64,000 nt of DNA, taken from Hyphomicrobiales bacterium (GTDB lineage: Bacteria; Pseudomonadota; Alphaproteobacteria; Rhizobiales; Rhizobiaceae). The notes under the pieces are model-generated. The model saw only the letters and a list, made by a program, of their open reading frames with translations, did no database searches and had not been told where the DNA came from. A program made the position numbers and the translations under genes. Positions 1-64,000 of the stretch are shown here, piece by piece (positions within the stretch are counted from its first letter, which is position 1; the number at the start of each line of letters is the position of its first letter). The stretch is taken from assembly GCA_900473915.1 (NCBI GenBank), contig UCNG01000005.1:62001-126000 (forward strand). The letters are read 5' to 3'.

Positions 1-161
1 AAAAGTGCGAAACGTTTTCGAGCGGAGGCAACCAGCCAAGCCCGGCATAAACACGCTCCTGACTTGTTGGGAGTATTCACGTCAAAAGATTCGATATATT
101 GAAGAATACGTAGGCATATTACTCGGTTTTTTATATTAAAAATTCGAAGGATATTCAAATA

Positions 162-635
162 ATGATACAAGGTGACTCCCAGCACCGGATTATATCAACA
201 GCTACTCTTGCCAGGATTGCGTGTATTGCAACGGCAGTGACATTGCTTTCCTCCCCGCTTCAGGCAAAAGAACCGAACACCGGCAAGGCTGCAACAGTGA
301 CACCCATTTTGAAGACCGACCGGACTCTCGGCGGCGGCAAGATTGCCCTGCCGCAAGGCGATGTGGAAGTCATTGTTTCCCAATACGAAATCGCGCCCGG
401 AGCAAGTTTGCCCGTGCACAAGCATCCTTATCCCAGATATGCCTATGTGTTTTCCGGCACGCTGAGCGTTTTCAATGAAGTGACGGGTAAAACCACCACG
501 CTCAAGGCCGGAGACTTCGGCATCGAATCCATCGATCAATGGCACAAAGGCACCAATATCGGTTCGGAGCCCGTAAAACTGCTCGTTATCGATCAGGTCG
601 AGAAGGGCAAGAATAACGTCATATTGAAGCAATAG
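162..635 (+). CDS. Exported cupin-domain protein
   Basis: 157 aa. Residues about 14-36 form a hydrophobic signal peptide ending near LQAKE, so the protein is probably periplasmic. The rest is one small beta-barrel cupin: the first motif is PVHKHPYPRYAYVFSG, with two His for metal, and the second is around GDFGIESIDQWHKGTN. Single-domain cupins of this kind bind a metal or small ligand; the substrate cannot be told. The start follows a GAAGGA ribosome site at a good distance. It stands alone, followed by a perfect 17-bp hairpin. The function is open. Confidence 0.75.
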   Translation: MIQGDSQHRIISTATLARIACIATAVTLLSSPLQAKEPNTGKAATVTPILKTDRTLGGGKIALPQGDVEVIVSQYEIAPGASLPVHKHPYPRYAYVFSGTLSVFNEVTGKTTTLKAGDFGIESIDQWHKGTNIGSEPVKLLVIDQVEKGKNNVILKQ

Positions 636-724
636 GACGCGATCTGACCGAAGTGAAACGGGAGCTGCAAGGTGATGCCTCATCCGACTGAATGAGATCG
701 GCGTTTTGGCTATTTGTTTTAATG

Positions 725-763
725 CGAGCCTCCCGAAAGCGATTACCGCTTTCGGGAGGCTCG
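725..763. terminator. Perfect 17-bp hairpin after the cupin gene
   Basis: Arms 725-741 and 747-763 are perfectly complementary with a 5-base loop. There is no clear T-run on either side, so it may be a stabilising 3' hairpin rather than a classical intrinsic terminator. Its core TCCCGAA...TTCGGGA recurs at 28920-28944, so it may belong to a dispersed repeat. Confidence 0.5.
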
Positions 764-770
764 TGCATAT

Positions 771-871
771 TGGAGCGCATTCCGAAAAGTGTGAACCGGT
801 TTTCGGAAAAAAGGCGCGGTAAAATAAATAGTTAGAGCGCCGATCTGATCCTATCAGATGGAAACACGCTC
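771..871. repeat. Dispersed intergenic palindromic repeat
   Basis: It contains a GCATTCCGAAAAGTGTGAAC half and a GGTTTTCGGA half, followed by a GAGCGCC...CGCTCC segment. Related copies with the same AAAACCG-CTTCGCACTTTT core lie near 9422, 13699, 18667, 45591 and 52321. It fills most of the cupin-ialB gap together with the tandem repeat after it. Confidence 0.6.
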
Positions 872-909
872 CAGAACCAGATAACCAACTTCCGAGCGCT
901 ATCTTGGCC

Positions 910-991
910 GGAAACCATCCCGGAAACCATCCCGGAAACCATCCCGGAAACCATCCCGGAAACCATCCCGGAAACCATCCCGGAAACCATC
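910..991. repeat. 12-bp tandem repeat (about 7 copies)
   Basis: The unit GGAAACCATCCC is repeated six times exactly (910-981), with a partial seventh copy to about 991. Being a multiple of three it keeps a minus-strand frame open (repeated FRDG), but that reading has no other coding character. It looks like a VNTR locus in the gap upstream of the IalB-family gene. Confidence 0.9.
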
Positions 992-1127
992 ATTGTATAA
1001 TATATTATACTTATAGAATATTCTTAATAAAACCAATAAAACAATGGTATTGATTTCAAAAATGATTTTCCCTAAGAAAGCATAGAACATACAGAATGCC
1101 TTTAGTAAATTTAGAGAGATCCTATTT

Positions 1128-1646
1128 ATGAAAACCTACCGCGCAATTTGCCTCGCATTTACCTTTGCCGCCATTTCCAGCGCATCGGCGCTCGCGGCAC
1201 CGCTGCCGGGAGGAGCGAGCACGTTGCAGGAAACCTATCAGGACTGGACCGTTTCGTGCCAGTCGCAGAAGGAAGCCACCACCTGCGCAATCCGGCAGGA
1301 ACAGAGCAGTTCCCAGACCGGCCAGCGCGTGCTGACGGCAGAGCTTCGCAATGTTGAAGGAAAGGTGGAAGGCGTCCTGCTGATGCCGTTTGGTCTCGAT
1401 CTCGCCAAAGGCGCTTCGCTCAAGATCGATGAGACTGCCGGACCCAATCTCGCTTTCTCCACCTGCCTGCCGCAAGGCTGCCTGGCGCCGGTCGCGTTTG
1501 ACGCAAAGCAGGTCGCGGCTCTCAAGTCGGGCACCAATATCAACATCACCACGACGGCGTTGAGCCCAAGCCAGCCGGTCGCCTTCAAGATTTCCCTGAA
1601 GGGCTTTGGCGCCGCTCTCGACCGCATCGCCGCACTGACAAAGTGA
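1128..1646 (+). CDS. Invasion-associated locus B (IalB) family protein
   Basis: 172 aa. A signal peptide covers residues about 1-23 (ends ALAAP), so the product is exported. The mature part has the IalB-family pattern: YQDWTVSCQ, a paired Cys near [25 protein letters not shown], and [13 protein letters not shown] with further Cys for disulfides. The length matches the family (about 170-200 aa). In Bartonella IalB is linked to erythrocyte invasion; most alphaproteobacterial members have no proven role. It is monocistronic, with the AT-rich stretch and tandem repeat upstream. Confidence 0.85.
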
Positions 1647-2242
1647 TCGGCTCCGAGCGCCTGAGGCAAAAGCCGCAGGCCTCGGCGAAAGTAGCGATTT
1701 TCAGCCACCAGTACACCGAGGGTCGCCGTTTGCTGACCAGCATGATGGCCTTTGGAACAGAGGCAAACAACCCTCTCCGGAGCGGCCCCGGTTAGGACGC
1801 GTCCCGAAGGATGTGAAATGCCGACGCACGGAGATCAGTCCATCGACTGATTTCCGGTCCCGCTTCAATCAGATCAAATCATCACTCCGAACCGAACCAA
1901 TGGAACCGCTCAAATATTTGTACTTCCCATTATCTCACGCGAATCCGCTTTGCGTCTTTTCTGGAAACACTATAGAGCGACAACAAGTCTATTTTTAGAA
2001 TTTCTATATATTTCGCCCTATATTTTGTTCTGGAAATAATATATTCGGTAACAAATATTTAATAAAAATCGCATTAATACAATTAAAAATAATACATTTT
2101 CATCAAATATCATCTAAACTTAAACACAACCAATATAATTACGCCGAAAACTGAAATTAATACTTCAATAATGTATCCGTTTAAGAATACGGATTCATTT
2201 GACGTGCCATTATTTATGTATATTTATTTTGAAAGATTATTA
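1647..2242. other. AT-rich non-coding gap
   Basis: About 600 bases with no convincing gene. The 1813-1998 frame lacks a ribosome site and family features. From about 1980 the sequence becomes strikingly AT-rich compared with the rest of the window, and this continues into the next two genes. It probably holds the promoter of the 2243-3507 operon; no clear operator was seen. Confidence 0.6.
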
Positions 2243-3019
2243 ATGGTTCGCATTCCTAAGATATTACTACTTATTGGCGACGAGACAAACAGGTCTCTGG
2301 ATTGTTTGACCCGCTTATTTCAAAACGCCGGTTATCGTGTCGTTCGCTATCATTTTCCATCGACGGACGGTGAGGATTCCGCCGCACGGGCCAGCCTGTT
2401 GCGGCGTGGATTAAAGGGCATGGGAGGGCTGCGTAATATTTTCAACATAGCGGGTCCCTTTGATTTTGTAGTCAATTGCCTCGAAATGCCAGACGATCCA
2501 AGAAGCGGCAATTCAGATACGTTGAAGCTCTACTTCGACACCGTTATCCGCTTCGGGCGTATTGTGCAGATGATGGCCCCCTCCATGATAGCTCGATCGG
2601 GAGGGAAGTTTATAACTCTCTGCACGGAGCCATATGAATTTGAACGGGTTTCGGAAATTCAGGACGGTTTCATCGCCGCCATGGCTGGTTCTGTTCTTTT
2701 CGCGTCAAATCTGCTGCAACGCGAAGGCCTGGATTTCTATGGCGTGTTGCCGCTACGAGAAAACAGCAACAACATGAACCGCCTGTCGACGCTGCTCCTC
2801 ATGCTTTTAAGTGACGAACTGGAGCTTTCGCGTCATGAAGTTATACTTGACGAATATGGCGTTCCACATGAGCTTGCCAACCGTATCGCTCACCTTTCTC
2901 TCGATGTCAGTATTTTCAACACGATCCTTGATGAGTTGAGGACACAACGGTTAAATTTCGAGGGCTTTCCAGCGATACATCAGACATTGGCGGTCGAAAA
3001 CTACCGCAAGGAGCTCTGA
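2243..3019 (+). CDS. Unknown protein with degenerate Rossmann/SDR-like pattern
   Basis: 258 aa from the ATG at 2243, preceded by GAAAG; an in-frame ATG at 2171 has no ribosome site. The N-terminus KILLLIGDETNRSLDCLTRLFQNAGYRVV is a beta-alpha-beta start. A later GGKFITLCTEP followed by AAMAGSVLFASNLLQREGLDFYGVLP resembles the strand and helix of short-chain dehydrogenases. The glycine-rich cofactor loop and the Tyr-x3-Lys pair are missing, so catalysis as an SDR is unlikely. Its stop codon overlaps the next start (TGATG), so the two are probably co-translated. AT-rich context suggests transfer. Function unknown. Confidence 0.6.
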   Translation: MVRIPKILLLIGDETNRSLDCLTRLFQNAGYRVVRYHFPSTDGEDSAARASLLRRGLKGMGGLRNIFNIAGPFDFVVNCLEMPDDPRSGNSDTLKLYFDTVIRFGRIVQMMAPSMIARSGGKFITLCTEPYEFERVSEIQDGFIAAMAGSVLFASNLLQREGLDFYGVLPLRENSNNMNRLSTLLLMLLSDELELSRHEVILDEYGVPHELANRIAHLSLDVSIFNTILDELRTQRLNFEGFPAIHQTLAVENYRKEL

Positions 3020-3507
3020 TGTATGACAACGCACCGAAAGGACAGACGCGGTCTCGCCCGATCATGTCGATACACTCAGAATGGATCGATACCAGCCTCA
3101 TGATGCGACTGGTTGAACTGGAGAGCAATCTTCGGCACAACTTTTATATAAATGCCGAATTATTTCAGGACCAGAAATCCATTCCCCGGATAGTTCTGGA
3201 TGAATTTTCATATATCGACATTAGTCCACTTAACTACAATTATAGATTCAACCATTATCACCGAATAATTGGATACTATATTGGGCTTGAAACAAGAACA
3301 TTTAAAGTAATTTCAGATTATACTATTCAGCATGTCGAGCGCATGACGCAAATGGCCCTTGGGGACAAGATGCCGGCTGCAGCGCCTTGCGAAGATAGTC
3401 TGGACAGTTCGCATCCTCGCAGATTGATTGACTGGCTTACCCCGTTTCTCTGGTTCGCGCTGATATTGCTAACTTCGTTCCTATTTCTGATAGGAATACC
3501 TCGTTAA
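3019..3507 (+). CDS. Unknown protein with C-terminal membrane anchor
   Basis: 162 aa. The first 130 residues are hydrophilic with many Tyr, His and Ile (NYNYRFNHYHRIIGYYIGLE) and match no family I know. The last 25 residues, WLTPFLWFALILLTSFLFLIG, form one membrane helix at the extreme C-terminus, so it looks tail-anchored with its body in the cytoplasm. It overlaps the preceding gene by one base and ends just before a strong terminator, completing a two-gene operon. GC is low in 3130-3330. Confidence 0.6.
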   Translation: MYDNAPKGQTRSRPIMSIHSEWIDTSLMMRLVELESNLRHNFYINAELFQDQKSIPRIVLDEFSYIDISPLNYNYRFNHYHRIIGYYIGLETRTFKVISDYTIQHVERMTQMALGDKMPAAAPCEDSLDSSHPRRLIDWLTPFLWFALILLTSFLFLIGIPR

Positions 3508-3508
3508 A

Positions 3509-3540
3509 AAAGCCATGCGATCGCAGGATCGCATGGCTTT
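3509..3540. terminator. Bidirectional intrinsic terminator
   Basis: Arms AGCCATGCGATC (3511-3522) and GATCGCATGGCT (3527-3538) are perfect, with a 4-base loop. An A-run lies before and a T-run after, so it can end both the plus-strand operon and the convergent MATE gene. Confidence 0.85.
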
Positions 3541-3545
3541 CTTAT

Positions 3546-4961
3546 TCAGGCCGAATGCAGGGCCGAAATATGCGCCAGATGTTTGCGCCAGCGCAGCGTC
3601 ATCAACACTGCAACGATGCCGAGACCCGCAGCAAGGCCGAGCCAGATTCCCTGCCCGCCCATGTCGAAATAGAAGGCCAGCACCGCGCCGAGCGGCAGGC
3701 CGACGCCCCAGTAGCCGAGCAGGGCAAGATACATCGGTATGCGCGTGTCGCGCAGGCCACGCAACATGCCCGCCGCGACGGCTTGGGCACCGTCAACCGT
3801 CTGGAACAACGCCGCCAGCGCGAGGAAACTGACCGCAAGCTCCATCACCGGGATGTTCTGCGGATCGTGCAGATCGAGGAAGACCCCGATGAACAGGCGC
3901 GGAATCAGGATCATCAGGAGCCCCGTCACGGCCATGAAACCGACGCCGAGGAAATAGGCGCTCCAGCCCGCATAGGCAATCGCCTTTGGATTTCCCGCGC
4001 CATAAGCACGGCCCACGCGCACGGTCGCCACCTGTCCGAAACCGAGCGGCACCATGAAGCTAAGCGATGCAATCTGGATCGCCACGGCATGGGCAGCCAT
4101 CGCCGTTGGTCCGATGCGGCCCATCATGACCACGGCAGCATAAAAGATGGAAGTCTCGAACACGAAGGTCAGCGCCATCGGAATGCCGATGCGCCAGAGT
4201 TCAAGCAGGCGCGGCCAGTCGGGACGCCAGAAACGCCCAAACAGGTGATAACGGCGAAAGCGGCGATGCCGCAGCGTGATCACCGCCAGGCCGAGGAACA
4301 TCATTGTACTCGACAGTGTCGTGGCGATGCCGGCGCCGTGCAGCTCCATGCGCGGAAAGCCGAAATGGCCGAAAATGAGCGTCCAGCCAGCCAGCGCGTT
4401 GAAGCCGATGGCGAGCGCGGCAACCAGCAGGGTCCACATCGGCTTTTCCATGGCTGCGAAGAAAGACCGCAGGATGATGTAGAAAAGATAGGGCAACAGC
4501 GCCCATTGCAGCGTGTGCATGAAATCCGTTGAACGCGCGGCAATATCAGGCCGCTGGCCGAGGAAAAGAAAAATTTCCTCACAGTACCAAAGAACGATCC
4601 AGATCGGCACCGCGATCATGATTGCTGTCCAGAAACCCTGACGCACCGTGCGCCGCACATCGCGCACCGAATGGCGGTTCTTGCCCAGCGCGATGGCGAT
4701 CATCGGCATCACAGCCGAGACAAGCCCCATCGAGAAGATCATGAGCGTATGATAAAAGCTCGTCGCCAGCAGGGCTGAAGCAAGCGTGTCAGCACCCAGA
4801 CGCCCAATGAAGATGACGTCGGTCGCGGTCAATGCCGCCTGCGAAAGATTGGTGAAGATCAGCGGCCAGCCAAGTTTCAGCGCCGTGGCCATCTCCCGGC
4901 CCCAGCGCTGCGTGCCGGATTCATGGGGCTCCTGAAAGCCCGCATCGATTGTCCTGTCCAT
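3546..4961 (-). CDS. MATE family multidrug efflux protein (NorM-like)
   Basis: 471 aa from the ATG at 4961, which has a GGGAG ribosome site; the frame is open to 5009. The protein shows the twelve-helix MATE pattern in two halves: GWPLIFTNLSQAALTATDVIFIGRLG near the N-terminus and the matching IGIPMALTFVFETSIFYAAVVMMGRIG in the middle. The family exports cationic drugs and dyes in exchange for Na+ or H+ in the inner membrane. Brucella has a NorM-type pump of similar length. It is a single gene, convergent with the unknown operon. Confidence 0.85.
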   Translation of the reverse strand: MDRTIDAGFQEPHESGTQRWGREMATALKLGWPLIFTNLSQAALTATDVIFIGRLGADTLASALLATSFYHTLMIFSMGLVSAVMPMIAIALGKNRHSVRDVRRTVRQGFWTAIMIAVPIWIVLWYCEEIFLFLGQRPDIAARSTDFMHTLQWALLPYLFYIILRSFFAAMEKPMWTLLVAALAIGFNALAGWTLIFGHFGFPRMELHGAGIATTLSSTMMFLGLAVITLRHRRFRRYHLFGRFWRPDWPRLLELWRIGIPMALTFVFETSIFYAAVVMMGRIGPTAMAAHAVAIQIASLSFMVPLGFGQVATVRVGRAYGAGNPKAIAYAGWSAYFLGVGFMAVTGLLMILIPRLFIGVFLDLHDPQNIPVMELAVSFLALAALFQTVDGAQAVAAGMLRGLRDTRIPMYLALLGYWGVGLPLGAVLAFYFDMGGQGIWLGLAAGLGIVAVLMTLRWRKHLAHISALHSA

Positions 4962-5413
4962 AGTCTGCTCCCCGAAGCATCCGGAGCCGTCGTCCGCCGG
5001 ATGTTCCATTTGACTGAGGCCACACCCCGGAACATCAGAGACCAGGTCAATCTGAGAAGAGGCGCGGAAATACGATCATCGACCGTCCCATGCCGGCTAA
5101 GGGCGTCCATCGCTCATAAAGCGACCACACCCCCACTTTTCGGGTTGCTCAATTTCTATCGGGAACGTTGTGTATGTTCCAGAAACTGATCCGGAGCCAA
5201 GCGGGCTGCGCATCGATTTGCACAAAATTAGAGCAACATGGATACCAGACTCGCCCAAAGAAGCAACACGTCTCGAAACGGATTTTTCATCTCCTGACCG
5301 AAAGAGGAATGAAATCCTCATTCTGACGCGAAAGCGCAATTGCCCGTCCGATAAAGGATTGACGCTTGCGGCCTAACCGATAGGAATGATTGCATTTATT
5401 GCAGGGAGGCGTC

Positions 5414-6442
5414 ATGCGCAGCACCAAGGTCATCCATATTGTCGGCTGTCATGCGGAGGGGGAAGTTGGCGACGTTATCGTTGGCGGTGTAACGCCGCCG
5501 CCGGGGGATACGCTGTGGGAACAGTCGCGATTCATCGCGAGCGACGAAACCTTGCGCAATTTCGTGCTCAATGAGCCGCGCGGCGGCGTGTTTCGTCACG
5601 TCAATCTGCTGGTGCCGCCGAAAGACCCGCGCGCGCAGATGGGCTTCATCATCATGGAACCCGCCGATACGCCACCCATGTCCGGCTCCAATTCGATCTG
5701 CGTATCGACCGTTCTGCTCGACAGCGGCATTATTCCCATGCAGGAACCGGTGACGCGCATGGTGCTGGAAGCACCGGGCGGCATCATCGAGGTGGAGGCC
5801 GAATGCCGCAACGGCAAGGCCGAGCGCATCTCGGTTCGCAACGTACCATCCTTCGCCGACCGGCTGGATGCGGCGCTGGAAGTCGAAGGGATCGGCACGG
5901 TCACGGTCGATACGGCCTATGGCGGCGACAGTTTTGTCATAATTGACGCGGCGCAGATCGGCATGAAGATCGAGCCGGATCAGGCGCGGGAGCTGGCCGA
6001 AATCGGCGTGAAGATCACCAAGGCCGCCAATGAACAGCTGGGCTTCCGCCATCCCGAAAAAGACTGGAACCACATTTCGTTTTGCCAGATCACCGAGCCG
6101 GTGACACGCGAGGGCGATGTGCTGACCGGCGTGAACACGGTTGCCATTCGCCCGGCCAAGCTGGATCGTTCGCCAACCGGCACCGGCTGCTCGGCACGCA
6201 TGGCCGTGCTGCACGCCAAGGGCCAGATGAAAGCGGGCGAACGCTATATCGGCAAATCCGTTCTTGGCACCGAATTCCACTGCAAGCTCGACAAGGTGAT
6301 CGAAATCGGCGGCAAGCCCGCCATCAGCCCGATCATATCCGGTCGTGCATGGGTGACTGGCACGTCGCAGCTTATGCTCGATCCGAGCGACCCGTTTCCG
6401 GGTGGTTATCGGTTGTCGGACACCTGGCCCCGGGGCAATTGA
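5414..6442 (+). CDS. Proline racemase family enzyme, probably trans-3-hydroxy-L-proline dehydratase
   Basis: 342 aa from the ATG at 5414, which follows GGGAGG; the longer frame begins with TTG. It matches the proline racemase fold along its full length, but both catalytic cysteine positions are changed. The first motif reads MSGSN (Ser90) instead of MCGHG, and the second reads DRSPTGTG (Thr255) instead of DRSPCGTG. Racemases and 4-hydroxyproline epimerases use two Cys; Thr at the second site is typical of trans-3-hydroxyproline dehydratases. The exact substrate remains an inference. It stands alone. Confidence 0.75.
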
Positions 6443-6525
6443 TATTCAGGCGCTGACGACCTGCAAATGACGCTTCTAACCCTAAAGTGGTTCCGGTTTA
6501 ACACGCCGTCATTTCTACGCTCCCC

Positions 6526-6580
6526 TCGATCCTTCGATCCTTCGAGACGGCCCTGCGGGCCTCCTCAGGATGAGGATCGA
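6526..6580. repeat. REP-like palindromic element
   Basis: ATCCTTCGAGACGGCCCTGC and GGGCCTCCTCAGGATGAGG form an imperfect stem-loop typical of extragenic palindromes in Rhizobiales. It lies in the convergent gap after the proline-racemase-family gene and before the terminator. Confidence 0.5.
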
Positions 6581-6608
6581 GAAAAACCCCGCCGGAGCGG
6601 GGTTTTTC
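6581..6608. terminator. Bidirectional intrinsic terminator
   Basis: Arms GAAAAACCCCGC (6581-6592) and GCGGGGTTTTTC (6597-6608) pair perfectly around a 4-base loop. Flanking A and T runs serve both strands, so it can end the racemase-family gene and the polyamine operon. Confidence 0.9.
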
Positions 6609-6628
6609 GATAGCTCAAAGCTATAAAC

Positions 6629-7870
6629 TCACGCGAAGTCCAGCGCGCGGTCACCGTCTTCATCCTTGATGCGCGACGGCAGGCCGATCTGGTTCAGGAT
6701 GTGGAGGAAAGGCTTAGGGTTCAGCTCTTCCACATTGACCATTTTCTTCACATCCCACTCACCCGAAGCAATCAGGATTGCCGCCGCGACCGGCGGAACG
6801 CCAGCGGTGTAGGAAATGCCCTGCGAACCCACTTCGTTATAAGCGTCCTTATGGTCGGCAACGTTGTAGATGAAGACTTCCTTTTCCTTACCGTCCTTGG
6901 TGCCCTTGACGAAATCGCCAATGCAGGTCTTGCCGGTATAGTCGGGCGCAAGCGATGACGGATCGGGCAGCACGGCCTTGACCACCTTGAGCGGCACGAC
7001 TTCCAGACCTTCAGCCGTCTTGACCGGCTGTTCGGACAAGAGGCCCAGATTGTTCAGGACGGTGAAGACATTGATGTAGTGATCCCCAAAGCCCATCCAG
7101 AAACGCACATCGGCGTTCGGGTAGTTCTTGGAGAGCGAGTGCACTTCGTCATGGCCGGTCATGTAAGCCTTGCTCGGGCCGACGACCGGCAGATCGAACG
7201 TGTGGCCGACTTCGAACATCTTGTTCGACTGCCAGGCACCATTCTGCCAGGAATAGACCGTGCCGGTGAATTCACGGAAATTGATTTCCGGGTCGAAATT
7301 GGTCGAGAACCAGCGGCCATGCGAACCGGCATTGATGTCGACGATATCGATCGACTTCACTTCGTCGAGATAATCGTCGGCAGCCAGCCGCGCATAGGCA
7401 TTGACCACGCCCGGATCAAAGCCGATGCCGAGAATGGCGGTGATGCCCTTCTCTTCGCATTCCTTCAGGTGCTTCCACTCGTAATTGCCATACCATGGCG
7501 GGGTCTCGCAGATCTTCTTCGGGTCTTCGTGGATCGCGGTGTCCATATAGGCAACGCCCGTATCGATACAGGCGCGCAGAACCGACATATTGAGGAAGGC
7601 CGAGCCGACATTGATGACGATCTGAACGCCCGTCTTCTGGATCAGAGCCTTGGTGGCTTCAATATCCATCGCGTCCAGCGCATGCGCTTCCAGCTTCACC
7701 TCGGTCTTGAGGCTTTTCTTTTCATGCACGCTATCGATAATCTTGCGGCATTTCTCAACCGTGCGGGACGCAATATGGATATCGCCCAATATGTCAGAGT
7801 TTTGCGCACATTTATGTGCAACAACCTGTGCCACGCCCCCGGCGCCGATAATGAGAACGTTCTTCTTCAT
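6629..7870 (-). CDS. Carboxynorspermidine dehydrogenase (saccharopine dehydrogenase family, LYS1-like)
   Basis: 413 aa from the ATG at 7870 (MKKNVLIIGAGGVAQVVAHKC); the frame is open to 7909. The N-terminal GAGGVAQ loop is a Rossmann NAD(P) site, and the rest follows the saccharopine dehydrogenase family. Lying directly behind a carboxynorspermidine decarboxylase gene, it should reductively condense aspartate semialdehyde with a diamine (putrescine or diaminopropane) to a carboxylated triamine. This is the alternative, AdoMet-independent spermidine route found in many alphaproteobacteria. True lysine-pathway saccharopine dehydrogenase is less likely in this context. Confidence 0.88.
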   Translation of the reverse strand: MKKNVLIIGAGGVAQVVAHKCAQNSDILGDIHIASRTVEKCRKIIDSVHEKKSLKTEVKLEAHALDAMDIEATKALIQKTGVQIVINVGSAFLNMSVLRACIDTGVAYMDTAIHEDPKKICETPPWYGNYEWKHLKECEEKGITAILGIGFDPGVVNAYARLAADDYLDEVKSIDIVDINAGSHGRWFSTNFDPEINFREFTGTVYSWQNGAWQSNKMFEVGHTFDLPVVGPSKAYMTGHDEVHSLSKNYPNADVRFWMGFGDHYINVFTVLNNLGLLSEQPVKTAEGLEVVPLKVVKAVLPDPSSLAPDYTGKTCIGDFVKGTKDGKEKEVFIYNVADHKDAYNEVGSQGISYTAGVPPVAAAILIASGEWDVKKMVNVEELNPKPFLHILNQIGLPSRIKDEDGDRALDFA

Positions 7871-7985
7871 TTTCTGTCGATGCTTCCTCTTCCAGCGGTT
7901 TCCCGCCATCTATTATACGTCCCGACTGCCTTCCGGTCGGAACAGGTTCAGTTTCGCGTCGCGGATCAATACTGCGACACAGGGT

Positions 7986-9083
7986 TCAGGAGAGCGAACC
8001 CTCGAAATCCGCGTAATCGAATTCGCGGACGACTTTGACCGTGCCGTCGAGTTCGCGCACGGCAATGGCTGGCATTTTCACGCCATTAAACCAGTTCTTC
8101 TTGACCATGGTATAACCGGCCGCATCCTCAAATGAGAGACGGTCGCCGATGGAGAGCGGCTTGTCGAAAGTGAACTCGCCGAAAATATCGCCCGCAAGGC
8201 ACGACTTGCCGCAGACCATATAGCTGTGCTCGCCATTATTCGGCGCCATCTTTGCCTTTTCGCGATAGATCAGCAGATCGAGCATATGTGCTTCAATCGA
8301 GCTATCGACGATAGCGAGGTTCTTACCGTTATAAAGCGTGTCCAGAACGGTGACTTCCAGCGTGGTGGTCTTGGTGATTGAGGCCTCGCCCGGCTCCAGA
8401 TAGACCTGAACGCCGAATTTTTCCGAGAACGCCTTCAGGCGCGCGCAGAAATCATCGACCGGATAATCGTCGCCGGTGAAGTGGATGCCGCCACCAAGGC
8501 TGACCCATTCAACGCGATGAAGCAGCGAGCCGAACTTTTCCTCGATATCGGTCAGCATTCGGTCGAACAGGCCGAAATCGGAATTTTCACAATTGTTATG
8601 AATCATGAAGCCGGTCACGCGATCCATGACTTTCTCAACCTTCGCCACGTCCCATTCACCAAGACGGCTGAACGGACGTGCCGGATCGGCAAGATCGAAG
8701 CTTGAAGACGACACGCCCGGATTGAGCCGCAGGCCGCGCTTGATGCCCGACGCCTTGTCGGCAAAACGCTCCAGCTGACTGATCGAATTAAAGATGATCT
8801 TGTCGGCGTGGCTGATAACCTCGTCGATCTCATTATCGGCATAGGCCACGCTGTAGGCATGGGTTTCACCGCCGAATCTTTCATGACCGAGACGCACTTC
8901 GTTGAGCGACGACGAGGTGGTGCCGTCCATATATTCGCTCATCAGATCAAACACCGACCAGGTGGCAAAGCATTTCAGCGCCAGCAGCGCCTTGGCGCCG
9001 GATTTCTCGCGCACATAGGCAACCTTTTCCATGTTGCGCTTTAGCTTGGTCTTGTCGATCAGGTAGTAAGGCGTCTGGATCAT
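7986..9083 (-). CDS. nspC: Carboxynorspermidine decarboxylase
   Basis: 365 aa. A fold III PLP decarboxylase of the alanine racemase/ornithine decarboxylase type. The PLP lysine is K37 in LALKCF; HNNCENSDFG, LGGGIHFTG and the C-terminal CGKSCLAGDIFGEF are family marks, with Cys of the second motif entering the active site across the dimer. It removes the carboxyl group from carboxy(nor)spermidine to give spermidine or norspermidine. It is the first gene of the operon, with the dehydrogenase 115 bases downstream. Confidence 0.9.
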   Translation of the reverse strand: MIQTPYYLIDKTKLKRNMEKVAYVREKSGAKALLALKCFATWSVFDLMSEYMDGTTSSSLNEVRLGHERFGGETHAYSVAYADNEIDEVISHADKIIFNSISQLERFADKASGIKRGLRLNPGVSSSSFDLADPARPFSRLGEWDVAKVEKVMDRVTGFMIHNNCENSDFGLFDRMLTDIEEKFGSLLHRVEWVSLGGGIHFTGDDYPVDDFCARLKAFSEKFGVQVYLEPGEASITKTTTLEVTVLDTLYNGKNLAIVDSSIEAHMLDLLIYREKAKMAPNNGEHSYMVCGKSCLAGDIFGEFTFDKPLSIGDRLSFEDAAGYTMVKKNWFNGVKMPAIAVRELDGTVKVVREFDYADFEGSLS

Positions 9084-9660
9084 GAGTGTTCCGAGTTATC
9101 TGGCCGGGTCGTCAGTTGGGGAAATCAGGCCTCGCCAGCAAGGCTGGTTGGCCATGTTGAGGAAACACACAAGTAGTTTCCCAAATTATTTGAAGGCTTA
9201 TAGGAAGCTCGTGACAGAAACACAAATCCGCCACAGCATTATCGGGAAAAATTTCCCCACAAGCTATCGCGGACTACTTCCCCTGCCTTCAGGGTTCGTG
9301 TCTCATATAGAGCTTTCTGAGGAAATTTGAACCCCTTCCCGCTTGCTTCCCACGCGCCCTGTGGTTTTCATTGAAACTCTTTGGCAGAAGGAGCCGCTTC
9401 TGCCGGTCATTGCGGCTTGCTAGAGTGGTTTCGGTTAAAACCGAGTCGCCGAAACCACTCTAACCTTTTGTTTTATCGTATTATCCAGCGCAAAACCGCT
9501 TCGCACTTTTGCTGGAAATACTCCAGAGTTCCAATGCCACCATCAATTTAATTAAACAAGCCTTTGCTTGACAAATTATAGGCGCAGGCGTAGCCATTAT
9601 TTCATATTCGGGACGCCAGTTCGGGCGTCTCCCGCACCATGATAGTCAAAGGAAAATCAA
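9084..9660. other. Divergent intergenic gap, promoter region and repeat
   Basis: 577 bases between nspC (minus) and the MFS gene (plus). It should contain both promoters. A plus-strand frame at 9082-9330 has no family features and overlaps the nspC start, so I read the gap as non-coding. Its main feature is the repeat copy at 9422-9527. Confidence 0.5.
9422..9527. repeat. Dispersed intergenic palindromic repeat
   Basis: The first half is a palindrome: AGAGTGGTTTCGG (9422-9434) against CCGAAACCACTCT (9449-9461). The second half has AAAACCGCTTCGCACTTTTG and a closing CCAGAG. Same family as the copies near 771, 13699, 18667, 45591 and 52321. Confidence 0.65.
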
Positions 9661-11091
9661 ATGCAGGATCACAAGCCGACTGCCGGTTGGGGAGACCTGT
9701 TCGCTGGCAGGAACGCCATCGTATCGCTGACGCTCGTTGGCGGCGTGGCGCTTCATGCCATCAACGTGTTCATTGCCACCACCATCCTGCCGACGGTAGT
9801 TGCCGATATTGGCGGCATGGATTATTACGCATGGAACACGGCGCTGTTCGTGACTGCATCAATCCTCGGCTCGGCCCTCGTGCCGCGCCTGCTTTCGCAG
9901 GCAGGCCCGCGCAGCGCGTATCTGATCGCTGCGTGCATCTTTGCTGCGGGAACCCTGACCTGCGGCCTTGCTCCTTCCATGCCGGTCATGCTGGCAGGAC
10001 GCGCCATACAGGGCCTTGGCGGCGGCATGATGCTGGCGCTCTCCTATTCCATGATCCGCATCGTTTTCGACGAAGCGCTATGGCCGCGCGCCATTGGTCT
10101 TGTTTCCGGCATGTGGGGCGTGGCCACGCTTGTCGGACCTGCCATCGGCGGCGTTTTTGCAGAGCTTGGCATGTGGCGCGCCGCTTTCTGGTCGCTGGCA
10201 CCCGTGATTGCCGTGTTCACCATCATGGCCATGACGGTGCTGCCGCGGGAATCCGGCTCCGCAGCCAGCAATGACCGGCTGGCGTGGCCGCAGCTCGTCC
10301 TTCTGACCGCCGCTGTCCTTGCCGTTTCTGCCGGAAGCATTTCGTCGGAACTGGCGCTCAATGCCGGTGGCGTCGCGCTCGCCGTCGTCCTGCTGCTTCT
10401 CCTCGCTGTCGTGGAAAAGAAAGCCAGCCGACGTATCCTTCCGAAAGGCTCGTTCAGTATCCAGAAACTCGGCGCACTTTATCTGACGCTCTCCTTCCTC
10501 AGCGCGTCCGTCACCAGTTCCGAAGTCTTCGTGCCGCTGTTCTTTCAGGTGCTGCACAACCAGTCCCCGCTTGTCGCGGGCTATCTGGCAGCCATCATGG
10601 GTGGCAGCTGGACGCTCGGCTCCATCGGGTCGTCCGGGATCGCTGCCGGGCAAACCGACCGCGTTATTCTTGCCGCCCCTGTCATGGGTGTGGCAGGCAT
10701 GGTCACGCTGGCCCTTCTCATTCCAGCAGGCAGCGAAGGCCATTGGTACGATCTGCTGCCGATCTGCATCGCGCTGGCCGTGATCGGCTTCGGCGTCGGC
10801 CTGACATGGCCGCACCTGCTGACCGGCATTTTCAAGCGTGCCGACGCTGAGGATCAGAACCTTGCGTCCGCCTCCGTGACCATGGTGCAGCTTTTCACGA
10901 CCGCCCTTGGTGCCGCGCTTGCCGGAATGGTTGCCAATATCGCCGGACTCACCAATCCCGGTGGGTTTACCGGCACGGCAAATGCAGCACTTTGGCTCTT
11001 CTCCGGCTTCGCCATTCTGTCCGCGCTGGCGTTCGTGTCGGCGCTCGCTCTCGTCCGCAGCGCAAGACAGCCGCAAACCGCACGATGCTGA
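9661..11091 (+). CDS. MFS transporter, DHA2-like drug efflux
   Basis: 476 aa, almost wholly hydrophobic, with about 14 predicted membrane helices, the layout of drug:H+ antiporter family 2. The N-terminal half has FIATTILPTVVADIGG, motif-A-like sequence, and AGRAIQGLGGGMMLALSYSMI, the conserved motif C area. The protein should export a small toxic compound using the proton gradient; its substrate is unknown. It converges on the SufR-like regulator, six bases apart, which may or may not control it. Confidence 0.85.
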   Translation: MQDHKPTAGWGDLFAGRNAIVSLTLVGGVALHAINVFIATTILPTVVADIGGMDYYAWNTALFVTASILGSALVPRLLSQAGPRSAYLIAACIFAAGTLTCGLAPSMPVMLAGRAIQGLGGGMMLALSYSMIRIVFDEALWPRAIGLVSGMWGVATLVGPAIGGVFAELGMWRAAFWSLAPVIAVFTIMAMTVLPRESGSAASNDRLAWPQLVLLTAAVLAVSAGSISSELALNAGGVALAVVLLLLLAVVEKKASRRILPKGSFSIQKLGALYLTLSFLSASVTSSEVFVPLFFQVLHNQSPLVAGYLAAIMGGSWTLGSIGSSGIAAGQTDRVILAAPVMGVAGMVTLALLIPAGSEGHWYDLLPICIALAVIGFGVGLTWPHLLTGIFKRADAEDQNLASASVTMVQLFTTALGAALAGMVANIAGLTNPGGFTGTANAALWLFSGFAILSALAFVSALALVRSARQPQTARC

Positions 11092-11097
11092 GAATTA

Positions 11098-11757
11098 TCA
11101 GGCGGGCGAAATAACGTAGGCGCAGCGCCGCGCGCCCGCCAGAATATGCTCGGTGCGGTTTACCGAAACATCAGGGCCAAGCACGGCCCTGAATATCTGA
11201 AGCTCTGACCGGCAGAAGCCCTGACAGGCATCTGCGGCGGCGCAGATGGGGCAATGATTTTCGATGAACAGCCACGAGCCGTCTTCCCGCTTTTCCGCAT
11301 CAGCCATATAGCCTTCGGCAGAGCGGATGTCGGCAAGTTGCTTTACACGCTGATCGAGCGACAAATCCTGCAAGCGGGCCTGATACTGACGGCGGGTCTC
11401 GGTCTCGCGATGGGCGATCAGCGTATCCAGCGCATCATCGCCCAGAATGGTGCGCACGGAATGCAGAAGCTGAACGGTCAAATCGGCATGCGTGTCGGGA
11501 AAACGTTTGTTACCGGCTTCGGTCAGATCCCAGAATAATGAAGGCCGACCGACGCCCTGGGATACGGAATGCGAGGAAACAAGCCCCTCCTCCGCAAGAC
11601 GCACCAACTGCTGGCGAACGGCTTCGCCTGTGGTTCCCAGATGCTCCCCGATGGTGGCGGCTGTCTGCGCGCCCCGCATCTTCAGCGAAAGCATGATCCG
11701 CCCAGCGGGAGAACGTACTCCTGATTCATCGGTATTTAGAAAGTCATTCCTTGACAT
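11098..11757 (-). CDS. SufR-like winged-helix regulator with conserved cysteines
   Basis: 219 aa. Residues about 15-80 form a winged helix-turn-helix (AATIGEHLGTTGEAVRQQLVRLAEEGLV) followed by the wing GVGRPSLFWDLTEAG. The C-terminal half has five Cys at 169, 172, 178, 182 and 212 in the frame HCPIC-x5-C-x3-C ... RTEHILAGARRCAYVI. This resembles SufR, where a [4Fe-4S] cluster senses iron and oxidants. The gene is divergent from Fe superoxide dismutase, and a 9-bp inverted repeat lies between them. I infer a redox or iron sensor for sodB. Confidence 0.75.
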   Translation of the reverse strand: MSRNDFLNTDESGVRSPAGRIMLSLKMRGAQTAATIGEHLGTTGEAVRQQLVRLAEEGLVSSHSVSQGVGRPSLFWDLTEAGNKRFPDTHADLTVQLLHSVRTILGDDALDTLIAHRETETRRQYQARLQDLSLDQRVKQLADIRSAEGYMADAEKREDGSWLFIENHCPICAAADACQGFCRSELQIFRAVLGPDVSVNRTEHILAGARRCAYVISPA

Positions 11758-11783
11758 ATGCGCTGTTTTCTATTTAAAGAAGG

Positions 11784-11828
11784 ATTATCTTGTTAAATAG
11801 GCGACCAAGCCCGTTGAGGCAAGATAAT
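11784..11828. promoter_or_regulatory. 9-bp inverted repeat between regulator and sodB
   Basis: ATTATCTTG (11784-11792) and CAAGATAAT (11820-11828) are perfect inverted arms, 27 bases apart, in the shared promoter of the SufR-like gene and sodB. They could be two half-sites for that regulator or a looped operator. The surrounding sequence is AT-rich as expected of a promoter. Confidence 0.5.
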
Positions 11829-11937
11829 TCTGAATTTTCAATATTTAAACCGGCTTTCGTAAAAGCCGGAGTCGACACCGCAAGCGACCCTCGGGACGCT
11901 GAACGGTGATCAGGCTCAAGCAATCAGGAGTTTTAAA

Positions 11938-12546
11938 ATGAGCTTCACTTTGCCACCACTTCCCTTCGCAACCAACGCGCTTGAAGGCGTCGGAATGGGC
12001 ACGGAAACGCTTGAGCTGCATCATGGCAAGCATCATCAGGCCTATGTGACCGCACTCAACGGCTTTGTGGAAAAGAACGACGCGCTCAAGGGCAAGTCGC
12101 TCGAGGAAATCGTGCTGTTTGCCAAGGACAAGGCTGATCTGGCTCCCGTGTTCAACAATGCCGGCCAGCATTGGAACCACGATCTGTTCTGGCAGAACCT
12201 GTCACCAAACGGCGGACGCCTGCCCGGCGCGCTGGAAAAGAAGATCGTTGAGGATTTCGGCAGCGTTGACCAGTTCAAGGAAGCCTTCAAGACGGCAGCC
12301 GTCGGCCAGTTCGGTTCGGGCTGGGCATGGCTGGTTCTGGCCGATGACGGCAAACTCAAGGTCACCAAGACGCCAAATGGCTCCAATCCGCTGGCAACCG
12401 GCGAAGGCAAGGCACTATTAGGGCTTGATGTATGGGAGCATAGCTATTATCTCGATTTCCGTAATCGTCGGCCTGACTATGTAACGAATTTCCTCGACAA
12501 GCTGGCCAATTACGAATTCGCGGAAGCCACCCTGAAGGCAGCATGA
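11938..12546 (+). CDS. sodB: Superoxide dismutase [Fe]
   Basis: 202 aa, typical Fe/Mn superoxide dismutase. Metal ligands are H28, H81 (WNHDLFW), D164 and H168 (DVWEHSYYLDFRNRRPDY). Gln77 in NNAGQHWNH is at the position that marks iron rather than manganese enzymes. It dismutes superoxide in the cytoplasm. An AGGAG ribosome site precedes the ATG. It is divergent from a Cys-rich regulator, which suggests iron- or redox-dependent control, and is followed by ferredoxin-NADP reductase, another oxidative-stress gene. Confidence 0.95.
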   Translation: MSFTLPPLPFATNALEGVGMGTETLELHHGKHHQAYVTALNGFVEKNDALKGKSLEEIVLFAKDKADLAPVFNNAGQHWNHDLFWQNLSPNGGRLPGALEKKIVEDFGSVDQFKEAFKTAAVGQFGSGWAWLVLADDGKLKVTKTPNGSNPLATGEGKALLGLDVWEHSYYLDFRNRRPDYVTNFLDKLANYEFAEATLKAA

Positions 12547-12718
12547 CGCGCTAGTATTGATTGCGATCAAAGCGTTTTGCCTGCAGCGGATGCAGTCTCC
12601 ACGGAGTTGCGTGCCTGTGGGCAAAATGCAGCAATGACCGATAAAAACTGAGCAACAATCCATTCCATGGCGCCGTCCTCCCAAGCGGTGCAGAAGCAAG
12701 ACAGAGACAGTTCCGAAA

Positions 12719-13495
12719 ATGAGCAGCAATTTCAATCAGGAAACCGTCACCAACATCCATCACTGGACCGACACGCTGTTTTCCTTCCGCACGACGCGCG
12801 ACCCCGGATTTCGCTTCCAGAGCGGCCAGTTCATCATGATGGGCCTGGAAGTGAACGGCAAGCCGCTGACACGTGCCTACTCGATTGCCTCGAGCCTTTA
12901 TGAAGACGGTCTGGAATTCTTCTCCATCAAGGTGCCGAACGGTCCGTTGACCTCCAAGCTCCAGCATCTGAAGGTTGGCGACCAGATCATCCTTTCCAAG
13001 AAGCCGGTCGGCACGCTGCTCTACGACAATCTGAAGCCGGGCAAAAATCTCTGGCTGCTCTCGACCGGCACCGGTCTTGCGCCGTTCCTGTCGATCATTC
13101 GCGATCTGGAAGCCTATGAACGTTTCGAGAAGATCATCCTCGTTCATGGTGTGCGTCAGGTCGCGGAACTCGCCTATACGGATTTCATTTCCAACGAACT
13201 GCCGCAGGATGAATTCCTCGGCGAAATGGTCAAGAAGCAGCTCATTTATTATCCGACAGTCACGCGTGAGCCCTACAAGAATCGTGGCCGCCTGACCGAC
13301 CTCATTCGTTCGGGCCAGCTGTTCACCGATGTCGGCCTGCCCGAATTCAACCACGACGACGACCGCATGATGCTGTGCGGCAGCCCGGAAATGCTGGCCG
13401 AGACAAAGCAGATTCTGGAAGAGCGCGGATTCAAGGAAGGCAGCCAGAGCGAAGCCGGACACTACGTCATCGAAAAGGCTTTCGTTGAAAAGTAA
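12719..13495 (+). CDS. fpr: Ferredoxin/flavodoxin-NADP+ reductase
   Basis: 258 aa, bacterial subclass of plant-type FNR. The FAD-binding RAYSIASS lies near residue 53 and the NADP-binding STGTGLAPFLSI near residue 115; LCGSPEMLAETKQILEERG is the later nucleotide-binding motif, and the chain ends in AFVEK, as in Rhodobacter-type enzymes. It exchanges electrons between NADPH and ferredoxin or flavodoxin and is often part of oxidative-stress defence. It lies 172 bases downstream of sodB and probably has its own promoter. A terminator follows. Confidence 0.93.
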   Translation: MSSNFNQETVTNIHHWTDTLFSFRTTRDPGFRFQSGQFIMMGLEVNGKPLTRAYSIASSLYEDGLEFFSIKVPNGPLTSKLQHLKVGDQIILSKKPVGTLLYDNLKPGKNLWLLSTGTGLAPFLSIIRDLEAYERFEKIILVHGVRQVAELAYTDFISNELPQDEFLGEMVKKQLIYYPTVTREPYKNRGRLTDLIRSGQLFTDVGLPEFNHDDDRMMLCGSPEMLAETKQILEERGFKEGSQSEAGHYVIEKAFVEK

Positions 13496-13521
13496 GCGCG
13501 GCCCGCAGCACTGGAACACCG

Positions 13522-13550
13522 AAAAGGGAGGCATCGAGCTTCCCTTTTTT
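13522..13550 (+). terminator. Intrinsic terminator of fpr
   Basis: AAAAGGGA (13522-13529) pairs with TCCCTTTT (13541-13548) and a T-run follows. It lies 26 bases after the fpr stop codon. Confidence 0.7.
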
Positions 13551-13698
13551 AGCACTACGGTTGCATTCTTCGTGATGCCGGGCTGCAAAGAGCAATTTGT
13601 CTGCGTTCCGGTGCTCACGTACCTTTAAGTACGCTCCGCTCCGGTACTCGAAAATCACTCTTTTCGCCACGGCCTGACGAATTTGCAACTGTAGTGTT

Positions 13699-13802
13699 AG
13701 AGCATTTCCAGCAAAAATGTGGAACGGTTTTGCGTTCGGAAATGCGGAAAAACAAATGGATAGAGCGGTTCCAACGGTTCCGTTAAAACAGGAACCGCTC
13801 TA
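13699..13802. repeat. Dispersed intergenic palindromic repeat
   Basis: Two modules: AGAGCATTTCC...GGAAATGC and AGAGCGGTTCC...GGAACCGCTCT, the second a near-perfect palindrome. It sits in the convergent gap between fpr and the TetR gene and may act as a spacer or bidirectional terminator. Confidence 0.65.
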
Positions 13803-13808
13803 GCGTGA

Positions 13809-14414
13809 TTACTGCCCCCGCACCGCCTGCAGGAAGAATGCCTTCACGCCGGCCACCATTTCCGCACGGTCCATCATATCCGGGTTTGAGATAATCTCGT
13901 CGACTGCACCGTGCAGTGCATTAAACAGAAGCACCGCAGTCAGACGCGTATCGGCGATTTTCCATGCGCCCGCAGCCTTGCCACTGGTCAACAATGCATC
14001 AAGCCGGACGACTGCCGGATTTTCCTGCTTCATACGCCGCATGGGCGGATGAAAGTCATGAAACACCATGTCGTGGAGTTTGTAATTGTCCAGATAACCG
14101 GCAATGCCTGTCTCAGCCCACGCTACCAGCTTTCCGTGCCAGTCATCGGCCGGATATTGGCCCAGCTGACGCTCCAGCCCTTCGCAGAAACCGTCGATAA
14201 ATCGCTGCCGCAGGGCGATCAGGATGTCATCCTTGCTGCGAAAATGCAGATAAAACGTGCCTTTGGCAACATCGGCAAGACGGACAATCTCATCCACGCT
14301 CGTCGCCGCGAAGCCCCTTTCCAGGAAAAGGGCTTCGGCTGCCGCCATCAGTTCTTCGCGACGTATTTCGGCTGGTTTGGTGCGGGGCTTGGGCTTAATG
14401 GCAGTTGACGGCAA
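13809..14414 (-). CDS. TetR family transcriptional regulator
   Basis: 201 aa. The N-terminal helix-turn-helix at about residues 18-65 (AAAEALFLERGFAATSVDEIVRLADVAKGTFYLHFRSKDDIL) is a canonical TetR DNA-binding domain; the C-terminal helical part should bind an unknown ligand. It is the second gene of an operon with a hypothetical gene 15 bases upstream. A perfect 17-bp palindrome in front of that operon is the likely operator, suggesting autorepression. Confidence 0.88.
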   Translation of the reverse strand: MPSTAIKPKPRTKPAEIRREELMAAAEALFLERGFAATSVDEIVRLADVAKGTFYLHFRSKDDILIALRQRFIDGFCEGLERQLGQYPADDWHGKLVAWAETGIAGYLDNYKLHDMVFHDFHPPMRRMKQENPAVVRLDALLTSGKAAGAWKIADTRLTAVLLFNALHGAVDEIISNPDMMDRAEMVAGVKAFFLQAVRGQ

Positions 14415-14429
14415 ATCAGTCTCCGAAAC

Positions 14430-14861
14430 TCAGGATGCCGCCAATTTATCCCGGATTGCCGCCCTGTCAAAAGCAAGCCTGTTTGGTCGAACAACGCGAT
14501 CCTCCAGCCAGTGCAACGCCGCCTCCACATTGGAGAATGTTCCAGCCGGAACGCGGAACAGTTTTTCAGCATCCATGCGGCTTGCCTGTTCATAAACAGA
14601 TTCCGGCACGATGTTCACCATGCCCAGCACCTGCTGGCGAATGCGCTGCGCATTCTGCTGGAACCATTGCTTGACTTCACGGGCCGAACCTTCGGGATGC
14701 GCCAGGGCATCTTCATCCAGAAAGCGGCGGATTGTGACAAAGGGTTTCCCCTCATCAAGCCAGCGGTTCCAGATATCGAAGAATTCACGTGTCTCCTCCA
14801 TGGTCGATGCGCCCTTCGACAGGGTGACGACGTATGGCCAGTTTTCCGTATGGTGAAGCAT
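14430..14861 (-). CDS. Hypothetical protein in a TetR-controlled operon
   Basis: 143 aa from the ATG at 14861 (MLHHTENWPYVVTLSKG); the frame is open to 14975 but that extension looks non-coding. The chain WPYVVTLSKGASTMEETREFFDIWNRWLDEGKPFVTIRRFLD... resembles a small alpha/beta domain of the STAS/SpoIIAA-like kind; this is a weak impression. No signal peptide, so cytoplasmic. It precedes the TetR gene and should be co-transcribed with it under the palindrome at 14982-14998. Function unknown. Confidence 0.6.
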   Translation of the reverse strand: MLHHTENWPYVVTLSKGASTMEETREFFDIWNRWLDEGKPFVTIRRFLDEDALAHPEGSAREVKQWFQQNAQRIRQQVLGMVNIVPESVYEQASRMDAEKLFRVPAGTFSNVEAALHWLEDRVVRPNRLAFDRAAIRDKLAAS

Positions 14862-14981
14862 TACGCTCCCCTCCTGCTCGATATTCACGAAATTCGCAGC
14901 AACGAATGCTGCCTTGAGCCGTGACGACGATCCGGCAACCGGCACGCACACAAGCAGATGTCCGAACCGCCGCACGACTCA

Positions 14982-14998
14982 TGACTGACTATCAGTCA
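14982..14998. promoter_or_regulatory. Perfect 17-bp palindrome, likely TetR operator
   Basis: TGACTGA-CTA-TCAGTCA, perfect 7+3+7 dyad, lies 121 bases before the start of the hypothetical/TetR operon. TetR-family operators are commonly short dyads of this kind (TGAC...GTCA). It is the only strong dyad in this 440-base gap. Confidence 0.65.
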
Positions 14999-15300
14999 GT
15001 TATTTTGTGGCACGAAAATATGAATACTTCAATCATGTTTTTGAGGACGAGTTTCCTGACTGAATTTGGGAGCAGTGGACGCGGATTGGCAAACCCCAAG
15101 CCTCAAGCCCCATCCCCGGCGCGTGTTGGGTTTTGCAGCGAAAGAAGCTGGGTATTTTGGAGGGATTGCGGGCTTTCGCCTATGGAAATGGCCCTTGGAT
15201 GACAAGAGCGGTTCGACGCAGCAGATCGCCAGCCATTTCGGTGTCCGGAGGATGTGGTCCATCCGCCCGCCTATTTTGTCGAAAAGTCTCGAAAATGCCC

Positions 15301-16161
15301 CTATCCATTCAACTCAAAATCGAGCCCGATATCGAGGTTTGGCGCGCTGTGCGTCGTCCAGCCCACCGAAATCAGATCAACCCCGCTTGCCGCCACAGCC
15401 GCCACCGTTTCCGGTGTGATGCCGCCCGAAGCTTCTGAGATAGCACGGCCATCGATGATCGATACAGCCTCGCGCAATTGCGCCGGTGACATATTGTCGA
15501 GCAGAACTGCGTCCACACCGACGGCCATGGCCTCATCGAGTTGTTGCAGCGTATCGACTTCGACCTCGATCTTGACCATGTGACCGGCGCCAGCCTTGGC
15601 GCGCTCGATGGCCTCGCGCACGCCGCCAGCGACCGCGATGTGGTTGTCCTTGATGAGCACTGCATCATAGAGCGCGAAACGGTGGTTCATGCCGCCGCCC
15701 GCCCTTACCGCATATTTCTGCAAGGCACGCAGCCCCGGCATCGTCTTGCGCGTGCAGGCGATGGACGCCTTGGTTCCGGCAACCGCCTTCACCAGATTGG
15801 CTGTGGCCGTGGCAATGCCGGACAGGTGGCCGAGGAAATTGAGCGCGGTGCGCTCACCCGCCAGAATAGAGCGGGACGAACCCGAAACACGGGCGACATC
15901 CGCCCCTTTTTCAACAGACTGGCCATCCCGCGCCAGACGTTCGAACGTGACCTCTGGATCGACCAGACGAAACGCCATTTCCGCCACATCAAGCCCGGCG
16001 ACGACGCCCGGCTGGCGCAGGCGGAACAGCATGGCCGAACGGTGTTCTTCCGGCACCACCGCATTGCTGGTTATGTCGCCAGCAAGGCCCAGATCTTCCA
16101 GAAGTGCGGCGCGCACCAGCGGTTCGACGACAAGCGGAGACAGGCGCGGCAGGTTCATCAT
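15301..16161 (-). CDS. nadC: Nicotinate-nucleotide pyrophosphorylase (quinolinate phosphoribosyltransferase)
   Basis: 286 aa from the ATG at 16161, whose first bases overlap the nadB stop (ATGA); the frame upstream is only nadB in another reading. Family marks are [18 protein letters not shown] at the N-terminus, [27 protein letters not shown] with the substrate-binding Arg/Lys, and [11 protein letters not shown] for the phosphate end. It converts quinolinate and PRPP to nicotinate mononucleotide, the last step of de novo NAD ring formation. Third gene of nadABC. Confidence 0.95.
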
Positions 16162-17663
16162 GCAGTCCTTGTAACAGGGTGAGGCGCGGTAATTTCGCGA
16201 GCCAGAGCGAAAGCTGCCGAAAAGGTGAAAAAGCTGCGGGCTGAGCTCGCGCTTTTGCCGGGATAGTCGGTGCGGGCATGGCTGCCGCGCGACTCGCATC
16301 GGTCAAATGCCGCAACCGCGGCGACCAGCGCCACGGCTGCGGCATCGTCGGTCTCCGCGATTGGGAGAAGGGTGGTGATTGCAGAGCGCAAACCTTCTTC
16401 ATCACGCAGCAGGCCAAGATGACGGGAAACAACGCGCCGCACCCATTCGGGACCGGCATTTTGCGGCAGGCTGACCGGCACGGGATGCCGCACGGCAACC
16501 GCATCTTCATCACCAAGCGCGCGGGCGGCACGCAGTCCCATGACGGCAGCTTCGAGCAGCGAATTGCTGGCAAGCCGGTTCGCGCCATGCAGGCCGGTGC
16601 AGGCCGCTTCGCCCACGGCCCAGAGACCCGGCAAGCTACTGCGCCCATTCGCGTCGGTCTTGATGCCGCCCATGTGATAATGGGTGGCTGGCCTGACCGG
16701 GATCATATCCTTGGAGGGATCGACGCCATGCTGCTTGCAAAGCGCGTCGATACCCGGAAAACGGGTTGCGAAACGCTTGCCCAGAGCCGCACGCGCATCC
16801 AGAAAAACCTTGCGCCCTTGCGCGATCTCACTGCCGATGGCGCGGGCGACCACATCGCGAGGGGCCAACTCTCTGCCCGGAATGTCGGCCATGAACCGCT
16901 CGCCGCGATCGTTGACGAGCGTGGCGCCCTCGCCGCGCACCGCTTCGCTGACCAGCGGCAAACGCGGTGTCGAGACTGCAAGTGCCGTGGGATGAAATTG
17001 CACGAATTCCATATCGGCAAGCACAGCACCTGCGCGACCTGCCAAAGCGGCTCCCTGCCCCAGATTGCCAAGCGGCGTGGTTGTTGCGTTATAAAGCCCG
17101 CCGATCCCGCCGGTCGCCAGAACCACGGCGCGCACGGCAACCGGGCCTACATTTTCAAGGCAGGCACCGACGACACGGCCATCCTGCCTGATGAGCCTCA
17201 GGGCGCGGGTGTTTTCCATGACCGTGATGGACGGTGTGGCCAGCACTTTCTGCGCCAATACGCGCATAATGGCCGCGCCTGTCGCATCGCCATCAACATG
17301 CACAATGCGATGGCGGCTGTGCGCCGCCTCCAGACCGAGCGAAAACGATCCATCGGCCTTGCGGTCGAAACGCACGCCGTAAGCTTCCAGCGCCGCGATC
17401 ACTTCGGCGCCCGCCGCAACGATTTCGGCAGCCACGGCCGCATCGCACAGGCCATCGCCTGCCGCAATCGTATCGGCCAGATGCAGCGCCGCGCTGTCGC
17501 CCGCGCCAACGCTCGCGGCAATACCGCCTTGCGCCAGCGTACTGGAACCGGAAAGCCCGAGGCTTCCCGCCGTCACCAGCAGCACCGGCTGCGGAGATAG
17601 CGTCAGCGCCGTCATCAGCCCGGCGAGGCCGCTGCCGATGATGAGGACCGGGGCCGTATTCAT
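16158..17663 (-). CDS. nadB: L-aspartate oxidase
   Basis: 501 aa flavoprotein. [13 protein letters not shown] near the N-terminus is the FAD dinucleotide fold and [14 protein letters not shown] follows. The active-site region reads [25 protein letters not shown], and [47 protein letters not shown] is the second FAD segment. It oxidises aspartate to iminosuccinate for NadA. Both ends overlap neighbours by ATGA, so nadA, nadB and nadC are translationally coupled. Confidence 0.96.
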
Positions 17664-18631
17664 ACCATCAACATCCGTTCGACAGCGCGGCGGGCCGGCT
17701 CCATCAATGCTGCATCGACGGTCACCTCATGGCGATTGTTTTCCAGTGCATCACGGATATTGGCGAGTGTGATCCGCTTCATATGCGGACATAGATTGCA
17801 CGGGCGGATGAACTCGACGTCGGGGTGATCGACGGCGACATTGTCGCTCATCGAGCATTCGGTCAAAAGCACGACGCGCTGCGGCTTTTTCTCGCCGACA
17901 TAGTCGGACATGACTGCCGTGGAACCGGCGAAATCGGCGGCTTTCACCACTTCCGGCGGGCATTCGGGATGCGCCAGAACCATGACGCCCGGATGGCTTT
18001 CGCGCAGTTCGCGGATATCATCGGGAGTAAAACGCTCATGCACCTCGCAATGGCCATGCCAGGCGAGAATTTCGACGTTGGTTTCACGCGCAACGTTCTG
18101 CGCCAGAAATTCATCAGGGATCATCAGCACGCGCGGCACGCCAAGTGACTCCACGACCTTTTTGGCATTGCCGGAGGTGCAGCAAATATCAGATGCCGCC
18201 TTCACCGCAGCGGACGTGTTGACATAGGTGATGATCGGCACGCCGGGATGTGCTTCTCGCAGAAGCGCCACATCTTCCGGCGTGATGCTGTCGGCCAGCG
18301 AACAGCCCGCAGCCATATCGGGGATCAGCACCGTCTTGCCGGGATTGAGCACCTTGGCCGTCTCGGCCATGAAATGCACGCCTGCCAGCACGATCACATC
18401 GGCATCGACTTCCGCCGCCTTGCGCGCCAGCGCGAGGCTGTCGCCGACAATATCGGCCACGCAATGGAAGATTTCCGGCGTCTGGTAGTTATGCGCAAGG
18501 ATGACCGCGTTACGCTTTTTCTTCAGCTCAAGGATGGCAGCGACATCGTCCTCGAAGCCGAGCCACTCTGCCTTTGGCAACACCTTGGCCACGCGGTCAT
18601 AAAGTTGCGAGACGGGAACATGATCGTTCAT
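17660..18631 (-). CDS. nadA: Quinolinate synthase A
   Basis: 323 aa. It joins iminosuccinate and dihydroxyacetone phosphate to quinolinate with a [4Fe-4S] cluster. Motifs include [65 protein letters not shown] (cluster Cys) and a C-terminal [14 protein letters not shown] (Cys pair). First gene of nadABC, with two 17-bp operators and a repeat element between its start and the nadQ gene. Confidence 0.96.
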
Positions 18632-18666
18632 GGCTGGATCTCCAAGGTCACTTACGCATTGTCCCG

Positions 18667-18700
18667 CGCAAAACCGCTTCGCACTTTTGCTGGAAATGCT
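18667..18700. repeat. Repeat core in the nadA leader
   Basis: GCGCAAAACCGCTTCGCACT followed by TTTGCTGGAAATGCT matches the second module of the repeat at 9490-9525 almost base for base. It lies between the nadA start codon and the operators, so it is probably in the transcribed leader. Confidence 0.6.
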
Positions 18701-18712
18701 TACCTACCCATT

Positions 18713-18729
18713 ATACTCAATTTGAGTAT
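18713..18729. promoter_or_regulatory. NadQ operator 1
   Basis: ATACTCAA-T-TTGAGTAT is a perfect 17-bp dyad upstream of nadA. It is nearly identical to a second dyad with its centre 34 bases away. The neighbouring regulator gene and the repetition make it a convincing operator for nadABC. Confidence 0.85.
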
Positions 18730-18746
18730 TTCATATTCACGAACTT

Positions 18747-18763
18747 ATACTCGATTCGAGTAT
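18747..18763. promoter_or_regulatory. NadQ operator 2
   Basis: ATACTCGA-T-TCGAGTAT is a perfect 17-bp dyad that differs from operator 1 at only two symmetric positions. The outer ATACTC/GAGTAT arms are the conserved part. Two sites about three helical turns apart fit cooperative repression. Confidence 0.85.
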
Positions 18764-18767
18764 ATTG

Positions 18768-19718
18768 TCAATCGCGAGAAATTGGCAGCTTGGCTCCGGC
18801 CAGATGACGCTCGGAAAGGGCGCGTTCTTCGACAATCGAGTAGCGGAAACGGAATAATTTCGCCGGGCGACCGCCGGTTTCGCTGTCGCTTTCGCCGGTT
18901 TCCTCGACGAGATCCTGCTGTTCGATCAGGCGGCGAAAATTCTGCTTGTGCAGGCGCAGCCCCGCCAGCGCTTCGACGGTTCGCTGCAATTGCAGGAGGG
19001 TGAAACTTTCGGGCATCAGCTCAAACACCACCGGACGATACTTGATCTTGGCGCGCAGCCGCGCAATCGCCGTGGCGAGGATGCGGCGATGATCGGCGAA
19101 CATGGAACGGCCGTTCTCGTCTTCCTGCATGCCGGCCTCCGCTACCAGGCCAGCCTCGTAAAGAAGCTCGTAACGCTGGAGTACGAGGTCTTCATTCCAG
19201 CGCCCGCTCCAATCTCCGCTCTCAAAGCCGAAAGTGAAGGCGATCCGCCGCATGCGCTGCGCCGTCAGTTCCGGCGTTTCAGCCCGGTAGGCCCAGACGA
19301 GCAAGGCATTGTTGAGATGCTCCATGATGGCCGGTTCGCCCTGACGGTGATCTTCCCACGGCAGATAATCATACCAGCCGCGCCATCCCGCCTGCCCCGC
19401 AGCCGCATCGCTTTCACGCACAAGGCCAAGATAGCTGATCGAGATGATGCGCTCGCCCTGCGCATGGCGGTCACGATCGGCAAAGGTGTAGAGCTGCTCC
19501 AGATAGCCGACCGGATGGGCGGTTTCCGATTGCACCCAGGCGCGCAGGCCCGACTGCAAAGAACGGTGCTCGCTTTCGAACGGGCCGGACGGCAGAGCCT
19601 GTCCCTGCCGCACGGTCATGACGCGCGGCTGTTCGCCGGTAACAGCTGCCAGCACGGCTATCAATTCGGTATGGGCAATATCGTCAGTCACGGCAACTCC
19701 GGAAAACAGTTCCGACAT
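18768..19718 (-). CDS. nadQ: NAD biosynthesis transcriptional regulator, Nudix-related (NadQ)
   Basis: 316 aa. The N-terminal 200 residues are Nudix-hydrolase-like (HTELIAVLAAVTGEQPRVMTV ... GYLEQLYTFADRDR ... ISISYLGLVRE), but a working Nudix box is not evident. The C-terminal third is a winged helix that binds DNA (LLQLQRTVEALAGLRLHKQNFRRLIEQQDLVEETGE ... GRPAKLFRFR). This is the alphaproteobacterial NadQ layout, a repressor that reads NAD status. It lies directly upstream of nadABC in the same direction, with both operators in the gap. Confidence 0.85.
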   Translation of the reverse strand: MSELFSGVAVTDDIAHTELIAVLAAVTGEQPRVMTVRQGQALPSGPFESEHRSLQSGLRAWVQSETAHPVGYLEQLYTFADRDRHAQGERIISISYLGLVRESDAAAGQAGWRGWYDYLPWEDHRQGEPAIMEHLNNALLVWAYRAETPELTAQRMRRIAFTFGFESGDWSGRWNEDLVLQRYELLYEAGLVAEAGMQEDENGRSMFADHRRILATAIARLRAKIKYRPVVFELMPESFTLLQLQRTVEALAGLRLHKQNFRRLIEQQDLVEETGESDSETGGRPAKLFRFRYSIVEERALSERHLAGAKLPISRD

Positions 19719-19777
19719 TGAACGCGATTGACGAATAATTACAAGGCGCTACCGCCGTACGGCACAGAATTTAGGGG

Positions 19778-20605
19778 TTAGGCTTTCGGTTTCGCGCCGA
19801 AAACATGCTCCGGCCCCGGAAATGTGCGCGCCCGCACCTCTTCGGCGTAGGCCTTCGCCGCATCGGACACCTGCGGCGCCAAATGCGCGAAACGCTTCAC
19901 GAAGCGCGGCGTGAAATCCTGAAACAGCCCCAGCATGTCGTCGGAGACCAATATCTGCCCATCGCAGGCAGCAGATGCCCCAATGCCGACTGTCGGGATG
20001 GCAAGCGATGCAGTGATCTCACGCGCCAGCGGCTCGACCGTACCTTCGATAACCAGCGCAAAGGCACCGGCATCGGCAATAGCCTGCGCATCGCGGCGAA
20101 TGCGGTCGGCCTCTTCATCGCCGCGCCCAAGCGAGCGAAAACCGCCAACCGTGTTGACCTGTTGCGGCATAAGCCCGACATGGCCGAATACCGGAATGCC
20201 GCGACGCACCAGAAAATCGACCGTTTCGGCCATTTCCTCGCCGCCTTCGAGTTTGACGCCGTCACAGCCGGTTTCCTGCATCACGCGGGCGGCATTGCGG
20301 AACGCCTGTTCCTTCGATTCCTGATAGGAACCGAACGGCATATCGACAATAACGCAGGCGCTCTCGACGCCGCGCATCACCGCCTGTCCGTGGGCGATCA
20401 TCATGTCGAGCGTCACGGCAAGGGTGGAATCCATGCCGTAGAGCACCATGCCCAGTGAGTCTCCCACCAGCAACAGGTCGCAATGCGGATCGAGCAGCCG
20501 CGCAATCGGCGTCGTATAAGCGGTGAGGCTGACAATAGGGCGTTCGCCCTTGAGGGCGGAAATGGCCTTGGGCGTCAGGCGCTTTTGCTTGACGGGGGCA
20601 CTCAT
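19778..20605 (-). CDS. panB: 3-methyl-2-oxobutanoate hydroxymethyltransferase
   Basis: 275 aa from the ATG at 20605; the longer frame to 20689 overlaps panC and is not needed. [30 protein letters not shown] carries the metal-binding Asp of [40 protein letters not shown] and [11 protein letters not shown] follow. It makes ketopantoate from alpha-ketoisovalerate with methylenetetrahydrofolate, the first step of pantothenate synthesis. Second gene of panCB, one base after the panC stop. Confidence 0.95.
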
Positions 20606-20606
20606 C

Positions 20607-21476
20607 TCAGGCCACCCGTTCCTGTGCGACATGCGCAATGACACGATTATCGAGGAGCCGCGTGGTGCCGAACCGCACGAACAGCGCAAGCAGCACCGGA
20701 CGTCCTTGCACCGCCGTCACGCGTTCCAGTGTATCGGGATTGCGCAGCGCCACCACTTCCGGCGTAGCCAGCGGTTCAGTAGAGATGAAGGCGCGGATTG
20801 CCGCTTCCAGCGCATCAGGATCGTCCATGCCGGAACGATAAAGCCGTTCAGCCTCGTCCAGTGCTTTTGGCACTATGATAGCGGCGGCGCGCTGTTCCGG
20901 CGTCAGATAGACATTACGGGACGAACAGGCGAGACCATCATCCTCGCGCACCGTTTCGACACCGACGATGTGCACCGGAATGGCCATATCGCCCACCATG
21001 CGGCGGATAATGACGAGCTGCTGAAAATCCTTTTCGCCGAAATAGGCGGCATCGGGGCCAACGATATTGAAGAGCTTGCTCACTACGGTCGCAACACCGG
21101 CAAAATGGCCGGGACGCGCCTCGCCTTCCATCTGGTTGCCAAGCGTCGGCACATCCACCACGGTTTGCATCGGGCGCGGATACATGTCGCTGACGGCTGG
21201 CGCGAAGAGGTAATCGACCTCTGCTCCGCGCAGGAGAGCTGCGTCGCGCTCCAGATCGCGCGGATATTTATCGAGATCTTCATTCGCGCCAAATTGCAGC
21301 GGATTAACGAAGATCGACACGACCGTCACGTCATTGTCGGCGCGCGACCGATGAACCAGTTCCAGATGGCCTTTGTGGAGATAGCCCATGGTCGGCACGA
21401 AGCCGATGCGTTTTCCGGCCCTTCTTGCGGGCGTCAAAGCTTGACGCAATTCCTCAATGGTGCGGATGATCTGCAT
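20607..21476 (-). CDS. panC: Pantothenate synthetase
   Basis: 289 aa of the HIGH-type nucleotidyl transferase fold. [24 protein letters not shown] holds the ATP-binding HKGH, followed by [21 protein letters not shown] and the [16 protein letters not shown] signature. It condenses pantoate with beta-alanine using ATP. A GAGGA ribosome site precedes the ATG. First gene of panCB; no aspartate decarboxylase is nearby. Confidence 0.96.
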
Positions 21477-21569
21477 GAGGTCCTCCTCGCGGCCCGAATT
21501 TTCTGGCCGCGAGTCCTACAGCGTCAGCTGAAATATGACAACCGCCAAGGCAAACGCCTTCCAGTCGGT

Positions 21570-22826
21570 TTACTGCGTCGGGATCGTCACGGCACCGACC
21601 GTATTGCCGACAGCGCGACCGAAACGATCAATCTGTTCGTCATAGGTTTTGCGGGTATTCGGATCGAACACGGCAATCGGCGCTGTCACCACCAGCGAGG
21701 CTGCCGTACCGACACCCTGTGCCGTACCGATTGCCACCGCGCCCAGCCGGTCACCGAGACCAACCTGCGAATCCGTGATGGTCTGACCGGCAACAAGGCG
21801 CTGCCCGATCAGCTGCACGACTTCCGGGCTTGCGGCAAACTTGCCATGGTTGAGACGGTCTCCCGCCTTCAGCTGCGTCAGGTCGATAACGGTAATGCCT
21901 GCTTTTTCCAGCTCGGAACGATACGGCTCAACCGACGGGTCGATCTGGCCGAGACGGTCAATATTGCCGGAAATACGCCGTGACAATGCCAGCGCCTTGT
22001 CATCCCGGGAGGTGAACAATGTGAAACGCGGATGCTCCTTGCCCATGGCAAGAAACTGCTTCGAAAACACGTCGACATCGAGATCGGGCGACGCCAGAAT
22101 GACGTCAGTTACCTTCGCGTTCACGCGGCCATCGCGGATCGCCATCTGCCGCAGGGCTTCAACCGTCAGCCAGCTCCCCATCGAGTGAGCCATGACGGTA
22201 ATATCCTTGACCTCCGGCTCACGCGCGATGGCGCGCAGAATCTGCTCCAGCGCATCGCGGGAATAGTTTGTGCTTTCCTTGTCGTAATTATAGTCAAACA
22301 CGCTGGCGCGCGACGGCCAGGTGAAGATCACCGGCGCGACATCGGCACCGGAATCATGCACGATCTGGGCAAAGCGATAGACGGAATCCTCAAACGTATT
22401 GTTGAAGCCGTGCACGAAAACCATCACGCGGCGGCTCTTGGTCAGATGAGGACGGACCCAACCCGCCATTTCCACATCGGTCTTGACCGGTGTCACGCTG
22501 ACGGTGGTGAAATCTGTCTGCGGATTGGGCGGCAGCTTCTTCGGCCACTGCACTTCACCCGCCTTGCGGTTCTTTTCCGGCGGAATGGACACGACGATCT
22601 CGTTGAGCGACACAAGCTTGTCGCGCTCGCCGGAGAAAAGTATGCCCGGATTATCGGATGGGCGGCGCGTGGTTGCAACAACAAGGTTGACTTTGGTCGT
22701 GCCGGGAGAAGCGACATCGCCAATGGGCACGAGCACACCTTCAGGCCGACTGGCACAACCGGCGAGCAGAGACATCAGAACAAGCAACGCAGGGGCAGTC
22801 CGAGAAAAAATGCGCCGCAAAACCAA
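21570..22826 (-). CDS. Lipoprotein alpha/beta hydrolase (DUF900 type)
   Basis: 418 aa. A lipoprotein signal peptide ends in LLAGC with Cys24 as lipid anchor, placing it in the periplasm on a membrane. The middle part is an alpha/beta hydrolase: VMVFVHGFNNTFEDSVYR forms the oxyanion region and AHSMGSW has the nucleophile Ser215. DUF900/COG4782 members are predicted esterases of unknown substrate. The final 100 residues lie outside the core fold. It faces the dioxygenase gene divergently. Confidence 0.82.
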   Translation of the reverse strand: MVLRRIFSRTAPALLVLMSLLAGCASRPEGVLVPIGDVASPGTTKVNLVVATTRRPSDNPGILFSGERDKLVSLNEIVVSIPPEKNRKAGEVQWPKKLPPNPQTDFTTVSVTPVKTDVEMAGWVRPHLTKSRRVMVFVHGFNNTFEDSVYRFAQIVHDSGADVAPVIFTWPSRASVFDYNYDKESTNYSRDALEQILRAIAREPEVKDITVMAHSMGSWLTVEALRQMAIRDGRVNAKVTDVILASPDLDVDVFSKQFLAMGKEHPRFTLFTSRDDKALALSRRISGNIDRLGQIDPSVEPYRSELEKAGITVIDLTQLKAGDRLNHGKFAASPEVVQLIGQRLVAGQTITDSQVGLGDRLGAVAIGTAQGVGTAASLVVTAPIAVFDPNTRKTYDEQIDRFGRAVGNTVGAVTIPTQ

Positions 22827-23050
22827 ACTCCCTCAACGCTACGCCAGCAGGCCTCTTACACCGGAATCTTGAAGGTTAATATATTCTTTACGTGAAACTT
22901 TCTGCCAAGCCCCAATTATCCACCATTGTCGGAACGCAGGGCGATTGCGGCTTATGGGTTACACACTGTTCAACACGTGATACTTTCCTCTTGGTCAGCA
23001 CAGTCCGATATATCCGCCAACAGCAACTCCGCTTCCAAAGGAGGCACACT

Positions 23051-24004
23051 ATGGCATTGGAACTGACAGGGCTGCACCATCTGACAGCCATTACCGCCGA
23101 CGCGCCCGGCAACCGGCGCTTTTATACCGACACGCTTGGGCTGAGGCTGGTCAAGAAGACCGTCAATCAGGACGATACAAGCGCGTATCACCTCTTCTAT
23201 GCGGATGGACTGGCCTCGCCCGGCGCCGACATAACGTTTTTCGACTGGCCGGTGCAGCGTGAACAGCGCGGCACGAACAGCGTCGCCCGGACGGGCCTGC
23301 GCGTCAACGGGGTCGAAAGTCTGGAATGGTGGCGCAAGCACCTGAACGATAAAGGAATCCAGACAGGCGATATTTTCGAAGTTGCAGGACGGGCCGTTTT
23401 AGACTTCGAGGACCCGGAAGGCCAGCGCCTGCGCCTGACCGACGATGGCGGTGCGGGCGAAGCGCATAGCTGGGACAGGAGCCCTGTTCCCGCAGAACGC
23501 CAGATCCGCGGGCTCGGACCGATCACGCTCAGCGTTCCCGAACTGGCACCGACCCAGATCATTCTGGAAAAGGTCATGAACATGCGCCAGACGGGCGACT
23601 ATGTTTCTCCCGATGGTGAAGGTCACGTCCATATCTTCTCCATGGGCCCGGGCGGTGCCGCAGCGGAACTGCATGTCGCGGTACAGCCGAACCTGCCAAC
23701 CGCATGGCAGGGTGCGGGTGCGGTTCACCACGTTGCATTCCGCACGCCCGATCAGGAAAGCATGCAGGAATGGGTGGATCGTCTGCGGTCCGTGCGTATG
23801 CCGTCAAGCGGCGAAGTCGAACGCTACTATTTCCGCTCGCTCTACTTCCGTGAGCCGAATGGCATCCTGTTCGAGATCGCGACCGACGGTCCCGGCTTCG
23901 CAGTTGACGAACCGCTCGAAAGTCTCGGCGAAAGCCTGTCGCTCCCGCCTTTCCTTGAAGGAAAACGCGAAGCCATCGAGCGAAGCCTGAAACCGCTCGA
24001 TTAA
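23051..24004 (+). CDS. VOC-family ring-cleaving dioxygenase (MhqO-like)
   Basis: 317 aa from the ATG at 23051, preceded by a strong AAAGGAGG. Two glyoxalase/vicinal-oxygen-chelate repeats: the first starts [38 protein letters not shown], the second has [12 protein letters not shown] and ends in [21 protein letters not shown]. The conserved His and Glu would bind Fe2+. Relatives such as Bacillus MhqO cleave or detoxify quinones and catechols; the substrate here is inferred. It converges on a related fused gene at 24096, with a terminator between. Confidence 0.85.
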
Positions 24005-24061
24005 TGCAGTGATATCAATCGCGGCAGGGGCTTAACCAGTCAAGTTCATTAAAACATAGTA

Positions 24062-24091
24062 CAAGGGCTGCGGAATTCTCCGCAGCCCTTG
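24062..24091. terminator. Bidirectional intrinsic terminator
   Basis: CAAGGGCTGCGGA (24062-24074) pairs perfectly with TCCGCAGCCCTTG (24079-24091) around a 4-base loop, followed by TTGTTT. It separates two convergent dioxygenase genes. Confidence 0.85.
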
Positions 24092-24095
24092 TTGT

Positions 24096-25649
24096 TTATA
24101 TCTTGTCGCGAAGCCAGTCGCCCGCGATGCGGATGTCTTCATCTATGAGAGCATGCCCGGCTTCAACCGTGCTTACCGTGAGCGCGGCTCCATCATCTCT
24201 CAGAACTTTTTCCAGCGTTCCACTCCCATCCCCAAAGGGATCGGAAGCGCCATTCGTCAGAAGCACCGAAGCGTCCGACAAATCCGCCCCTTCGGGCTGC
24301 TCTTCGAGAACCTCCTGGCCGCGCAGAAGAACCGCCGTGCGAACCACATGCGGGTGAAGGCGCATGAATGCAGCCAACAGATTAGCGCCGTTGGAGTTAC
24401 CGATAAACGCCGTCCGGCTCAGGTCGATGCCATAAGCGGCGGCGGCGCCCTCGACAAAAGCCTCGAACGCCTGTGCTTCAAAACGGATGTCTGCCTGATC
24501 GAACTTTTTCAGATCGAAGCGGCGAAACCAGCGCTGGATGCCCTCTTCCGTGCTGCGTCCACGCACGCCCAGAAGCGTCGCGCGCGGCGCGGCCTTGCGG
24601 GCGAAAGGCATCAGGTCATTTTCGTTCCCGCCAGTACCGTGCAAGAGCACCAGCGTACTGCCATCCGGATCTTCGGGCTGGTGTATCCGATGAACGAAAG
24701 GCAGGTCGCGATAGATGACACGCTCTTCGCCCGGCAGGGCAAATTGCGGCATCCGCGCCCGGATAGCATCCGCCTTTTCCTCATTGCCCGGCGGCACGAA
24801 CAGAAATTCCCCCAGTATTTCAACAGGCTCGTCTATCGTGAAGCCTGGTGCATCGGTTGCAAATTCGAACAAAGTTCCGGCAGGCTCGCGTACATAGAGC
24901 GACGTGAAATATTTGCGGTCGTGAACATTGACGGCGCTGGAATTCAGCTTCGACAATTCCTTCTCGGCCTTTTCCACGTCACCCATATCGGCGGCACGGA
25001 AAGCCACATGATCGGCAATTCCCGCACCGGGAATGCCCGGCCAGAAACCACCTGCATCGCGCACATCGATGGCATCGCCAGAATCCGAGAGAAGGCGATC
25101 TATCGTGCCTTCTTTGGCCGAAGGCCTGAAACCGAAATAGCGCTCGATGAAACCGGCGGTCTGTTCCGGCGCTTCGGACAGAATGGTCGCGGCACGCAGA
25201 CGCCTGACCGCGAAAGCTGCTGGAATGCCTTCGCTTTCCCACGCATCGTTGGCGGCAAGATCACAGCCGACCAGCTTGACGATCACACCGTCCGGGTCAC
25301 GCAGGCGCAGGACAGGTTCACCGAATTCCTGAACCGGCCCTTCGGACGGCACATGATAGCGCAAGGCACGCTCGAGCCAGAAACCGATGGCGGTGCGATC
25401 AATCGCGAGCGCAATTTCACTGACCTGCCCGTGGCCGACACGCCCCCTGGAGCCGTCCTCCCACACCAGGAACGTTATCAATGATCCGGGTGTGCCCGAA
25501 CGGTCGCCATAGAACAGATGCAGCTGCTCGGCATCTTCAAACCCGCCCGTTTGCTTGACGATACGCAACCCCAGAAAGCCGACATAGAAATCGACGTTCG
25601 CCTGCACTTTTCGGGTGATGAGGGTGATGTGGTGGATGCCGCTTGTCAT
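24096..25649 (-). CDS. Fused VOC dioxygenase and alpha/beta hydrolase
   Basis: 517 aa. Residues 1-310 are a two-repeat VOC ring-cleaving dioxygenase (H7, H214 and E262 are the likely metal ligands; REPAGTLFEFATDAPGFTIDEP closes it). Residues about 315-517 are a phospholipase/carboxylesterase-type hydrolase with LVLLHGTGGNENDL and a complete triad S419 (GNSNGAN), D470 (NGASDP) and H499 (AGHAL). Bacillus has the same two activities as separate genes, mhqO and mhqD. A fused protein could open an aromatic ring and hydrolyse the product in one molecule; that coupling is inference. Confidence 0.85.
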   Translation of the reverse strand: MTSGIHHITLITRKVQANVDFYVGFLGLRIVKQTGGFEDAEQLHLFYGDRSGTPGSLITFLVWEDGSRGRVGHGQVSEIALAIDRTAIGFWLERALRYHVPSEGPVQEFGEPVLRLRDPDGVIVKLVGCDLAANDAWESEGIPAAFAVRRLRAATILSEAPEQTAGFIERYFGFRPSAKEGTIDRLLSDSGDAIDVRDAGGFWPGIPGAGIADHVAFRAADMGDVEKAEKELSKLNSSAVNVHDRKYFTSLYVREPAGTLFEFATDAPGFTIDEPVEILGEFLFVPPGNEEKADAIRARMPQFALPGEERVIYRDLPFVHRIHQPEDPDGSTLVLLHGTGGNENDLMPFARKAAPRATLLGVRGRSTEEGIQRWFRRFDLKKFDQADIRFEAQAFEAFVEGAAAAYGIDLSRTAFIGNSNGANLLAAFMRLHPHVVRTAVLLRGQEVLEEQPEGADLSDASVLLTNGASDPFGDGSGTLEKVLRDDGAALTVSTVEAGHALIDEDIRIAGDWLRDKI

Positions 25650-25778
25650 GGACGCTGTCTCCCCGATTTAGAACTTGCACCAGAAATAGACCAGATGCTG
25701 CGGCTTGCCTATGGGGACGCGCGGTTACGCATTGTCAACGCATGGAGCGAAAACGAAGTGGAAATACAGGAGAGTTGA

Positions 25779-25888
25779 AAAAGAAAAAGGCCGCGCGGGA
25801 GGAGGATGCGCGGCCTGATCTTGAATACGGCTTGGGAGGAGGAGTGCCGTATTCCTTATCGAGTTCTGGGAGGAGGAGTGAACTCGAT
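25779..25888 (-). ncRNA. Triple-hairpin anti-Shine-Dalgarno RNA (cuckoo/CcsR-like)
   Basis: Read on the minus strand there are three perfect hairpins in a row, each with CTCCTCC in its loop. Stems are 25858-25866/25880-25888, 25823-25831/25846-25854 and 25789-25796/25808-25815 (9, 9 and 8 bp). The last is followed by TTTTTCTTTTT, making it an intrinsic terminator. Repeated hairpins exposing CCUCCUCCC are the mark of the alphaproteobacterial cuckoo, CcsR and NfeR1-type small RNAs, which can pair with ribosome sites. It lies 115 bases after the lrgB stop, so it may be cut from the lrgAB mRNA or have its own promoter. Confidence 0.8.
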
Positions 25889-26002
25889 GAACAGATGTTT
25901 ACCCGGCTCCCTCGCCTGCGGCAACGGCCATTAATGCATATCAGTTATGCAAAGACGCTGGCGCTCGCGTTGGAAGCAGACTCATCCTTGAAAATCAGGC
26001 GC

Positions 26003-26698
26003 TTACAGAAAATGGGCAATCAAGGGTGCGGCAAGTACATTCACCAGCCCGACCAGCACCATGACCAGCCCCGCGATCGAACCTTCTTCACTGCCGATCT
26101 GGTGGGCCTTGGCCACGCCAGCGCCGTGTGCGCCCATGCCGAAAAGAGCGCCGCGCGCCAATGTCGAGCGGATCGGCAGCCAGTTGAGCATGACTTCACC
26201 GAGCGCCGCGCCGAATACGCCGGTGAGAACCACAAAGATCGCAGTCAGGTCCGGCGTGCCACCGATGTCGCCCGAGACAGTCATCGCAAAGGGCGTGCTC
26301 ATCGAGCGCGGCATGAGGCTCAGGCTGATTGCCTCGTTCAGTCCCAGCAGATGCGCCAGCCCCCAGGCCGATGCCATGGCAGAGGAACTTCCGACGACCA
26401 CGCCTGCCAGAAGAACCGGCCAATAGCGACGGATCGTGGCGCGCTGCTGGTAAATCGGGATTGCAAAAGCCACTGTTGCAGGCCCAAGAAGCGCGACCAG
26501 CCAATGAGTGGCGCTGAAATAGCCGCGATAATTCTGATTGAGCCCAATGACCAGCGCCATCAGCAGCAAGGGCGTGACGGCAAGCGGTGTCAGCCACCAC
26601 ATGGGAAAGCGGCGATAGACGCGCTTGGCGGCAAGATAAAGCAGGATCGTTGCGGCGGACCAGAAAAGTGTCGCTACTAGCGGATTACTTAGCGACAT
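26003..26698 (-). CDS. lrgB: LrgB/CidB family membrane protein
   Basis: 231 aa with about seven membrane helices. Family marks include LLGPATVAFAIPIYQQ, GVVVGSSSAMASAWGL and LMPRSMSTPFAMTVSGDIGG, the conserved core of LrgB. In Staphylococcus LrgAB affects murein hydrolase activity and cell death; in Gram-negatives roles in pyruvate or metabolite transport are proposed. It overlaps lrgA by 14 bases, so the two are co-translated. Confidence 0.88.
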   Translation of the reverse strand: MSLSNPLVATLFWSAATILLYLAAKRVYRRFPMWWLTPLAVTPLLLMALVIGLNQNYRGYFSATHWLVALLGPATVAFAIPIYQQRATIRRYWPVLLAGVVVGSSSAMASAWGLAHLLGLNEAISLSLMPRSMSTPFAMTVSGDIGGTPDLTAIFVVLTGVFGAALGEVMLNWLPIRSTLARGALFGMGAHGAGVAKAHQIGSEEGSIAGLVMVLVGLVNVLAAPLIAHFL

Positions 26699-27092
26699 AA
26701 CGCAGGCTCCAGCGGTAGCAGAGATCGACCGTCAATGCGGTAACACTCATGACCGTCAATGTGCCCAGCAAGATTACAGCCATGATTTTGAGGCCAAGCA
26801 GTCCAATCAGCTCCTGATGCTCAAGAACTGCGAGCACTGCGGGAACAAAAAAGAGCAGCATTTCAGCCAGAAACCATTCTGCTCCGCGCTTCATGCTGAA
26901 CAGGCTGATACGCCCGCTCAAAAGCAGCGCCAGCACCAGCGCCATACCCACAATGCCGCCCGGAAGAGGCAGGCCGACGAGCCGGACAAACAACTCGCCC
27001 GCCAGCCAGAAGCCGACCAGCGTCGCGATCTGCATCAAGCGGCTGTGATGCAGGGCGTAACGAAACCGGATCAGGAGGCTGTGGGCGTTCAT
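26685..27092 (-). CDS. lrgA: LrgA/CidA family holin-like protein
   Basis: 135 aa from the ATG at 27092; in-frame ATGs at 27119 and 27146 are possible. Four membrane helices, with the family core GELFVRLVGLPLPGGIVGMALVLALLLSG. It is thought to form oligomeric membrane pores together with LrgB. It is divergent from the LysR gene, the usual arrangement for cidR/lrg loci, so control by that regulator is likely. Confidence 0.85.
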   Translation of the reverse strand: MNAHSLLIRFRYALHHSRLMQIATLVGFWLAGELFVRLVGLPLPGGIVGMALVLALLLSGRISLFSMKRGAEWFLAEMLLFFVPAVLAVLEHQELIGLLGLKIMAVILLGTLTVMSVTALTVDLCYRWSLRYVAK

Positions 27093-27158
27093 GGGCTTTT
27101 CCAATAGAGACAGTGGCATTTTCACCAGCGAATATAGGCTCTCCATCGCTATTCTAGA

Positions 27159-27175
27159 AATGAATTGATTTCATT
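27159..27175. promoter_or_regulatory. Inverted repeat in the lrgA-lysR gap
   Basis: AATGAA-TTGAT-TTCATT forms a 6+5+6 dyad in the short gap upstream of lrgA and the LysR gene. A longer pair, CTATTCTA (27149-27156) and TAGAATAG (27191-27198), brackets it. Either could be the LysR binding site. Confidence 0.45.
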
Positions 27176-27201
27176 GCAGCCATTCCGTAATAGAATAGCT
27201 C

Positions 27202-28092
27202 ATGAACTTGCGCAGCTTCCAGGCTTTTGTCGAAGTGGTGCGGCAAGGCGGTTTTTCCGCCGCCGCAAAAACCATCAACGCGACCCAGTCTACCGTCAGC
27301 AAGGCGGTCAGGCAGCTTGAGGATGAGCTGGGACTGGTTTTGCTTGATCGCGAAATCTCGCCCTCCCGCCTCACGACAGCAGGTGAGATCGTCTTTCGGC
27401 GCGCAATTGCGATGCTGGCCGAAAGGGACGACATGCTGGCCGAGCTTGATGAACTGCGCGGCCTCAAGCGTGGCCTCCTGAAACTCGGCCTGCCGCCGAT
27501 CGGGTCCAGCGTGCTTTTCGCGCCTGTTTTTGCGGCCTATACGAAGCTTTATCCCGAGATCGACATTCAACTGGTCGAGCATGGCAGCCGAAGGCTTGAG
27601 GAGCTTCTGCTTGCCGGGGATGTGGAACTCGCGGCTTCGCTTCTCCCGGTCGCAGACAGTTTCGAATGGCAGGATGTGCGATGCGAACCGGTTGTTGCGC
27701 TGCTTCCGACCAGCCACGCGGCGGCGCAGGGCGACGGCGTTTCGTTGCAGGATATCGCCAGCTTGCCCTTCATCCTTTTCGAGAGCGGTTTTGCCCTCAA
27801 CCATATCATCCTCGACGCTTGTCGTTCGCACGGATTTTCTCCCAACGTTGCTGTCCGCTCCAGTCAGATTGATTTCATCGTGGAGCTTGTTGCTGCAGGC
27901 ATGGGCATCGGCTTCCTGCCGAGAATGATTGCGGAACAGCGGCATCATCCAGGCGTGCGAATGCACAGGATCAAGGGCGCCGATGTGAGCTGGCATCTGG
28001 CACTGATCTGGCGAAAAGGCGCATTCCTGTCTCATGCCGCGCGCGCATGGCTTGAGCTGAGCAAGGCCGGAACCGGCACCGTATCGTCTTGA
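27202..28092 (+). CDS. LysR family transcriptional regulator (CidR-like)
   Basis: 296 aa. The N-terminal helix-turn-helix is MNLRSFQAFVEVVRQGGFSAAAKTINATQSTVSKAVRQLEDELGLVLLDR; the rest is a periplasmic-binding-like effector domain. Divergent to lrgAB, the arrangement of CidR-type activators, which respond to acetate or pyruvate metabolism in Gram-positives. The ligand here is not visible. Confidence 0.85.
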   Translation: MNLRSFQAFVEVVRQGGFSAAAKTINATQSTVSKAVRQLEDELGLVLLDREISPSRLTTAGEIVFRRAIAMLAERDDMLAELDELRGLKRGLLKLGLPPIGSSVLFAPVFAAYTKLYPEIDIQLVEHGSRRLEELLLAGDVELAASLLPVADSFEWQDVRCEPVVALLPTSHAAAQGDGVSLQDIASLPFILFESGFALNHIILDACRSHGFSPNVAVRSSQIDFIVELVAAGMGIGFLPRMIAEQRHHPGVRMHRIKGADVSWHLALIWRKGAFLSHAARAWLELSKAGTGTVSS

Positions 28093-28235
28093 AACCCGCG
28101 CCCCATCGCCTATCTCAAAGAGATATCCCGTCTGGATAAGTGCCTATTGGCGCCACTTCAGCCATAGACCCATATTGTAGAACATTGAAACCGCTGACGG
28201 ATTTCTGTTCTGCGCTTCATCAGAAGGAGGCTGTT

Positions 28236-28421
28236 ATGGAAGGTCAGGTTATATTCTATAAGGACGACAGGATCATCTACCGGCACCATATCGACGTGCA
28301 GGAAGACGACTATTCAAAGGGCGTCAACGACGCGCTCATCGCTTTCCAGCGCAACTATGCAGGCTTCGACCTCGCAGGCGACAATATTCACATCCGCTTC
28401 AAGAAACCGGGTGATGTGTAG
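28236..28421 (+). CDS. Small hypothetical protein
   Basis: 61 aa from the ATG at 28236, which has a perfect AAGGAGG site; the frame upstream is only an extension. MEGQVIFYKDDRIIYRHHIDVQEDDYSKGVNDALIAFQRNYAGFDLAGDNIHIRFKK is a soluble, acidic alpha/beta-looking sequence. No family recognised. It stands alone, 70 bases before the end of the convergent DUF1127 gene. Confidence 0.7.
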   Translation: MEGQVIFYKDDRIIYRHHIDVQEDDYSKGVNDALIAFQRNYAGFDLAGDNIHIRFKKPGDV

Positions 28422-28490
28422 ATTTTGGAAGATCGTGCGGATTGATGCAGGGCCGGTTCCCGAAGGGGGAAACGGCCCCCATTTGCCCGT

Positions 28491-28637
28491 TCAAGCAAAA
28501 GCAGCTTCGCGGGCAACGCGATGAATGTCGCCGCGTGAAAGTCCGAGATCGGAAAGCTCGCGGTCGGTGCAGCCATTGAGTTCACGCACGTTTTCGCGAT
28601 ATTGCATCCAGCGATGGAAATGGGCACGAAGAGTCAT
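28491..28637 (-). CDS. DUF1127 small protein
   Basis: 48 aa from the ATG at 28637; upstream frame is not conserved-looking. HFHRWMQYRENVRELNGCTDRELSDLGLSRGDIHRVAREAAFA is the DUF1127 pattern (Arg-rich helix, then L..L.D..L.DLGLSR). DUF1127 proteins in Rhizobiales and Rhodobacter affect RNA turnover or phosphate metabolism, and in Rhodobacter one (CcaF1) is linked to the CcsR RNAs. Here the anti-SD RNA at 25779 is 2.7 kb away, so a link is only suggestive. Confidence 0.85.
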   Translation of the reverse strand: MTLRAHFHRWMQYRENVRELNGCTDRELSDLGLSRGDIHRVAREAAFA

Positions 28638-28857
28638 TGCGGTATCCCCTTTTTTATCTTCCTCCCGATAATGAGCTTCGGCCTTTCCCGGTCTTTTGAG
28701 AAGTGCGTTTCCTGCATGGCTGCCGTGACCGTAGCGAAATCCCAGCATTTCCACCGGATTTCCTTTTCCCTTAAGAAATAGCCTCCCAATATCGTAATCA
28801 TTGTGTAATGCTGGTTTAGATATAGCTGCCGTTTCACAACCGGCACCGGTTCGTTCC

Positions 28858-28890
28858 AGAGCGGTTCCGGTTAAAACGGAACCGTTGGAG
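28858..28890. repeat. Short copy of the intergenic repeat
   Basis: AGAGCGGTTCCGGTTAAAAC followed by GGAACCGTTGGAG matches the palindromic half of the copies at 13760 and 52321. The rest of the gap between DUF1127 and the next gene holds only the TCCCGAA...TTCGGGA hairpin (28920-28944). Confidence 0.5.
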
Positions 28891-28972
28891 CTGCTTTATC
28901 TATTTTACGCATGTCTTTATCCCGAAGCGTTCTCACTTTCGGGAGGCATGCTCCTAATTCGAGTTAGAATGC

Positions 28973-29578
28973 ATGAAAAAGACATTGATCATCGTCGGCA
29001 ACGCGCCTTTGGCGCGCGACCTTTCTGCCGAAGTGGATGCGGCGGATTTTGTTGTCCGTTTCAATGAGCCGATCGGGATGAGCGGCACCCGCACCGATCT
29101 GCTGATGCTGGCAACCACCAGCAAGCCCATGCAGCGGCGCCTCAGCGATCCGAGCTTCCTCCAGACGCCGACTTTCAAGGCAGCCAAGGAAGTGATGCTT
29201 GCCTATCATCCCAGCATCATTCGCAAATATCACCCGGTGCCAAACTTTCTTTCCCGCCTCAAGGGACGCCGTAGCGATTGGACGATGCAAACCATCGAAA
29301 TCATTGGTTCCGCCGGCAAGGAAATCCGGATCATGCCACCGCAATTCTATTTGGCCGGATGCAGAGAGTTGGGCATAGCTGAAGAGAATTTAAGCAAAAT
29401 CTTTCCAAGTACTGGCTTTTTCGGCATCTGGTACATGCTCGGAAAGTGCCCGGAGGAAAGCTGGGACGTGAAAATCTGCGGGTTCACCTGGGAAGGATGG
29501 AAACGCCACGCCTGGGGAGATGAGCGCAGCTGGGTTGAACAGAAAATCAAGTCCGGTCGCATCAGCCTTATCCAATAA
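28973..29578 (+). CDS. GT29-like (sialyltransferase-fold) protein
   Basis: 201 aa. The start KTLIIVGNAPLARDLSAEVDAADFVVRFNEPIGMSGTRTDLLMLA resembles the large sialyl motif of family 29 transferases, with the G-N and VVRFN residues. The later STGFFGIWYML plus the C-terminal ICGFTW / RHAWGDERSWVEQ, with one His near the end, fits the small and very-small motifs. Bacterial relatives are sometimes labelled 'urease operon accessory'. CMP-sugar use is a guess. It begins a three-gene glycan cluster. Confidence 0.6.
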   Translation: MKKTLIIVGNAPLARDLSAEVDAADFVVRFNEPIGMSGTRTDLLMLATTSKPMQRRLSDPSFLQTPTFKAAKEVMLAYHPSIIRKYHPVPNFLSRLKGRRSDWTMQTIEIIGSAGKEIRIMPPQFYLAGCRELGIAEENLSKIFPSTGFFGIWYMLGKCPEESWDVKICGFTWEGWKRHAWGDERSWVEQKIKSGRISLIQ

Positions 29579-29768
29579 CCGCGCCCGAAACATGGGACGC
29601 GAAACCGGTGCCTTGCCAACGGCTTTTAGCTCGCCGGAAGGCTGGTGCCGGCGATAGACCAAGGATTGGCAGGATGTCGACCACGCCGATATTGTCGAGC
29701 TGGGCTGGAAGCCTGTCTCCCGAAAATTTCCTGGAGCTTTTTCAGGCGCTTCAAGATAGATAAGGACC

Positions 29769-30536
29769 ATGAGCGAAACGCGTCCCGACATCACCCCGCC
29801 TGATGGCCCGCCTGGAGCCGTCAAAGCTTTCATCATTCATCTGGAGCGCGCCAGCGACCGGCAGCCGCAAGTTGAAGAGCTGGTGAGAAAGCTGCCTGTC
29901 GAGACCGAAGTGATAAACGCCGTCGACGGGCGCACGCTCGATGCGCAGACGATTACCCGCGTCTATCGGCGGTCGGTGCACACGCCCCGCTATCCATTTC
30001 AACTCAGCACGAACGAAATCGCCTGCTTTCTTTCGCATCGAAAGGCCTGGCAGGCAATTGTTGACCAAGGATTGGATGCTGGTCTCGTACTTGAAGACGA
30101 TGTGGAACTGACGTCGGAATTTGCCGCAGCCTATTCGGCAGCTTGCAAAATTCTTCAGTCCGACAGTTTTATCCGCTTCCCCTTTCGCGAGCGGGAGAGC
30201 GGACGCACAGTTCTGACAACGGAAAGTTCAAGGATCATCGAACCGATGCCGGTCGGCCTTGGCATGGTCGCCCAGCTTGTCGGGCGCGATGCAGCGCAGC
30301 GATTGCTGTCCGCAACCGAAATTTTCGACCGGCCCGTTGACACCACTGCGCAAATGAACTGGGTCACCGGGCTGAAACCGCTGTCCGTCCTTCCGGGCGG
30401 CGTGAAAGAAATATCGGTGCAACTGGGCGGAAGCACGATCCAGAAATCACGTTCCCTGCCGGATAAGCTGAAGCGCGAAATCCTGCGCCCGCTCTATCGC
30501 TGGAAGATAAAATCGCGCTCGCGTGCAGCTATTTGA
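29769..30536 (+). CDS. Glycosyltransferase family 25
   Basis: 255 aa. The N-terminal FIIHLERASDRQPQVEELVRKL and INAVDGRTLDAQTI are family 25 marks (LOS-type transferases), and LSTNEIACFLSHRKAWQAIVDQGLDAGLVLEDDVEL is the conserved core with the acidic metal site ED-D. It adds a sugar to a lipooligosaccharide or similar surface glycan in the cytoplasm. It is followed by a polysaccharide deacetylase overlapping its end. Confidence 0.85.
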   Translation: MSETRPDITPPDGPPGAVKAFIIHLERASDRQPQVEELVRKLPVETEVINAVDGRTLDAQTITRVYRRSVHTPRYPFQLSTNEIACFLSHRKAWQAIVDQGLDAGLVLEDDVELTSEFAAAYSAACKILQSDSFIRFPFRERESGRTVLTTESSRIIEPMPVGLGMVAQLVGRDAAQRLLSATEIFDRPVDTTAQMNWVTGLKPLSVLPGGVKEISVQLGGSTIQKSRSLPDKLKREILRPLYRWKIKSRSRAAI

Positions 30537-30543
30537 GGTTCCT

Positions 30544-31245
30544 GTGTCTGTTCCGATTTTTCTTTATCACCAGATCGATGTCCCGCCGAAGCATCGCGCA
30601 CCGTTCCGCAGCATGACGGTCCATCCCGATCGTTTTCGCCAGCAGATGGCCTGGCTGAAAAGGTTGGGCTATCGTGGCTTGTCAGTGCGGGACGCAATTC
30701 CTTACATCTACGGCGGAAAGCAGGGAAAAGTTGCCGTCATCACTTTTGACGATGGCTTCGAGAATGTTTTTCGCAATGCCCTGCCTGTTCTCCAGGAATT
30801 TGGCTTCACGGCAACGAACTATTTCGTCGCCAACCAGATCGGCGGCTTCAATCTATGGGACCAGGGGATCGGCGTTGCGCCCGCTAACTGCATGAGCGTT
30901 GCCGAAATGCGCGAATGGGCGGATCTTGGTCACGAGGTGGGTTCCCATACGCTCGACCATATTTTCCTTCCAGATGCGAGCGAAAAGGATGCCATAGAGC
31001 AGATTCAGCAGTCGCGAACAAAGATCGAAGACCTGCTCGGTAGCGAAGTCACGTCTTTCGCTTATCCTTATGGTGGAGAAAACGCAGCGACACGCAAGAT
31101 CGTCGAAGCGGCAGGTTATAAAAACGCGACGACGACAGAAAAGCGCCGCGCACGATCAACTGACGATCCGTTTGGCATTCCGCGCCTCACCATCAGGCGT
31201 AATGACATATTGCCGCAATTCCTGTTGAAGACCTTTATGCGCTGA
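30544..31245 (+). CDS. Polysaccharide deacetylase
   Basis: 233 aa from the GTG at 30544, which has GAGG six bases upstream; the frame starts at another GTG (30523) that overlaps the previous gene by 14 bases. NodB homology: FLYHQI, VITFDDGFENVF (metal Asp pair), GHEVGSHTLDHIFL (His pair) and FAYPYGGENAATRKIVEAAGY. It removes acetyl groups from a sugar polymer. No signal peptide is visible. Substrate unknown. Confidence 0.85.
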   Translation: MSVPIFLYHQIDVPPKHRAPFRSMTVHPDRFRQQMAWLKRLGYRGLSVRDAIPYIYGGKQGKVAVITFDDGFENVFRNALPVLQEFGFTATNYFVANQIGGFNLWDQGIGVAPANCMSVAEMREWADLGHEVGSHTLDHIFLPDASEKDAIEQIQQSRTKIEDLLGSEVTSFAYPYGGENAATRKIVEAAGYKNATTTEKRRARSTDDPFGIPRLTIRRNDILPQFLLKTFMR

Positions 31246-31361
31246 GCCGGGGGCGCATTGGTGTGGTGCATGCCCAATGTCACGCAGGTCAGCCATGCCC
31301 CCACGCTTATGGTTCGTGATGAAAATTGACTGTCATTATTACCAGTGTTGAGCCTATAGGC

Positions 31362-31375
31362 TTGATTTCGATCAA
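31362..31375. promoter_or_regulatory. FNR/FixK-type box upstream of hemA
   Basis: TTGAT-TTCG-ATCAA matches the FNR/FixK consensus TTGAT-N4-ATCAA exactly. It lies 96 bases before the hemA start, where an activator of a low-oxygen promoter would bind. In alphaproteobacteria hemA is a known target of FnrL/FixK-type regulators. Confidence 0.75.
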
Positions 31376-31470
31376 TGCTGCTTCACGCAAACGTGGCAAA
31401 TTGCCCCCCGATGCGCCATGGACGGCAAGTGCCAAAAGCGCTAGTTAGGGCACAGATTAAGGAGCGCATT

Positions 31471-32748
31471 ATGGACTATCGCCGTTTTTTCGAAGAAGCG
31501 ATCGACCAGTTGCACGCCGAGAAGCGTTACCGCGTTTTTGCAGATCTTGAACGCATTGTCGGACGTTTCCCCCGAGCTATCTGGCGCAACAATGGCACTG
31601 CCCGTGAAATCACCGTCTGGTGTTCCAATGACTATCTGGGCATGGGACACCATACGGACGTCATCAAGGCGATGTGCGACACCGCTGGCAATGCGGGTTC
31701 AGGTTCGGGCGGCACGCGCAATATTTCCGGCAATAATCATCCGCTGGTCGAACTGGAAAACGAACTAGCCGATTTGCACGGCAAGGAAGCCGGTCTCGTC
31801 TTCACATCGGGCTTTGTTTCCAATGAAGCCTCGATTTCCACGATTGCCCGGCTGCTGCCGAACTGTCTTATTCTTTCCGACGAACTGAACCATGCTTCGA
31901 TGATCGAAGGCGTGCGTCGTTCGGGAGCGGAAAAGAAGATTTTCCGTCACAATGACGTCGAGCATCTGGAACAGCTTCTGAAGGCAGCCGATCCTGCGCG
32001 CGCGAAGCTGATCGTGTTTGAATCCGTCTATTCGATGGACGGCGATATCGCGCCAATCGAGAAGATTGCCGATCTGGCCGACAAATATAATGCCATGACC
32101 TATATCGATGAAGTTCATGCGGTTGGCATGTATGGCGCACGCGGCGGCGGCATTACCGAGCGCGATGGCCTCGCACATCGCATCGATATTATCGAAGGCA
32201 CGCTTGCAAAGGCCTTTGGCGCTCTAGGCGGTTACATTACCGGCTCACGTGCAATTGTCGATGCGGTGCGCTCCTATGCGCCGGGCTTCATCTTCACCAC
32301 CTCTCTGCCTCCGGCAGTCGCTGCTGCCGCAACGGCTGCGATCCGGCATCTGAAAACGTCGCAGACGGAGCGTGACGGCCAGCAGCGCCAGGCCCAGCGT
32401 GCCAAGGATGTGCTTTCCGCGGCGGGTTTACCCGTCATGCCATCGGAAACCCATATCGTGCCAATTCTGGTTGGCGACCCGGAACTTTGCAAAAAGGCCA
32501 GCGACCGTTTGCTTGAAGTGCACGGCATCTATATCCAGCCGATCAATTATCCGACCGTTCCACGCGGTACCGAAAGGCTGCGCATCACACCGTCGCCTCT
32601 GCATGACGACGCTTTGATCGACGGTCTCAAGGATGCCTTGCAGGAGGTGTGGAATACACTCGGTATTCCTTTTGCCGAGCCTGCGGTCTCACAGCCCGCC
32701 AGTTCTGAGCGGATTATTCCGCTGATGGTCTCCAAAGCTGGTGGCTGA
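31471..32748 (+). CDS. hemA: 5-aminolevulinate synthase
   Basis: 425 aa from the ATG at 31471 ([14 protein letters not shown]), preceded by AAGGAG. It joins glycine and succinyl-CoA to 5-aminolevulinate, the C4 (Shemin) entry to haem used by alphaproteobacteria. Marks: [62 protein letters not shown] and the PLP lysine in [14 protein letters not shown]. Length fits the family. The promoter carries a perfect FNR-type box. A terminator follows. Confidence 0.97.
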
Positions 32749-32767
32749 TAAACAGGATTATTCGAAT

Positions 32768-32792
32768 AAAAGGCCGGTTGAACCGGCCTTTT
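32768..32792. terminator. Bidirectional intrinsic terminator
   Basis: AAAAGGCCGG (32768-32777) pairs with CCGGCCTTTT (32783-32792) around five bases, with a further T. Ends hemA and probably the convergent DUF2938 gene. Confidence 0.85.
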
Positions 32793-32799
32793 TGCTGCC

Positions 32800-33282
32800 T
32801 TAGAAGATGAGCTTGGCTGCCAGAGCCGCAAGATAAAGCCCCGCTCCGAACCATAGATGCATCACGACACTCCAACCCCTGGCAACCCATGGCTGGGGTG
32901 TCTTCCGCGCGGCGATTCCCGCGCCCATCCCCGGCTGCATGATAAAAAACGGAGCGGCCACGGTCAGCAATCCGAAGGCAAGCGCTGGCAGGAACTGCGG
33001 CGACTGCACCCATTCCCCCCCGCTGACGGCAGCCAGAATAGCTGCAAACAGCACACCGATCGCATAATGAAGGCCCCAGCCGAGAAGTTTCTCTCCCTGA
33101 AATGGTGCGCTGGCGACGATGCGTTCGTGCACGAAGCGTCCCTGCAGCATATGGCCGAACCAGCGCCCCACCAGCCCATAATCCAAATTCGCAACGCCGA
33201 ACAACCGCCCTCTGACCACCGCCCAGACATCCGTGATGAGTGTCGCTCCCACACCAATGAAAACGACCTGAAAAACAAACAT
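32800..33282 (-). CDS. DUF2938 membrane protein
   Basis: 160 aa, four membrane helices. MFVFQVVFIGVGATLITDVWAVVRGRLFGVANLDYGLVGRWFGHMLQGRF is the DUF2938 start. No biochemical function is known. It is divergent from a MerR gene, and a MerR-type long-spacer promoter reads toward it, so it looks like the target of that regulator. Confidence 0.75.
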   Translation of the reverse strand: MFVFQVVFIGVGATLITDVWAVVRGRLFGVANLDYGLVGRWFGHMLQGRFVHERIVASAPFQGEKLLGWGLHYAIGVLFAAILAAVSGGEWVQSPQFLPALAFGLLTVAAPFFIMQPGMGAGIAARKTPQPWVARGWSVVMHLWFGAGLYLAALAAKLIF

Positions 33283-33323
33283 TTACCTTTCCTTTCCACT
33301 TGCGCGGATCGTTGAAAAGGCAG

Positions 33324-33354
33324 ATTCTACAAGTTAAAGCCAACTTGAGGTCAA
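33324..33354 (-). promoter_or_regulatory. MerR-type promoter for the DUF2938 gene
   Basis: On the minus strand TTGACC (33354-33349) and TAGAAT (33329-33324) are separated by 19 bases, longer than the normal 17. The dyad CAAGTT-N6-AACTTG (33330-33347) fills the spacer. This is the classic arrangement in which a MerR-family activator twists the DNA to make the promoter usable. Confidence 0.75.
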
Positions 33355-33355
33355 C

Positions 33356-33778
33356 ATGAAAGATCTGGACATTGCAGAAGTCGCGAAAGTGACGGGCGTT
33401 CCCGCATCGACCCTGCGCTACTATGAAGAAAGGGGCTTGATTGCGTCGCATAGCCGGCGGGGCTTGCGTCGTGTTTTTGATCCCGGCGTTGTGACCAAGC
33501 TGTCCCTGATCGCTCTCGGACAGGCGGCTGGTTTTTCGCTTGATGATATTGCGGGCATGTTCGGGCCAGATGGCCACATCTCGATCAGCCGTGAAACCCT
33601 GTCATCGAAGGCGGATGATCTCGACCGTACAATCGCGCATCTGACAGCACTGCGAGACGGACTGCGTCATGCGGCCACCTGTCCCGCCGAAAGTCATATG
33701 GAGTGCCCGACCTTCCAGCGCCTGATGAAAGCCGCGGCAAACCGTGGCCCTCGCGCCAATTCAACCGGCAAGCGATAA
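33356..33778 (+). CDS. MerR family transcriptional regulator
   Basis: 140 aa. The first 70 residues are a MerR winged helix (EVAKVTGVPASTLRYYEERGLIASHSRRGLRRVFDPGVVTKLSLI), followed by a coiled coil (LSSKADDLDRTIAHLTALRDGL) and a C-terminal CPAESHMECPTFQRLM. Two C-terminal Cys could bind a metal or oxidant. Its start is one base from the -35 box of the divergent DUF2938 promoter. Confidence 0.85.
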   Translation: MKDLDIAEVAKVTGVPASTLRYYEERGLIASHSRRGLRRVFDPGVVTKLSLIALGQAAGFSLDDIAGMFGPDGHISISRETLSSKADDLDRTIAHLTALRDGLRHAATCPAESHMECPTFQRLMKAAANRGPRANSTGKR

Positions 33779-33780
33779 GC

Positions 33781-34947
33781 TCACAGCTTTTCGATCCAGC
33801 GCACCAACCGCGATGCGGCTTCATCCACCTGCTGTGGATCGCGGCAGAAACAAAGGCGGAAGAAGCCCTCCCCGCCGAGGCCGAATGCACCGCCGGGCGC
33901 CAGCCCCACCTCGGCACTGTCCACCATATCGATGGCTGCCTTGACGGAATCCCCGACCCCATCCACGCCGAAGAAAAGATAAAATGCACCCTGTGGCGGC
34001 GTCAGGCGAACTTTTCCTGTCGACAATAGCGAAGCGCACAAGCGGTCACGCGTTGAACGCGCGCGTTCGACCTGCATCGAAATAAAGTCATCCCCTTCAT
34101 CAAGCGCGGCAACGGCACCACGCTGCATGAATTGCGCGACGCCCGAATTCGAATATTGGATCAGGTTTTCAATAACCGGCCCCAAAGACGGGTGCACCGT
34201 CATCCAGCCTATACGCCAGCCGGTCATAGCCCAATTCTTGGAGAAGGAATTGACGAAGATGATGCGATCATCCGGCTCCATGATATCCATGAAGGACGGA
34301 GCGCGACCGCCGCCATAATAGAAATGGGTATAAATCTCGTCGGCGATGATCCACAGACCATGCTTGCGGGCCAGATCGAGAACGAATTGCAATGTTTCCC
34401 GATCCGCCGTCCAGCCAGTGGGATTGGATGGCGTATTGATGAAGAGCGCCTTCGTGCGCGGCGTAATGGCGGCAGCAATCTTCTCTGGATCGAGCATCCA
34501 GCCATTGGCGCCGAATTCCAGCTCGACCGGAACCGGAATGGCGCCAGCGAGACCAGCCGCGCCGACGAAATTGGGCCAGGCCGGCGAAAGGTAAATCGCC
34601 TCCTCGCCCGCTCCCACGGTTGCGGTCAGCGCCATTTCGATGGCGTGCATGCCGGAACCGGTGACATAGAAGTTCTCCGGTTTCAGAGGCAGCGGAAAAT
34701 GGCGGGCGTGATAGCGAGCCAGTGCATCGCGTAATTCGGGTATGCCTGCTTGCCAGGTATAGAAAGTCTCTCCGTCAGCGATGCCTTTTTGGGCCGCTGC
34801 GCGAATGAAATCGGGCGTCGATAGATCGCCCTCGCCCACCCAAAGCGGAATAAGCCCTTCGCGCCCGCGCCCGTGATTGGCGACCGTCACAATTCCGCTT
34901 TCCGGCGACTGGGCTGCTTCCCTACGAAGATTGGCAATGAGCGTCAT
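33781..34947 (-). CDS. Class I/II PLP aminotransferase
   Basis: 388 aa from the ATG at 34947, preceded by GGGGA; the longer frame to 35010 is unlikely. Marks of fold type I aminotransferases: YTWQAGIPELRDALARYH, NTPSNPTG (Asn of the cofactor site), IIADEIYTHFYYGG with the PLP Asp, and the lysine in SFSKNWAMTGWRIGW. The final Arg lies in GFFRLCFC. It moves an amino group between an amino acid and a keto acid; the substrate is not visible. Nearly touches the convergent merR gene. Confidence 0.88.
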   Translation of the reverse strand: MTLIANLRREAAQSPESGIVTVANHGRGREGLIPLWVGEGDLSTPDFIRAAAQKGIADGETFYTWQAGIPELRDALARYHARHFPLPLKPENFYVTGSGMHAIEMALTATVGAGEEAIYLSPAWPNFVGAAGLAGAIPVPVELEFGANGWMLDPEKIAAAITPRTKALFINTPSNPTGWTADRETLQFVLDLARKHGLWIIADEIYTHFYYGGGRAPSFMDIMEPDDRIIFVNSFSKNWAMTGWRIGWMTVHPSLGPVIENLIQYSNSGVAQFMQRGAVAALDEGDDFISMQVERARSTRDRLCASLLSTGKVRLTPPQGAFYLFFGVDGVGDSVKAAIDMVDSAEVGLAPGGAFGLGGEGFFRLCFCRDPQQVDEAASRLVRWIEKL

Positions 34948-35103
34948 GTTTTCCCCGCGTTGGACTTTGATTTTGATTTCGTGCTTATCAAGGCCCGTCA
35001 GCGAAATCACGCGGCTTTTTGTGATGGTCCGATCAAACGCTTTTATGGATCAAAAGAAAACGGAGCCACAAGGGCCCCGCTCTCATTCAGCCGTTTTGAT
35101 AGA

Positions 35104-35517
35104 TCAGGCTTTCTGCTTTGCCAGAAGATCGCGGATTTCGGTCAGCAGGACCTCTTCGCGCGGTGCTTCCGGTTCCGGCTTTGCTTCTTCCTTCTTCTTC
35201 AGGCGGTTCATTCCCTTCACCACAAGGAACAATACCCATGCGATGATCAGGAAGTTAATGAGAAGCGTAATGAAGCTGCCATAAGCGATGGTCGCACCGG
35301 CGTCACGGGCGGCAGCCAGGGTGGTCTTGGGTTCACCCGCCAGCTGTATGAACATGTTCGAAAAGTCCATGCCGTTTGTCAGCAGACCGATAATCGGCAT
35401 GATGATGTCATTGACGATGGAATTGACGAGGCCGCCGAACGCCCCGCCGATGATAACACCGATGGCCAGATCGACCATATTGCCCTTCAGGGCGAATTCC
35501 TTGAATTCCTTTAACAT
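35104..35517 (-). CDS. mscL: Large-conductance mechanosensitive channel
   Basis: 137 aa from the ATG at 35517 ([46 protein letters not shown]), the canonical MscL N-terminus and first helix. The second helix is [28 protein letters not shown] and the charged tail ends the chain. The pentamer opens when membrane tension rises and releases solutes on hypo-osmotic shock. Next to a kinase of the PrlS type, which in Brucella is linked to ionic strength. Confidence 0.95.
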
Positions 35518-35837
35518 TCCTGTCTCCCTCACGAACGCGGACCGCTTGGGCCGTCCTGCTGCGGCGGCGCTCGCCAAATCAACCTGGGCACCAGATAAAC
35601 TGGCCGTGGATGGCAAAGCCGTTTTTTCAAAGGCGCAACCGAAAAGCGCCTTGTCATTTCAAACCAGTCCTGAAAAGGGCCCTGCACTTTCAGGATCACA
35701 CTGTCAGTGTGTAGACGAAAATTACCAAAGAAAAGATAAAGCGGCGAAAACGCACTGTTTTTGATCAATAATCTTGCGCGAGCGCACTGAAAGTGCTTGC
35801 GTCATTCCTCATCGAGGAGTGAGGGAACAAGCCGGCT

Positions 35838-38800
35838 ATGCAGGGCTGGGGTATTATTGGCGCCGCCTTTTTGTATCTGCTGCTGCTCTTCGCGGTAGCC
35901 AGCATCGGCGACCGGCGCACGTCGCGCTGGAACAGCGCGCCACGTCCCTATATCTACGCGCTCAGCCTGGCCGTTTACTGCACCTCCTGGACGTTTTTCG
36001 GCTCTGTCGGCTTATCCGCGCAGCGCGGCCTTGAGTTCCTCGGAATCTATATCGGGCCTATTCTCGTCTTCACGCTCGGCAACCGATTGTTGCGGCATAT
36101 CGTGCGGCTGGCGAAATCCGAACACATCACATCGATTGCCGATTTTCTCGCCGCCCGCTACGGCAAAAGCTTTGGCGTCGCGTCCCTTGCAACCTGCATC
36201 GCAGCCGTCGGCTCGATCCCCTATATAGCGCTACAGCTCAAGGCCGTCTCGGGAAGCGTCGGCCTCGTCATGGAGCATTACGGGTCGGCCATCGACCCGT
36301 CCGTGTTCCTGTTCGGTGATATCTCCCTGCCCGTTGCCGCCGTGCTCGCCGTCTTTGCGATCCTTTTCGGCACGCGCCACACAGACGCCACCGAGCACCA
36401 GAACGGCCTTATTCTGGCGGTGGCCCTGGAATCCGTCATCAAGCTTTGCGCCTTCCTGACCGTTGGCTTTGCCTGCACTTTCTTCCTGTTCGGCGCTCCG
36501 TCGCAGCTCATCAACCAGATATCCCAGTCGCCGGAGGCGCTGGAAGCGTTTCACTATCAGACGTCCATCGGCACATGGATCGTGCAAAGTGCGCTCAGCG
36601 CCGCGGCCATCATCATGCTGCCGCGACAGTTCCACGTGACAGTCGTGGAAAGCCGCAGCGAAAAGGAACTGCGAACCGCCTCGTGGCTGTTTCCGCTTTA
36701 TCTGATCCTCATCAATATTTTCGTGTTTCCCATTGCGCTGATTGGCGTGATGACACTCGGAGGCAATGTCAGCGGAGACCTGTATGTTCTGGCCCTGCCG
36801 CTGGCAGCGGGTGCGCACTGGCTCGCACTGGTGGCTTTTCTCGGCGGGTTGTCGGCTGCAACGGCGATGGTCATCGTCGCCTGCGTGGCGCTTTCGATCA
36901 TGATTTCCAACCATCTGGTGCTGCCGCTTTTCATACGGCGGCTGGCCAAGCAGCACGCCGCTGAACAGCGCGACCTGACCAAAATCATTCTGAACACGCG
37001 CCGCCTCACCATTATTGGCATTCTGGCGCTGGCATTTGCCTATTATCGCTTCACCTCCAACAACATCCATCTGGCTTCGATCGGCTTTGTTTCCTTTGCT
37101 GCGATTGCCCAATTCGTGCCAGCCTTCATCGGAGGGCTGTTCTGGCGCAATGCCAATGGGCGCGGCGCCATGCTGGGTCTCTCGGCCGGGTTTCTGGTCT
37201 GGGCCTACACGTTGCTGCTGCCAACCATGGCGCCGGAAAATGCCGCCATTTTGCGCGAGGGTTTTCTTGGCTTTACCGCATTGCGCCCGGAGGCGCTTTT
37301 CGGGACCAATGCTCTTCCCCTGACCAACGGCGTGGTGTGGAGCCTTGCGGCCAATACGCTGTTCTACGTTCTCGGTTCGCTCTCGCGCGCCTCAACGCCG
37401 CTGGAACGCATTCAGGCCAGCATCTTCCTGCCGCGTTATGTCATTGGCACACCGACGCTGAAGCGTTTTCGCACGACTGTCACTGTCGCCGAGCTGAAAG
37501 CCACCATGGCGCGCTATCTTGGCGCCGAACGCGTGGAACGCGCTTTCCTTCGCTTTGAAGGAAGGGAACAGCGGCGACTTGACCCCGGCATGACCGTCGA
37601 TACGCCTTTGATCCGCCATGCGGAGCAATTGCTTGGCACGGCAGTCGGCTCTGCATCCGCACGGCTTGTTCTTTCACTTCTGTTGCAAAAGGGCGATGCG
37701 TCGGGACGCGATGCGCGACAGCTCCTGGACGATGCTTCGACGGCTTTGCAGCACAACCGCGACCTGCTGCAAACCGCGCTCGACCAGATGGAACAGGGCA
37801 TCACCGTTTTCGACAAGGACTTGCGGCTCACCTGCTGGAACCGGCAATTCCGCAAGCTTTTCGATCTCCCTGACGAGGTGATGCAAGTTGGGATACCCGT
37901 TTCGGAAATCGTGGAACAGCTGCACCGCCGCGGCGATATATCGTTCAATGGCCAGCACAGCGCCATACGCTCGCTTGCGGCTGCGCGCCAGCCATGGCGC
38001 ATCACCATGAAATCGACCGGCAAGGTGCTGGAAATCCAGTCCAATCCCATGCCGGATGGCGGCATCGTCGCGACCTATACCGACATCACGGCAGCAGTCG
38101 AAGCGGATGTCACGCGCCAGAAGGCGGCTGAGATGCTGGAGCAGCGCGTGGCGGATCGCACGGCGGAACTGACCCGTGTCAACCAGCAGCTCGCCAAGGC
38201 GCAAGCCGCAGCGGAAGAAGCTAATCAGGGGAAGACGCGGTTTCTTGCGGCTGCCGGTCACGACATTCTGCAACCGCTCAACGCGGCCAGACTATACAGC
38301 ACCGCACTTGCCGAAAGACTGGGGCGTTCCGAAACCAGCGAATTCGCCCGCAATATCGATTCCTCGCTGGAAGCCGTGGAAGCTATTCTCGGCATGGTGC
38401 TGGATATTTCACGGCTGGACACCGGATCGCTCAAACCCGAACTCTCGGTGTTTCGCCTCGACAAGCTGATGAGCCAGATTGCAACCGACTTCACGCCGCT
38501 TGCCGCCGCCAAGGGGCTGAAACTGCGCGTTGTGCCGTCGAGCATCGTCGTCAAAACGGACCGCAACATGCTGCGGCGCCTGATCCAGAACCTCGTCTCC
38601 AATTCGATCAAGTATAGCCGCAAGGGCGGCATTTTGCTCGGCGTCCGCCGCCGTGGGGCCTTTGTGGAATTGCAGGTGCTCGATACCGGCATAGGCATCC
38701 CTCCGCAAAAGCTGAAACTCGTCTTCCGCGAGTTCACCCGGCTGGATGAGGGAATGCGGGAAGCCGAAGGGCTTGGTCTTGGCCTTTCCATCGTCGACCG

Positions 38801-39353
38801 CATCGCAAGGCTTTTGTCGCTGCCGCTCGCTCTGGCGTCAACGCCCGGCAAGGGCACGAGGTTCACCCTGCGCATTCCTGTCTCGCAGGAAAAAGTACCC
38901 GCTGACGAAGTAAAGAGCCGCCAGGGCCTGCAACGAGCGCTGGAACTGACCGGGCTCGATGTTCTCTGCATCGACAATGACGCGAGCATATTGTCGGGAA
39001 TGGAGACGCTGCTTCGTGGCTGGGGATGCCGGGTCACGACGCTGCACAGCGGAGCTGCGTTGAAGAGCTATTGCGCGGACCATTCGGTTCCGCCCGACGT
39101 GATTGTCGCCGATTATCACCTGCTGAACGAAAACGGTCTCGATATGATCGGTTTTGCCCGCGAAACGTTTCAGACGGAGATACCGGCCATTCTGCTGACA
39201 GCTGATCGTTCCAAGGAAGTACGCCAGCGCGCCGAGGATGAAAACGTCACGGTTTTGCACAAGCCGCTTCGGCCTGCGGCCCTCCGCTCCCTGTTATCGC
39301 ATTTTCATCATGCGCGGCAGGATAACCAGTCCGCGCAGAATGCCGCGCAGTAG
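35838..39353 (+). CDS. prlS: Transporter-linked hybrid sensor histidine kinase (PrlS-like)
   Basis: 1171 aa. Residues 1-500 hold 13 or so membrane helices of the sodium/solute symporter family. A PAS domain follows (ITVFDKDLRLTCWNRQFRKLFDLPDEVM), then a coiled coil (QRVADRTAELTRVNQQLAKAQAAAEEAN), HisKA with H808 in RFLAAAGHDILQPLNA, an ATPase domain (NLVSNSIKYSRKGG, DTGIGIP, GLGLGLSIVDR) and a receiver with D1092 in VIVADYHLL. It resembles Brucella PrlS, a proline-symporter-type kinase implicated in ionic strength response. Convergent with its likely partner. Substrate of the transporter part unknown. Confidence 0.85.
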   Translation: MQGWGIIGAAFLYLLLLFAVASIGDRRTSRWNSAPRPYIYALSLAVYCTSWTFFGSVGLSAQRGLEFLGIYIGPILVFTLGNRLLRHIVRLAKSEHITSIADFLAARYGKSFGVASLATCIAAVGSIPYIALQLKAVSGSVGLVMEHYGSAIDPSVFLFGDISLPVAAVLAVFAILFGTRHTDATEHQNGLILAVALESVIKLCAFLTVGFACTFFLFGAPSQLINQISQSPEALEAFHYQTSIGTWIVQSALSAAAIIMLPRQFHVTVVESRSEKELRTASWLFPLYLILINIFVFPIALIGVMTLGGNVSGDLYVLALPLAAGAHWLALVAFLGGLSAATAMVIVACVALSIMISNHLVLPLFIRRLAKQHAAEQRDLTKIILNTRRLTIIGILALAFAYYRFTSNNIHLASIGFVSFAAIAQFVPAFIGGLFWRNANGRGAMLGLSAGFLVWAYTLLLPTMAPENAAILREGFLGFTALRPEALFGTNALPLTNGVVWSLAANTLFYVLGSLSRASTPLERIQASIFLPRYVIGTPTLKRFRTTVTVAELKATMARYLGAERVERAFLRFEGREQRRLDPGMTVDTPLIRHAEQLLGTAVGSASARLVLSLLLQKGDASGRDARQLLDDASTALQHNRDLLQTALDQMEQGITVFDKDLRLTCWNRQFRKLFDLPDEVMQVGIPVSEIVEQLHRRGDISFNGQHSAIRSLAAARQPWRITMKSTGKVLEIQSNPMPDGGIVATYTDITAAVEADVTRQKAAEMLEQRVADRTAELTRVNQQLAKAQAAAEEANQGKTRFLAAAGHDILQPLNAARLYSTALAERLGRSETSEFARNIDSSLEAVEAILGMVLDISRLDTGSLKPELSVFRLDKLMSQIATDFTPLAAAKGLKLRVVPSSIVVKTDRNMLRRLIQNLVSNSIKYSRKGGILLGVRRRGAFVELQVLDTGIGIPPQKLKLVFREFTRLDEGMREAEGLGLGLSIVDRIARLLSLPLALASTPGKGTRFTLRIPVSQEKVPADEVKSRQGLQRALELTGLDVLCIDNDASILSGMETLLRGWGCRVTTLHSGAALKSYCADHSVPPDVIVADYHLLNENGLDMIGFARETFQTEIPAILLTADRSKEVRQRAEDENVTVLHKPLRPAALRSLLSHFHHARQDNQSAQNAAQ

Positions 39354-39404
39354 CAAGGACAATATCCAAAGCGGTCACAGTTTCAACGGAATCGGTGGAC
39401 TGCT

Positions 39405-40049
39405 CTAATCCGTACTCAGCGCATCATTACCGATGCGCGACAGAAGAATGACCGCCTGGGTGCGGCTATCGACTCCCAGTTTCTGCAGCACCGCCGAAAC
39501 ATGCGCCTTGACAGTCGCCTCCGACACGCCAAGCTCATAGGCAATCTGCTTGTTCAGCAGGCCTTCGGCAAGCATGGTCAGCACACGCGTCTGCTGTGGC
39601 GTCAAAGTGCGCAGCCGCGCAATGAGCGCTTCAATTTCGGGGTCGTGCGGATGGTCCAGCTCAATATCGGCTGGCGTCCAGATATCACCGGCCAGAACGT
39701 TGCGCACGGCTTCGCCAATGGTTTCCATGCTGGCGGATTTCGAAATGAAGCCGGAAGCGCCGAGTTCCACTGCATGGCGGATCGTCGCCGCGTCGTCGGT
39801 TGCCGAAACGATTATGACGGGCAGTGCCGGCTGCAAGGCCTTCAACGTCACCAGACCGGAAAGCCCCGTTCCACCCGGCATCGTCAGATCCAACAACAGA
39901 AGATCGATATCCTCTCGCTCGCCAACCAACTTCTTGACGGCGTCGAAATCGCCGACTTCGATGATTTCAACACTTTGCGACTGTCCTGAAAGGACCTGCC
40001 TCAGTGCTCCGCGGAACAGCGGGTGATCGTCAGCGATGATGAAATGCAT
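39405..40049 (-). CDS. prlR: NarL/LuxR-type response regulator (PrlR-like)
   Basis: 214 aa. Receiver domain with phospho-acceptor D54 (LLLLDLTMPGG) and acidic D7/D8, and a C-terminal LuxR-type helix-turn-helix (LTPQQTRVLTMLAEGLLNKQIAYELGVSEATVKAHVSAVLQKLGV). It lies convergent with the hybrid kinase, the arrangement expected for its PrlR partner. As the kinase already has its own receiver, a phosphorelay or a branched output is possible. Target genes cannot be read here. Confidence 0.8.
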   Translation of the reverse strand: MHFIIADDHPLFRGALRQVLSGQSQSVEIIEVGDFDAVKKLVGEREDIDLLLLDLTMPGGTGLSGLVTLKALQPALPVIIVSATDDAATIRHAVELGASGFISKSASMETIGEAVRNVLAGDIWTPADIELDHPHDPEIEALIARLRTLTPQQTRVLTMLAEGLLNKQIAYELGVSEATVKAHVSAVLQKLGVDSRTQAVILLSRIGNDALSTD

Positions 40050-40279
40050 GAGCCTCGCGCGCCATTGTTTCTGGTCTCCTCCCCTCGCGGTGCTGACTAT
40101 TCAGTCGACCATTCCGTTTTATGCCGTTTTTTGGCTCGGGCAACCAAAATTCACGTTGCTAACCCCTTTTCATAATCCTCATTGCCGCCATCTGGCCGCA
40201 TTGTATGTTAGGCTAAACATCGAAAATAACACAGAAGCGGCCCCCGCCAGCTAAATGGAAGGGAACCAAAAGGCATTTC

Positions 40280-41230
40280 ATGACGCGCAATACGCTTTAT
40301 CCCGAAATTCAACCGTTCAAGGAAGAGATGCTTCAGGTTTCTCCGCTGCATCGAATCCATGTCGAGCAATGCGGCAACCCGGACGGCAAGCCGGTCATCA
40401 TGATCCATGGCGGCCCCGGCGGTGGCATCACCCCCACCATGCGCCGCCTGCACGACCCCGAGCGCTATCGCATCATCCTGTTCGACCAGCGCGGATGCGG
40501 CCGTTCGACCCCGCACGCGGAACTGCGCGAAAACACGACCTGGGATCTTGTCGCGGATATGGAGCATATTCGTGCGCATCTCGGCATCGACAAGTGGCAG
40601 GTGTTCGGCGGCTCGTGGGGGTCTACCCTCGGTCTAGCCTATGCGCAATCCCATCCGGATCGCGTCGCAGAGCTTGTCCTGCGCGGCATCTTCATGGTGC
40701 GCCGTTTCGAAGTCGACTGGATGTATTCCAACGGCGCAAGCATTCTCTTTCCGGATCATTTCGAGGCCTATCAGGAGCATATACCGGAAGCCGAGCGCGG
40801 CGATATGATCGCCGCCTATTACAAGCGCCTCACCGATCGTAACCCGCAGGTGCAGCTTGAAGCGGCGCGGCGCTGGGCGCGCTGGGAAGGCTCGGTCATT
40901 TCGCTTCTGCCCGATCCGGCTCGCGTCGATGCTTTCGGTGAAGACCAGTACGCCATCGCTTTTGCGCGTATCGAATGCCACTATTTCCAGAATCGTGGCT
41001 TCCTCGATTCCGACGATCAGCTTCTGCGCAATGTGGATCGCATCCGGCATATTCCCGGCGTGATCGTGCATGGCCGCTACGATGTCTGCACGCCGTTTAT
41101 CAATGCCTGGCAGCTGAAGAAGATGTGGCCCGAAGCCGATCTCAGAATCGTTGAGGATGCGGGGCACGCCGTCACGGAACCCGGCATTACCCACGAACTG
41201 ATCGAGGCGACAAAGCGTTTTGCCGAGTAA
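40280..41230 (+). CDS. pip: Prolyl aminopeptidase (proline iminopeptidase)
   Basis: 316 aa alpha/beta hydrolase. VIMIHGGPGGGITPTMRRLHDPERYRIILFDQRGCGRSTPHA is the signature, the nucleophile Ser lies in GGSWGSTLGLAYA, and the Asp and His in HGRYDVCTP and EDAGHAVTEPG complete the triad. It removes N-terminal proline from peptides. Single gene with its own terminator at 41232. Confidence 0.93.
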   Translation: MTRNTLYPEIQPFKEEMLQVSPLHRIHVEQCGNPDGKPVIMIHGGPGGGITPTMRRLHDPERYRIILFDQRGCGRSTPHAELRENTTWDLVADMEHIRAHLGIDKWQVFGGSWGSTLGLAYAQSHPDRVAELVLRGIFMVRRFEVDWMYSNGASILFPDHFEAYQEHIPEAERGDMIAAYYKRLTDRNPQVQLEAARRWARWEGSVISLLPDPARVDAFGEDQYAIAFARIECHYFQNRGFLDSDDQLLRNVDRIRHIPGVIVHGRYDVCTPFINAWQLKKMWPEADLRIVEDAGHAVTEPGITHELIEATKRFAE

Positions 41231-41231
41231 A

Positions 41232-41268
41232 GAGAGCGCCGATCTGGCTGGATCAGATCGGCGCTCTC
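41232..41268. terminator. Intrinsic terminator of pip
   Basis: GAGAGCGCCGATCTG (41232-41246) pairs perfectly with CAGATCGGCGCTCTC (41254-41268), followed by ATCTTTTGTTT. A GAGCGCCGATCTGATC segment at 835-850 resembles one arm, so it may have grown from a repeat. Confidence 0.85.
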
Positions 41269-41283
41269 ATCTTTTGTTTGACG

Positions 41284-41742
41284 TCAGGTTCGACCGCCGG
41301 GAGTGGCGTCGTTGCGGGGAGTTTCCGGCTCGCTGTCGAAGCTCTTCGCTATATCCATGAAGCGGCGCATGAAGCGTTCCATATAGCTCATGGATTGCTC
41401 GAACTCCTGCTCGGTCGGAAGACCCGAGGCAGCGCTTCCGCCCTTTCCTTCAAGGGCCGAAACCTTGTCTTCCAGCTTTTTCACGCGATCCTGCAAGCTG
41501 GCAATATCGTTCTCATAAGCCTCGCGATCTTCGGTCGCCATCTTGCACACAAGTTGCCCCTGCTGCTCCGCACAGGTGGAGAGCGCGCCGGTTCGTGTGT
41601 CCAGACGGACATAGCCGTTTTCCGTTCCTTCCAGCCGATAACGCCCGTTTTCCTGCGCGAGCGCATTGGCCGGGGCGAGCGCTGAACCGAGAAGAACAAC
41701 AGCAGCCAGATTACGAACCATCAGTGTCTTTCTGTTGAACAT
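41284..41742 (-). CDS. Exported hypothetical protein with coiled coil
   Basis: 152 aa. A signal peptide runs to about residue 29 (ANALAQ). The mature start ENGRYRLEGTENGYVRLDTRTGALSTCAEQQGQLVCKMA is a compact domain with two Cys. Then DREAYENDIASLQDRVKKLEDKVSALEG is a coiled coil and the tail is Ser/Glu-rich. Periplasmic; possibly conserved in Rhizobiales. The convergent pip terminator lies 16 bases away. Function unknown. Confidence 0.7.
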   Translation of the reverse strand: MFNRKTLMVRNLAAVVLLGSALAPANALAQENGRYRLEGTENGYVRLDTRTGALSTCAEQQGQLVCKMATEDREAYENDIASLQDRVKKLEDKVSALEGKGGSAASGLPTEQEFEQSMSYMERFMRRFMDIAKSFDSEPETPRNDATPGGRT

Positions 41743-41855
41743 AATGCAATTCCCTTCAGCTTCTCTTTCCGATGCCCCATCATATGGGAGGTTTACGACG
41801 AAAATCGAACATGCGGGACTTTGATTTCCGAAGAAATTCGGTCTAGAGAGCAGCC

Positions 41856-42206
41856 ATGACCAACGAGATCATCTATAAGATCGCCCCGCGCGGGCTTTGG
41901 GCGCAGGCAGAACAGGCTGGCAGTTTTACCGGGGCGCCGGTTGATATTGCCGATGGCTATATCCATTTCTCCACTGCAACGCAGGTTCGGGAAACGGCAG
42001 CCAAACATTTTGCGGGCCAGCAGGATTTGCTTCTGATCAGTGTTAATGCCTTGGCGCTTGGCGCAGCATTGAAGTTTGAAGTTTCACGCGGCGGAGCCCT
42101 GTTTCCCCATCTGTATGGCCAGCTGCCGCTTGCAGCTGTTTTGAAGGTTGAAACCCTGCCACTGGGCGACGATGGTCTTCACATTTTTCCGGAGCTGGAA
42201 GATTAA
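41856..42206 (+). CDS. DUF952 family protein
   Basis: 116 aa. IIYKIAPRGLWAQAEQAGSFTGAPVDIADGYIHFSTATQVRETAAKHFAGQQDLLLISVN is the DUF952 core (DGFIHFST region). No known reaction. Its stop codon TAA shares one base with the pyrD start, so the pair is co-translated. Confidence 0.8.
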   Translation: MTNEIIYKIAPRGLWAQAEQAGSFTGAPVDIADGYIHFSTATQVRETAAKHFAGQQDLLLISVNALALGAALKFEVSRGGALFPHLYGQLPLAAVLKVETLPLGDDGLHIFPELED

Positions 42207-43300
42207 TGAGCGGGCTTTTTGAAACTCTCGGGCGACGCGCCCTTTTTGCCTTCGATGCGGAACAGGCACATGGCCTTTCCATCGCCGGCCTGAAGACCGG
42301 TCTTGTGACCTGCGGCGCGCCAAACGATCCGGCTCTTTCCGTCAAGGTTGCAGGGCTACAGTTTCCAAATCCGCTTGGCATGGCGGCGGGTTACGACAAG
42401 AATGCTGAAGTGCCCGACGCGCTGTTGAAGCTGGGCTTCGGCTTTACCGAAATCGGCACCATCACTCCGCGCCCGCAAAGCGGCAATCCACGCCCGCGCA
42501 TTTTCCGCCTGGTGGATGACAGGGCAGTCATCAATCGTCTCGGCTTCAATAATGAGGGCCATGACGCGGCATTCAAACGCCTGTCGCAACGCGCAGGCAA
42601 AAGCGGCATCGTGGGCGTCAATATCGGTGCCAACAAGGAGGCGGAAGACCGCATTGCCGATTATGTTGCCGGTATTCGGCGTTTCTACCAGCTGGCGCGC
42701 TATTTCACGGTCAATATCTCTTCGCCCAACACGCCGGGCCTGCGCAACCTTCAGGCACGTGACAGCCTGAGGGAGCTATTGAGCCGCGTACTGGAAGCCC
42801 GCAATGAAGAGGGCAAGATGTGCACCCTCAAGCGCCCGGTTTTCCTCAAGATCGCACCCGATCTGATGGACGAAGAACTGGACGACATCGCCGCCGAGGC
42901 GACCGAACAGAAGCTGGACGGCATCATTGTTTCCAATACCACGCTTTCACGCGCCGGGCTAAAAAGCGTCGACAATCGCGATGAAACGGGGGGGCTTTCC
43001 GGTGCCCCGCTTTTCGACCGCTCCACCATCGTTCTTGCCCGCATGCGCGAACGTGTCGGTCCTGACATGCCGCTGATCGGCGTCGGCGGCGTGGATAGCG
43101 CCGAGACGGCGCTGGCAAAGATCAAGGCCGGTGCTGATCTCGTGCAGCTTTATACGGGCCTCATCTATCGCGGACCAAGCCTGCCTGCTGAAATCGTGCG
43201 CGGCCTGTCAGCCGCGGTCAAGCGCGAGGGCGTTGTCAACATCGCCGCACTGCGCGACCGGGACACAAAGGACTGGGCCGGGCGCGAACTGTCGGCGTAA
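42206..43300 (+). CDS. pyrD: Dihydroorotate dehydrogenase (quinone), class 2
   Basis: 364 aa. The N-terminal helix region (RALFAFDAEQAHGLSIAGLKTG) and AGYDKNAEVPDALLKLGFGFTEIGTITPRPQSGNPRPRIFR with membrane association define class 2. FTVNISSPNTPGLRNLQ contains the catalytic Ser, and LIGVGGVDSAETALAKIKAGADLVQLYTGLIYRGP binds FMN phosphate. It oxidises dihydroorotate to orotate in pyrimidine synthesis using ubiquinone. It abuts the convergent MATE gene with no base between stops. Confidence 0.95.
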   Translation: MSGLFETLGRRALFAFDAEQAHGLSIAGLKTGLVTCGAPNDPALSVKVAGLQFPNPLGMAAGYDKNAEVPDALLKLGFGFTEIGTITPRPQSGNPRPRIFRLVDDRAVINRLGFNNEGHDAAFKRLSQRAGKSGIVGVNIGANKEAEDRIADYVAGIRRFYQLARYFTVNISSPNTPGLRNLQARDSLRELLSRVLEARNEEGKMCTLKRPVFLKIAPDLMDEELDDIAAEATEQKLDGIIVSNTTLSRAGLKSVDNRDETGGLSGAPLFDRSTIVLARMRERVGPDMPLIGVGGVDSAETALAKIKAGADLVQLYTGLIYRGPSLPAEIVRGLSAAVKREGVVNIAALRDRDTKDWAGRELSA

Positions 43301-44656
43301 TCAGGCAATGAATTCTGTTCGATAGCGTCGCGGCAGGATCGCCAGAAGCGTGACGCCGCGAATAGACAGAAACAGGTTGAGAGCCAGCCAAAGCCCGTGA
43401 TTGCCCATCAGGGGCTTTGCTGCATAAAGAACGACCATGAAGAATGCGAGCGACAGAAACATCATGTTTCGCATGTCGCGCGACCATGTGGCGCCGATAT
43501 AGACGCCGTCCATATGGAAGGCCAGCAGTCCGGTCATGCCTGTCAGCGCTGCCCAAGGGAGATATTTCAGAGCTTCGGCATGGACGTCTTCCGCCTTGGC
43601 CAGCAGTCCGATGATGGCATCGCCAAAAACCAGCAGGCAAAAGGCAATGGTGCTTGCCATGACCAACCCCCAGACGAAAGTGAGCTTGGCGCCGCGCACA
43701 AAGGCCGGGCTGTAACGCGCCCCGATCGACCGCCCGACAATCTGCTCGGCCGCCGCCGCCATGCCGTCCAGGAAGAAGCCCGCGACGAGAAAGAAGTTCA
43801 TCAGAACGGCATTGGCGGCCAGAGTGACGGGACCGAGATCGGACCCTGCCCGCGTAAAGAACGCGAAAGCCGTGAGAAGCAGGAACGAGCGGATCATGAT
43901 GTCGCGATTGACCGCGAACATGCGCAGAATCCCCTCTTTCTGGAATATCCGTGCCCGGTTGGGGCGCAGCGATGCATCCTTGCGGAAATGCCGCAGCACG
44001 ATGATCATGCCGACAAAAGCGGCGACGGTTTCACCTGTCACCGTCGCCCAGGCAACACCGGAGACGCCCCAGCCCAATTCAAGCCCGAGAATGATGCAAA
44101 GCACGATATTGATGCCATTGAGCAGCACCTGAAGGCCGAGGCCGACAAGACCCTGTCCGCGACCGAGGATAAGCCCAAGGATCGAATAGTTGATGAGGGC
44201 AACCGGCGCCGACAGCATGCGGATGGAAACATAAGTCGCCATCGCTTCCTGCGTGGCCGATGTCGGATGCATGAAGCTGGAAGAGACAGCGATGATAATC
44301 GGCAGGCACAAGATCATCAGACCGCCTGCAATAATCGCGATGATGATCGCGCGCCAGAAGATGGCCTGCTCTTCCACGGCGTCTTCGGCACCCACGGCCT
44401 GCGCGACAAGCCCGGTCGTCCCGGAGCGGAGGAAGTTGAATATCGACAGCAGGAAATCGAAGACAAGCGCGCCAATCGCCAGACCACCGATCAGCTCAGC
44501 CTGTCCCATCTGGCCGACAACGCCCATATCGACAAGTCCGAGAAGCGGCGTCGTGATTGCGGCAAGCGTCATGGGAATGGCGATCAGCATCACCATCCGG
44601 TGCGTTACGTCGAACGGCCTTGTTACGCCACCATTACGTTGCAGCGACTGATCCAT
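43301..44656 (-). CDS. MATE family efflux protein (DinF-like)
   Basis: 451 aa from the ATG at 44656 (MDQSLQRNGGVTRPFDVTHRMVMLIAIPMTLAAITTPLLGLVDMGVVGQMGQ); the frame to 44734 is not needed. Twelve helices; the pattern LLGLVDMGVVGQMGQAELIGGLAIGALVFDFLLSIFNFLRSGTTGLVAQAVG is typical of the DinF branch. It exports organic cations or oxidised compounds. Different branch from the NorM-like protein at 3546. Confidence 0.85.
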   Translation of the reverse strand: MDQSLQRNGGVTRPFDVTHRMVMLIAIPMTLAAITTPLLGLVDMGVVGQMGQAELIGGLAIGALVFDFLLSIFNFLRSGTTGLVAQAVGAEDAVEEQAIFWRAIIIAIIAGGLMILCLPIIIAVSSSFMHPTSATQEAMATYVSIRMLSAPVALINYSILGLILGRGQGLVGLGLQVLLNGINIVLCIILGLELGWGVSGVAWATVTGETVAAFVGMIIVLRHFRKDASLRPNRARIFQKEGILRMFAVNRDIMIRSFLLLTAFAFFTRAGSDLGPVTLAANAVLMNFFLVAGFFLDGMAAAAEQIVGRSIGARYSPAFVRGAKLTFVWGLVMASTIAFCLLVFGDAIIGLLAKAEDVHAEALKYLPWAALTGMTGLLAFHMDGVYIGATWSRDMRNMMFLSLAFFMVVLYAAKPLMGNHGLWLALNLFLSIRGVTLLAILPRRYRTEFIA

Positions 44657-44747
44657 TGTGCTTGTCCCGAATGCTTCCCCCTGATCGAATTGATCTACTC
44701 TGGAATCGATCGAAACGACAGATAATTCGGCCACCGGATTGTCGCAG

Positions 44748-44771
44748 CTCCTGACAGCGAACTGTCAGGAG
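44748..44771. terminator. Perfect hairpin between MATE and CAP genes
   Basis: CTCCTGACAG (44748-44757) and CTGTCAGGAG (44762-44771) form a perfect 10-bp stem with a CGAA loop. There is no T-run, so it is a weak terminator candidate for the CAP gene, which ends 10 bases away. Confidence 0.5.
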
Positions 44772-44780
44772 AGTGCGCGA

Positions 44781-45263
44781 TCAGAGTCCGAGCATCATGG
44801 CCCAATATATATAGGTTGGTTTGTTTTCAGGCGTGGCCCAGGCAAGACCATAATGCTCGAAAGTCGGGTCGAGCATGTTCTTGCGGTGGCCGGGCGATTT
44901 CATCCATGCGTCGAAGACGGCTTGCGTATCGCGTTGTCCCGACGCGACGTTCTCCGCCGCTGGTCCACGAATACCTGCCTGGCGCAACCGCGCGACGAAA
45001 CCGTTACCCCAGCCGATGCTGTGACCGATCTTGCCGTAACTCGCCATGCGCTTTGCCTGATAGAGCGCAGCCTGCTCCAGCTTCGAATCCGTTGCCATCA
45101 GCGGCAAGCCGTTTGCCTTCCGGATCGCATTGAAAATCGCGGTTGGATCGTTGTCTCCTGCAGCCGACGCCTTATTCAATGGCATTGCCGACAGTGCCAA
45201 CGCCCCTCCGGCGAGGACAAGAAAGCCACGCCGGTTAAGTATAAATCCTTGTTTTTGCTGCAT
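44781..45263 (-). CDS. CAP-domain protein with twin-arginine signal
   Basis: 160 aa. A twin-arginine type signal, NRRGFLVLAGGALALSAMP, leads out of the cytoplasm. The CAP/SCP core runs from about residue 40 to the end: MATDSKLEQAALYQAKRMASYGKIGHSIGWG and FDAWMKSPGHRKNMLDPTFEHYGLAWA, with the His/Glu pocket residues. Bacterial CAP proteins are of uncertain role; some bind or hydrolyse small or lipidic ligands. Confidence 0.85.
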   Translation of the reverse strand: MQQKQGFILNRRGFLVLAGGALALSAMPLNKASAAGDNDPTAIFNAIRKANGLPLMATDSKLEQAALYQAKRMASYGKIGHSIGWGNGFVARLRQAGIRGPAAENVASGQRDTQAVFDAWMKSPGHRKNMLDPTFEHYGLAWATPENKPTYIYWAMMLGL

Positions 45264-45297
45264 TGCCTGTCTGAGCTATCCAATTATTGAATTGAGT

Positions 45298-45564
45298 TCA
45301 TTTCCGGTAGCTGAGGATACGGAGCAAAATAAAGGCAGGGATGACGACAGCCGCGCCAAGGACCAGATAGTCGACAAAACCTGAGATTGCCGAAAAGCCC
45401 ATGTTCCAGAGGCGGAGGAAGAAATCGCGGATGCCGTACAAGATGTCATAGGGCGTCCAGTGAAACGCGCTCATGACCACGCCAACCACCAGCGAAATCA
45501 GCACCAGCTTGATCAGAACGCGGGCCGGGGTATCGCCAAGAAAACGGTTTACACCATCCGACAT
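45298..45564 (-). CDS. DUF6460 small membrane protein
   Basis: 88 aa. Two membrane helices, LIKLVLISLVVGVVMSAF and YLVLGAAVVIPAFILLRILSY, separated by the conserved WTPYDILYGIRDFFLRLWNMGFSAI. This is the DUF6460 pattern of Rhizobiales. No function known. Confidence 0.8.
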   Translation of the reverse strand: MSDGVNRFLGDTPARVLIKLVLISLVVGVVMSAFHWTPYDILYGIRDFFLRLWNMGFSAISGFVDYLVLGAAVVIPAFILLRILSYRK

Positions 45565-45590
45565 GCAAATCTCCTGTATGGTTATTGATT

Positions 45591-45691
45591 AGAGCGGATG
45601 CTCTTAAGTTGAAACGCCATCCCGCTCTAAACTTTTGTTTGAGCATGATTTTATCCGAAAACCGGTTCCCACTTTTCGGAATCATGCTCTA
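45591..45691. repeat. Dispersed intergenic palindromic repeat
   Basis: It contains AGAGCGGATGC ... GCTCTAA, then GAGCATGATTTTATCCGAAA and CCGGTTCCCACTTTTCGG, ending ATCATGCTCT. Same architecture as the copies near 771 and 52321. Confidence 0.65.
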
Positions 45692-45755
45692 AAGCGATAG
45701 ATTCTTCGCGCAAGAAATAGGCTGTCCCTGCCGCCTTCGCAAGTTCTGCGCTCGC

Positions 45756-46766
45756 TCACCGCTGTTTGCGGTAGTCGCGCGGTGCTTTCTGCTTTTGCCG
45801 CGAGAACGAGCGGTTCATGCTGCGCGTATCGGTAAAGCCGCTGGCAACAGCCACTTCCAGCAGCGACAAGCTTGTCTCCGAGAGAAGTTCCTTGGCCTTT
45901 TTAACCCGAAGCTCTTCACGGACCTCGAACGCCGTTCGCTCAAGGGCGAGCTTGAAGCCACGCTCCATCTGGCGGACGGAAATTCCCAATCGCCGCGCGA
46001 CGTCGATCATCGGCACCGGATCTTCCAGCGTTTCCTCGAAAATGCGGATTGCCTTGCGGATCATCGGCGAGCGCACCCCGTTGAAACTCAACGCCGGTTG
46101 TTCGGAACGGACAAGCTCATAGGGGATCATGAGGATGGACGCGCTCTTGCGCGCCAATTCCTCCGAAATCTCGTTTTGTATAATTGAAAGCGCCAGCGAT
46201 GCCGTGCCAAGCCCTCCGGCACAGGTAAAATGCCTTCCGCTACGATGAAACAGGCTCGTCGTATCGGCTGTATAGCCGTCGAAAAGCTCCAGAAAGTCAT
46301 CACGATGAAACCAGCTGACGCAGCAATTGCGGTCCGGCAACAGGCCAGCTTCCGCCAGCAGAAAGGCAGCGGTGCAAAGGCCAACGACAGTCTTGCCGCG
46401 TCGATCTGCGCGCTTGAGAAGATCGATCAGCGCCTGCTGTCGCGGCCGATATTGCGCAAGCAGGCCGCCGACAACCGCAACATAATCGCAATCATCAAGC
46501 TCGCCGATAGAAGCGGTCGGCTCGATCACCATGCCGGAGCTTGACGTGACGGGATCTCCCGACAGTGTGCAAATCTTCCATGCACAACGTATCTGGCGGC
46601 TCTTGTCCCGGTCATCGGCAGCAAGACGAAACGGATCGAGGAAAAGGCTGAGTGCCGTCAGCGTAAAGCCCGGCAGCGCAACAACGCCCACCGACAGCCT
46701 GCGTTGCGGAGCATCCGTTGCCGCTTGAGGCCGTTTGTCTCGATCCCGTTCAGTTCCATTCGTCAC
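45756..46766 (-). CDS. GlxA-type AraC family regulator with DJ-1/PfpI domain
   Basis: 336 aa. Residues about 25-190 form a DJ-1/PfpI-like domain (GVVALPGFTLTALSLFLDPFRLAAD, AVVGGLLAQYRPRQQ, VVGLCTAAFLLAEAGLL with the nucleophile-elbow Cys). Residues about 225-336 form the AraC tandem helix-turn-helix. This is the GlxA layout; relatives control carnitine, choline, glycine-betaine or arginine use. Target not visible; neighbours are unrelated. Confidence 0.85.
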   Translation of the reverse strand: MTNGTERDRDKRPQAATDAPQRRLSVGVVALPGFTLTALSLFLDPFRLAADDRDKSRQIRCAWKICTLSGDPVTSSSGMVIEPTASIGELDDCDYVAVVGGLLAQYRPRQQALIDLLKRADRRGKTVVGLCTAAFLLAEAGLLPDRNCCVSWFHRDDFLELFDGYTADTTSLFHRSGRHFTCAGGLGTASLALSIIQNEISEELARKSASILMIPYELVRSEQPALSFNGVRSPMIRKAIRIFEETLEDPVPMIDVARRLGISVRQMERGFKLALERTAFEVREELRVKKAKELLSETSLSLLEVAVASGFTDTRSMNRSFSRQKQKAPRDYRKQR

Positions 46767-46819
46767 GTCGACCTTGCTCCTCCACCAGAATTATATTTGC
46801 TTGGAGGAGGCTACTATAG

Positions 46820-47911
46820 TCAACGAAAATGCTTGGAAAGCTTCAACTGCTGCGCCTGATAGTTGGAACCAAGATCGACGCCATAAAGCGCCGAAGGGCG
46901 ATGCAGCATGTGTTCGTAAACCAGGCGACCCACAATCTGCCCATGTTCCAGAATGAACGGAACCTCGTGGCTGCGGACTTCCAGAACCGCGCGGCTGCCG
47001 GTTCCGCCCGCAGCGCTATGCCCGAAGCCCGGATCGAAGAAGCCTGCATAATGGACACGGAACTCGCCGACCAGCGGGTCGAACGGCGTCATTTCAGCCG
47101 CATAGAGCGGTGGCACATGCACGGCCTCACGCGAGACCAGAATATAGAATTCATCCGGATCAAGCACGAGTTCGCGCGCGCCGCGATCATAGATCGGCTC
47201 CCAGAAATCAAGGATGTCGTGCGCCGCACGCTTGTCCACATCCACTACAGCCGTATGGTGCTTGCCGCGATAGCCGATCAGCCGGTCAGGACCGCCTGAG
47301 AGATCAACCGACAGCGCTATGCCACCGCCGGAGATGTTCGGCATTTCCGCAGCGACCAGTGTTTCCGCATCATGGAGCGCGGCAAGTTCGGCCTCATCAA
47401 GTTGGGCCCGCCCCTTGCGGAAGCGTATCTGCGACAGGCGCGAACCCGTACGCACCACAATCGGAAACGTGCGTGGGCTGACTTCCAGATAAAGCGGACC
47501 ATTATAACCGGCCGGCACCTTGTCGAATTCCTGCGCGCCATCGGCAATGACGCGCGTGAAGATATCCAGACGGCCCGTCGAGCTTTTCGGATTTGCGGAC
47601 GCAGATAGATCAGGCGACAGCGCCAAGCCTTCAAGAAGCGGGACGATATAAACGCAGCCCGTTTCAAGAACGGCCCCTGCCGTCAGGTCGATCTCGTGCA
47701 GCTTCAACCGCTCCAGCTTGTCTATGACCGGCGTGCCGGGGCCCGGCATGAAGGAGGCGCGAACACGATATGCTTTTGCGCCAAGCCTCAGATCCAGGCT
47801 CGCAGGCTGTATCTGATCGGCATCGAGAGGGCGTGGAGACGCCAGCAAACCGCTTTCAAACAGCGCGGAAATATCCGCATCCGCCAGAATTCCAGCATCT
47901 TTCTGCATCAT
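46820..47911 (-). CDS. Double-length 2'-deoxycytidine 5'-triphosphate deaminase
   Basis: 363 aa from the ATG at 47911; the longer frame is unlikely. It has two dCTP-deaminase/dUTPase-fold halves: residues about 1-190 (IQPASLDLRLGAKAYRVRASF, SANPKSSTGRLDIFTRVIADGA, GPLYLEVSPRTFPIVVRTGSRLSQIRF) and 190-363, with LYAAEMTPFDPLVGEFRVHYAGFFDPGFGHSAAGGTGSRAVLEVRSHEVPFILEHGQIVGRLVYE at the end. It turns dCTP to dUTP for dTTP supply. The duplicated form is common in alphaproteobacteria, and each half may replace a subunit of the usual trimer. Confidence 0.85.
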   Translation of the reverse strand: MMQKDAGILADADISALFESGLLASPRPLDADQIQPASLDLRLGAKAYRVRASFMPGPGTPVIDKLERLKLHEIDLTAGAVLETGCVYIVPLLEGLALSPDLSASANPKSSTGRLDIFTRVIADGAQEFDKVPAGYNGPLYLEVSPRTFPIVVRTGSRLSQIRFRKGRAQLDEAELAALHDAETLVAAEMPNISGGGIALSVDLSGGPDRLIGYRGKHHTAVVDVDKRAAHDILDFWEPIYDRGARELVLDPDEFYILVSREAVHVPPLYAAEMTPFDPLVGEFRVHYAGFFDPGFGHSAAGGTGSRAVLEVRSHEVPFILEHGQIVGRLVYEHMLHRPSALYGVDLGSNYQAQQLKLSKHFR

Positions 47912-48113
47912 CAACCCGATACTCCGTAGCCTAAGCACTGCTTGACAAAGACCATTGACCGGTCGCGGCGTCAATGCCAACCCTTAGAGCAGTTGGAAAC
48001 CGGGTTTTCCGCAGGAATCCGAGTATTTTCATGGTGCCCCGGATGCGCTTTTCCTGAAACGGGACTGTTTCGGCATTGACGGCCTTGCCCAACAGGCATA
48101 ATGAAAAACTGTT

Positions 48114-48169
48114 CCGTGGTGATTTGGCCGGCCGGCTTGCAGCCACGTTAAAGAATTCGCTAAAAAAGG
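48114..48169 (+). ncRNA. SAM-II riboswitch aptamer
   Basis: CGTGG (48115-48119) pairs with CCACG (48143-48147) around TGATTT ... CTTGCAG, followed by an unpaired stretch and GCTAAAAAAGG (48159-48169). These are the invariant parts of the SAM-II (metA-type) H-pseudoknot found upstream of metA, metX or metZ in alphaproteobacteria. SAM binding to it should reduce expression of the next gene, metZ. Confidence 0.9.
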
Positions 48170-48216
48170 CCGCGGTTCGTTACCGGCCTTTTGCGTGTTC
48201 GCAAGGCCGGTTTTTT
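48164..48216 (+). promoter_or_regulatory. Attenuator with competing terminator and antiterminator
   Basis: Terminator: CCGGCCTT (48183-48190) pairs with AAGGCCGG (48203-48210) plus TTTTTT. Alternative stem: AAAAGGCCG (48164-48172) pairs with CGGCCTTTT (48184-48192), sharing the terminator left arm. The alternative starts in the A-tract that the SAM-II fold uses, so SAM binding should favour the terminator. It is a complete transcription-control device before metZ. Confidence 0.75.
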
Positions 48217-48276
48217 ATTGGCCGCCGAGGCATTTCTTCCCGCCCCGGCCGACCAGCTTTTCGACAGGTTGGAAAA

Positions 48277-49470
48277 ATGACGACTGAGAATACCCGCAAA
48301 TTTCGCCCCGCAACCGAACTCGTGCATGCCGGATCGTTGCGCTCCGGATTTGCCGAAATGTCGGAAGCAATGTTTCTGACGCAGGGCTTCCTTTATCCCA
48401 ATGCCGAAGCTGCTGAAGCGCGCTTCAAGGGTGAGGACCCGGGTTTCATCTATTCGCGTTATGCCAACCCGACCACGGACATGTTTGAAAAGCGCATGTG
48501 CGCGCTGGAAGGCGCCGAGGAAGCACGCGCCACCGCATCCGGCATGGCGGCAGTGGCCGCGGCCATTCTGTGCCAGGTGCAGGCCGGCGATCACGTGATT
48601 TCCGCCCGCGCCGTCTTCGGCTCCTGTCGCTATATCGTCGAGACGCTTCTGCCGAAATATGGTGTCGAAATCTCGATCATCGATGGTTCCGACATCGAAA
48701 ACTGGAAAGCGGCGGTTCGCCCGAACACCAAGGTTATGTTCCTTGAAAGCCCCTCCAATCCGACGCTCGAAATCATCGACATCGCTGCCGTTGCGCAGGT
48801 CGCTAATGAAGCGGGCGCCAAGTTGATCGTCGACAATGTTTTCGCAACGCCGCTTTTCCAGAAGCCGCTGGAGCTTGGGGCCCACATCGTCGTTTATTCG
48901 GCGACCAAACACATCGATGGCCAGGGGCGTTGCCTTGGCGGCGTGGTTCTCTCCAACCGCGAATGGATTGAAAATACCCTGCAGGATTATTTCCGTCACA
49001 CGGGTCCGGGCCTCAGCCCCTTCAATGCGTGGATCATGCTGAAGGGCCTTGAAACACTATCCGTGCGCGTGCGCCAGCAAACGCATTCGGCGGCTGCGGT
49101 TGCAGACTTCCTCGCTGGCAAGCCAGGCGTCAAGCGCGTGATTTATCCGGGGCGGGCAGACCATCCACAGGCCGACATTATCGCCAAGCAGATGACCGGT
49201 GGCTCAACCCTCATCGCTCTGGAACTGGAAGGCGGCAAGGAGGCCGCGTTCAAGTTCCAGAACGCCTTGCAGGTCTTCAGCATTTCCAACAATCTGGGTG
49301 ACGCAAAAAGCCTTATTACGCACCCGGCAACCACGACGCACAAGAACCTTACCGACGAGGCCAAGGCCGAACTTGGTATCTCGGACGGCCTGCTTCGCAT
49401 ATCGCTCGGCCTTGAGGATACGGACGATCTCGTGGAAGACGTGGAAGCAGCGTTGAAGGTGGCTCGCTGA
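48277..49470 (+). CDS. metZ: O-succinylhomoserine sulfhydrylase
   Basis: 397 aa from the ATG at 48277; the longer frame would include the riboswitch. Cys/Met metabolism PLP family: SEAMFLTQGFLYPNAEAAEARFKGEDPGFIYSRYANPTTDMFEKRMCALEGAEEARATASGMAA, and the PLP lysine in VVYSATKHIDGQGRCLGG. It makes homocysteine from O-succinylhomoserine and sulfide. The SAM-II element directly upstream confirms its place in methionine supply. Followed by a strong hairpin. Confidence 0.93.
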   Translation: MTTENTRKFRPATELVHAGSLRSGFAEMSEAMFLTQGFLYPNAEAAEARFKGEDPGFIYSRYANPTTDMFEKRMCALEGAEEARATASGMAAVAAAILCQVQAGDHVISARAVFGSCRYIVETLLPKYGVEISIIDGSDIENWKAAVRPNTKVMFLESPSNPTLEIIDIAAVAQVANEAGAKLIVDNVFATPLFQKPLELGAHIVVYSATKHIDGQGRCLGGVVLSNREWIENTLQDYFRHTGPGLSPFNAWIMLKGLETLSVRVRQQTHSAAAVADFLAGKPGVKRVIYPGRADHPQADIIAKQMTGGSTLIALELEGGKEAAFKFQNALQVFSISNNLGDAKSLITHPATTTHKNLTDEAKAELGISDGLLRISLGLEDTDDLVEDVEAALKVAR

Positions 49471-49520
49471 ACGCCAGTTCCCAATATTGTGGCTTTTAGG
49501 CTGCAAACAGAGACCTAAAC

Positions 49521-49553
49521 GACGCAATTGCCGGAGATTTCGGCAATTGCGTC
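49521..49553 (+). terminator. Hairpin terminator of metZ
   Basis: GACGCAATTGCCG (49521-49533) pairs with CGGCAATTGCGTC (49541-49553), perfect 13-bp stem, followed by GTATTTG. Confidence 0.75.
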
Positions 49554-49710
49554 GTATTTGCTGTCCCACATTGTTGACCTCTCCCGCAACTTTGGCGATA
49601 GGAGGGGCGAATAGCGGCGTAAACCGAACTGACGAACCGTTAAATAGACAAGCATCCTTGCGATCCAGATTGCAGGATGCCAGGGCCGATGTGAATGCAG
49701 GGCAGTGCGC

Positions 49711-50103
49711 ATGTATAAAGCGGTAACGCGGGGGATCGAAGTTTCGGTCGAACCTTTTTATCTGGAAGACCAGTCCGAGCCGGACGAAAACCGTTATGTC
49801 TGGGGCTACCGTATAACGATCGCCAATAATTCCGCTGAAACAGTACAGCTTCGCTCGCGCTACTGGCAAATCACCGATGCAAACGGACGTGTAGAAGAGG
49901 TGCGCGGCGCGGGCGTGGTTGGCGAGCAGCCAACACTTGAGCCCGGTGATTCATTTCAATATTCCTCGGGCTGCCCGTTGAGCACCACGTCAGGCGTAAT
50001 GGTGGGACGGTACCAAATGCAGGGCACCGGAGGCGTCATGTTCGAGGTCGATATTCCCGCCTTCTCGCTTGATATGCCGGATCTGCGACGTACATTGAAT
50101 TGA
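49711..50103 (+). CDS. apaG: ApaG (DUF525 domain) protein
   Basis: 130 aa from the ATG at 49711; a GTG two codons upstream is possible. Fibronectin-III-like beta sandwich: [82 protein letters not shown] contains the GXG-like loop. ApaG is named from its neighbourhood to apaH in enterics; its role (cation or nucleotide-related) is unclear. Confidence 0.9.
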
Positions 50104-50145
50104 TATTCAACAGGGCGCGCAATCCAGCGCCCGGTGAGAAGATTT

Positions 50146-52242
50146 TTAAAGGCGTTCGATCAGAAAATAAGTGGTCGGTCCGGGCGGGTTTGGCAGAACA
50201 GAAACATTGTTCCAAAGCTCGACATTCAGTCCATCCGATCCGTTACCCGTAATCGCCGGAGGCTGCACCACGCCATCCAGTCCGACCGGGGATATGCGCC
50301 AAGCCGTGTTGATCGGCATCTTGAACCAGACATGCCCAACCTTGATCTGCACCGGCAAGGTGCCAAAGCTGCTGACGGTCTTTTCTTCGCTATCGCTGAA
50401 GGCCATGTCGGTATTACGTGCATCCGTGGTGAAGATCAGCAATAGCTTACTGCTGTCCGCTACCGACTGACCATCAAGCGAGGAAACCGCCAGCATACCC
50501 GCACCGGACGCCGAGCCGACCCAAAGCTGCCCGAGCTGTACCGGCTGGGTGATCGATGAGAATGCCAGCGCTTCCGTATGCTGCGTGACGACCCGCATCT
50601 GTTTTGCCGCGCTATCAAGCCTGATTTCTCCGGTATCGCTGACATATATCCCCGACGCCGCATCGCTTGGATTTGTTGCAGCCAGAACTCCATTGTTGCG
50701 CAGGAATGTGACAGCATCGGCACGGGAGCCAATCTGGCGAGGAGAGCCGACCGACACAGCGCCTGGTGTGAGCGAGGCATCGCCTTGCGCGAAACTCGAC
50801 ATCAGCGACATGATCGTCACAGCATCCGGTTCCTGCATGTCCAGCCCGGCCTGACTTCCGAAATCCTGCATCTGCGCCACCACACGGTGCAACGCCTTTG
50901 CAACATCTCCACGCCGGAACAGCAGTGCCGATAAGGTTTCACCGGCACGGGCAACAGGATCCAACGCCGTTCTGTAAGGACGGATATACTGTTCGTTAAA
51001 ATCGCTGCCGCCATATCCAAGGATAAGCGCTCCATTGCTGTGGCGGCACAGGATATCCCAATCCTGGAAAGCCGCATAAGCCGGCATTGCGAGTCCGGCC
51101 TCATAGCGATGCCTGTTCCAGAAAACGTGATCGTACTCCGTTACTACGAACGGCTTGCCCGCCAGACGTGTCGCAGCTGCATTCCGGATGTAAGCCACGG
51201 CCCCTTCAAACGAACTGGTCTGGAGGATCGGACCTGTCATATTGTCGTTTGGATCATGATAGGTATTCATCGCCACGGCCTGTTGATTGCGGCGGGTCAG
51301 GATGGTCTGGATACCATATCCGTTGTTATATGGTGCGATGATGCCCTTGAAGCCCATCGCGCGAATGCAGTCGCTCATTTTCTTTGCGGTCTCGGTTTCG
51401 GCCGAAACGCAAAACCGTGCAAAATCACGCAGCCGTCTGGACGCAACGTAGCGGTCGGCAGGTAGCATGACAGTGGCGTTTTCTATCTGCTCGCTCGCCA
51501 ACAACTCGACACCCCATGCAACCTGCAAGGCCGCTGTGGCAACATATTGCTCCTTCAGCCAAGCATTGAATGGCCGCTTCAGTTCCGTCAGCGCTTGCAA
51601 GTCGCCATGGGCGTAAACCCACGAATTGAATGACAGGCCATTTTCATTGAACGGCACAACAACCGCCATCGCCGGGTCTTCGAATGGCACAAGCCCGGTA
51701 TAGGGATTGATTGTCCCAAAGATATCGACCTGAAAACGCAGCCAGTGGCCGAAAGCCGCATTTTCAACATGCGTCTTGAGTTTCAGCCTGCCTTCCGTTC
51801 CCCAACGATCCGCTACGCCGCCCAACGCGCCTGCATTCGATGTGAGGCCATCAATGATCCAGTAGATTCCGTTCTGCTTCAATGCGGCCATGTAGTAGCG
51901 GAACCGATCAAGAATATCCTGCCGGTATGCGAAATCCTGAAGCTGGCCATCCATCAAGGCAATGTCGAGAAAATGGAACCGCGCGCAATTATATCCATGA
52001 CGACGCAACTGGACCGCCATCCTGTCCGCTGTCGCGTTGTCGGGAATGCTGCTGATGGCACCGCACAGCAGCCGATAAGGAGCTGACGGATTGCTCTGCA
52101 AGGCGATATGACCGTCCGAATTGACGATGAGCCGCCGCTCCTCGGTAATCGGCGGATTCAATAGGAATGTTGAAAAATCAAGCGGGCTGCCAGCCTCTAT
52201 CTCGAGATTCTGCTGGGTAACCGGTAACCAAATGTCGGGCAT
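50146..52242 (-). CDS. Orphan (beta/alpha)8 glycoside hydrolase-like protein
   Basis: 698 aa. The middle region has the clan GH-A pattern: a candidate acid/base E200 at the end of strand 4 (MAVVVPFNENG) and nucleophile E369 at strand 7 (KPFVVTEYDHVFWNRHRYE). A beta-rich C-terminal part follows from about residue 480. There is no signal peptide. The family and substrate are not recognisable to me; it is far from the polysaccharide operon and ends 43 bases from the convergent apaG. It stands alone. Nothing suggests breakage. Confidence 0.65.
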   Translation of the reverse strand: MPDIWLPVTQQNLEIEAGSPLDFSTFLLNPPITEERRLIVNSDGHIALQSNPSAPYRLLCGAISSIPDNATADRMAVQLRRHGYNCARFHFLDIALMDGQLQDFAYRQDILDRFRYYMAALKQNGIYWIIDGLTSNAGALGGVADRWGTEGRLKLKTHVENAAFGHWLRFQVDIFGTINPYTGLVPFEDPAMAVVVPFNENGLSFNSWVYAHGDLQALTELKRPFNAWLKEQYVATAALQVAWGVELLASEQIENATVMLPADRYVASRRLRDFARFCVSAETETAKKMSDCIRAMGFKGIIAPYNNGYGIQTILTRRNQQAVAMNTYHDPNDNMTGPILQTSSFEGAVAYIRNAAATRLAGKPFVVTEYDHVFWNRHRYEAGLAMPAYAAFQDWDILCRHSNGALILGYGGSDFNEQYIRPYRTALDPVARAGETLSALLFRRGDVAKALHRVVAQMQDFGSQAGLDMQEPDAVTIMSLMSSFAQGDASLTPGAVSVGSPRQIGSRADAVTFLRNNGVLAATNPSDAASGIYVSDTGEIRLDSAAKQMRVVTQHTEALAFSSITQPVQLGQLWVGSASGAGMLAVSSLDGQSVADSSKLLLIFTTDARNTDMAFSDSEEKTVSSFGTLPVQIKVGHVWFKMPINTAWRISPVGLDGVVQPPAITGNGSDGLNVELWNNVSVLPNPPGPTTYFLIERL

Positions 52243-52320
52243 ATCGTATTCTCCACTGTTGACCAGTGGAGGATTAACCGACAGCCCGCATATGGGGATA
52301 AATTCCTACTGAATTTGTGT

Positions 52321-52430
52321 TGCGGTTCCGATTAAAACGAAGTGGCCGCAACCGTTCTATCCATATGTCTCTACGCGCATCTTGCTCCGAAAACCGCTTC
52401 ACACTTTTCGGGATGCGCTCCAGAGCATCA
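52321..52430. repeat. Dispersed intergenic palindromic repeat
   Basis: TGCGGTTCCGATTAAAAC ... GTGGCCGCAACCG palindrome, then AAAACCGCTTCACACTTTTC and GGATGCGCTCCAGAGC. Same two-module architecture as the other copies. It lies between the glycoside hydrolase gene and hslO. Confidence 0.6.
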
Positions 52431-53450
52431 GTTCTCGAACTCCGTCGGATCAAACGCATAGATTTTCGAGCAGAATTCACAGGTCACGGAAATCTTGCCG
52501 TTATCCGCGCTTTCCGCAATTTCTTCGGCTGTAAAACCCGACAACACACCGGCAATCTTATCGCGCGAGCATGAGCATTCATCCAGCACGGGCACCGAGT
52601 CGAACACACGAACGCCGCGCTCATGGAACAGGCGATAAAGCAACCGTTCCGAGCCGACTTGCGGGTCCGTCAGTTCCGAGCTTTCAATCGTTCCGACCAG
52701 CGAGCGGGCTTCATCCCACGCATCGTCTTCCGGGTGGAGGGTGGCTTCGGCTTCATCCTCATCGCCACCCGGCAGATCGGGAATGCGGGCCCGCAATTCG
52801 GATTCCGGCAGAAACTGAATGATCAATCCGCCGGCGCGCCACTGTTCGACAGGCTTTCCGTCGATGCCGCGCTCGACGAGCTTGGCAACACTCAGCCTGA
52901 GATCGGTCGGAATCTGTTCCGACTGGCGGAAATAGGTCGTGGCAATTTCTTCCAGTGTCGAGCCGTCCAGCGCGACAATGCCCTGATAACGCTGGGTATA
53001 GGCTCCCTGATCCACCGTGAAGGCAAGCGTGCCTTGTCCAAGCAGTTCCTCAGGTTTGGTCTTGCGGGCGGCAACCGCCTCCTTCAAACGCTCTTCGTCA
53101 AAACGCGCATAAGCACGCACCGAACGCGGCGTGCGGAAATCGACCACCAGCATATCCACAGGACCGTCGGACTGCGTCTGGAAGATAAACTTGCCTTCGA
53201 ATTTGAGCGAAGTGCCAAGCAATACGGTCAGCACCGTCGCTTCCGCCAGCAGGCGGGCCACTTCTTCCGGGTAGTTATGGCGTTTCAGGATACCGTCGAT
53301 ACTGGCGCCGAGCTGAACCGCGCGACCACGCACGTCGAGCCCTTCCACCTGAAAGGGCACAACCGCATCATCGCCTGCGAAGCCGAAATCTCCCAGATTG
53401 ACCTGAATGGTTTCGACTTCGGTATGCTCGTTGCTGGTCTTGTCAGCCAA
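52428..53450 (-). CDS. hslO: Redox-regulated chaperone Hsp33
   Basis: 340 aa if started at the TTG at 53450, two bases after the argF stop, with GGAG six bases upstream inside the argF end; no ATG serves better. It has the Hsp33 N-terminal domain (VRAYARFDEERLKEA, GQGTLAFTVDQGAYTQRYQGIVALDGSTLEEIATTYFRQSEQIPT) and four zinc-binding Cys near the C-terminus (ECSCSRDK and CEFC). Oxidation releases zinc and activates it as a holdase. Third gene of argD-argF-hslO. Confidence 0.93.
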   Translation of the reverse strand: MADKTSNEHTEVETIQVNLGDFGFAGDDAVVPFQVEGLDVRGRAVQLGASIDGILKRHNYPEEVARLLAEATVLTVLLGTSLKFEGKFIFQTQSDGPVDMLVVDFRTPRSVRAYARFDEERLKEAVAARKTKPEELLGQGTLAFTVDQGAYTQRYQGIVALDGSTLEEIATTYFRQSEQIPTDLRLSVAKLVERGIDGKPVEQWRAGGLIIQFLPESELRARIPDLPGGDEDEAEATLHPEDDAWDEARSLVGTIESSELTDPQVGSERLLYRLFHERGVRVFDSVPVLDECSCSRDKIAGVLSGFTAEEIAESADNGKISVTCEFCSKIYAFDPTEFEN

Positions 53451-53451
53451 A

Positions 53452-54378
53452 TTATGCTCCTTGCAGGCACCAGGCCAGAATGGCTTTCTGGGCATGGAGC
53501 CTGTTTTCTGCTTCATCGAACACGACCGATTGTGGTCCGTCGATCACTTCGTCCGTCACTTCCTCGCCGCGATGGGCGGGCAGGCAGTGCATGAAAAGCG
53601 CCTTTGGATCAGCTTTTGCCATCAGTCGCGCATTGACCTGATAGGGCATGAAAACGTTGTGGCCGCGAGCATGATCTTCCTGCCCCATCGAAACCCAGGT
53701 ATCGGTCACGATGCAATCCGCACCCTGCGCCGCCTTTTCCGGATCGATGGTAGACATGATGCTCGCGCCATTGGCTTTCGCCCAATCGACATATTGCGAC
53801 TTGGGTTCGCTGCCTTCCGGCGTTGCGATATTGACGTTGAAATCAAAACGCGCCGCAGCTTCGACCAGCGAGTGGAGGACATTGTTGCCATCCCCCATCC
53901 AGGCAAAGGTCTTGCCTTTGATCGGGCCGCGATGTTCCTCATATGTAAGAACGTCGGCCATGATTTGACAAGGGTGCGTGTCGTCCGTCAGGGCGTTGAT
54001 GACCGGAACGGTCGCGTATTCGGCAAGTTCCAGCATCCGGTCATGGGATGTTGTGCGGATCATGATCGCATCGACATAGCGCGACAGGACCTTGGCCGTG
54101 TCGGCAATGGTTTCGCTGCGCCCGAGCTGCATTTCCGAGCCGGTCAGCATGATTGTCTCGCCACCGAGCTGACGCATGCCGACATCGAAGGACACCCGCG
54201 TGCGGGTGGACGGCTTTTCGAAGATCATCGCCAGCACTTTGCCTGCGAATGGCCTTTCTATTTCTCCTGCCTTGAGGCGCGCCTTGCGCGCCTTGGCGTC
54301 TTCCATGATCGCACGAAGCTCCGAGGCTGGCACAGCGGAGAGGTCGATAAAGTGTTTGATCCCGTTATCGTTAGCCAT
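53452..54378 (-). CDS. argF: Ornithine carbamoyltransferase
   Basis: 308 aa. [20 protein letters not shown] binds carbamoyl phosphate, [14 protein letters not shown] and [16 protein letters not shown] complete the active site. It converts ornithine and carbamoyl phosphate to citrulline in arginine synthesis. It lies four bases after argD in the same direction. Confidence 0.96.
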
Positions 54379-54382
54379 GATA

Positions 54383-55594
54383 TCACGCTGTCTTACTGGT
54401 CGGATTTGCAGTTGCGAGCCGTTCGACCGCTGCTTCGATGCGCTTCAGCGCTTCGCGGGCCTCTTCTGGCGTCGTGATCAGCGGCGGAAGCAGACGAACC
54501 ACATTGTCGCCAGCCCCAACGCTCAAGAAATGCTCATCACGAAGAGCCTGAATGAGACTGGTATTCGGCACAACGCACTTGATACCGATCAGCAGGCCAC
54601 GACCACGGACTTCCGAAACAACGTCGGGGTAACGGTCAATGATGGAGGCGAGGCCCTGTTTCATGACCAGAGCGGTAGCCTGGACATTTTCAAGGAAGCC
54701 ACCGGCCAGAACAACGTCAAGAACCGCATTGCCCACAGCCATGGCCAGCGGATTACCGCCATAGGTCGTGCCGTGAACACCAGCCGTCATGCCTTTGGCA
54801 GCTTCGGCAGTTGCGAGGCAGGCGCCCATCGGGAAGCCGCCGCCGATGCCCTTGGCGACCGCCATGATGTCAGGCTTGATGCCGGCCCATTCATGCGCGA
54901 ACAGCTTGCCGGTGCGGCCAACGCCGGTCTGCACTTCATCGAGGATCAGCAGAAGACCTTTTTCGTCGCAGATATTACGCAGCATGCGCATGAATTCTTC
55001 GGGGAAACCGCGCAAACCGCCTTCGCCCTGCACGGGTTCAAGCAGGATGCCAGCGGTCTCATCGGTGATGGCTGCGCGCAATGCCGCCTCGTCACCGAAC
55101 GGCACCTGATCGAAACCATCGACCTTTGGCCCAAAACCTTCGAGATATTTGGCCTGGCCGCCAGCGGCGATCGTGGCCAGCGTGCGGCCATGGAAGGCGC
55201 CTTCAAACGTCACAATGCGGAAGCGTTCCGGATGGCCATTTACATAATGATAGCGGCGCGCGGTCTTGATCGCGCACTCAAGTGCTTCAGCGCCGGAATT
55301 GGTGAAAAAGACCTTGTCGGCGAAAGTGCTCTCGACAAGACGCCGCCCCAGCTTTTCCTGCGCCGGAATTTCGTAAACGTTGGACAAATGCCAGAGCTTT
55401 TCAGCCTGCGTCTTCAGCGTTTCCACCAGATGCGGATGCGAATGACCAAGCGAGTTCACAGCAATGCCAGCCGCGAAATCGAGATAGCGTTCGCCGCTTT
55501 CAGTAATAAGCCAGATGCCCTCACCTCGCTCGAAGCGCAGAGCCGCACGATTATAGGTGTCGTAAAGCGGTTGCACGGTCGTAGCGTCGGTCAT
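54383..55594 (-). CDS. argD: Acetylornithine aminotransferase
   Basis: 403 aa class III aminotransferase. [24 protein letters not shown] at the start, [20 protein letters not shown]-type residues, [43 protein letters not shown] with the PLP lysine in AKGIGGG, and [20 protein letters not shown]. It makes N-acetylornithine from the semialdehyde. First gene of an arginine operon ending in hslO. Confidence 0.95.
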
Positions 55595-55805
55595 AGCGTC
55601 AGGCCTCCAAAGCCTATATTAGCAGCTTGCCCGGCTGTACCGGCAAAGCTGTGTTTTCCCATTAACAGTCCCAAGGCGCCCGAAACGGTTCCCGCCTTTC
55701 GACGAGCGCCCAACACCCCATTCCAAACCCTCACGAAATGCGATGAGACATGAGAGGAATGGGTCCGCTGACTTATGCTTCTCGCACGAGCCTTCGGCAG
55801 AAATA

Positions 55806-55825
55806 AAAAACCGCCCTCGGGGCGG
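55806..55825 (-). terminator. Minus-strand intrinsic terminator in the argD-gcrA gap
   Basis: CCGCC (55811-55815) and GGCGG (55821-55825) form the stem, and on the minus strand it is followed by TTTTTTATTT. It implies a minus-strand transcript coming from 55830-56300. Only the small frame at 55831 fits there as an ORF. Confidence 0.6.
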
Positions 55826-55830
55826 CATAT

Positions 55831-56055
55831 TTATCTCGCGCGTATATTGGCGTTCATAGAAAAAATGTCAATCAAAGCGCGCGAGGTTTGAAGGCCATCT
55901 TTCAGCATGAGTTCATGCATTTTCGCACTCTTGTAACCCACGGGGGGCGAAGGTGGCTTTACGCGGACACCGACACCATATAGAGAATGACCTTTCCTCG
56001 ACTGAGACAGCCAGACGACGCGCTCGTTAGTCCGCGATGTTCCATCCTGAAACAA
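55831..56055 (-). CDS. Possible small gene or small RNA
   Basis: A 74-codon frame beginning with TTG at 56055; an internal ATG at 55920 would give 29 aa (MHELMLKDGLQTSRALIDIF). Its stop lies five bases before an intrinsic terminator on the same strand. No family match and a weak ribosome site. It could equally be a non-coding RNA of about 150-200 nt. The remaining gap of 740 bases holds only the argD and gcrA promoters, which I could not place. Confidence 0.3.
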   Translation of the reverse strand: MFQDGTSRTNERVVWLSQSRKGHSLYGVGVRVKPPSPPVGYKSAKMHELMLKDGLQTSRALIDIFSMNANIRAR

Positions 56056-56335
56056 TCCGGGTTTTCAGTTCAGAAGCAATTGCGTGCAAAATTTCGGGCG
56101 GATCAAATAAAAACCGTCTTTGGCACCCAAGTTGGGGAAAACCGTAAAAATGGAATCCGCCTGACAAGGCTATCCCTTGTCATGGAGTCGTTGGATATTG
56201 TAGTTTCTTTTTAGAGATTAAAGCTACATTTCGTGCGGCGGACCTAGTCACCCGGATAGATATGGTGTTTTTGCTCGGAGCAATCCGAGAACACTGCCGG
56301 ATTCCGGATAACGAAAATGATTGGAGCCCAGGGCG

Positions 56336-56875
56336 ATGAACTGGACAGACGAACGCGTCGAACTACTGAAGAAACTGTGGAGCGAGGGTTTGAGCGCAAG
56401 CCAGATCGCAGCGCAGCTTGGCGGCGTCAGCCGTAATGCAGTGATCGGCAAAGTGCACCGTTTGAAGCTTTCGGGTCGTGGCAAGACCACGACCGCTGCT
56501 CCGCGCAGCAAGAAAGTCAATACGGTTGCCGCAGCGCCACGTCCTGCAGCACAGCATTCAACCGGCGTGCATACGACGACGATGCGCACCGCCACAGTCA
56601 CCAAGACGGTCGGCGCCACCGCCCTCCAGGTGGACTACGCCGTAGACGTCGTGGCGGAGACCGTGGTCAAGCCCGCTTCTGACGTGGTTGTGCCTATTTC
56701 ACGCCGTCTTTCGCTATTGCAGTTGAGCGAACGCACCTGCAAGTGGCCGATCGGTGATCCGCTGAACGAAGATTTCCATTTCTGCGGCCATGAATCCGGT
56801 GAATCGAGCCCATATTGCAGCTACCATTCGCGTCTGGCCTTCCAGCCGACGGCAGAGCGTCGCCGGGCTCGATAA
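56336..56875 (+). CDS. gcrA: Cell cycle regulator GcrA
   Basis: 179 aa from the ATG at 56336; the frame to 56321 begins with TTG and is an extension. MNWTDERVELLKKLWSEGLSASQIAAQLGGVSRNAVIGKVHRLKLSGR is the GcrA DNA-binding start, and a basic/Ala-Thr linker leads to the C-terminal RTCKWPIGDPLNEDFHFCGHESGESSPYCSYHSRLAFQP that contacts the sigma-70 factor. GcrA activates promoters with methylated GANTC sites in alphaproteobacteria. It is a single gene with a long upstream gap. Confidence 0.95.
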   Translation: MNWTDERVELLKKLWSEGLSASQIAAQLGGVSRNAVIGKVHRLKLSGRGKTTTAAPRSKKVNTVAAAPRPAAQHSTGVHTTTMRTATVTKTVGATALQVDYAVDVVAETVVKPASDVVVPISRRLSLLQLSERTCKWPIGDPLNEDFHFCGHESGESSPYCSYHSRLAFQPTAERRRAR

Positions 56876-56878
56876 TCT

Positions 56879-57098
56879 AAGGGAATAGGTGAGTAAGGGA
56901 ATAAGGGAGTATGTCGAACATGTTCGGCAGCTCCCTTTTTCTATTCCCGCACAGGACCTGAAACAAAAAACGGCATATGTGCGCAAAAGGGCGACTTTCG
57001 GGTACGGGCGCACAGATCAATTTGCCGCCACACCGGCCACTTTTGGGAACAGGTTCATCCATCCATATTCCCTTACTCCCCTATTCCCCTACTCCCTT
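56879..57098. repeat. Inverted pair of GGGAATA/GGGAGTA-rich repeats
   Basis: 56879-56911 and the reverse complement of 57066-57098 are about 33 bp each, built from GGGAATA and GGGAGTA units. They face each other across about 155 bases. The right copy overlaps the 3' end of the GT4 gene, so its last residues (GSRGIGE) are repeat-encoded. Confidence 0.7.
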
Positions 57099-58215
57099 CC
57101 TCATAGACCTTCAGCGTGCGATCAGCGATCCCGCTCCAGCTATAATCCCGTGCAATCCAGTCGATCATTTCCTGCGACTGCTCGCTGGTTGGAGGTGTAT
57201 CGATTTTCTGCCGCAGCGCGCTCGCCAAAGCATCGATATCGCCCAGTGGAAAGTAGCTGTCCTTCGAAAGCCCCACTTCGACATTCGCAGTGATATCGCT
57301 TGCAAGTACGTTCAAGCCGTATCCCATCGCTTCGAGAAGCGCGATCGGCATGCCCTCATGGCTGGAAGGCAATACGAACAATGCCGCCTGACTGAACAAT
57401 GCCGAGAGCTCGTCCCCCTGCAGCGCGCCCGTCAGCACGACGCCCGGCACAGTTTCAGCTCTTGCGCGAACAGTCGCGGCATATTCAGCCGTATATTCCG
57501 CTGATCCGATCAGCGCCAGTTTGAGAGAGGGATCGGAAAGCTTCGCGAAGGCCTCGATGAGATCAAGCTGACGTTTTTCCGGAACGATCCTCGCCACAAG
57601 AGCAATGTAGCGTTTCGGAGTGAGGCCGTGTTTTTCCAGCCACGTCGTGTCGGTACAGGCTGGCCGAAGCGTGACACCATTGGGGATAAAGGTGATCGGC
57701 ACGTGATAATGCTGCCGCATGGTTTTTGCGATATCGTTGGACACTGCGATCCGCGCAGTTGCAAAGCGCATGCCGCACCATTCGCCAAGCTTCAGCATTG
57801 CGCGCGCAAGCCGTCCCCACTTCTGACGATTATAATCAAAGCCGTGATGCGTGACGACCGTACGCAGTCCGAACAGACGTGCCAGCGGAGCGGCAAGAGC
57901 CGGGCCGATCGCATGAATATGCAGGACATCCGGACGTGAGAAACTTGCCCTCAGCACGCCCAGGACCGTGTGCACAATTGCCTCGAACTTCATGGAGGTT
58001 GGCGCCCAGCCTGGCGTCACCTGTACCCCCTCCCAGACATAGGGCTGCTTCTTTTCAAGATAAGGACGGCGTCCGATGACCTCGACATCCCAGCCTTTCG
58101 TCACATAAAGCCGGGCGAGCTCTTCGACATGCTTTTCCACACCTCCCTGCACATTCGGAACGCCGCGAAGTCCCAGCATCATGACGCGAGGCCGCTTGTC
58201 GTTTCGAACCATCAA
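57073..58215 (-). CDS. Glycosyltransferase family 4 (I)
   Basis: 380 aa. GT-B fold with N-terminal GLRGVPNVQGGVEKHVEELARLYVTKGWDVEVIGRRPYLEKKQP, and C-terminal domain VARIVPEKRQLDLIEAFAKL (sugar-nucleotide site) plus EGMPIALLEAMGYGLNVLASDI with the E-x7-E pattern. It likely adds a sugar from a nucleotide donor to a polysaccharide. Stop and start are coupled to the next upstream gene (ATGA). The last few residues come from a repeat. Confidence 0.87.
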   Translation of the reverse strand: MMVRNDKRPRVMMLGLRGVPNVQGGVEKHVEELARLYVTKGWDVEVIGRRPYLEKKQPYVWEGVQVTPGWAPTSMKFEAIVHTVLGVLRASFSRPDVLHIHAIGPALAAPLARLFGLRTVVTHHGFDYNRQKWGRLARAMLKLGEWCGMRFATARIAVSNDIAKTMRQHYHVPITFIPNGVTLRPACTDTTWLEKHGLTPKRYIALVARIVPEKRQLDLIEAFAKLSDPSLKLALIGSAEYTAEYAATVRARAETVPGVVLTGALQGDELSALFSQAALFVLPSSHEGMPIALLEAMGYGLNVLASDITANVEVGLSKDSYFPLGDIDALASALRQKIDTPPTSEQSQEMIDWIARDYSWSGIADRTLKVYEEGSRGIGE

Positions 58216-59456
58216 AGTGCTCCCAGCTCGGCATAAAGCTCCAGCGTGCGGTTTCTGTATGCCTGTGGCGAGAATTCATTGCCCGCCCAGAGGCGGCCTG
58301 CCCCTCCCATCTTGCGCCGCGCCTGCGGAGCCAACAGCGCAAAAGCGCTCAGGACGCGGGCGAGATCGTCAATATCGCCCGTACGCGAAACCATCCCGGT
58401 CTCGCCTTCGATAATCATTTCGGGAATTCCGCCAATGTCCGCGCCGATCACCGGCACACCAAGTGCATAGGCCTCCAGAATACTGATGGGGGCGTTCTCA
58501 TACCATTCAGACGGCAGAACAAGCGCTTTCGCCTCGCCGATCAGCCGATGCAGCCGTTCGCCTGAGACATAGCCTGAAAAGGTGACATCGCCACCCGTCT
58601 CGGTCGCAAGTGCCTTCAATGATTGTTCTTCCGGCCCCGTGCCAGCAATGACAAGTTTCTGTCCGGCAAGAGCCGCCGCGCGAATGAGCGTACCGATCCC
58701 CTTTTCCGGCGCCAGCCGCCCGACATAGGCGAAATAATCGCCCTCATCCGTATAGGGTTTCAGATCGTCCGTATGGGCGAAATTGGGAATGTAGACCAGT
58801 TTCTCTTCCGGCCAGCCCCATTCGGCAAGCTTCGCAATATAGAAGCGGCTTGGCACGACGATGCGGTCAAGCGTGTTGCGGTAAAGGCCGAGCATGCGAT
58901 GAATTGCCGTCTCAACGAGCACCAGACCGCTTAACGCCGTGGAATCCTTGATGCATTTGTGAAGCGCCACATTATAGATGCGCCCGCCCTTGCAGCGCTC
59001 GCATATCTGGTTGTGTGACAGCATCTTATAGGCCGGACAGGCAAGTTTCAGGTCGTGGGCCGTCATGACTGTCGGAATTCCAGCGTCTTTCAGAACCGGA
59101 AAAATCGACGGCGATAGATGATGATAGATATTATGTGCATGGGCGACATTGGGGCGAAAGTGCTCGATCAGCGCCTTGATCCGGTCCCGCGCCTCCCATG
59201 AATAGATGATCTTGCCCGCCTGCACGACTTTGGTCAGCGGGCTGCTTTCCCGTCCATACTCTATTTCGGACACGAAATAGGACGACCAGTCGGACGCAAA
59301 ATTATCTGGATGCTGCATGGCAAAGGGTGCGGTTTGCCAGCCGATTTCGGAAAAGAGCTTGATGTGATCGAGAAAAACTGTTTCGGCACCACCGCGCCGA
59401 TAAAAGTAATTGTTGATCGCCAGCAGGCGATGTTCCCTGTCATTTACATGCGTCAA
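58212..59456 (-). CDS. Glycosyltransferase family 4 (II)
   Basis: 414 aa. NNYFYRRGGAETVFLDHIKLFSEIGWQTAPFAMQ at the start and YVGRLAPEKGIGTLIRAAALAGQKLVIAGTGPEEQSL with SEWYENAPISILEAYALGVPVIGADIGGIPEMI give a typical GT4. A Cys cluster near residues 162-187 (CPAYKMLSHNQICERCKGG ... KC) is seen in many capsule-type members and may bind a metal. It overlaps both neighbours by ATGA, so the operon is tightly coupled. Confidence 0.88.
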   Translation of the reverse strand: MTHVNDREHRLLAINNYFYRRGGAETVFLDHIKLFSEIGWQTAPFAMQHPDNFASDWSSYFVSEIEYGRESSPLTKVVQAGKIIYSWEARDRIKALIEHFRPNVAHAHNIYHHLSPSIFPVLKDAGIPTVMTAHDLKLACPAYKMLSHNQICERCKGGRIYNVALHKCIKDSTALSGLVLVETAIHRMLGLYRNTLDRIVVPSRFYIAKLAEWGWPEEKLVYIPNFAHTDDLKPYTDEGDYFAYVGRLAPEKGIGTLIRAAALAGQKLVIAGTGPEEQSLKALATETGGDVTFSGYVSGERLHRLIGEAKALVLPSEWYENAPISILEAYALGVPVIGADIGGIPEMIIEGETGMVSRTGDIDDLARVLSAFALLAPQARRKMGGAGRLWAGNEFSPQAYRNRTLELYAELGAL

Positions 59457-60250
59457 GCAGCACCTCGTTGTACGCCAAGGCGCGCCAGCGCCTCGCGAAC
59501 GGAAAGAACAGCCGCTCCGCTCTTCGCCGCATGGGATACGAGGCGTTCAAAGGTCTCAGGCCTGCACCCGAATTCAGTCGGCGTATCGCTGATATCATGC
59601 GTATAAAAGACGAGCCAGCCAGGATTGGCACTAAGATCATCGATCCAGCGGGTCTGGCGCGCAGCCCCGTCGTCTGGCTGTCTTATTTCCACTGCCTGCA
59701 AAAAGGCAAGATCAATCATGCCGCGATTGATGCGATTGCCGCCGCCGCGACAAGTCGCGAAACGGTCGGCAAAAAGCCGTCGCGACATGACGGACGAAGC
59801 GCAATAGGGATAGGCAAAGCTGCGCTGTTCGATGCGATCAGGCTCGAACGCATCGAGATAGGCCGTGTTGCGGTCAAGGTCAGCCGCTATTTCCTGCGCA
59901 CTGACGTAAGGCACATTGAGGTGGCTATAGGTATGGCAGCCCAGTTCATGCCCACGCTCGACCAGCTTCCGGCAGCCCTCCTGCGTAATCAGGTTTCTCT
60001 TGGTTTCTTTCGTGCCAACCAAATTCCCTGCGATATAGAATGTTCCGCGAACCCCATACTTCTCCAGAATGGCAGCCCCGGTGCATTGCGCCGTATCAGG
60101 CACATCGTCAAACGTAAAAGTAATGATCCGTTCATTCTCCGGCAGGCAGCACGGCCGCAATGGAAAGCGACGGCTGATACTATCGTTCAGCCGTGTGACA
60201 TACCATTCCAGGCGACTGCGCGCCCTTTCAAGACCGTTCATGTCCGCCAC
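59453..60250 (-). CDS. Polysaccharide deacetylase family protein
   Basis: 265 aa, NodB-fold. ITFTFDDVPDTAQCTGAAILEKYGVRGTFYIAG with metal Asp pair, LGCHTYSHLNV with the His pair, and AYPYCASSVMSRRLFADRF. Near the C-terminus VFYTHDISDTPTEFG. The motif LGCHTYSHL is an alternative to the usual SHTxxH. No signal peptide, so cytoplasmic deacetylation of lipid-linked sugar is possible. Lies in the middle of the operon. Confidence 0.85.
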   Translation of the reverse strand: MADMNGLERARSRLEWYVTRLNDSISRRFPLRPCCLPENERIITFTFDDVPDTAQCTGAAILEKYGVRGTFYIAGNLVGTKETKRNLITQEGCRKLVERGHELGCHTYSHLNVPYVSAQEIAADLDRNTAYLDAFEPDRIEQRSFAYPYCASSVMSRRLFADRFATCRGGGNRINRGMIDLAFLQAVEIRQPDDGAARQTRWIDDLSANPGWLVFYTHDISDTPTEFGCRPETFERLVSHAAKSGAAVLSVREALARLGVQRGAA

Positions 60251-60333
60251 TGCACTGCCTTCCCCAAAGCTATCTCAGAGCCTGTTCAAAATCGCCATCC
60301 CGGCCTGCAAACGGCGCTTTTTAATTCAGACTC

Positions 60334-61644
60334 TCAGACAAGCCTTGCCTTAGCCTGCAAACGCAATCCGAAGATGGCAACCATGATACAGAACCAAACT
60401 GCCCCACCGTTCTGAAAGAACGTACTTTCCATACAAGACATATATAATCCATAAAGCCAAAGCCGAATGTACAGGAGCGTTAATATAGGATTGTTATCTG
60501 TTCTTTCCGCTTCCTTAATATAGCGAAGGGGCAGGATCATTATCCAGAAAAGTGTCAAAACCAGACCGATAATACCGGCATTGATCATCATATCGAGAAA
60601 CGAATTATGCGCATTGAAAGCGGCGACAGCCCAGCTTGCGCCACCGCCGCCTGCATAGACCATTTCAGGCGTCTTCCAAAACGAGTCCAGACCATAGCCG
60701 AAAATCGGTTTGGCCGAGATCGCAGAGAATGCAAGTTTCCAGATATCTGACCGATTGGTGAAGCTGGCGTCAACTCCCAAGTTTTGGACAAGCTCGCGCA
60801 GTGGATCGAATACAGCGGCCCCGACGGCAATAATATTAAAGGCCGCGATCCCGCCAATCGCGATGAAAACACGCGTCCATTTCAGCCGTACAAACATCTG
60901 CGACATCAGGACGATAAAGGGCAGCATCGCCGTCGACGTCTTGCCGCCCGTATGCAGAACAAAGACCACACAAAGCGCAACAATCAGCAATCCGGTTTTC
61001 GGCAAACCGGTTTTCCAGACGTAAAGCCCGAAAAAACTCAGCAGAACCAGAGAGGCAGCGGCAGCATTCTTGTGCGGATAGTGACCACGCCATGCACCGG
61101 CCAGCATGGGCTCAATGACTTCGGTAGCCTGATGAATGGCACGTTGCGGCAAAAAGATTACGCCGAAATAGGCCAATGCCAGCGTTATCAGCGAGCCGAT
61201 TGCCAACAACCGCGCCAGCTGGCGTTCAGACTGCGGCAGCAGCAGAAAGATGCTTGCATTTAACGCAGTCAGAACAGACAAAACCACTTTTTTGCCTGCG
61301 ATCAGGGGATGAGCAGACGGCAAGGCTGTCACGAAGAGCCAGAAGAAAACCAGACCGATCAAAACGCGCGGTTGCAAGACGGCATCGCGCATCGAGCTGC
61401 TAAGCGCACAAACCAGAAAGCCGCCCGTGAGAAACAAGGTGACCAACTGATTGAGCGAACTGGATTCAGCGGCTTTAGCCGACACCCCGGTCACGGCGCC
61501 AAGATCAGGATAGGGATTCGTCCCGACCCAGATAAACAGGAACATACAAAGAAAAAAAGCGGCCCCAATAGCCGACGAGACCTGTGGCCGGATCCCTTCA
61601 CGGTAATGTACCGACAGTTCAGCCAAGTCAGACCAGACCCTCAC
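60334..61644 (-). CDS. O-antigen ligase/polymerase-like membrane protein (Wzy/WaaL family)
   Basis: About 436 aa. The start is uncertain: TTG 61665, GTG 61644 or TTG 61626; I chose 61644, which overlaps the Wzz-like gene by 17 bases. There are about 10-12 hydrophobic helices and the O-antigen ligase (PF04932-type) signature around HTGGKTSTAMLPFIVLMS in the middle. A large loop follows with KPIFGYGLDSFWKTPE. It would polymerise or attach repeat units in the periplasm. Which of the two activities cannot be told. Confidence 0.82.
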   Translation of the reverse strand: MRVWSDLAELSVHYREGIRPQVSSAIGAAFFLCMFLFIWVGTNPYPDLGAVTGVSAKAAESSSLNQLVTLFLTGGFLVCALSSSMRDAVLQPRVLIGLVFFWLFVTALPSAHPLIAGKKVVLSVLTALNASIFLLLPQSERQLARLLAIGSLITLALAYFGVIFLPQRAIHQATEVIEPMLAGAWRGHYPHKNAAAASLVLLSFFGLYVWKTGLPKTGLLIVALCVVFVLHTGGKTSTAMLPFIVLMSQMFVRLKWTRVFIAIGGIAAFNIIAVGAAVFDPLRELVQNLGVDASFTNRSDIWKLAFSAISAKPIFGYGLDSFWKTPEMVYAGGGGASWAVAAFNAHNSFLDMMINAGIIGLVLTLFWIMILPLRYIKEAERTDNNPILTLLYIRLWLYGLYMSCMESTFFQNGGAVWFCIMVAIFGLRLQAKARLV

Positions 61645-63145
61645 GGTTTCGGCGCCATGCACCAAGATAGCTCAGACCCAATACAAGAACCACCCCGAGG
61701 CCCATTCCAGCAATGCCGCCAGCGGCACCCAGCACCACCGTCTTGGGCGGCCAGCTGCGGCCTATTGGCGGAATTGCCGTCGAAATAATGCGGATATTGG
61801 TCGCATCGAGCTGCTGGCGCTGGCTTGTCTCCGAAGAGCGGGTGAGGAATGTGTTGTAGATCGAAACTTTCGCGGCCATGTCCCGTTCGAGGTCCGAAAG
61901 CTGGACCTGGGCATCATTGTCGAGTGCGACAGCCGAACGTGCGGAAGCTGCCTGCGCATTGAGCGCAGCAACGACCGCATTCGCCTGATCAAGATCGACC
62001 TTCGCCGATTGCAGGATACGTGCCCGTTCCTGCATCATCTGCTGTTCCAGACCTGCAAGCTGGCGTTCCGTATTTATAAGTTCCGGGTAACGTGGCCCAT
62101 AAGTCATGGCGAGAGCGTCGTAACGCTGTTTCAGCGACGCATATTGGCCGCGCAGGTTCGTCATCGTGGGCGACTGCAATGTGCTTGCCGGACTGACGGC
62201 GCTGCCGGTGTCCCTGGTCAATTCCTCGTAGCGCGTGCTGGCGTCAGCAACTCGCGCCTTGGCATCGACCAGCTTGGAGTTGATCTGCGTCATCGACTGG
62301 GTGCTGACGAGTTCCCCTCCTGCCGTCTGCAGACCATGCGCCCTGCGAAACGCCGCGACTTTCTCTTCCGCTTCCGTCGCGGCCTTCTGCAAGGTGGCCA
62401 GACGTTCGGACAGGGCGGTGGCGGCCCGCCCAGCTCCGTCGGCATCCGCTTGGGCAACCTCTTCCTGAAAGGCATTCGCGAGGGAATCGGCAACCCTTAC
62501 CGATTTTTCCGGACTGTCCGTCCAAACCGCAATCGTAACCAGATAGGAACGCTCGGGCCGCGTAACGTTGATGCGTTGCGACAGCGCGCGCACTGCGGTC
62601 AGCGTGTCGTCTTTCGGGCCTGCCGGTTTGCTGAGGCCAAGCATGGCTCGAAGATCGAAAGCTGGCGGCGGAGGAACAAACTCGGCATCGTCGTTCAGTT
62701 TCAAATCTGTCACGACCCGCCGGAGCACATTGCCGGAAGTCAGGATGCGCATCTTGCTTTCGATGTCGAGAATCTGACTATCCGCCTGCAAACTTTGAGC
62801 ATAGACATCGTTCGGCAGCAATTGAAGACCGGAGGGCGGCACCAGCAAATCCGTGTAGGCGGTATATCGCGGCTTTGCCGTCATGCCATAGGCAAGCCCG
62901 GCCAGCCCGCCTATGACGGCGAGCAAAGCTATCGAAATCCACCTTGCACGCAGCCAGGCGAGCGCCTGGAAAAGATCGACTTCAGGCAACATCAATCCTT
63001 TGCTTGCGGGCGCGACCGTTTCCTCTTCGCGGACGACATATGTTTGGTGCCTGACTGCGCGCGGCCGGTTATCGGCAGACACCAGCTCTTCACTGGCAGT
63101 CTCCGTTATCCGTGCTTTGGAAGCGAGATCGCGCAAGGTATACAT
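61628..63145 (-). CDS. Polysaccharide chain-length determinant (Wzz/GumC-like)
   Basis: 505 aa. An N-terminal cytoplasmic stretch is followed by a membrane helix (WISIALLAVIGGLAGLAYGMTA) and the Wzz domain (TAKPRYTAYTDLLVPPSG). A long coiled-coil periplasmic region (TALSERLATLQKAATEAEEKVAAFRRAHG) leads to the second helix PKTVVLGAAGGIAGMGLGVVLVLGLSYLG. No kinase motif is seen, so this is the GumC-type protein without a Wzc kinase domain. It sets polymer length. First gene of the minus-strand operon. Confidence 0.88.
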   Translation of the reverse strand: MYTLRDLASKARITETASEELVSADNRPRAVRHQTYVVREEETVAPASKGLMLPEVDLFQALAWLRARWISIALLAVIGGLAGLAYGMTAKPRYTAYTDLLVPPSGLQLLPNDVYAQSLQADSQILDIESKMRILTSGNVLRRVVTDLKLNDDAEFVPPPPAFDLRAMLGLSKPAGPKDDTLTAVRALSQRINVTRPERSYLVTIAVWTDSPEKSVRVADSLANAFQEEVAQADADGAGRAATALSERLATLQKAATEAEEKVAAFRRAHGLQTAGGELVSTQSMTQINSKLVDAKARVADASTRYEELTRDTGSAVSPASTLQSPTMTNLRGQYASLKQRYDALAMTYGPRYPELINTERQLAGLEQQMMQERARILQSAKVDLDQANAVVAALNAQAASARSAVALDNDAQVQLSDLERDMAAKVSIYNTFLTRSSETSQRQQLDATNIRIISTAIPPIGRSWPPKTVVLGAAGGIAGMGLGVVLVLGLSYLGAWRRNREGLV

Positions 63146-63480
63146 TAGTTACCCCTAAAATTCAGTCAGAAGCGCAAACTTGGCGCTACTGTTTCCTTAG
63201 ACTTAAAGATTAAAAAATTCGGTTAATGAAAGGCAATCACACTTGAGAGTGTCGCTAAAATGCAAATGGCGGTCAATTACTCCTTCGGTTTCTGAAAAAT
63301 TTTCGTCAGCATGCTTGGCACCTGGAGTTTTTCGGGATTAAGAGAAAATGAAACATATGTCTCGCCACCAAAAATACGCGAAACGATCCGATTCCCTACT
63401 TGCCTGTCTCTTGAAATTCCGAGCGTCATTCTCCCAAAAGCACGCCTGGCAGGAGCGCCCCGAAAATTCGGTATGAAATA

Positions 63481-64000
63481 TTGAAACGCCATTGGTCGAC
63501 ATTCCTGTCCTACGCAGCTTCCAGCGGGAGCCTTTTTGCAGCAAATATCGCACAGCTTTTTACATTTGCCATTCTGGCGCGGTATCTCGGTTCGCATGAA
63601 TTCGGTTTGTTTGTGACGGTGATGGCCGTTACCAGCATCGCCACCTTCATCTGCGGCCTGGGCGGAGCAGAATGCCTCGTGCGCCGCGTGGCACAAGATC
63701 GGGCGATCTATCCGGCAATGCTGGGGCACAATCTCATTCTTATCGGAATAACCGGTATTGTCCTCGTTGCTGCCGGCATGCTGATATTACCGTTCTGGTT
63801 GAGCGGCTCTCCGGAGTTTACGGGAAATCTGGTCGGGCTTTTCCTGCTGCTCGTCACCAATATCGTTCTGGTGCGCCTTATCCTGCTCGTCGAGCAGATC
63901 TATATCGCGCATACCGATTTCGTGTCCGCCAATCTTTCCGTCGTCGGGTTTGCCATCGCCCGCACGATCGCGGCAGCGATTGCCTGTCTTCTGTTCGGCG
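63481..64000 (+). CDS. Polysaccharide flippase (Wzx-like), partial at window edge
   Basis: The plus frame is open from 63415, after a TGA, to the window end. Translation from the TTG at 63481 reads LKRHWSTFLSYAASSGSLFAANIAQLFTFAILARYLG, the start of a polysaccharide-export flippase with 12-14 helices, so it would move lipid-linked glycan units across the inner membrane. No ribosome site was found for the TTG; the true start could differ. Divergent to the Wzz-like gene. The C-terminal part is outside the window. Confidence 0.7.
   Translation, partial: MKRHWSTFLSYAASSGSLFAANIAQLFTFAILARYLGSHEFGLFVTVMAVTSIATFICGLGGAECLVRRVAQDRAIYPAMLGHNLILIGITGIVLVAAGMLILPFWLSGSPEFTGNLVGLFLLLVTNIVLVRLILLVEQIYIAHTDFVSANLSVVGFAIARTIAAAIACLLFG

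What the first reader, a model, noticed from the sequence alone, without database searches (positions are those of the whole stretch)
25779..25888. Hidden triple-hairpin anti-Shine-Dalgarno RNA behind lrgAB
The minus strand after lrgB contains three perfect hairpins in tandem, each exposing CTCCTCC in its loop, and the last one has a T-tail. This is the pattern of cuckoo, CcsR and NfeR1-type RNAs, which can block translation by pairing with ribosome sites. Here it follows an lrgAB operon rather than a DUF1127 gene, which may be a new genomic context.
Basis: partly seen in the sequence, partly recalled or inferred. Interest (0 to 1): 0.8.

Follow-up and report, generated by a model that had tools for sequence, protein, structure and literature searches.

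The report
Cuckoo-family small RNA beside lrgAB
A small RNA with three loops that can block ribosome-binding sites sits beside the lrgAB genes; its RNA family is already known, but its promoter carries a switch-like sequence that it shares with most RNAs of this type in the same bacterial genus.

Summary
About 25889-25780 (-) there are three perfect 9-bp hairpins with CTCCTCC(C) loops and a T tail, matching Rfam RF02344 (ar14: NfeR1/cuckoo sRNAs) at 83.5 bits, cut-off 58.8. The family is known; this is an ordinary member. It follows lrgB in 24 of 49 lrgB loci, all Brucella/Ochrobactrum or unnamed Rhizobiales. Stand-alone ar14 genes are common (23 of 37 copies). It is probably not cut from lrgAB mRNA: a 22-bp block at fixed distance is 95% identical over 25 loci.

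The new part is that block. It matches the published VtlR/LsrB box at about -61 to -49. In 35 genomes of the genus, TGCATANCTGNNNTGC occurs 154 times, its reversed control 14. Of 150 listed sites, 134 lie upstream of ar14 genes, 5 of AbcR genes, 2 of other DUF1127 genes, 9 of none; 183 ar14 matches exist, so cover by the strict pattern is not complete. I infer a VtlR/LsrB-driven regulon of anti-SD sRNAs that repress transport genes. No expression or binding data were available.

The parts
25780..25889 (-). ar14/cuckoo-family sRNA; both ends inferred, about 110 nt
   Evidence: RF02344 at 25783-25892 (-), 83.5 bits; start inferred from operator and promoter spacing
25858..25888 (-). hairpin 1, loop ACTCCTCCTCCCA
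   Evidence: one pair changes on both sides (AU in 9, GC in 5 of 14 distinct sequences)
25823..25854 (-). hairpin 2, loop ACTCCTCCTCCCAA
   Evidence: all cells paired
25788..25816 (-). hairpin 3, loop ATCCTCCTCCC; with the following T tract a likely intrinsic terminator
   Evidence: stem invariant over 25 loci; not reported by the generic terminator scan
25935..25951 (-). operator TGCATAACTGATATGCA, containing the VtlR/LsrB-type box GCATAACTGATAT at 25950-25938
   Evidence: 22-bp block 95% identical over 25 loci, against 49% further upstream and 51% in the promoter spacer
25919..25924 (-). candidate -35 (TTGCCG)
   Evidence: TTG kept in 24 of 25 loci; poor consensus, not found by the sigma-70 scan
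25896..25901 (-). candidate -10 (TAAACA), 17-nt spacer
   Evidence: TA invariant in 25 of 25 loci; poor consensus
26003..26698 (-). lrgB
   Evidence: Pfam LrgB 1.4e-72
26685..27146 (-). lrgA
   Evidence: Pfam LrgA 1.9e-22

Best explanation
A stand-alone trans-acting sRNA of the ar14 (NfeR1/cuckoo) family, transcribed from its own activator-dependent promoter between lrgB and the next gene. A LysR-type activator of the VtlR/LsrB kind binds the operator at about -61 to -49. The roughly 110-nt RNA shows three equivalent CCUCCUCCC loops that pair with GGGAGGAG-like Shine-Dalgarno sites and block translation, above all of solute-binding proteins of transporters. The same operator stands before most ar14 genes of the genus (directly, or upstream of a DUF1127 gene) and before one AbcR paralogue, so this RNA is one output of a shared regulon. 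Shown here: structure, family, conservation, operator, genome-wide operator distribution. Inferred: transcription, the identity of the activator, target repression.
For: RF02344 over its cut-off. Three loops kept in 24 of 24 lrgB-linked relatives; 99.7% of cells paired. Operator block 95% identical over 25 loci; box exact on the RNA's strand in 24 of 25, in the 25th (L006) exact on the other strand; box start 60 or 61 nt before the RNA in all 25. Published box GCAT-N3-TG-N3-T lies at -61 to -49 of S. meliloti PabcR1 (PMC8844928 passages); LsrB activates NfeR1 (PMC10746234, passages and section 5). AbcR check: box at -62 in 3 of 4 orthologues of one paralogue, 0 of 4 of the other, 0 of 1 third copy, in line with VtlR controlling abcR2 but not abcR1 in B. 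abortus (PMC7486931 passages). Close look at 37 ar14 copies of the genus: 34 have the box 51-58 nt upstream (21, either strand) or the strict operator before the DUF1127 gene (13). Genome-wide: 154 sites against 14 reversed control; 141 of 150 listed sites at ar14, AbcR or DUF1127 loci; in the four genomes with complete ar14 lists 19 of 19 (18 ar14, 1 AbcR). Targets in B. tritici: 8 of 14 ORFs behind GGGAGGAG-N4-10-ATG are 7 solute-binding proteins and 1 ABC ATPase, against 1 of 20 behind other SDs (p 0.0012).
Against: No transcript evidence. The sigma-70 scan found no promoter. The strict operator has 134 ar14-linked sites listed for 183 ar14 matches in the genus. Of the 37 copies, 3 have neither form (L079, L094a, L084). 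In a wider family sample (29 copies, one per genome) the box at -90 to -30 is at 3 of 12 non-DUF1127 and 0 of 17 DUF1127 copies, and one of the 12 (L151) looks like a DUF1127 copy missed by my expression. In A. tumefaciens the authors' motif search found only one site beyond the two it was built from, and a VtlR-dependent sRNA there lacks the box; they also found S. meliloti abcR not controlled by LsrB (PMC7486931 passages), against PMC8844928. Covariation is thin: 1 pair changed on both sides, a count that 475 of 500 shuffles also reach. VtlR binding to this operator was not tested; no genome of the window is held, so presence of the regulator there was not checked. The target sample is small and the 20 of 30 control sites of one pattern were picked by hand.
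Confidence: 0.75

Rival explanations
1. A 3'UTR-derived sRNA: cut out of the lrgAB mRNA by RNase, with no promoter of its own.
For: Same strand, about 110 nt after the lrgB stop; the window lacks the intergenic hairpin of most relatives, so read-through is possible. No promoter found by the generic scan.
Against: A 22-bp operator block and -35/-10 positions kept at fixed spacing between lrgB and the RNA; 19 of 24 relatives have an intergenic hairpin by a lax search; other stand-alone copies with the same box are not behind lrgB.
Confidence: 0.12
2. A cis element: terminator or attenuator of lrgAB, or leader of the downstream glyoxalase/hydrolase gene, without trans function.
For: Hairpin 3 plus T tract would end an lrgAB transcript; the gene at 25649-24096 (-) follows.
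Against: Two further hairpins with the same loops are not needed for termination; 35 of 35 genomes of the genus carry 3-8 ar14 copies; NfeR1 acts in trans through these loops (PMC10746234 passages).
Confidence: 0.08
3. A stand-alone ar14 sRNA, but the operator belongs to a regulator other than VtlR/LsrB.
For: The published box is short: 14 matches in this window, 12.07 expected. The S. meliloti NfeR1 box is given as TGCA-N6-GCAT, which this operator does not match (by eye).
Against: Box and position agree with those described for LsrB/VtlR; published VtlR targets are abcR2 and three DUF1127 genes (PMC12595884 passages), the same kinds of loci that carry the operator here.
Confidence: 0.25

Closest known systems
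NfeR1 / Smr14C2 / SmelC397 of Sinorhizobium meliloti (alpha-r14, RF02344)
   Same: three hairpins with CCUCCUCCC loops, about 110-115 nt, LysR-type box upstream
   Different: operator TGCATA-N5-TATGCA rather than TGCA-N6-GCAT; lies behind lrgB; NtrC site not tested
Cuckoo RNAs (RFM SmelA075 and SmelA099)
   Same: three or four hairpins with CCUCCUCCC loops, variable stems, several copies per genome (PMC3927594 passages)
   Different: none found beyond the locus
CcsR1-4 / CIN1 loci of Rhodobacter
   Same: wider cuckoo group; that CcsR loops carry CCUCC is recalled, not from a call
   Different: co-transcribed with a DUF1127 gene from an RpoHI/RpoHII promoter (PMC10253847 passages); here no DUF1127 gene precedes
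AbcR1/AbcR2 (ar15, RF02345)
   Same: anti-SD motifs, transporter targets, the same box before one paralogue
   Different: another family; the window does not match RF02345 at its cut-off

Membership tests
ar14 / NfeR1 / cuckoo (RF02344) | covariance-model score above the curated cut-off | tested here: met
   83.5 against 58.8 bits
ar14 / NfeR1 / cuckoo (RF02344) | three hairpins, each with CCUCCUCCC unpaired in the loop | tested here: met
ar14 / NfeR1 / cuckoo (RF02344) | stems differ between copies while loop motifs stay | tested here: met
   30 copies printed with stems and loops; the simple finder shows only two hairpins in L058 and L059
ar14 / NfeR1 / cuckoo (RF02344) | free transcript that represses mRNAs through the loops | not testable with these tools
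   no expression data
NfeR1-type regulation | LsrB operator upstream of a sigma-70 promoter | tested here: inconclusive
   GCAT-N3-TG-N3-T box exact at about -61 to -49; TGCA-N6-GCAT form not met; core promoter weak
NfeR1-type regulation | NtrC site TGC-N11-GCA at -116 to -101 | not tested
   its authors found it not evident in Brucella promoters (data not shown there)
CcsR / CIN1 | DUF1127 gene directly upstream in one transcript | tested here: not met
   lrgB lies directly upstream; nearest DUF1127 gene found is at 28491-28754 (-), beyond lrgAB and a LysR gene
AbcR (ar15) | match to RF02345 at its cut-off | tested here: not met

The most novel reading that the evidence does not exclude
In the Brucella/Ochrobactrum genus one VtlR/LsrB operator marks most or all anti-Shine-Dalgarno sRNA genes (ar14 loci, stand-alone or DUF1127-headed, plus one AbcR paralogue) and little else, so the VtlR regulon is an anti-SD sRNA regulon. 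The known protein targets of VtlR (DUF1127 genes) would then be the heads of cuckoo operons, and the cuckoo RNAs could account for effects of vtlR loss that the four known targets do not explain.
Probability: 0.55. Interest if true: 0.65.

Novelty: new member of a known kind. Interest (0 to 1): 0.42.

Why it matters
The RNA alone is an ordinary member of a described family. The operator distribution matters more: it would tie a LysR-type regulator needed for host interaction in several Rhizobiales to one coherent set of ribosome-site-blocking RNAs. It offers a reason why combined deletion of its four known targets had no effect on virulence in published work (PMC12595884 passages). It can be tested on existing lsrB/vtlR transcriptomes, whose gene-level counts may have passed over stand-alone cuckoo RNAs (my inference; those data were not examined).

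Tried and rejected
'Box only at stand-alone copies' was an artefact of looking only 30-90 nt upstream: a wider look found the strict operator, inverted, 94-118 nt before the DUF1127 ATG in 13 of 14 DUF1127-linked Brucella copies, and inverted upstream of 4 of 6 DUF1127-linked copies of Mesorhizobium and Paramesorhizobium. The DUF1127 expressions were too strict; their tables are superseded. One weak ar14 hit (L086, 31.6 bits) was dropped; one ar14 match each of G014 and G010 was not fetched. One search did not turn minus-strand loci round and is superseded. One search's finder printed two hairpins for L005; one search shows three. lrgAB as a target: no GGAGGAG seen by eye before lrgA or lrgB. 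Target test: 20 of 22 sites fetched, 6 of these without an ORF of 100 aa dropped; controls: 32 of 42 sites fetched, 22 with such ORFs, 20 scanned, 1 hit (a phosphonate-binding protein). Nine operator sites lie near no ar14, AbcR or DUF1127 locus; four (G040) were not listed. An AbcR neighbourhood of B. tritici was read for a vtlR gene; none was recognised by eye in 9 kb.

Print: no paper held Brucella, lrgB and 'small RNA' together; one held both VtlR and NfeR1, an S. meliloti study; none of the 10 listed of 59 contains lrgB; nothing to the point in the listings. The main cuckoo and alpha-r14 papers are not held, so earlier description cannot be excluded.

Full report
What is there. On the minus strand, about 110 bases after the stop codon of lrgB, lie three perfect 9-bp hairpins whose loops carry CTCCTCC(C), followed by a T tract. 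The region folds far better than shuffles (z -6.58) and matches Rfam RF02344, ar14, at 83.5 bits against a cut-off of 58.8. It is the only ar14 match over the cut-off in the window.

Relatives. A scan for LrgB relatives gave 49 loci. In 24 of them (L001-L021, L024, L026, L042; 21 named Brucella or Ochrobactrum, 3 named only Rhizobiales bacterium) the same RNA follows lrgB. In 24 no such RNA was seen within 1500 bases, among them B. endophytica (L025); in one (L046) the held DNA ends within lrgB. The window belongs to this group: its LrgB is identical to that of B. tritici, and the closest locus, L011, is 89.7% identical over 10,997 aligned bases. The 25 RNAs (window and 24) keep all three loop cores. 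99.7% of cells pair. One pair of hairpin 1 changes on both sides (AU to GC, 5 of 14 distinct sequences), three vary on one side, one departs by an unpaired cell, 22 never vary; shuffles reach one doubly changed pair in 475 of 500, but five such cells in only 1 of 500. So covariation within this group is thin, and the fold rests more on the different stems of the paralogues (30 copies printed).

Own promoter. Between lrgB and the RNA, a 22-bp block (TTTGCATAACTGATATGCATTA in the window) is 95% identical across the 25 loci, against 49% further upstream and 51% in the promoter spacer. Its box starts 60 or 61 nt before the RNA in every locus. The box GCATAACTGATAT matches GCAT-N3-TG-N3-T, proposed for VtlR/LsrB (PMC8844928 and PMC7486931 passages). 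If the RNA starts at 25889, the box is at -61 to -49, the position given for S. meliloti PabcR1. A TTG and a TA core sit at -35/-10 positions with a 17-nt spacer; both hexamers are poor and a generic scan finds no promoter, which fits an activator-dependent start but does not prove it. In 19 of 24 relatives a lax search finds a hairpin between lrgB and this block, not all convincing as terminators; the window, L006, L017, L019, L021 and L026 have none.

A shared operator. Of ar14 copies in the genus, 37 were examined (from 7 genomes and the window; 8 are lrgB-linked, so not all independent). 14 follow a DUF1127 gene, 23 do not. Of the 23, 21 have the box, on either strand, 51-58 nt before the match; of the 14, 0 have it there. 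Background is 354 of 18,441 random 60-nt stretches. 13 of the 14 carry the strict operator, inverted, before the DUF1127 gene. The pattern TGCATANCTGNNNTGC, drawn from the stand-alone copies, was then searched in 35 genomes of the genus: 154 sites, 14 for the reversed control. Of the 150 listed, 125 lie within 700 nt upstream of an ar14 match or 28 (76 of 87; 49 of 63), at two sharp distances: 68 at 39-44 nt and 57 at 242-485 nt, the latter all inverted; those of this second class that I fetched have a DUF1127 gene between. Of the other 25, one is before an AbcR gene; the 24 others were fetched: 9 ar14, 4 AbcR, 2 DUF1127 genes without an ar14 match over the cut-off, 9 none. In the four genomes with complete ar14 lists, 19 of 19 sites are at ar14 (18) or AbcR (1) loci. 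Not every ar14 gene has the strict form: the genus sample holds 183 ar14 matches. Correcting these numbers did not change my odds.

Which regulator. Published work names VtlR as activator of abcR2 and three DUF1127 genes in B. abortus and B. melitensis, abcR1 not being controlled in B. abortus, and LsrB, its S. meliloti counterpart, as activator of NfeR1 (passages). Here one AbcR paralogue has the box (3 of 4 orthologues), the other does not (0 of 4). This makes VtlR/LsrB the likely factor. It remains an inference: binding was not tested, the S. meliloti NfeR1 box is described in another form, in a wider family sample the box is at only 3 of 12 non-DUF1127 copies, and in A. tumefaciens the authors found very few sites.

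Targets. Sites GGGAGGAG-N4-10-ATG, complementary to the loops, number 22 in B. tritici. Twenty were fetched, 14 lead ORFs of at least 100 aa, and 8 of these match solute-binding proteins (7, one of TRAP type) or an ABC ATPase (1). Behind two other SD patterns 1 of 20 scanned ORFs does (Fisher p 0.0012). This agrees with reported NfeR1 and AbcR targets (passages). The sample is small, and any ar14 copy would serve equally. No such SD was seen before lrgA or lrgB, so no link of function to lrgAB is claimed.

Verdict. The member is ordinary; the lrgAB neighbourhood is a conserved location rather than the likely source of the transcript; the point worth following is the shared operator.

Noticed in passing
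window 25951-26003: Distance from lrgB stop to operator is 52 bases in the window, 83-100 in 23 relatives and 28 in L019; the intergenic hairpin is missing here, so lrgAB read-through may be possible in this strain.
   Followed up: partly
window 28491-28754 (-): A DUF1127 gene with no ar14 match behind it and no operator match near it.
   Followed up: partly
window 48106-48185 (+): SAM_alpha riboswitch, 82.9 bits, within the 5' part of ORF 48076-49470 as listed, which reads like a Cys/Met-metabolism PLP enzyme (by eye).
   Followed up: no
L227, L229, L237, L239, L244, L245: A glycine riboswitch lies on the other side of the operator, pointing away from the DUF1127 gene, in 6 of 24 fetched loci.
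   Followed up: no
G001:C4:189199-190031 and similar places in G002, G017, G019, G036, G039: Two ar14 copies in divergent orientation about 570-590 bases apart.
   Followed up: no
G066:C45, G059:C23, G062:C12, G076:C1: Three or more ar14 matches in a row in genomes of the wider family sample.
   Followed up: no
window 24096-25649 (-): One ORF holds a glyoxalase domain and, weakly, a hydrolase domain.
   Followed up: no
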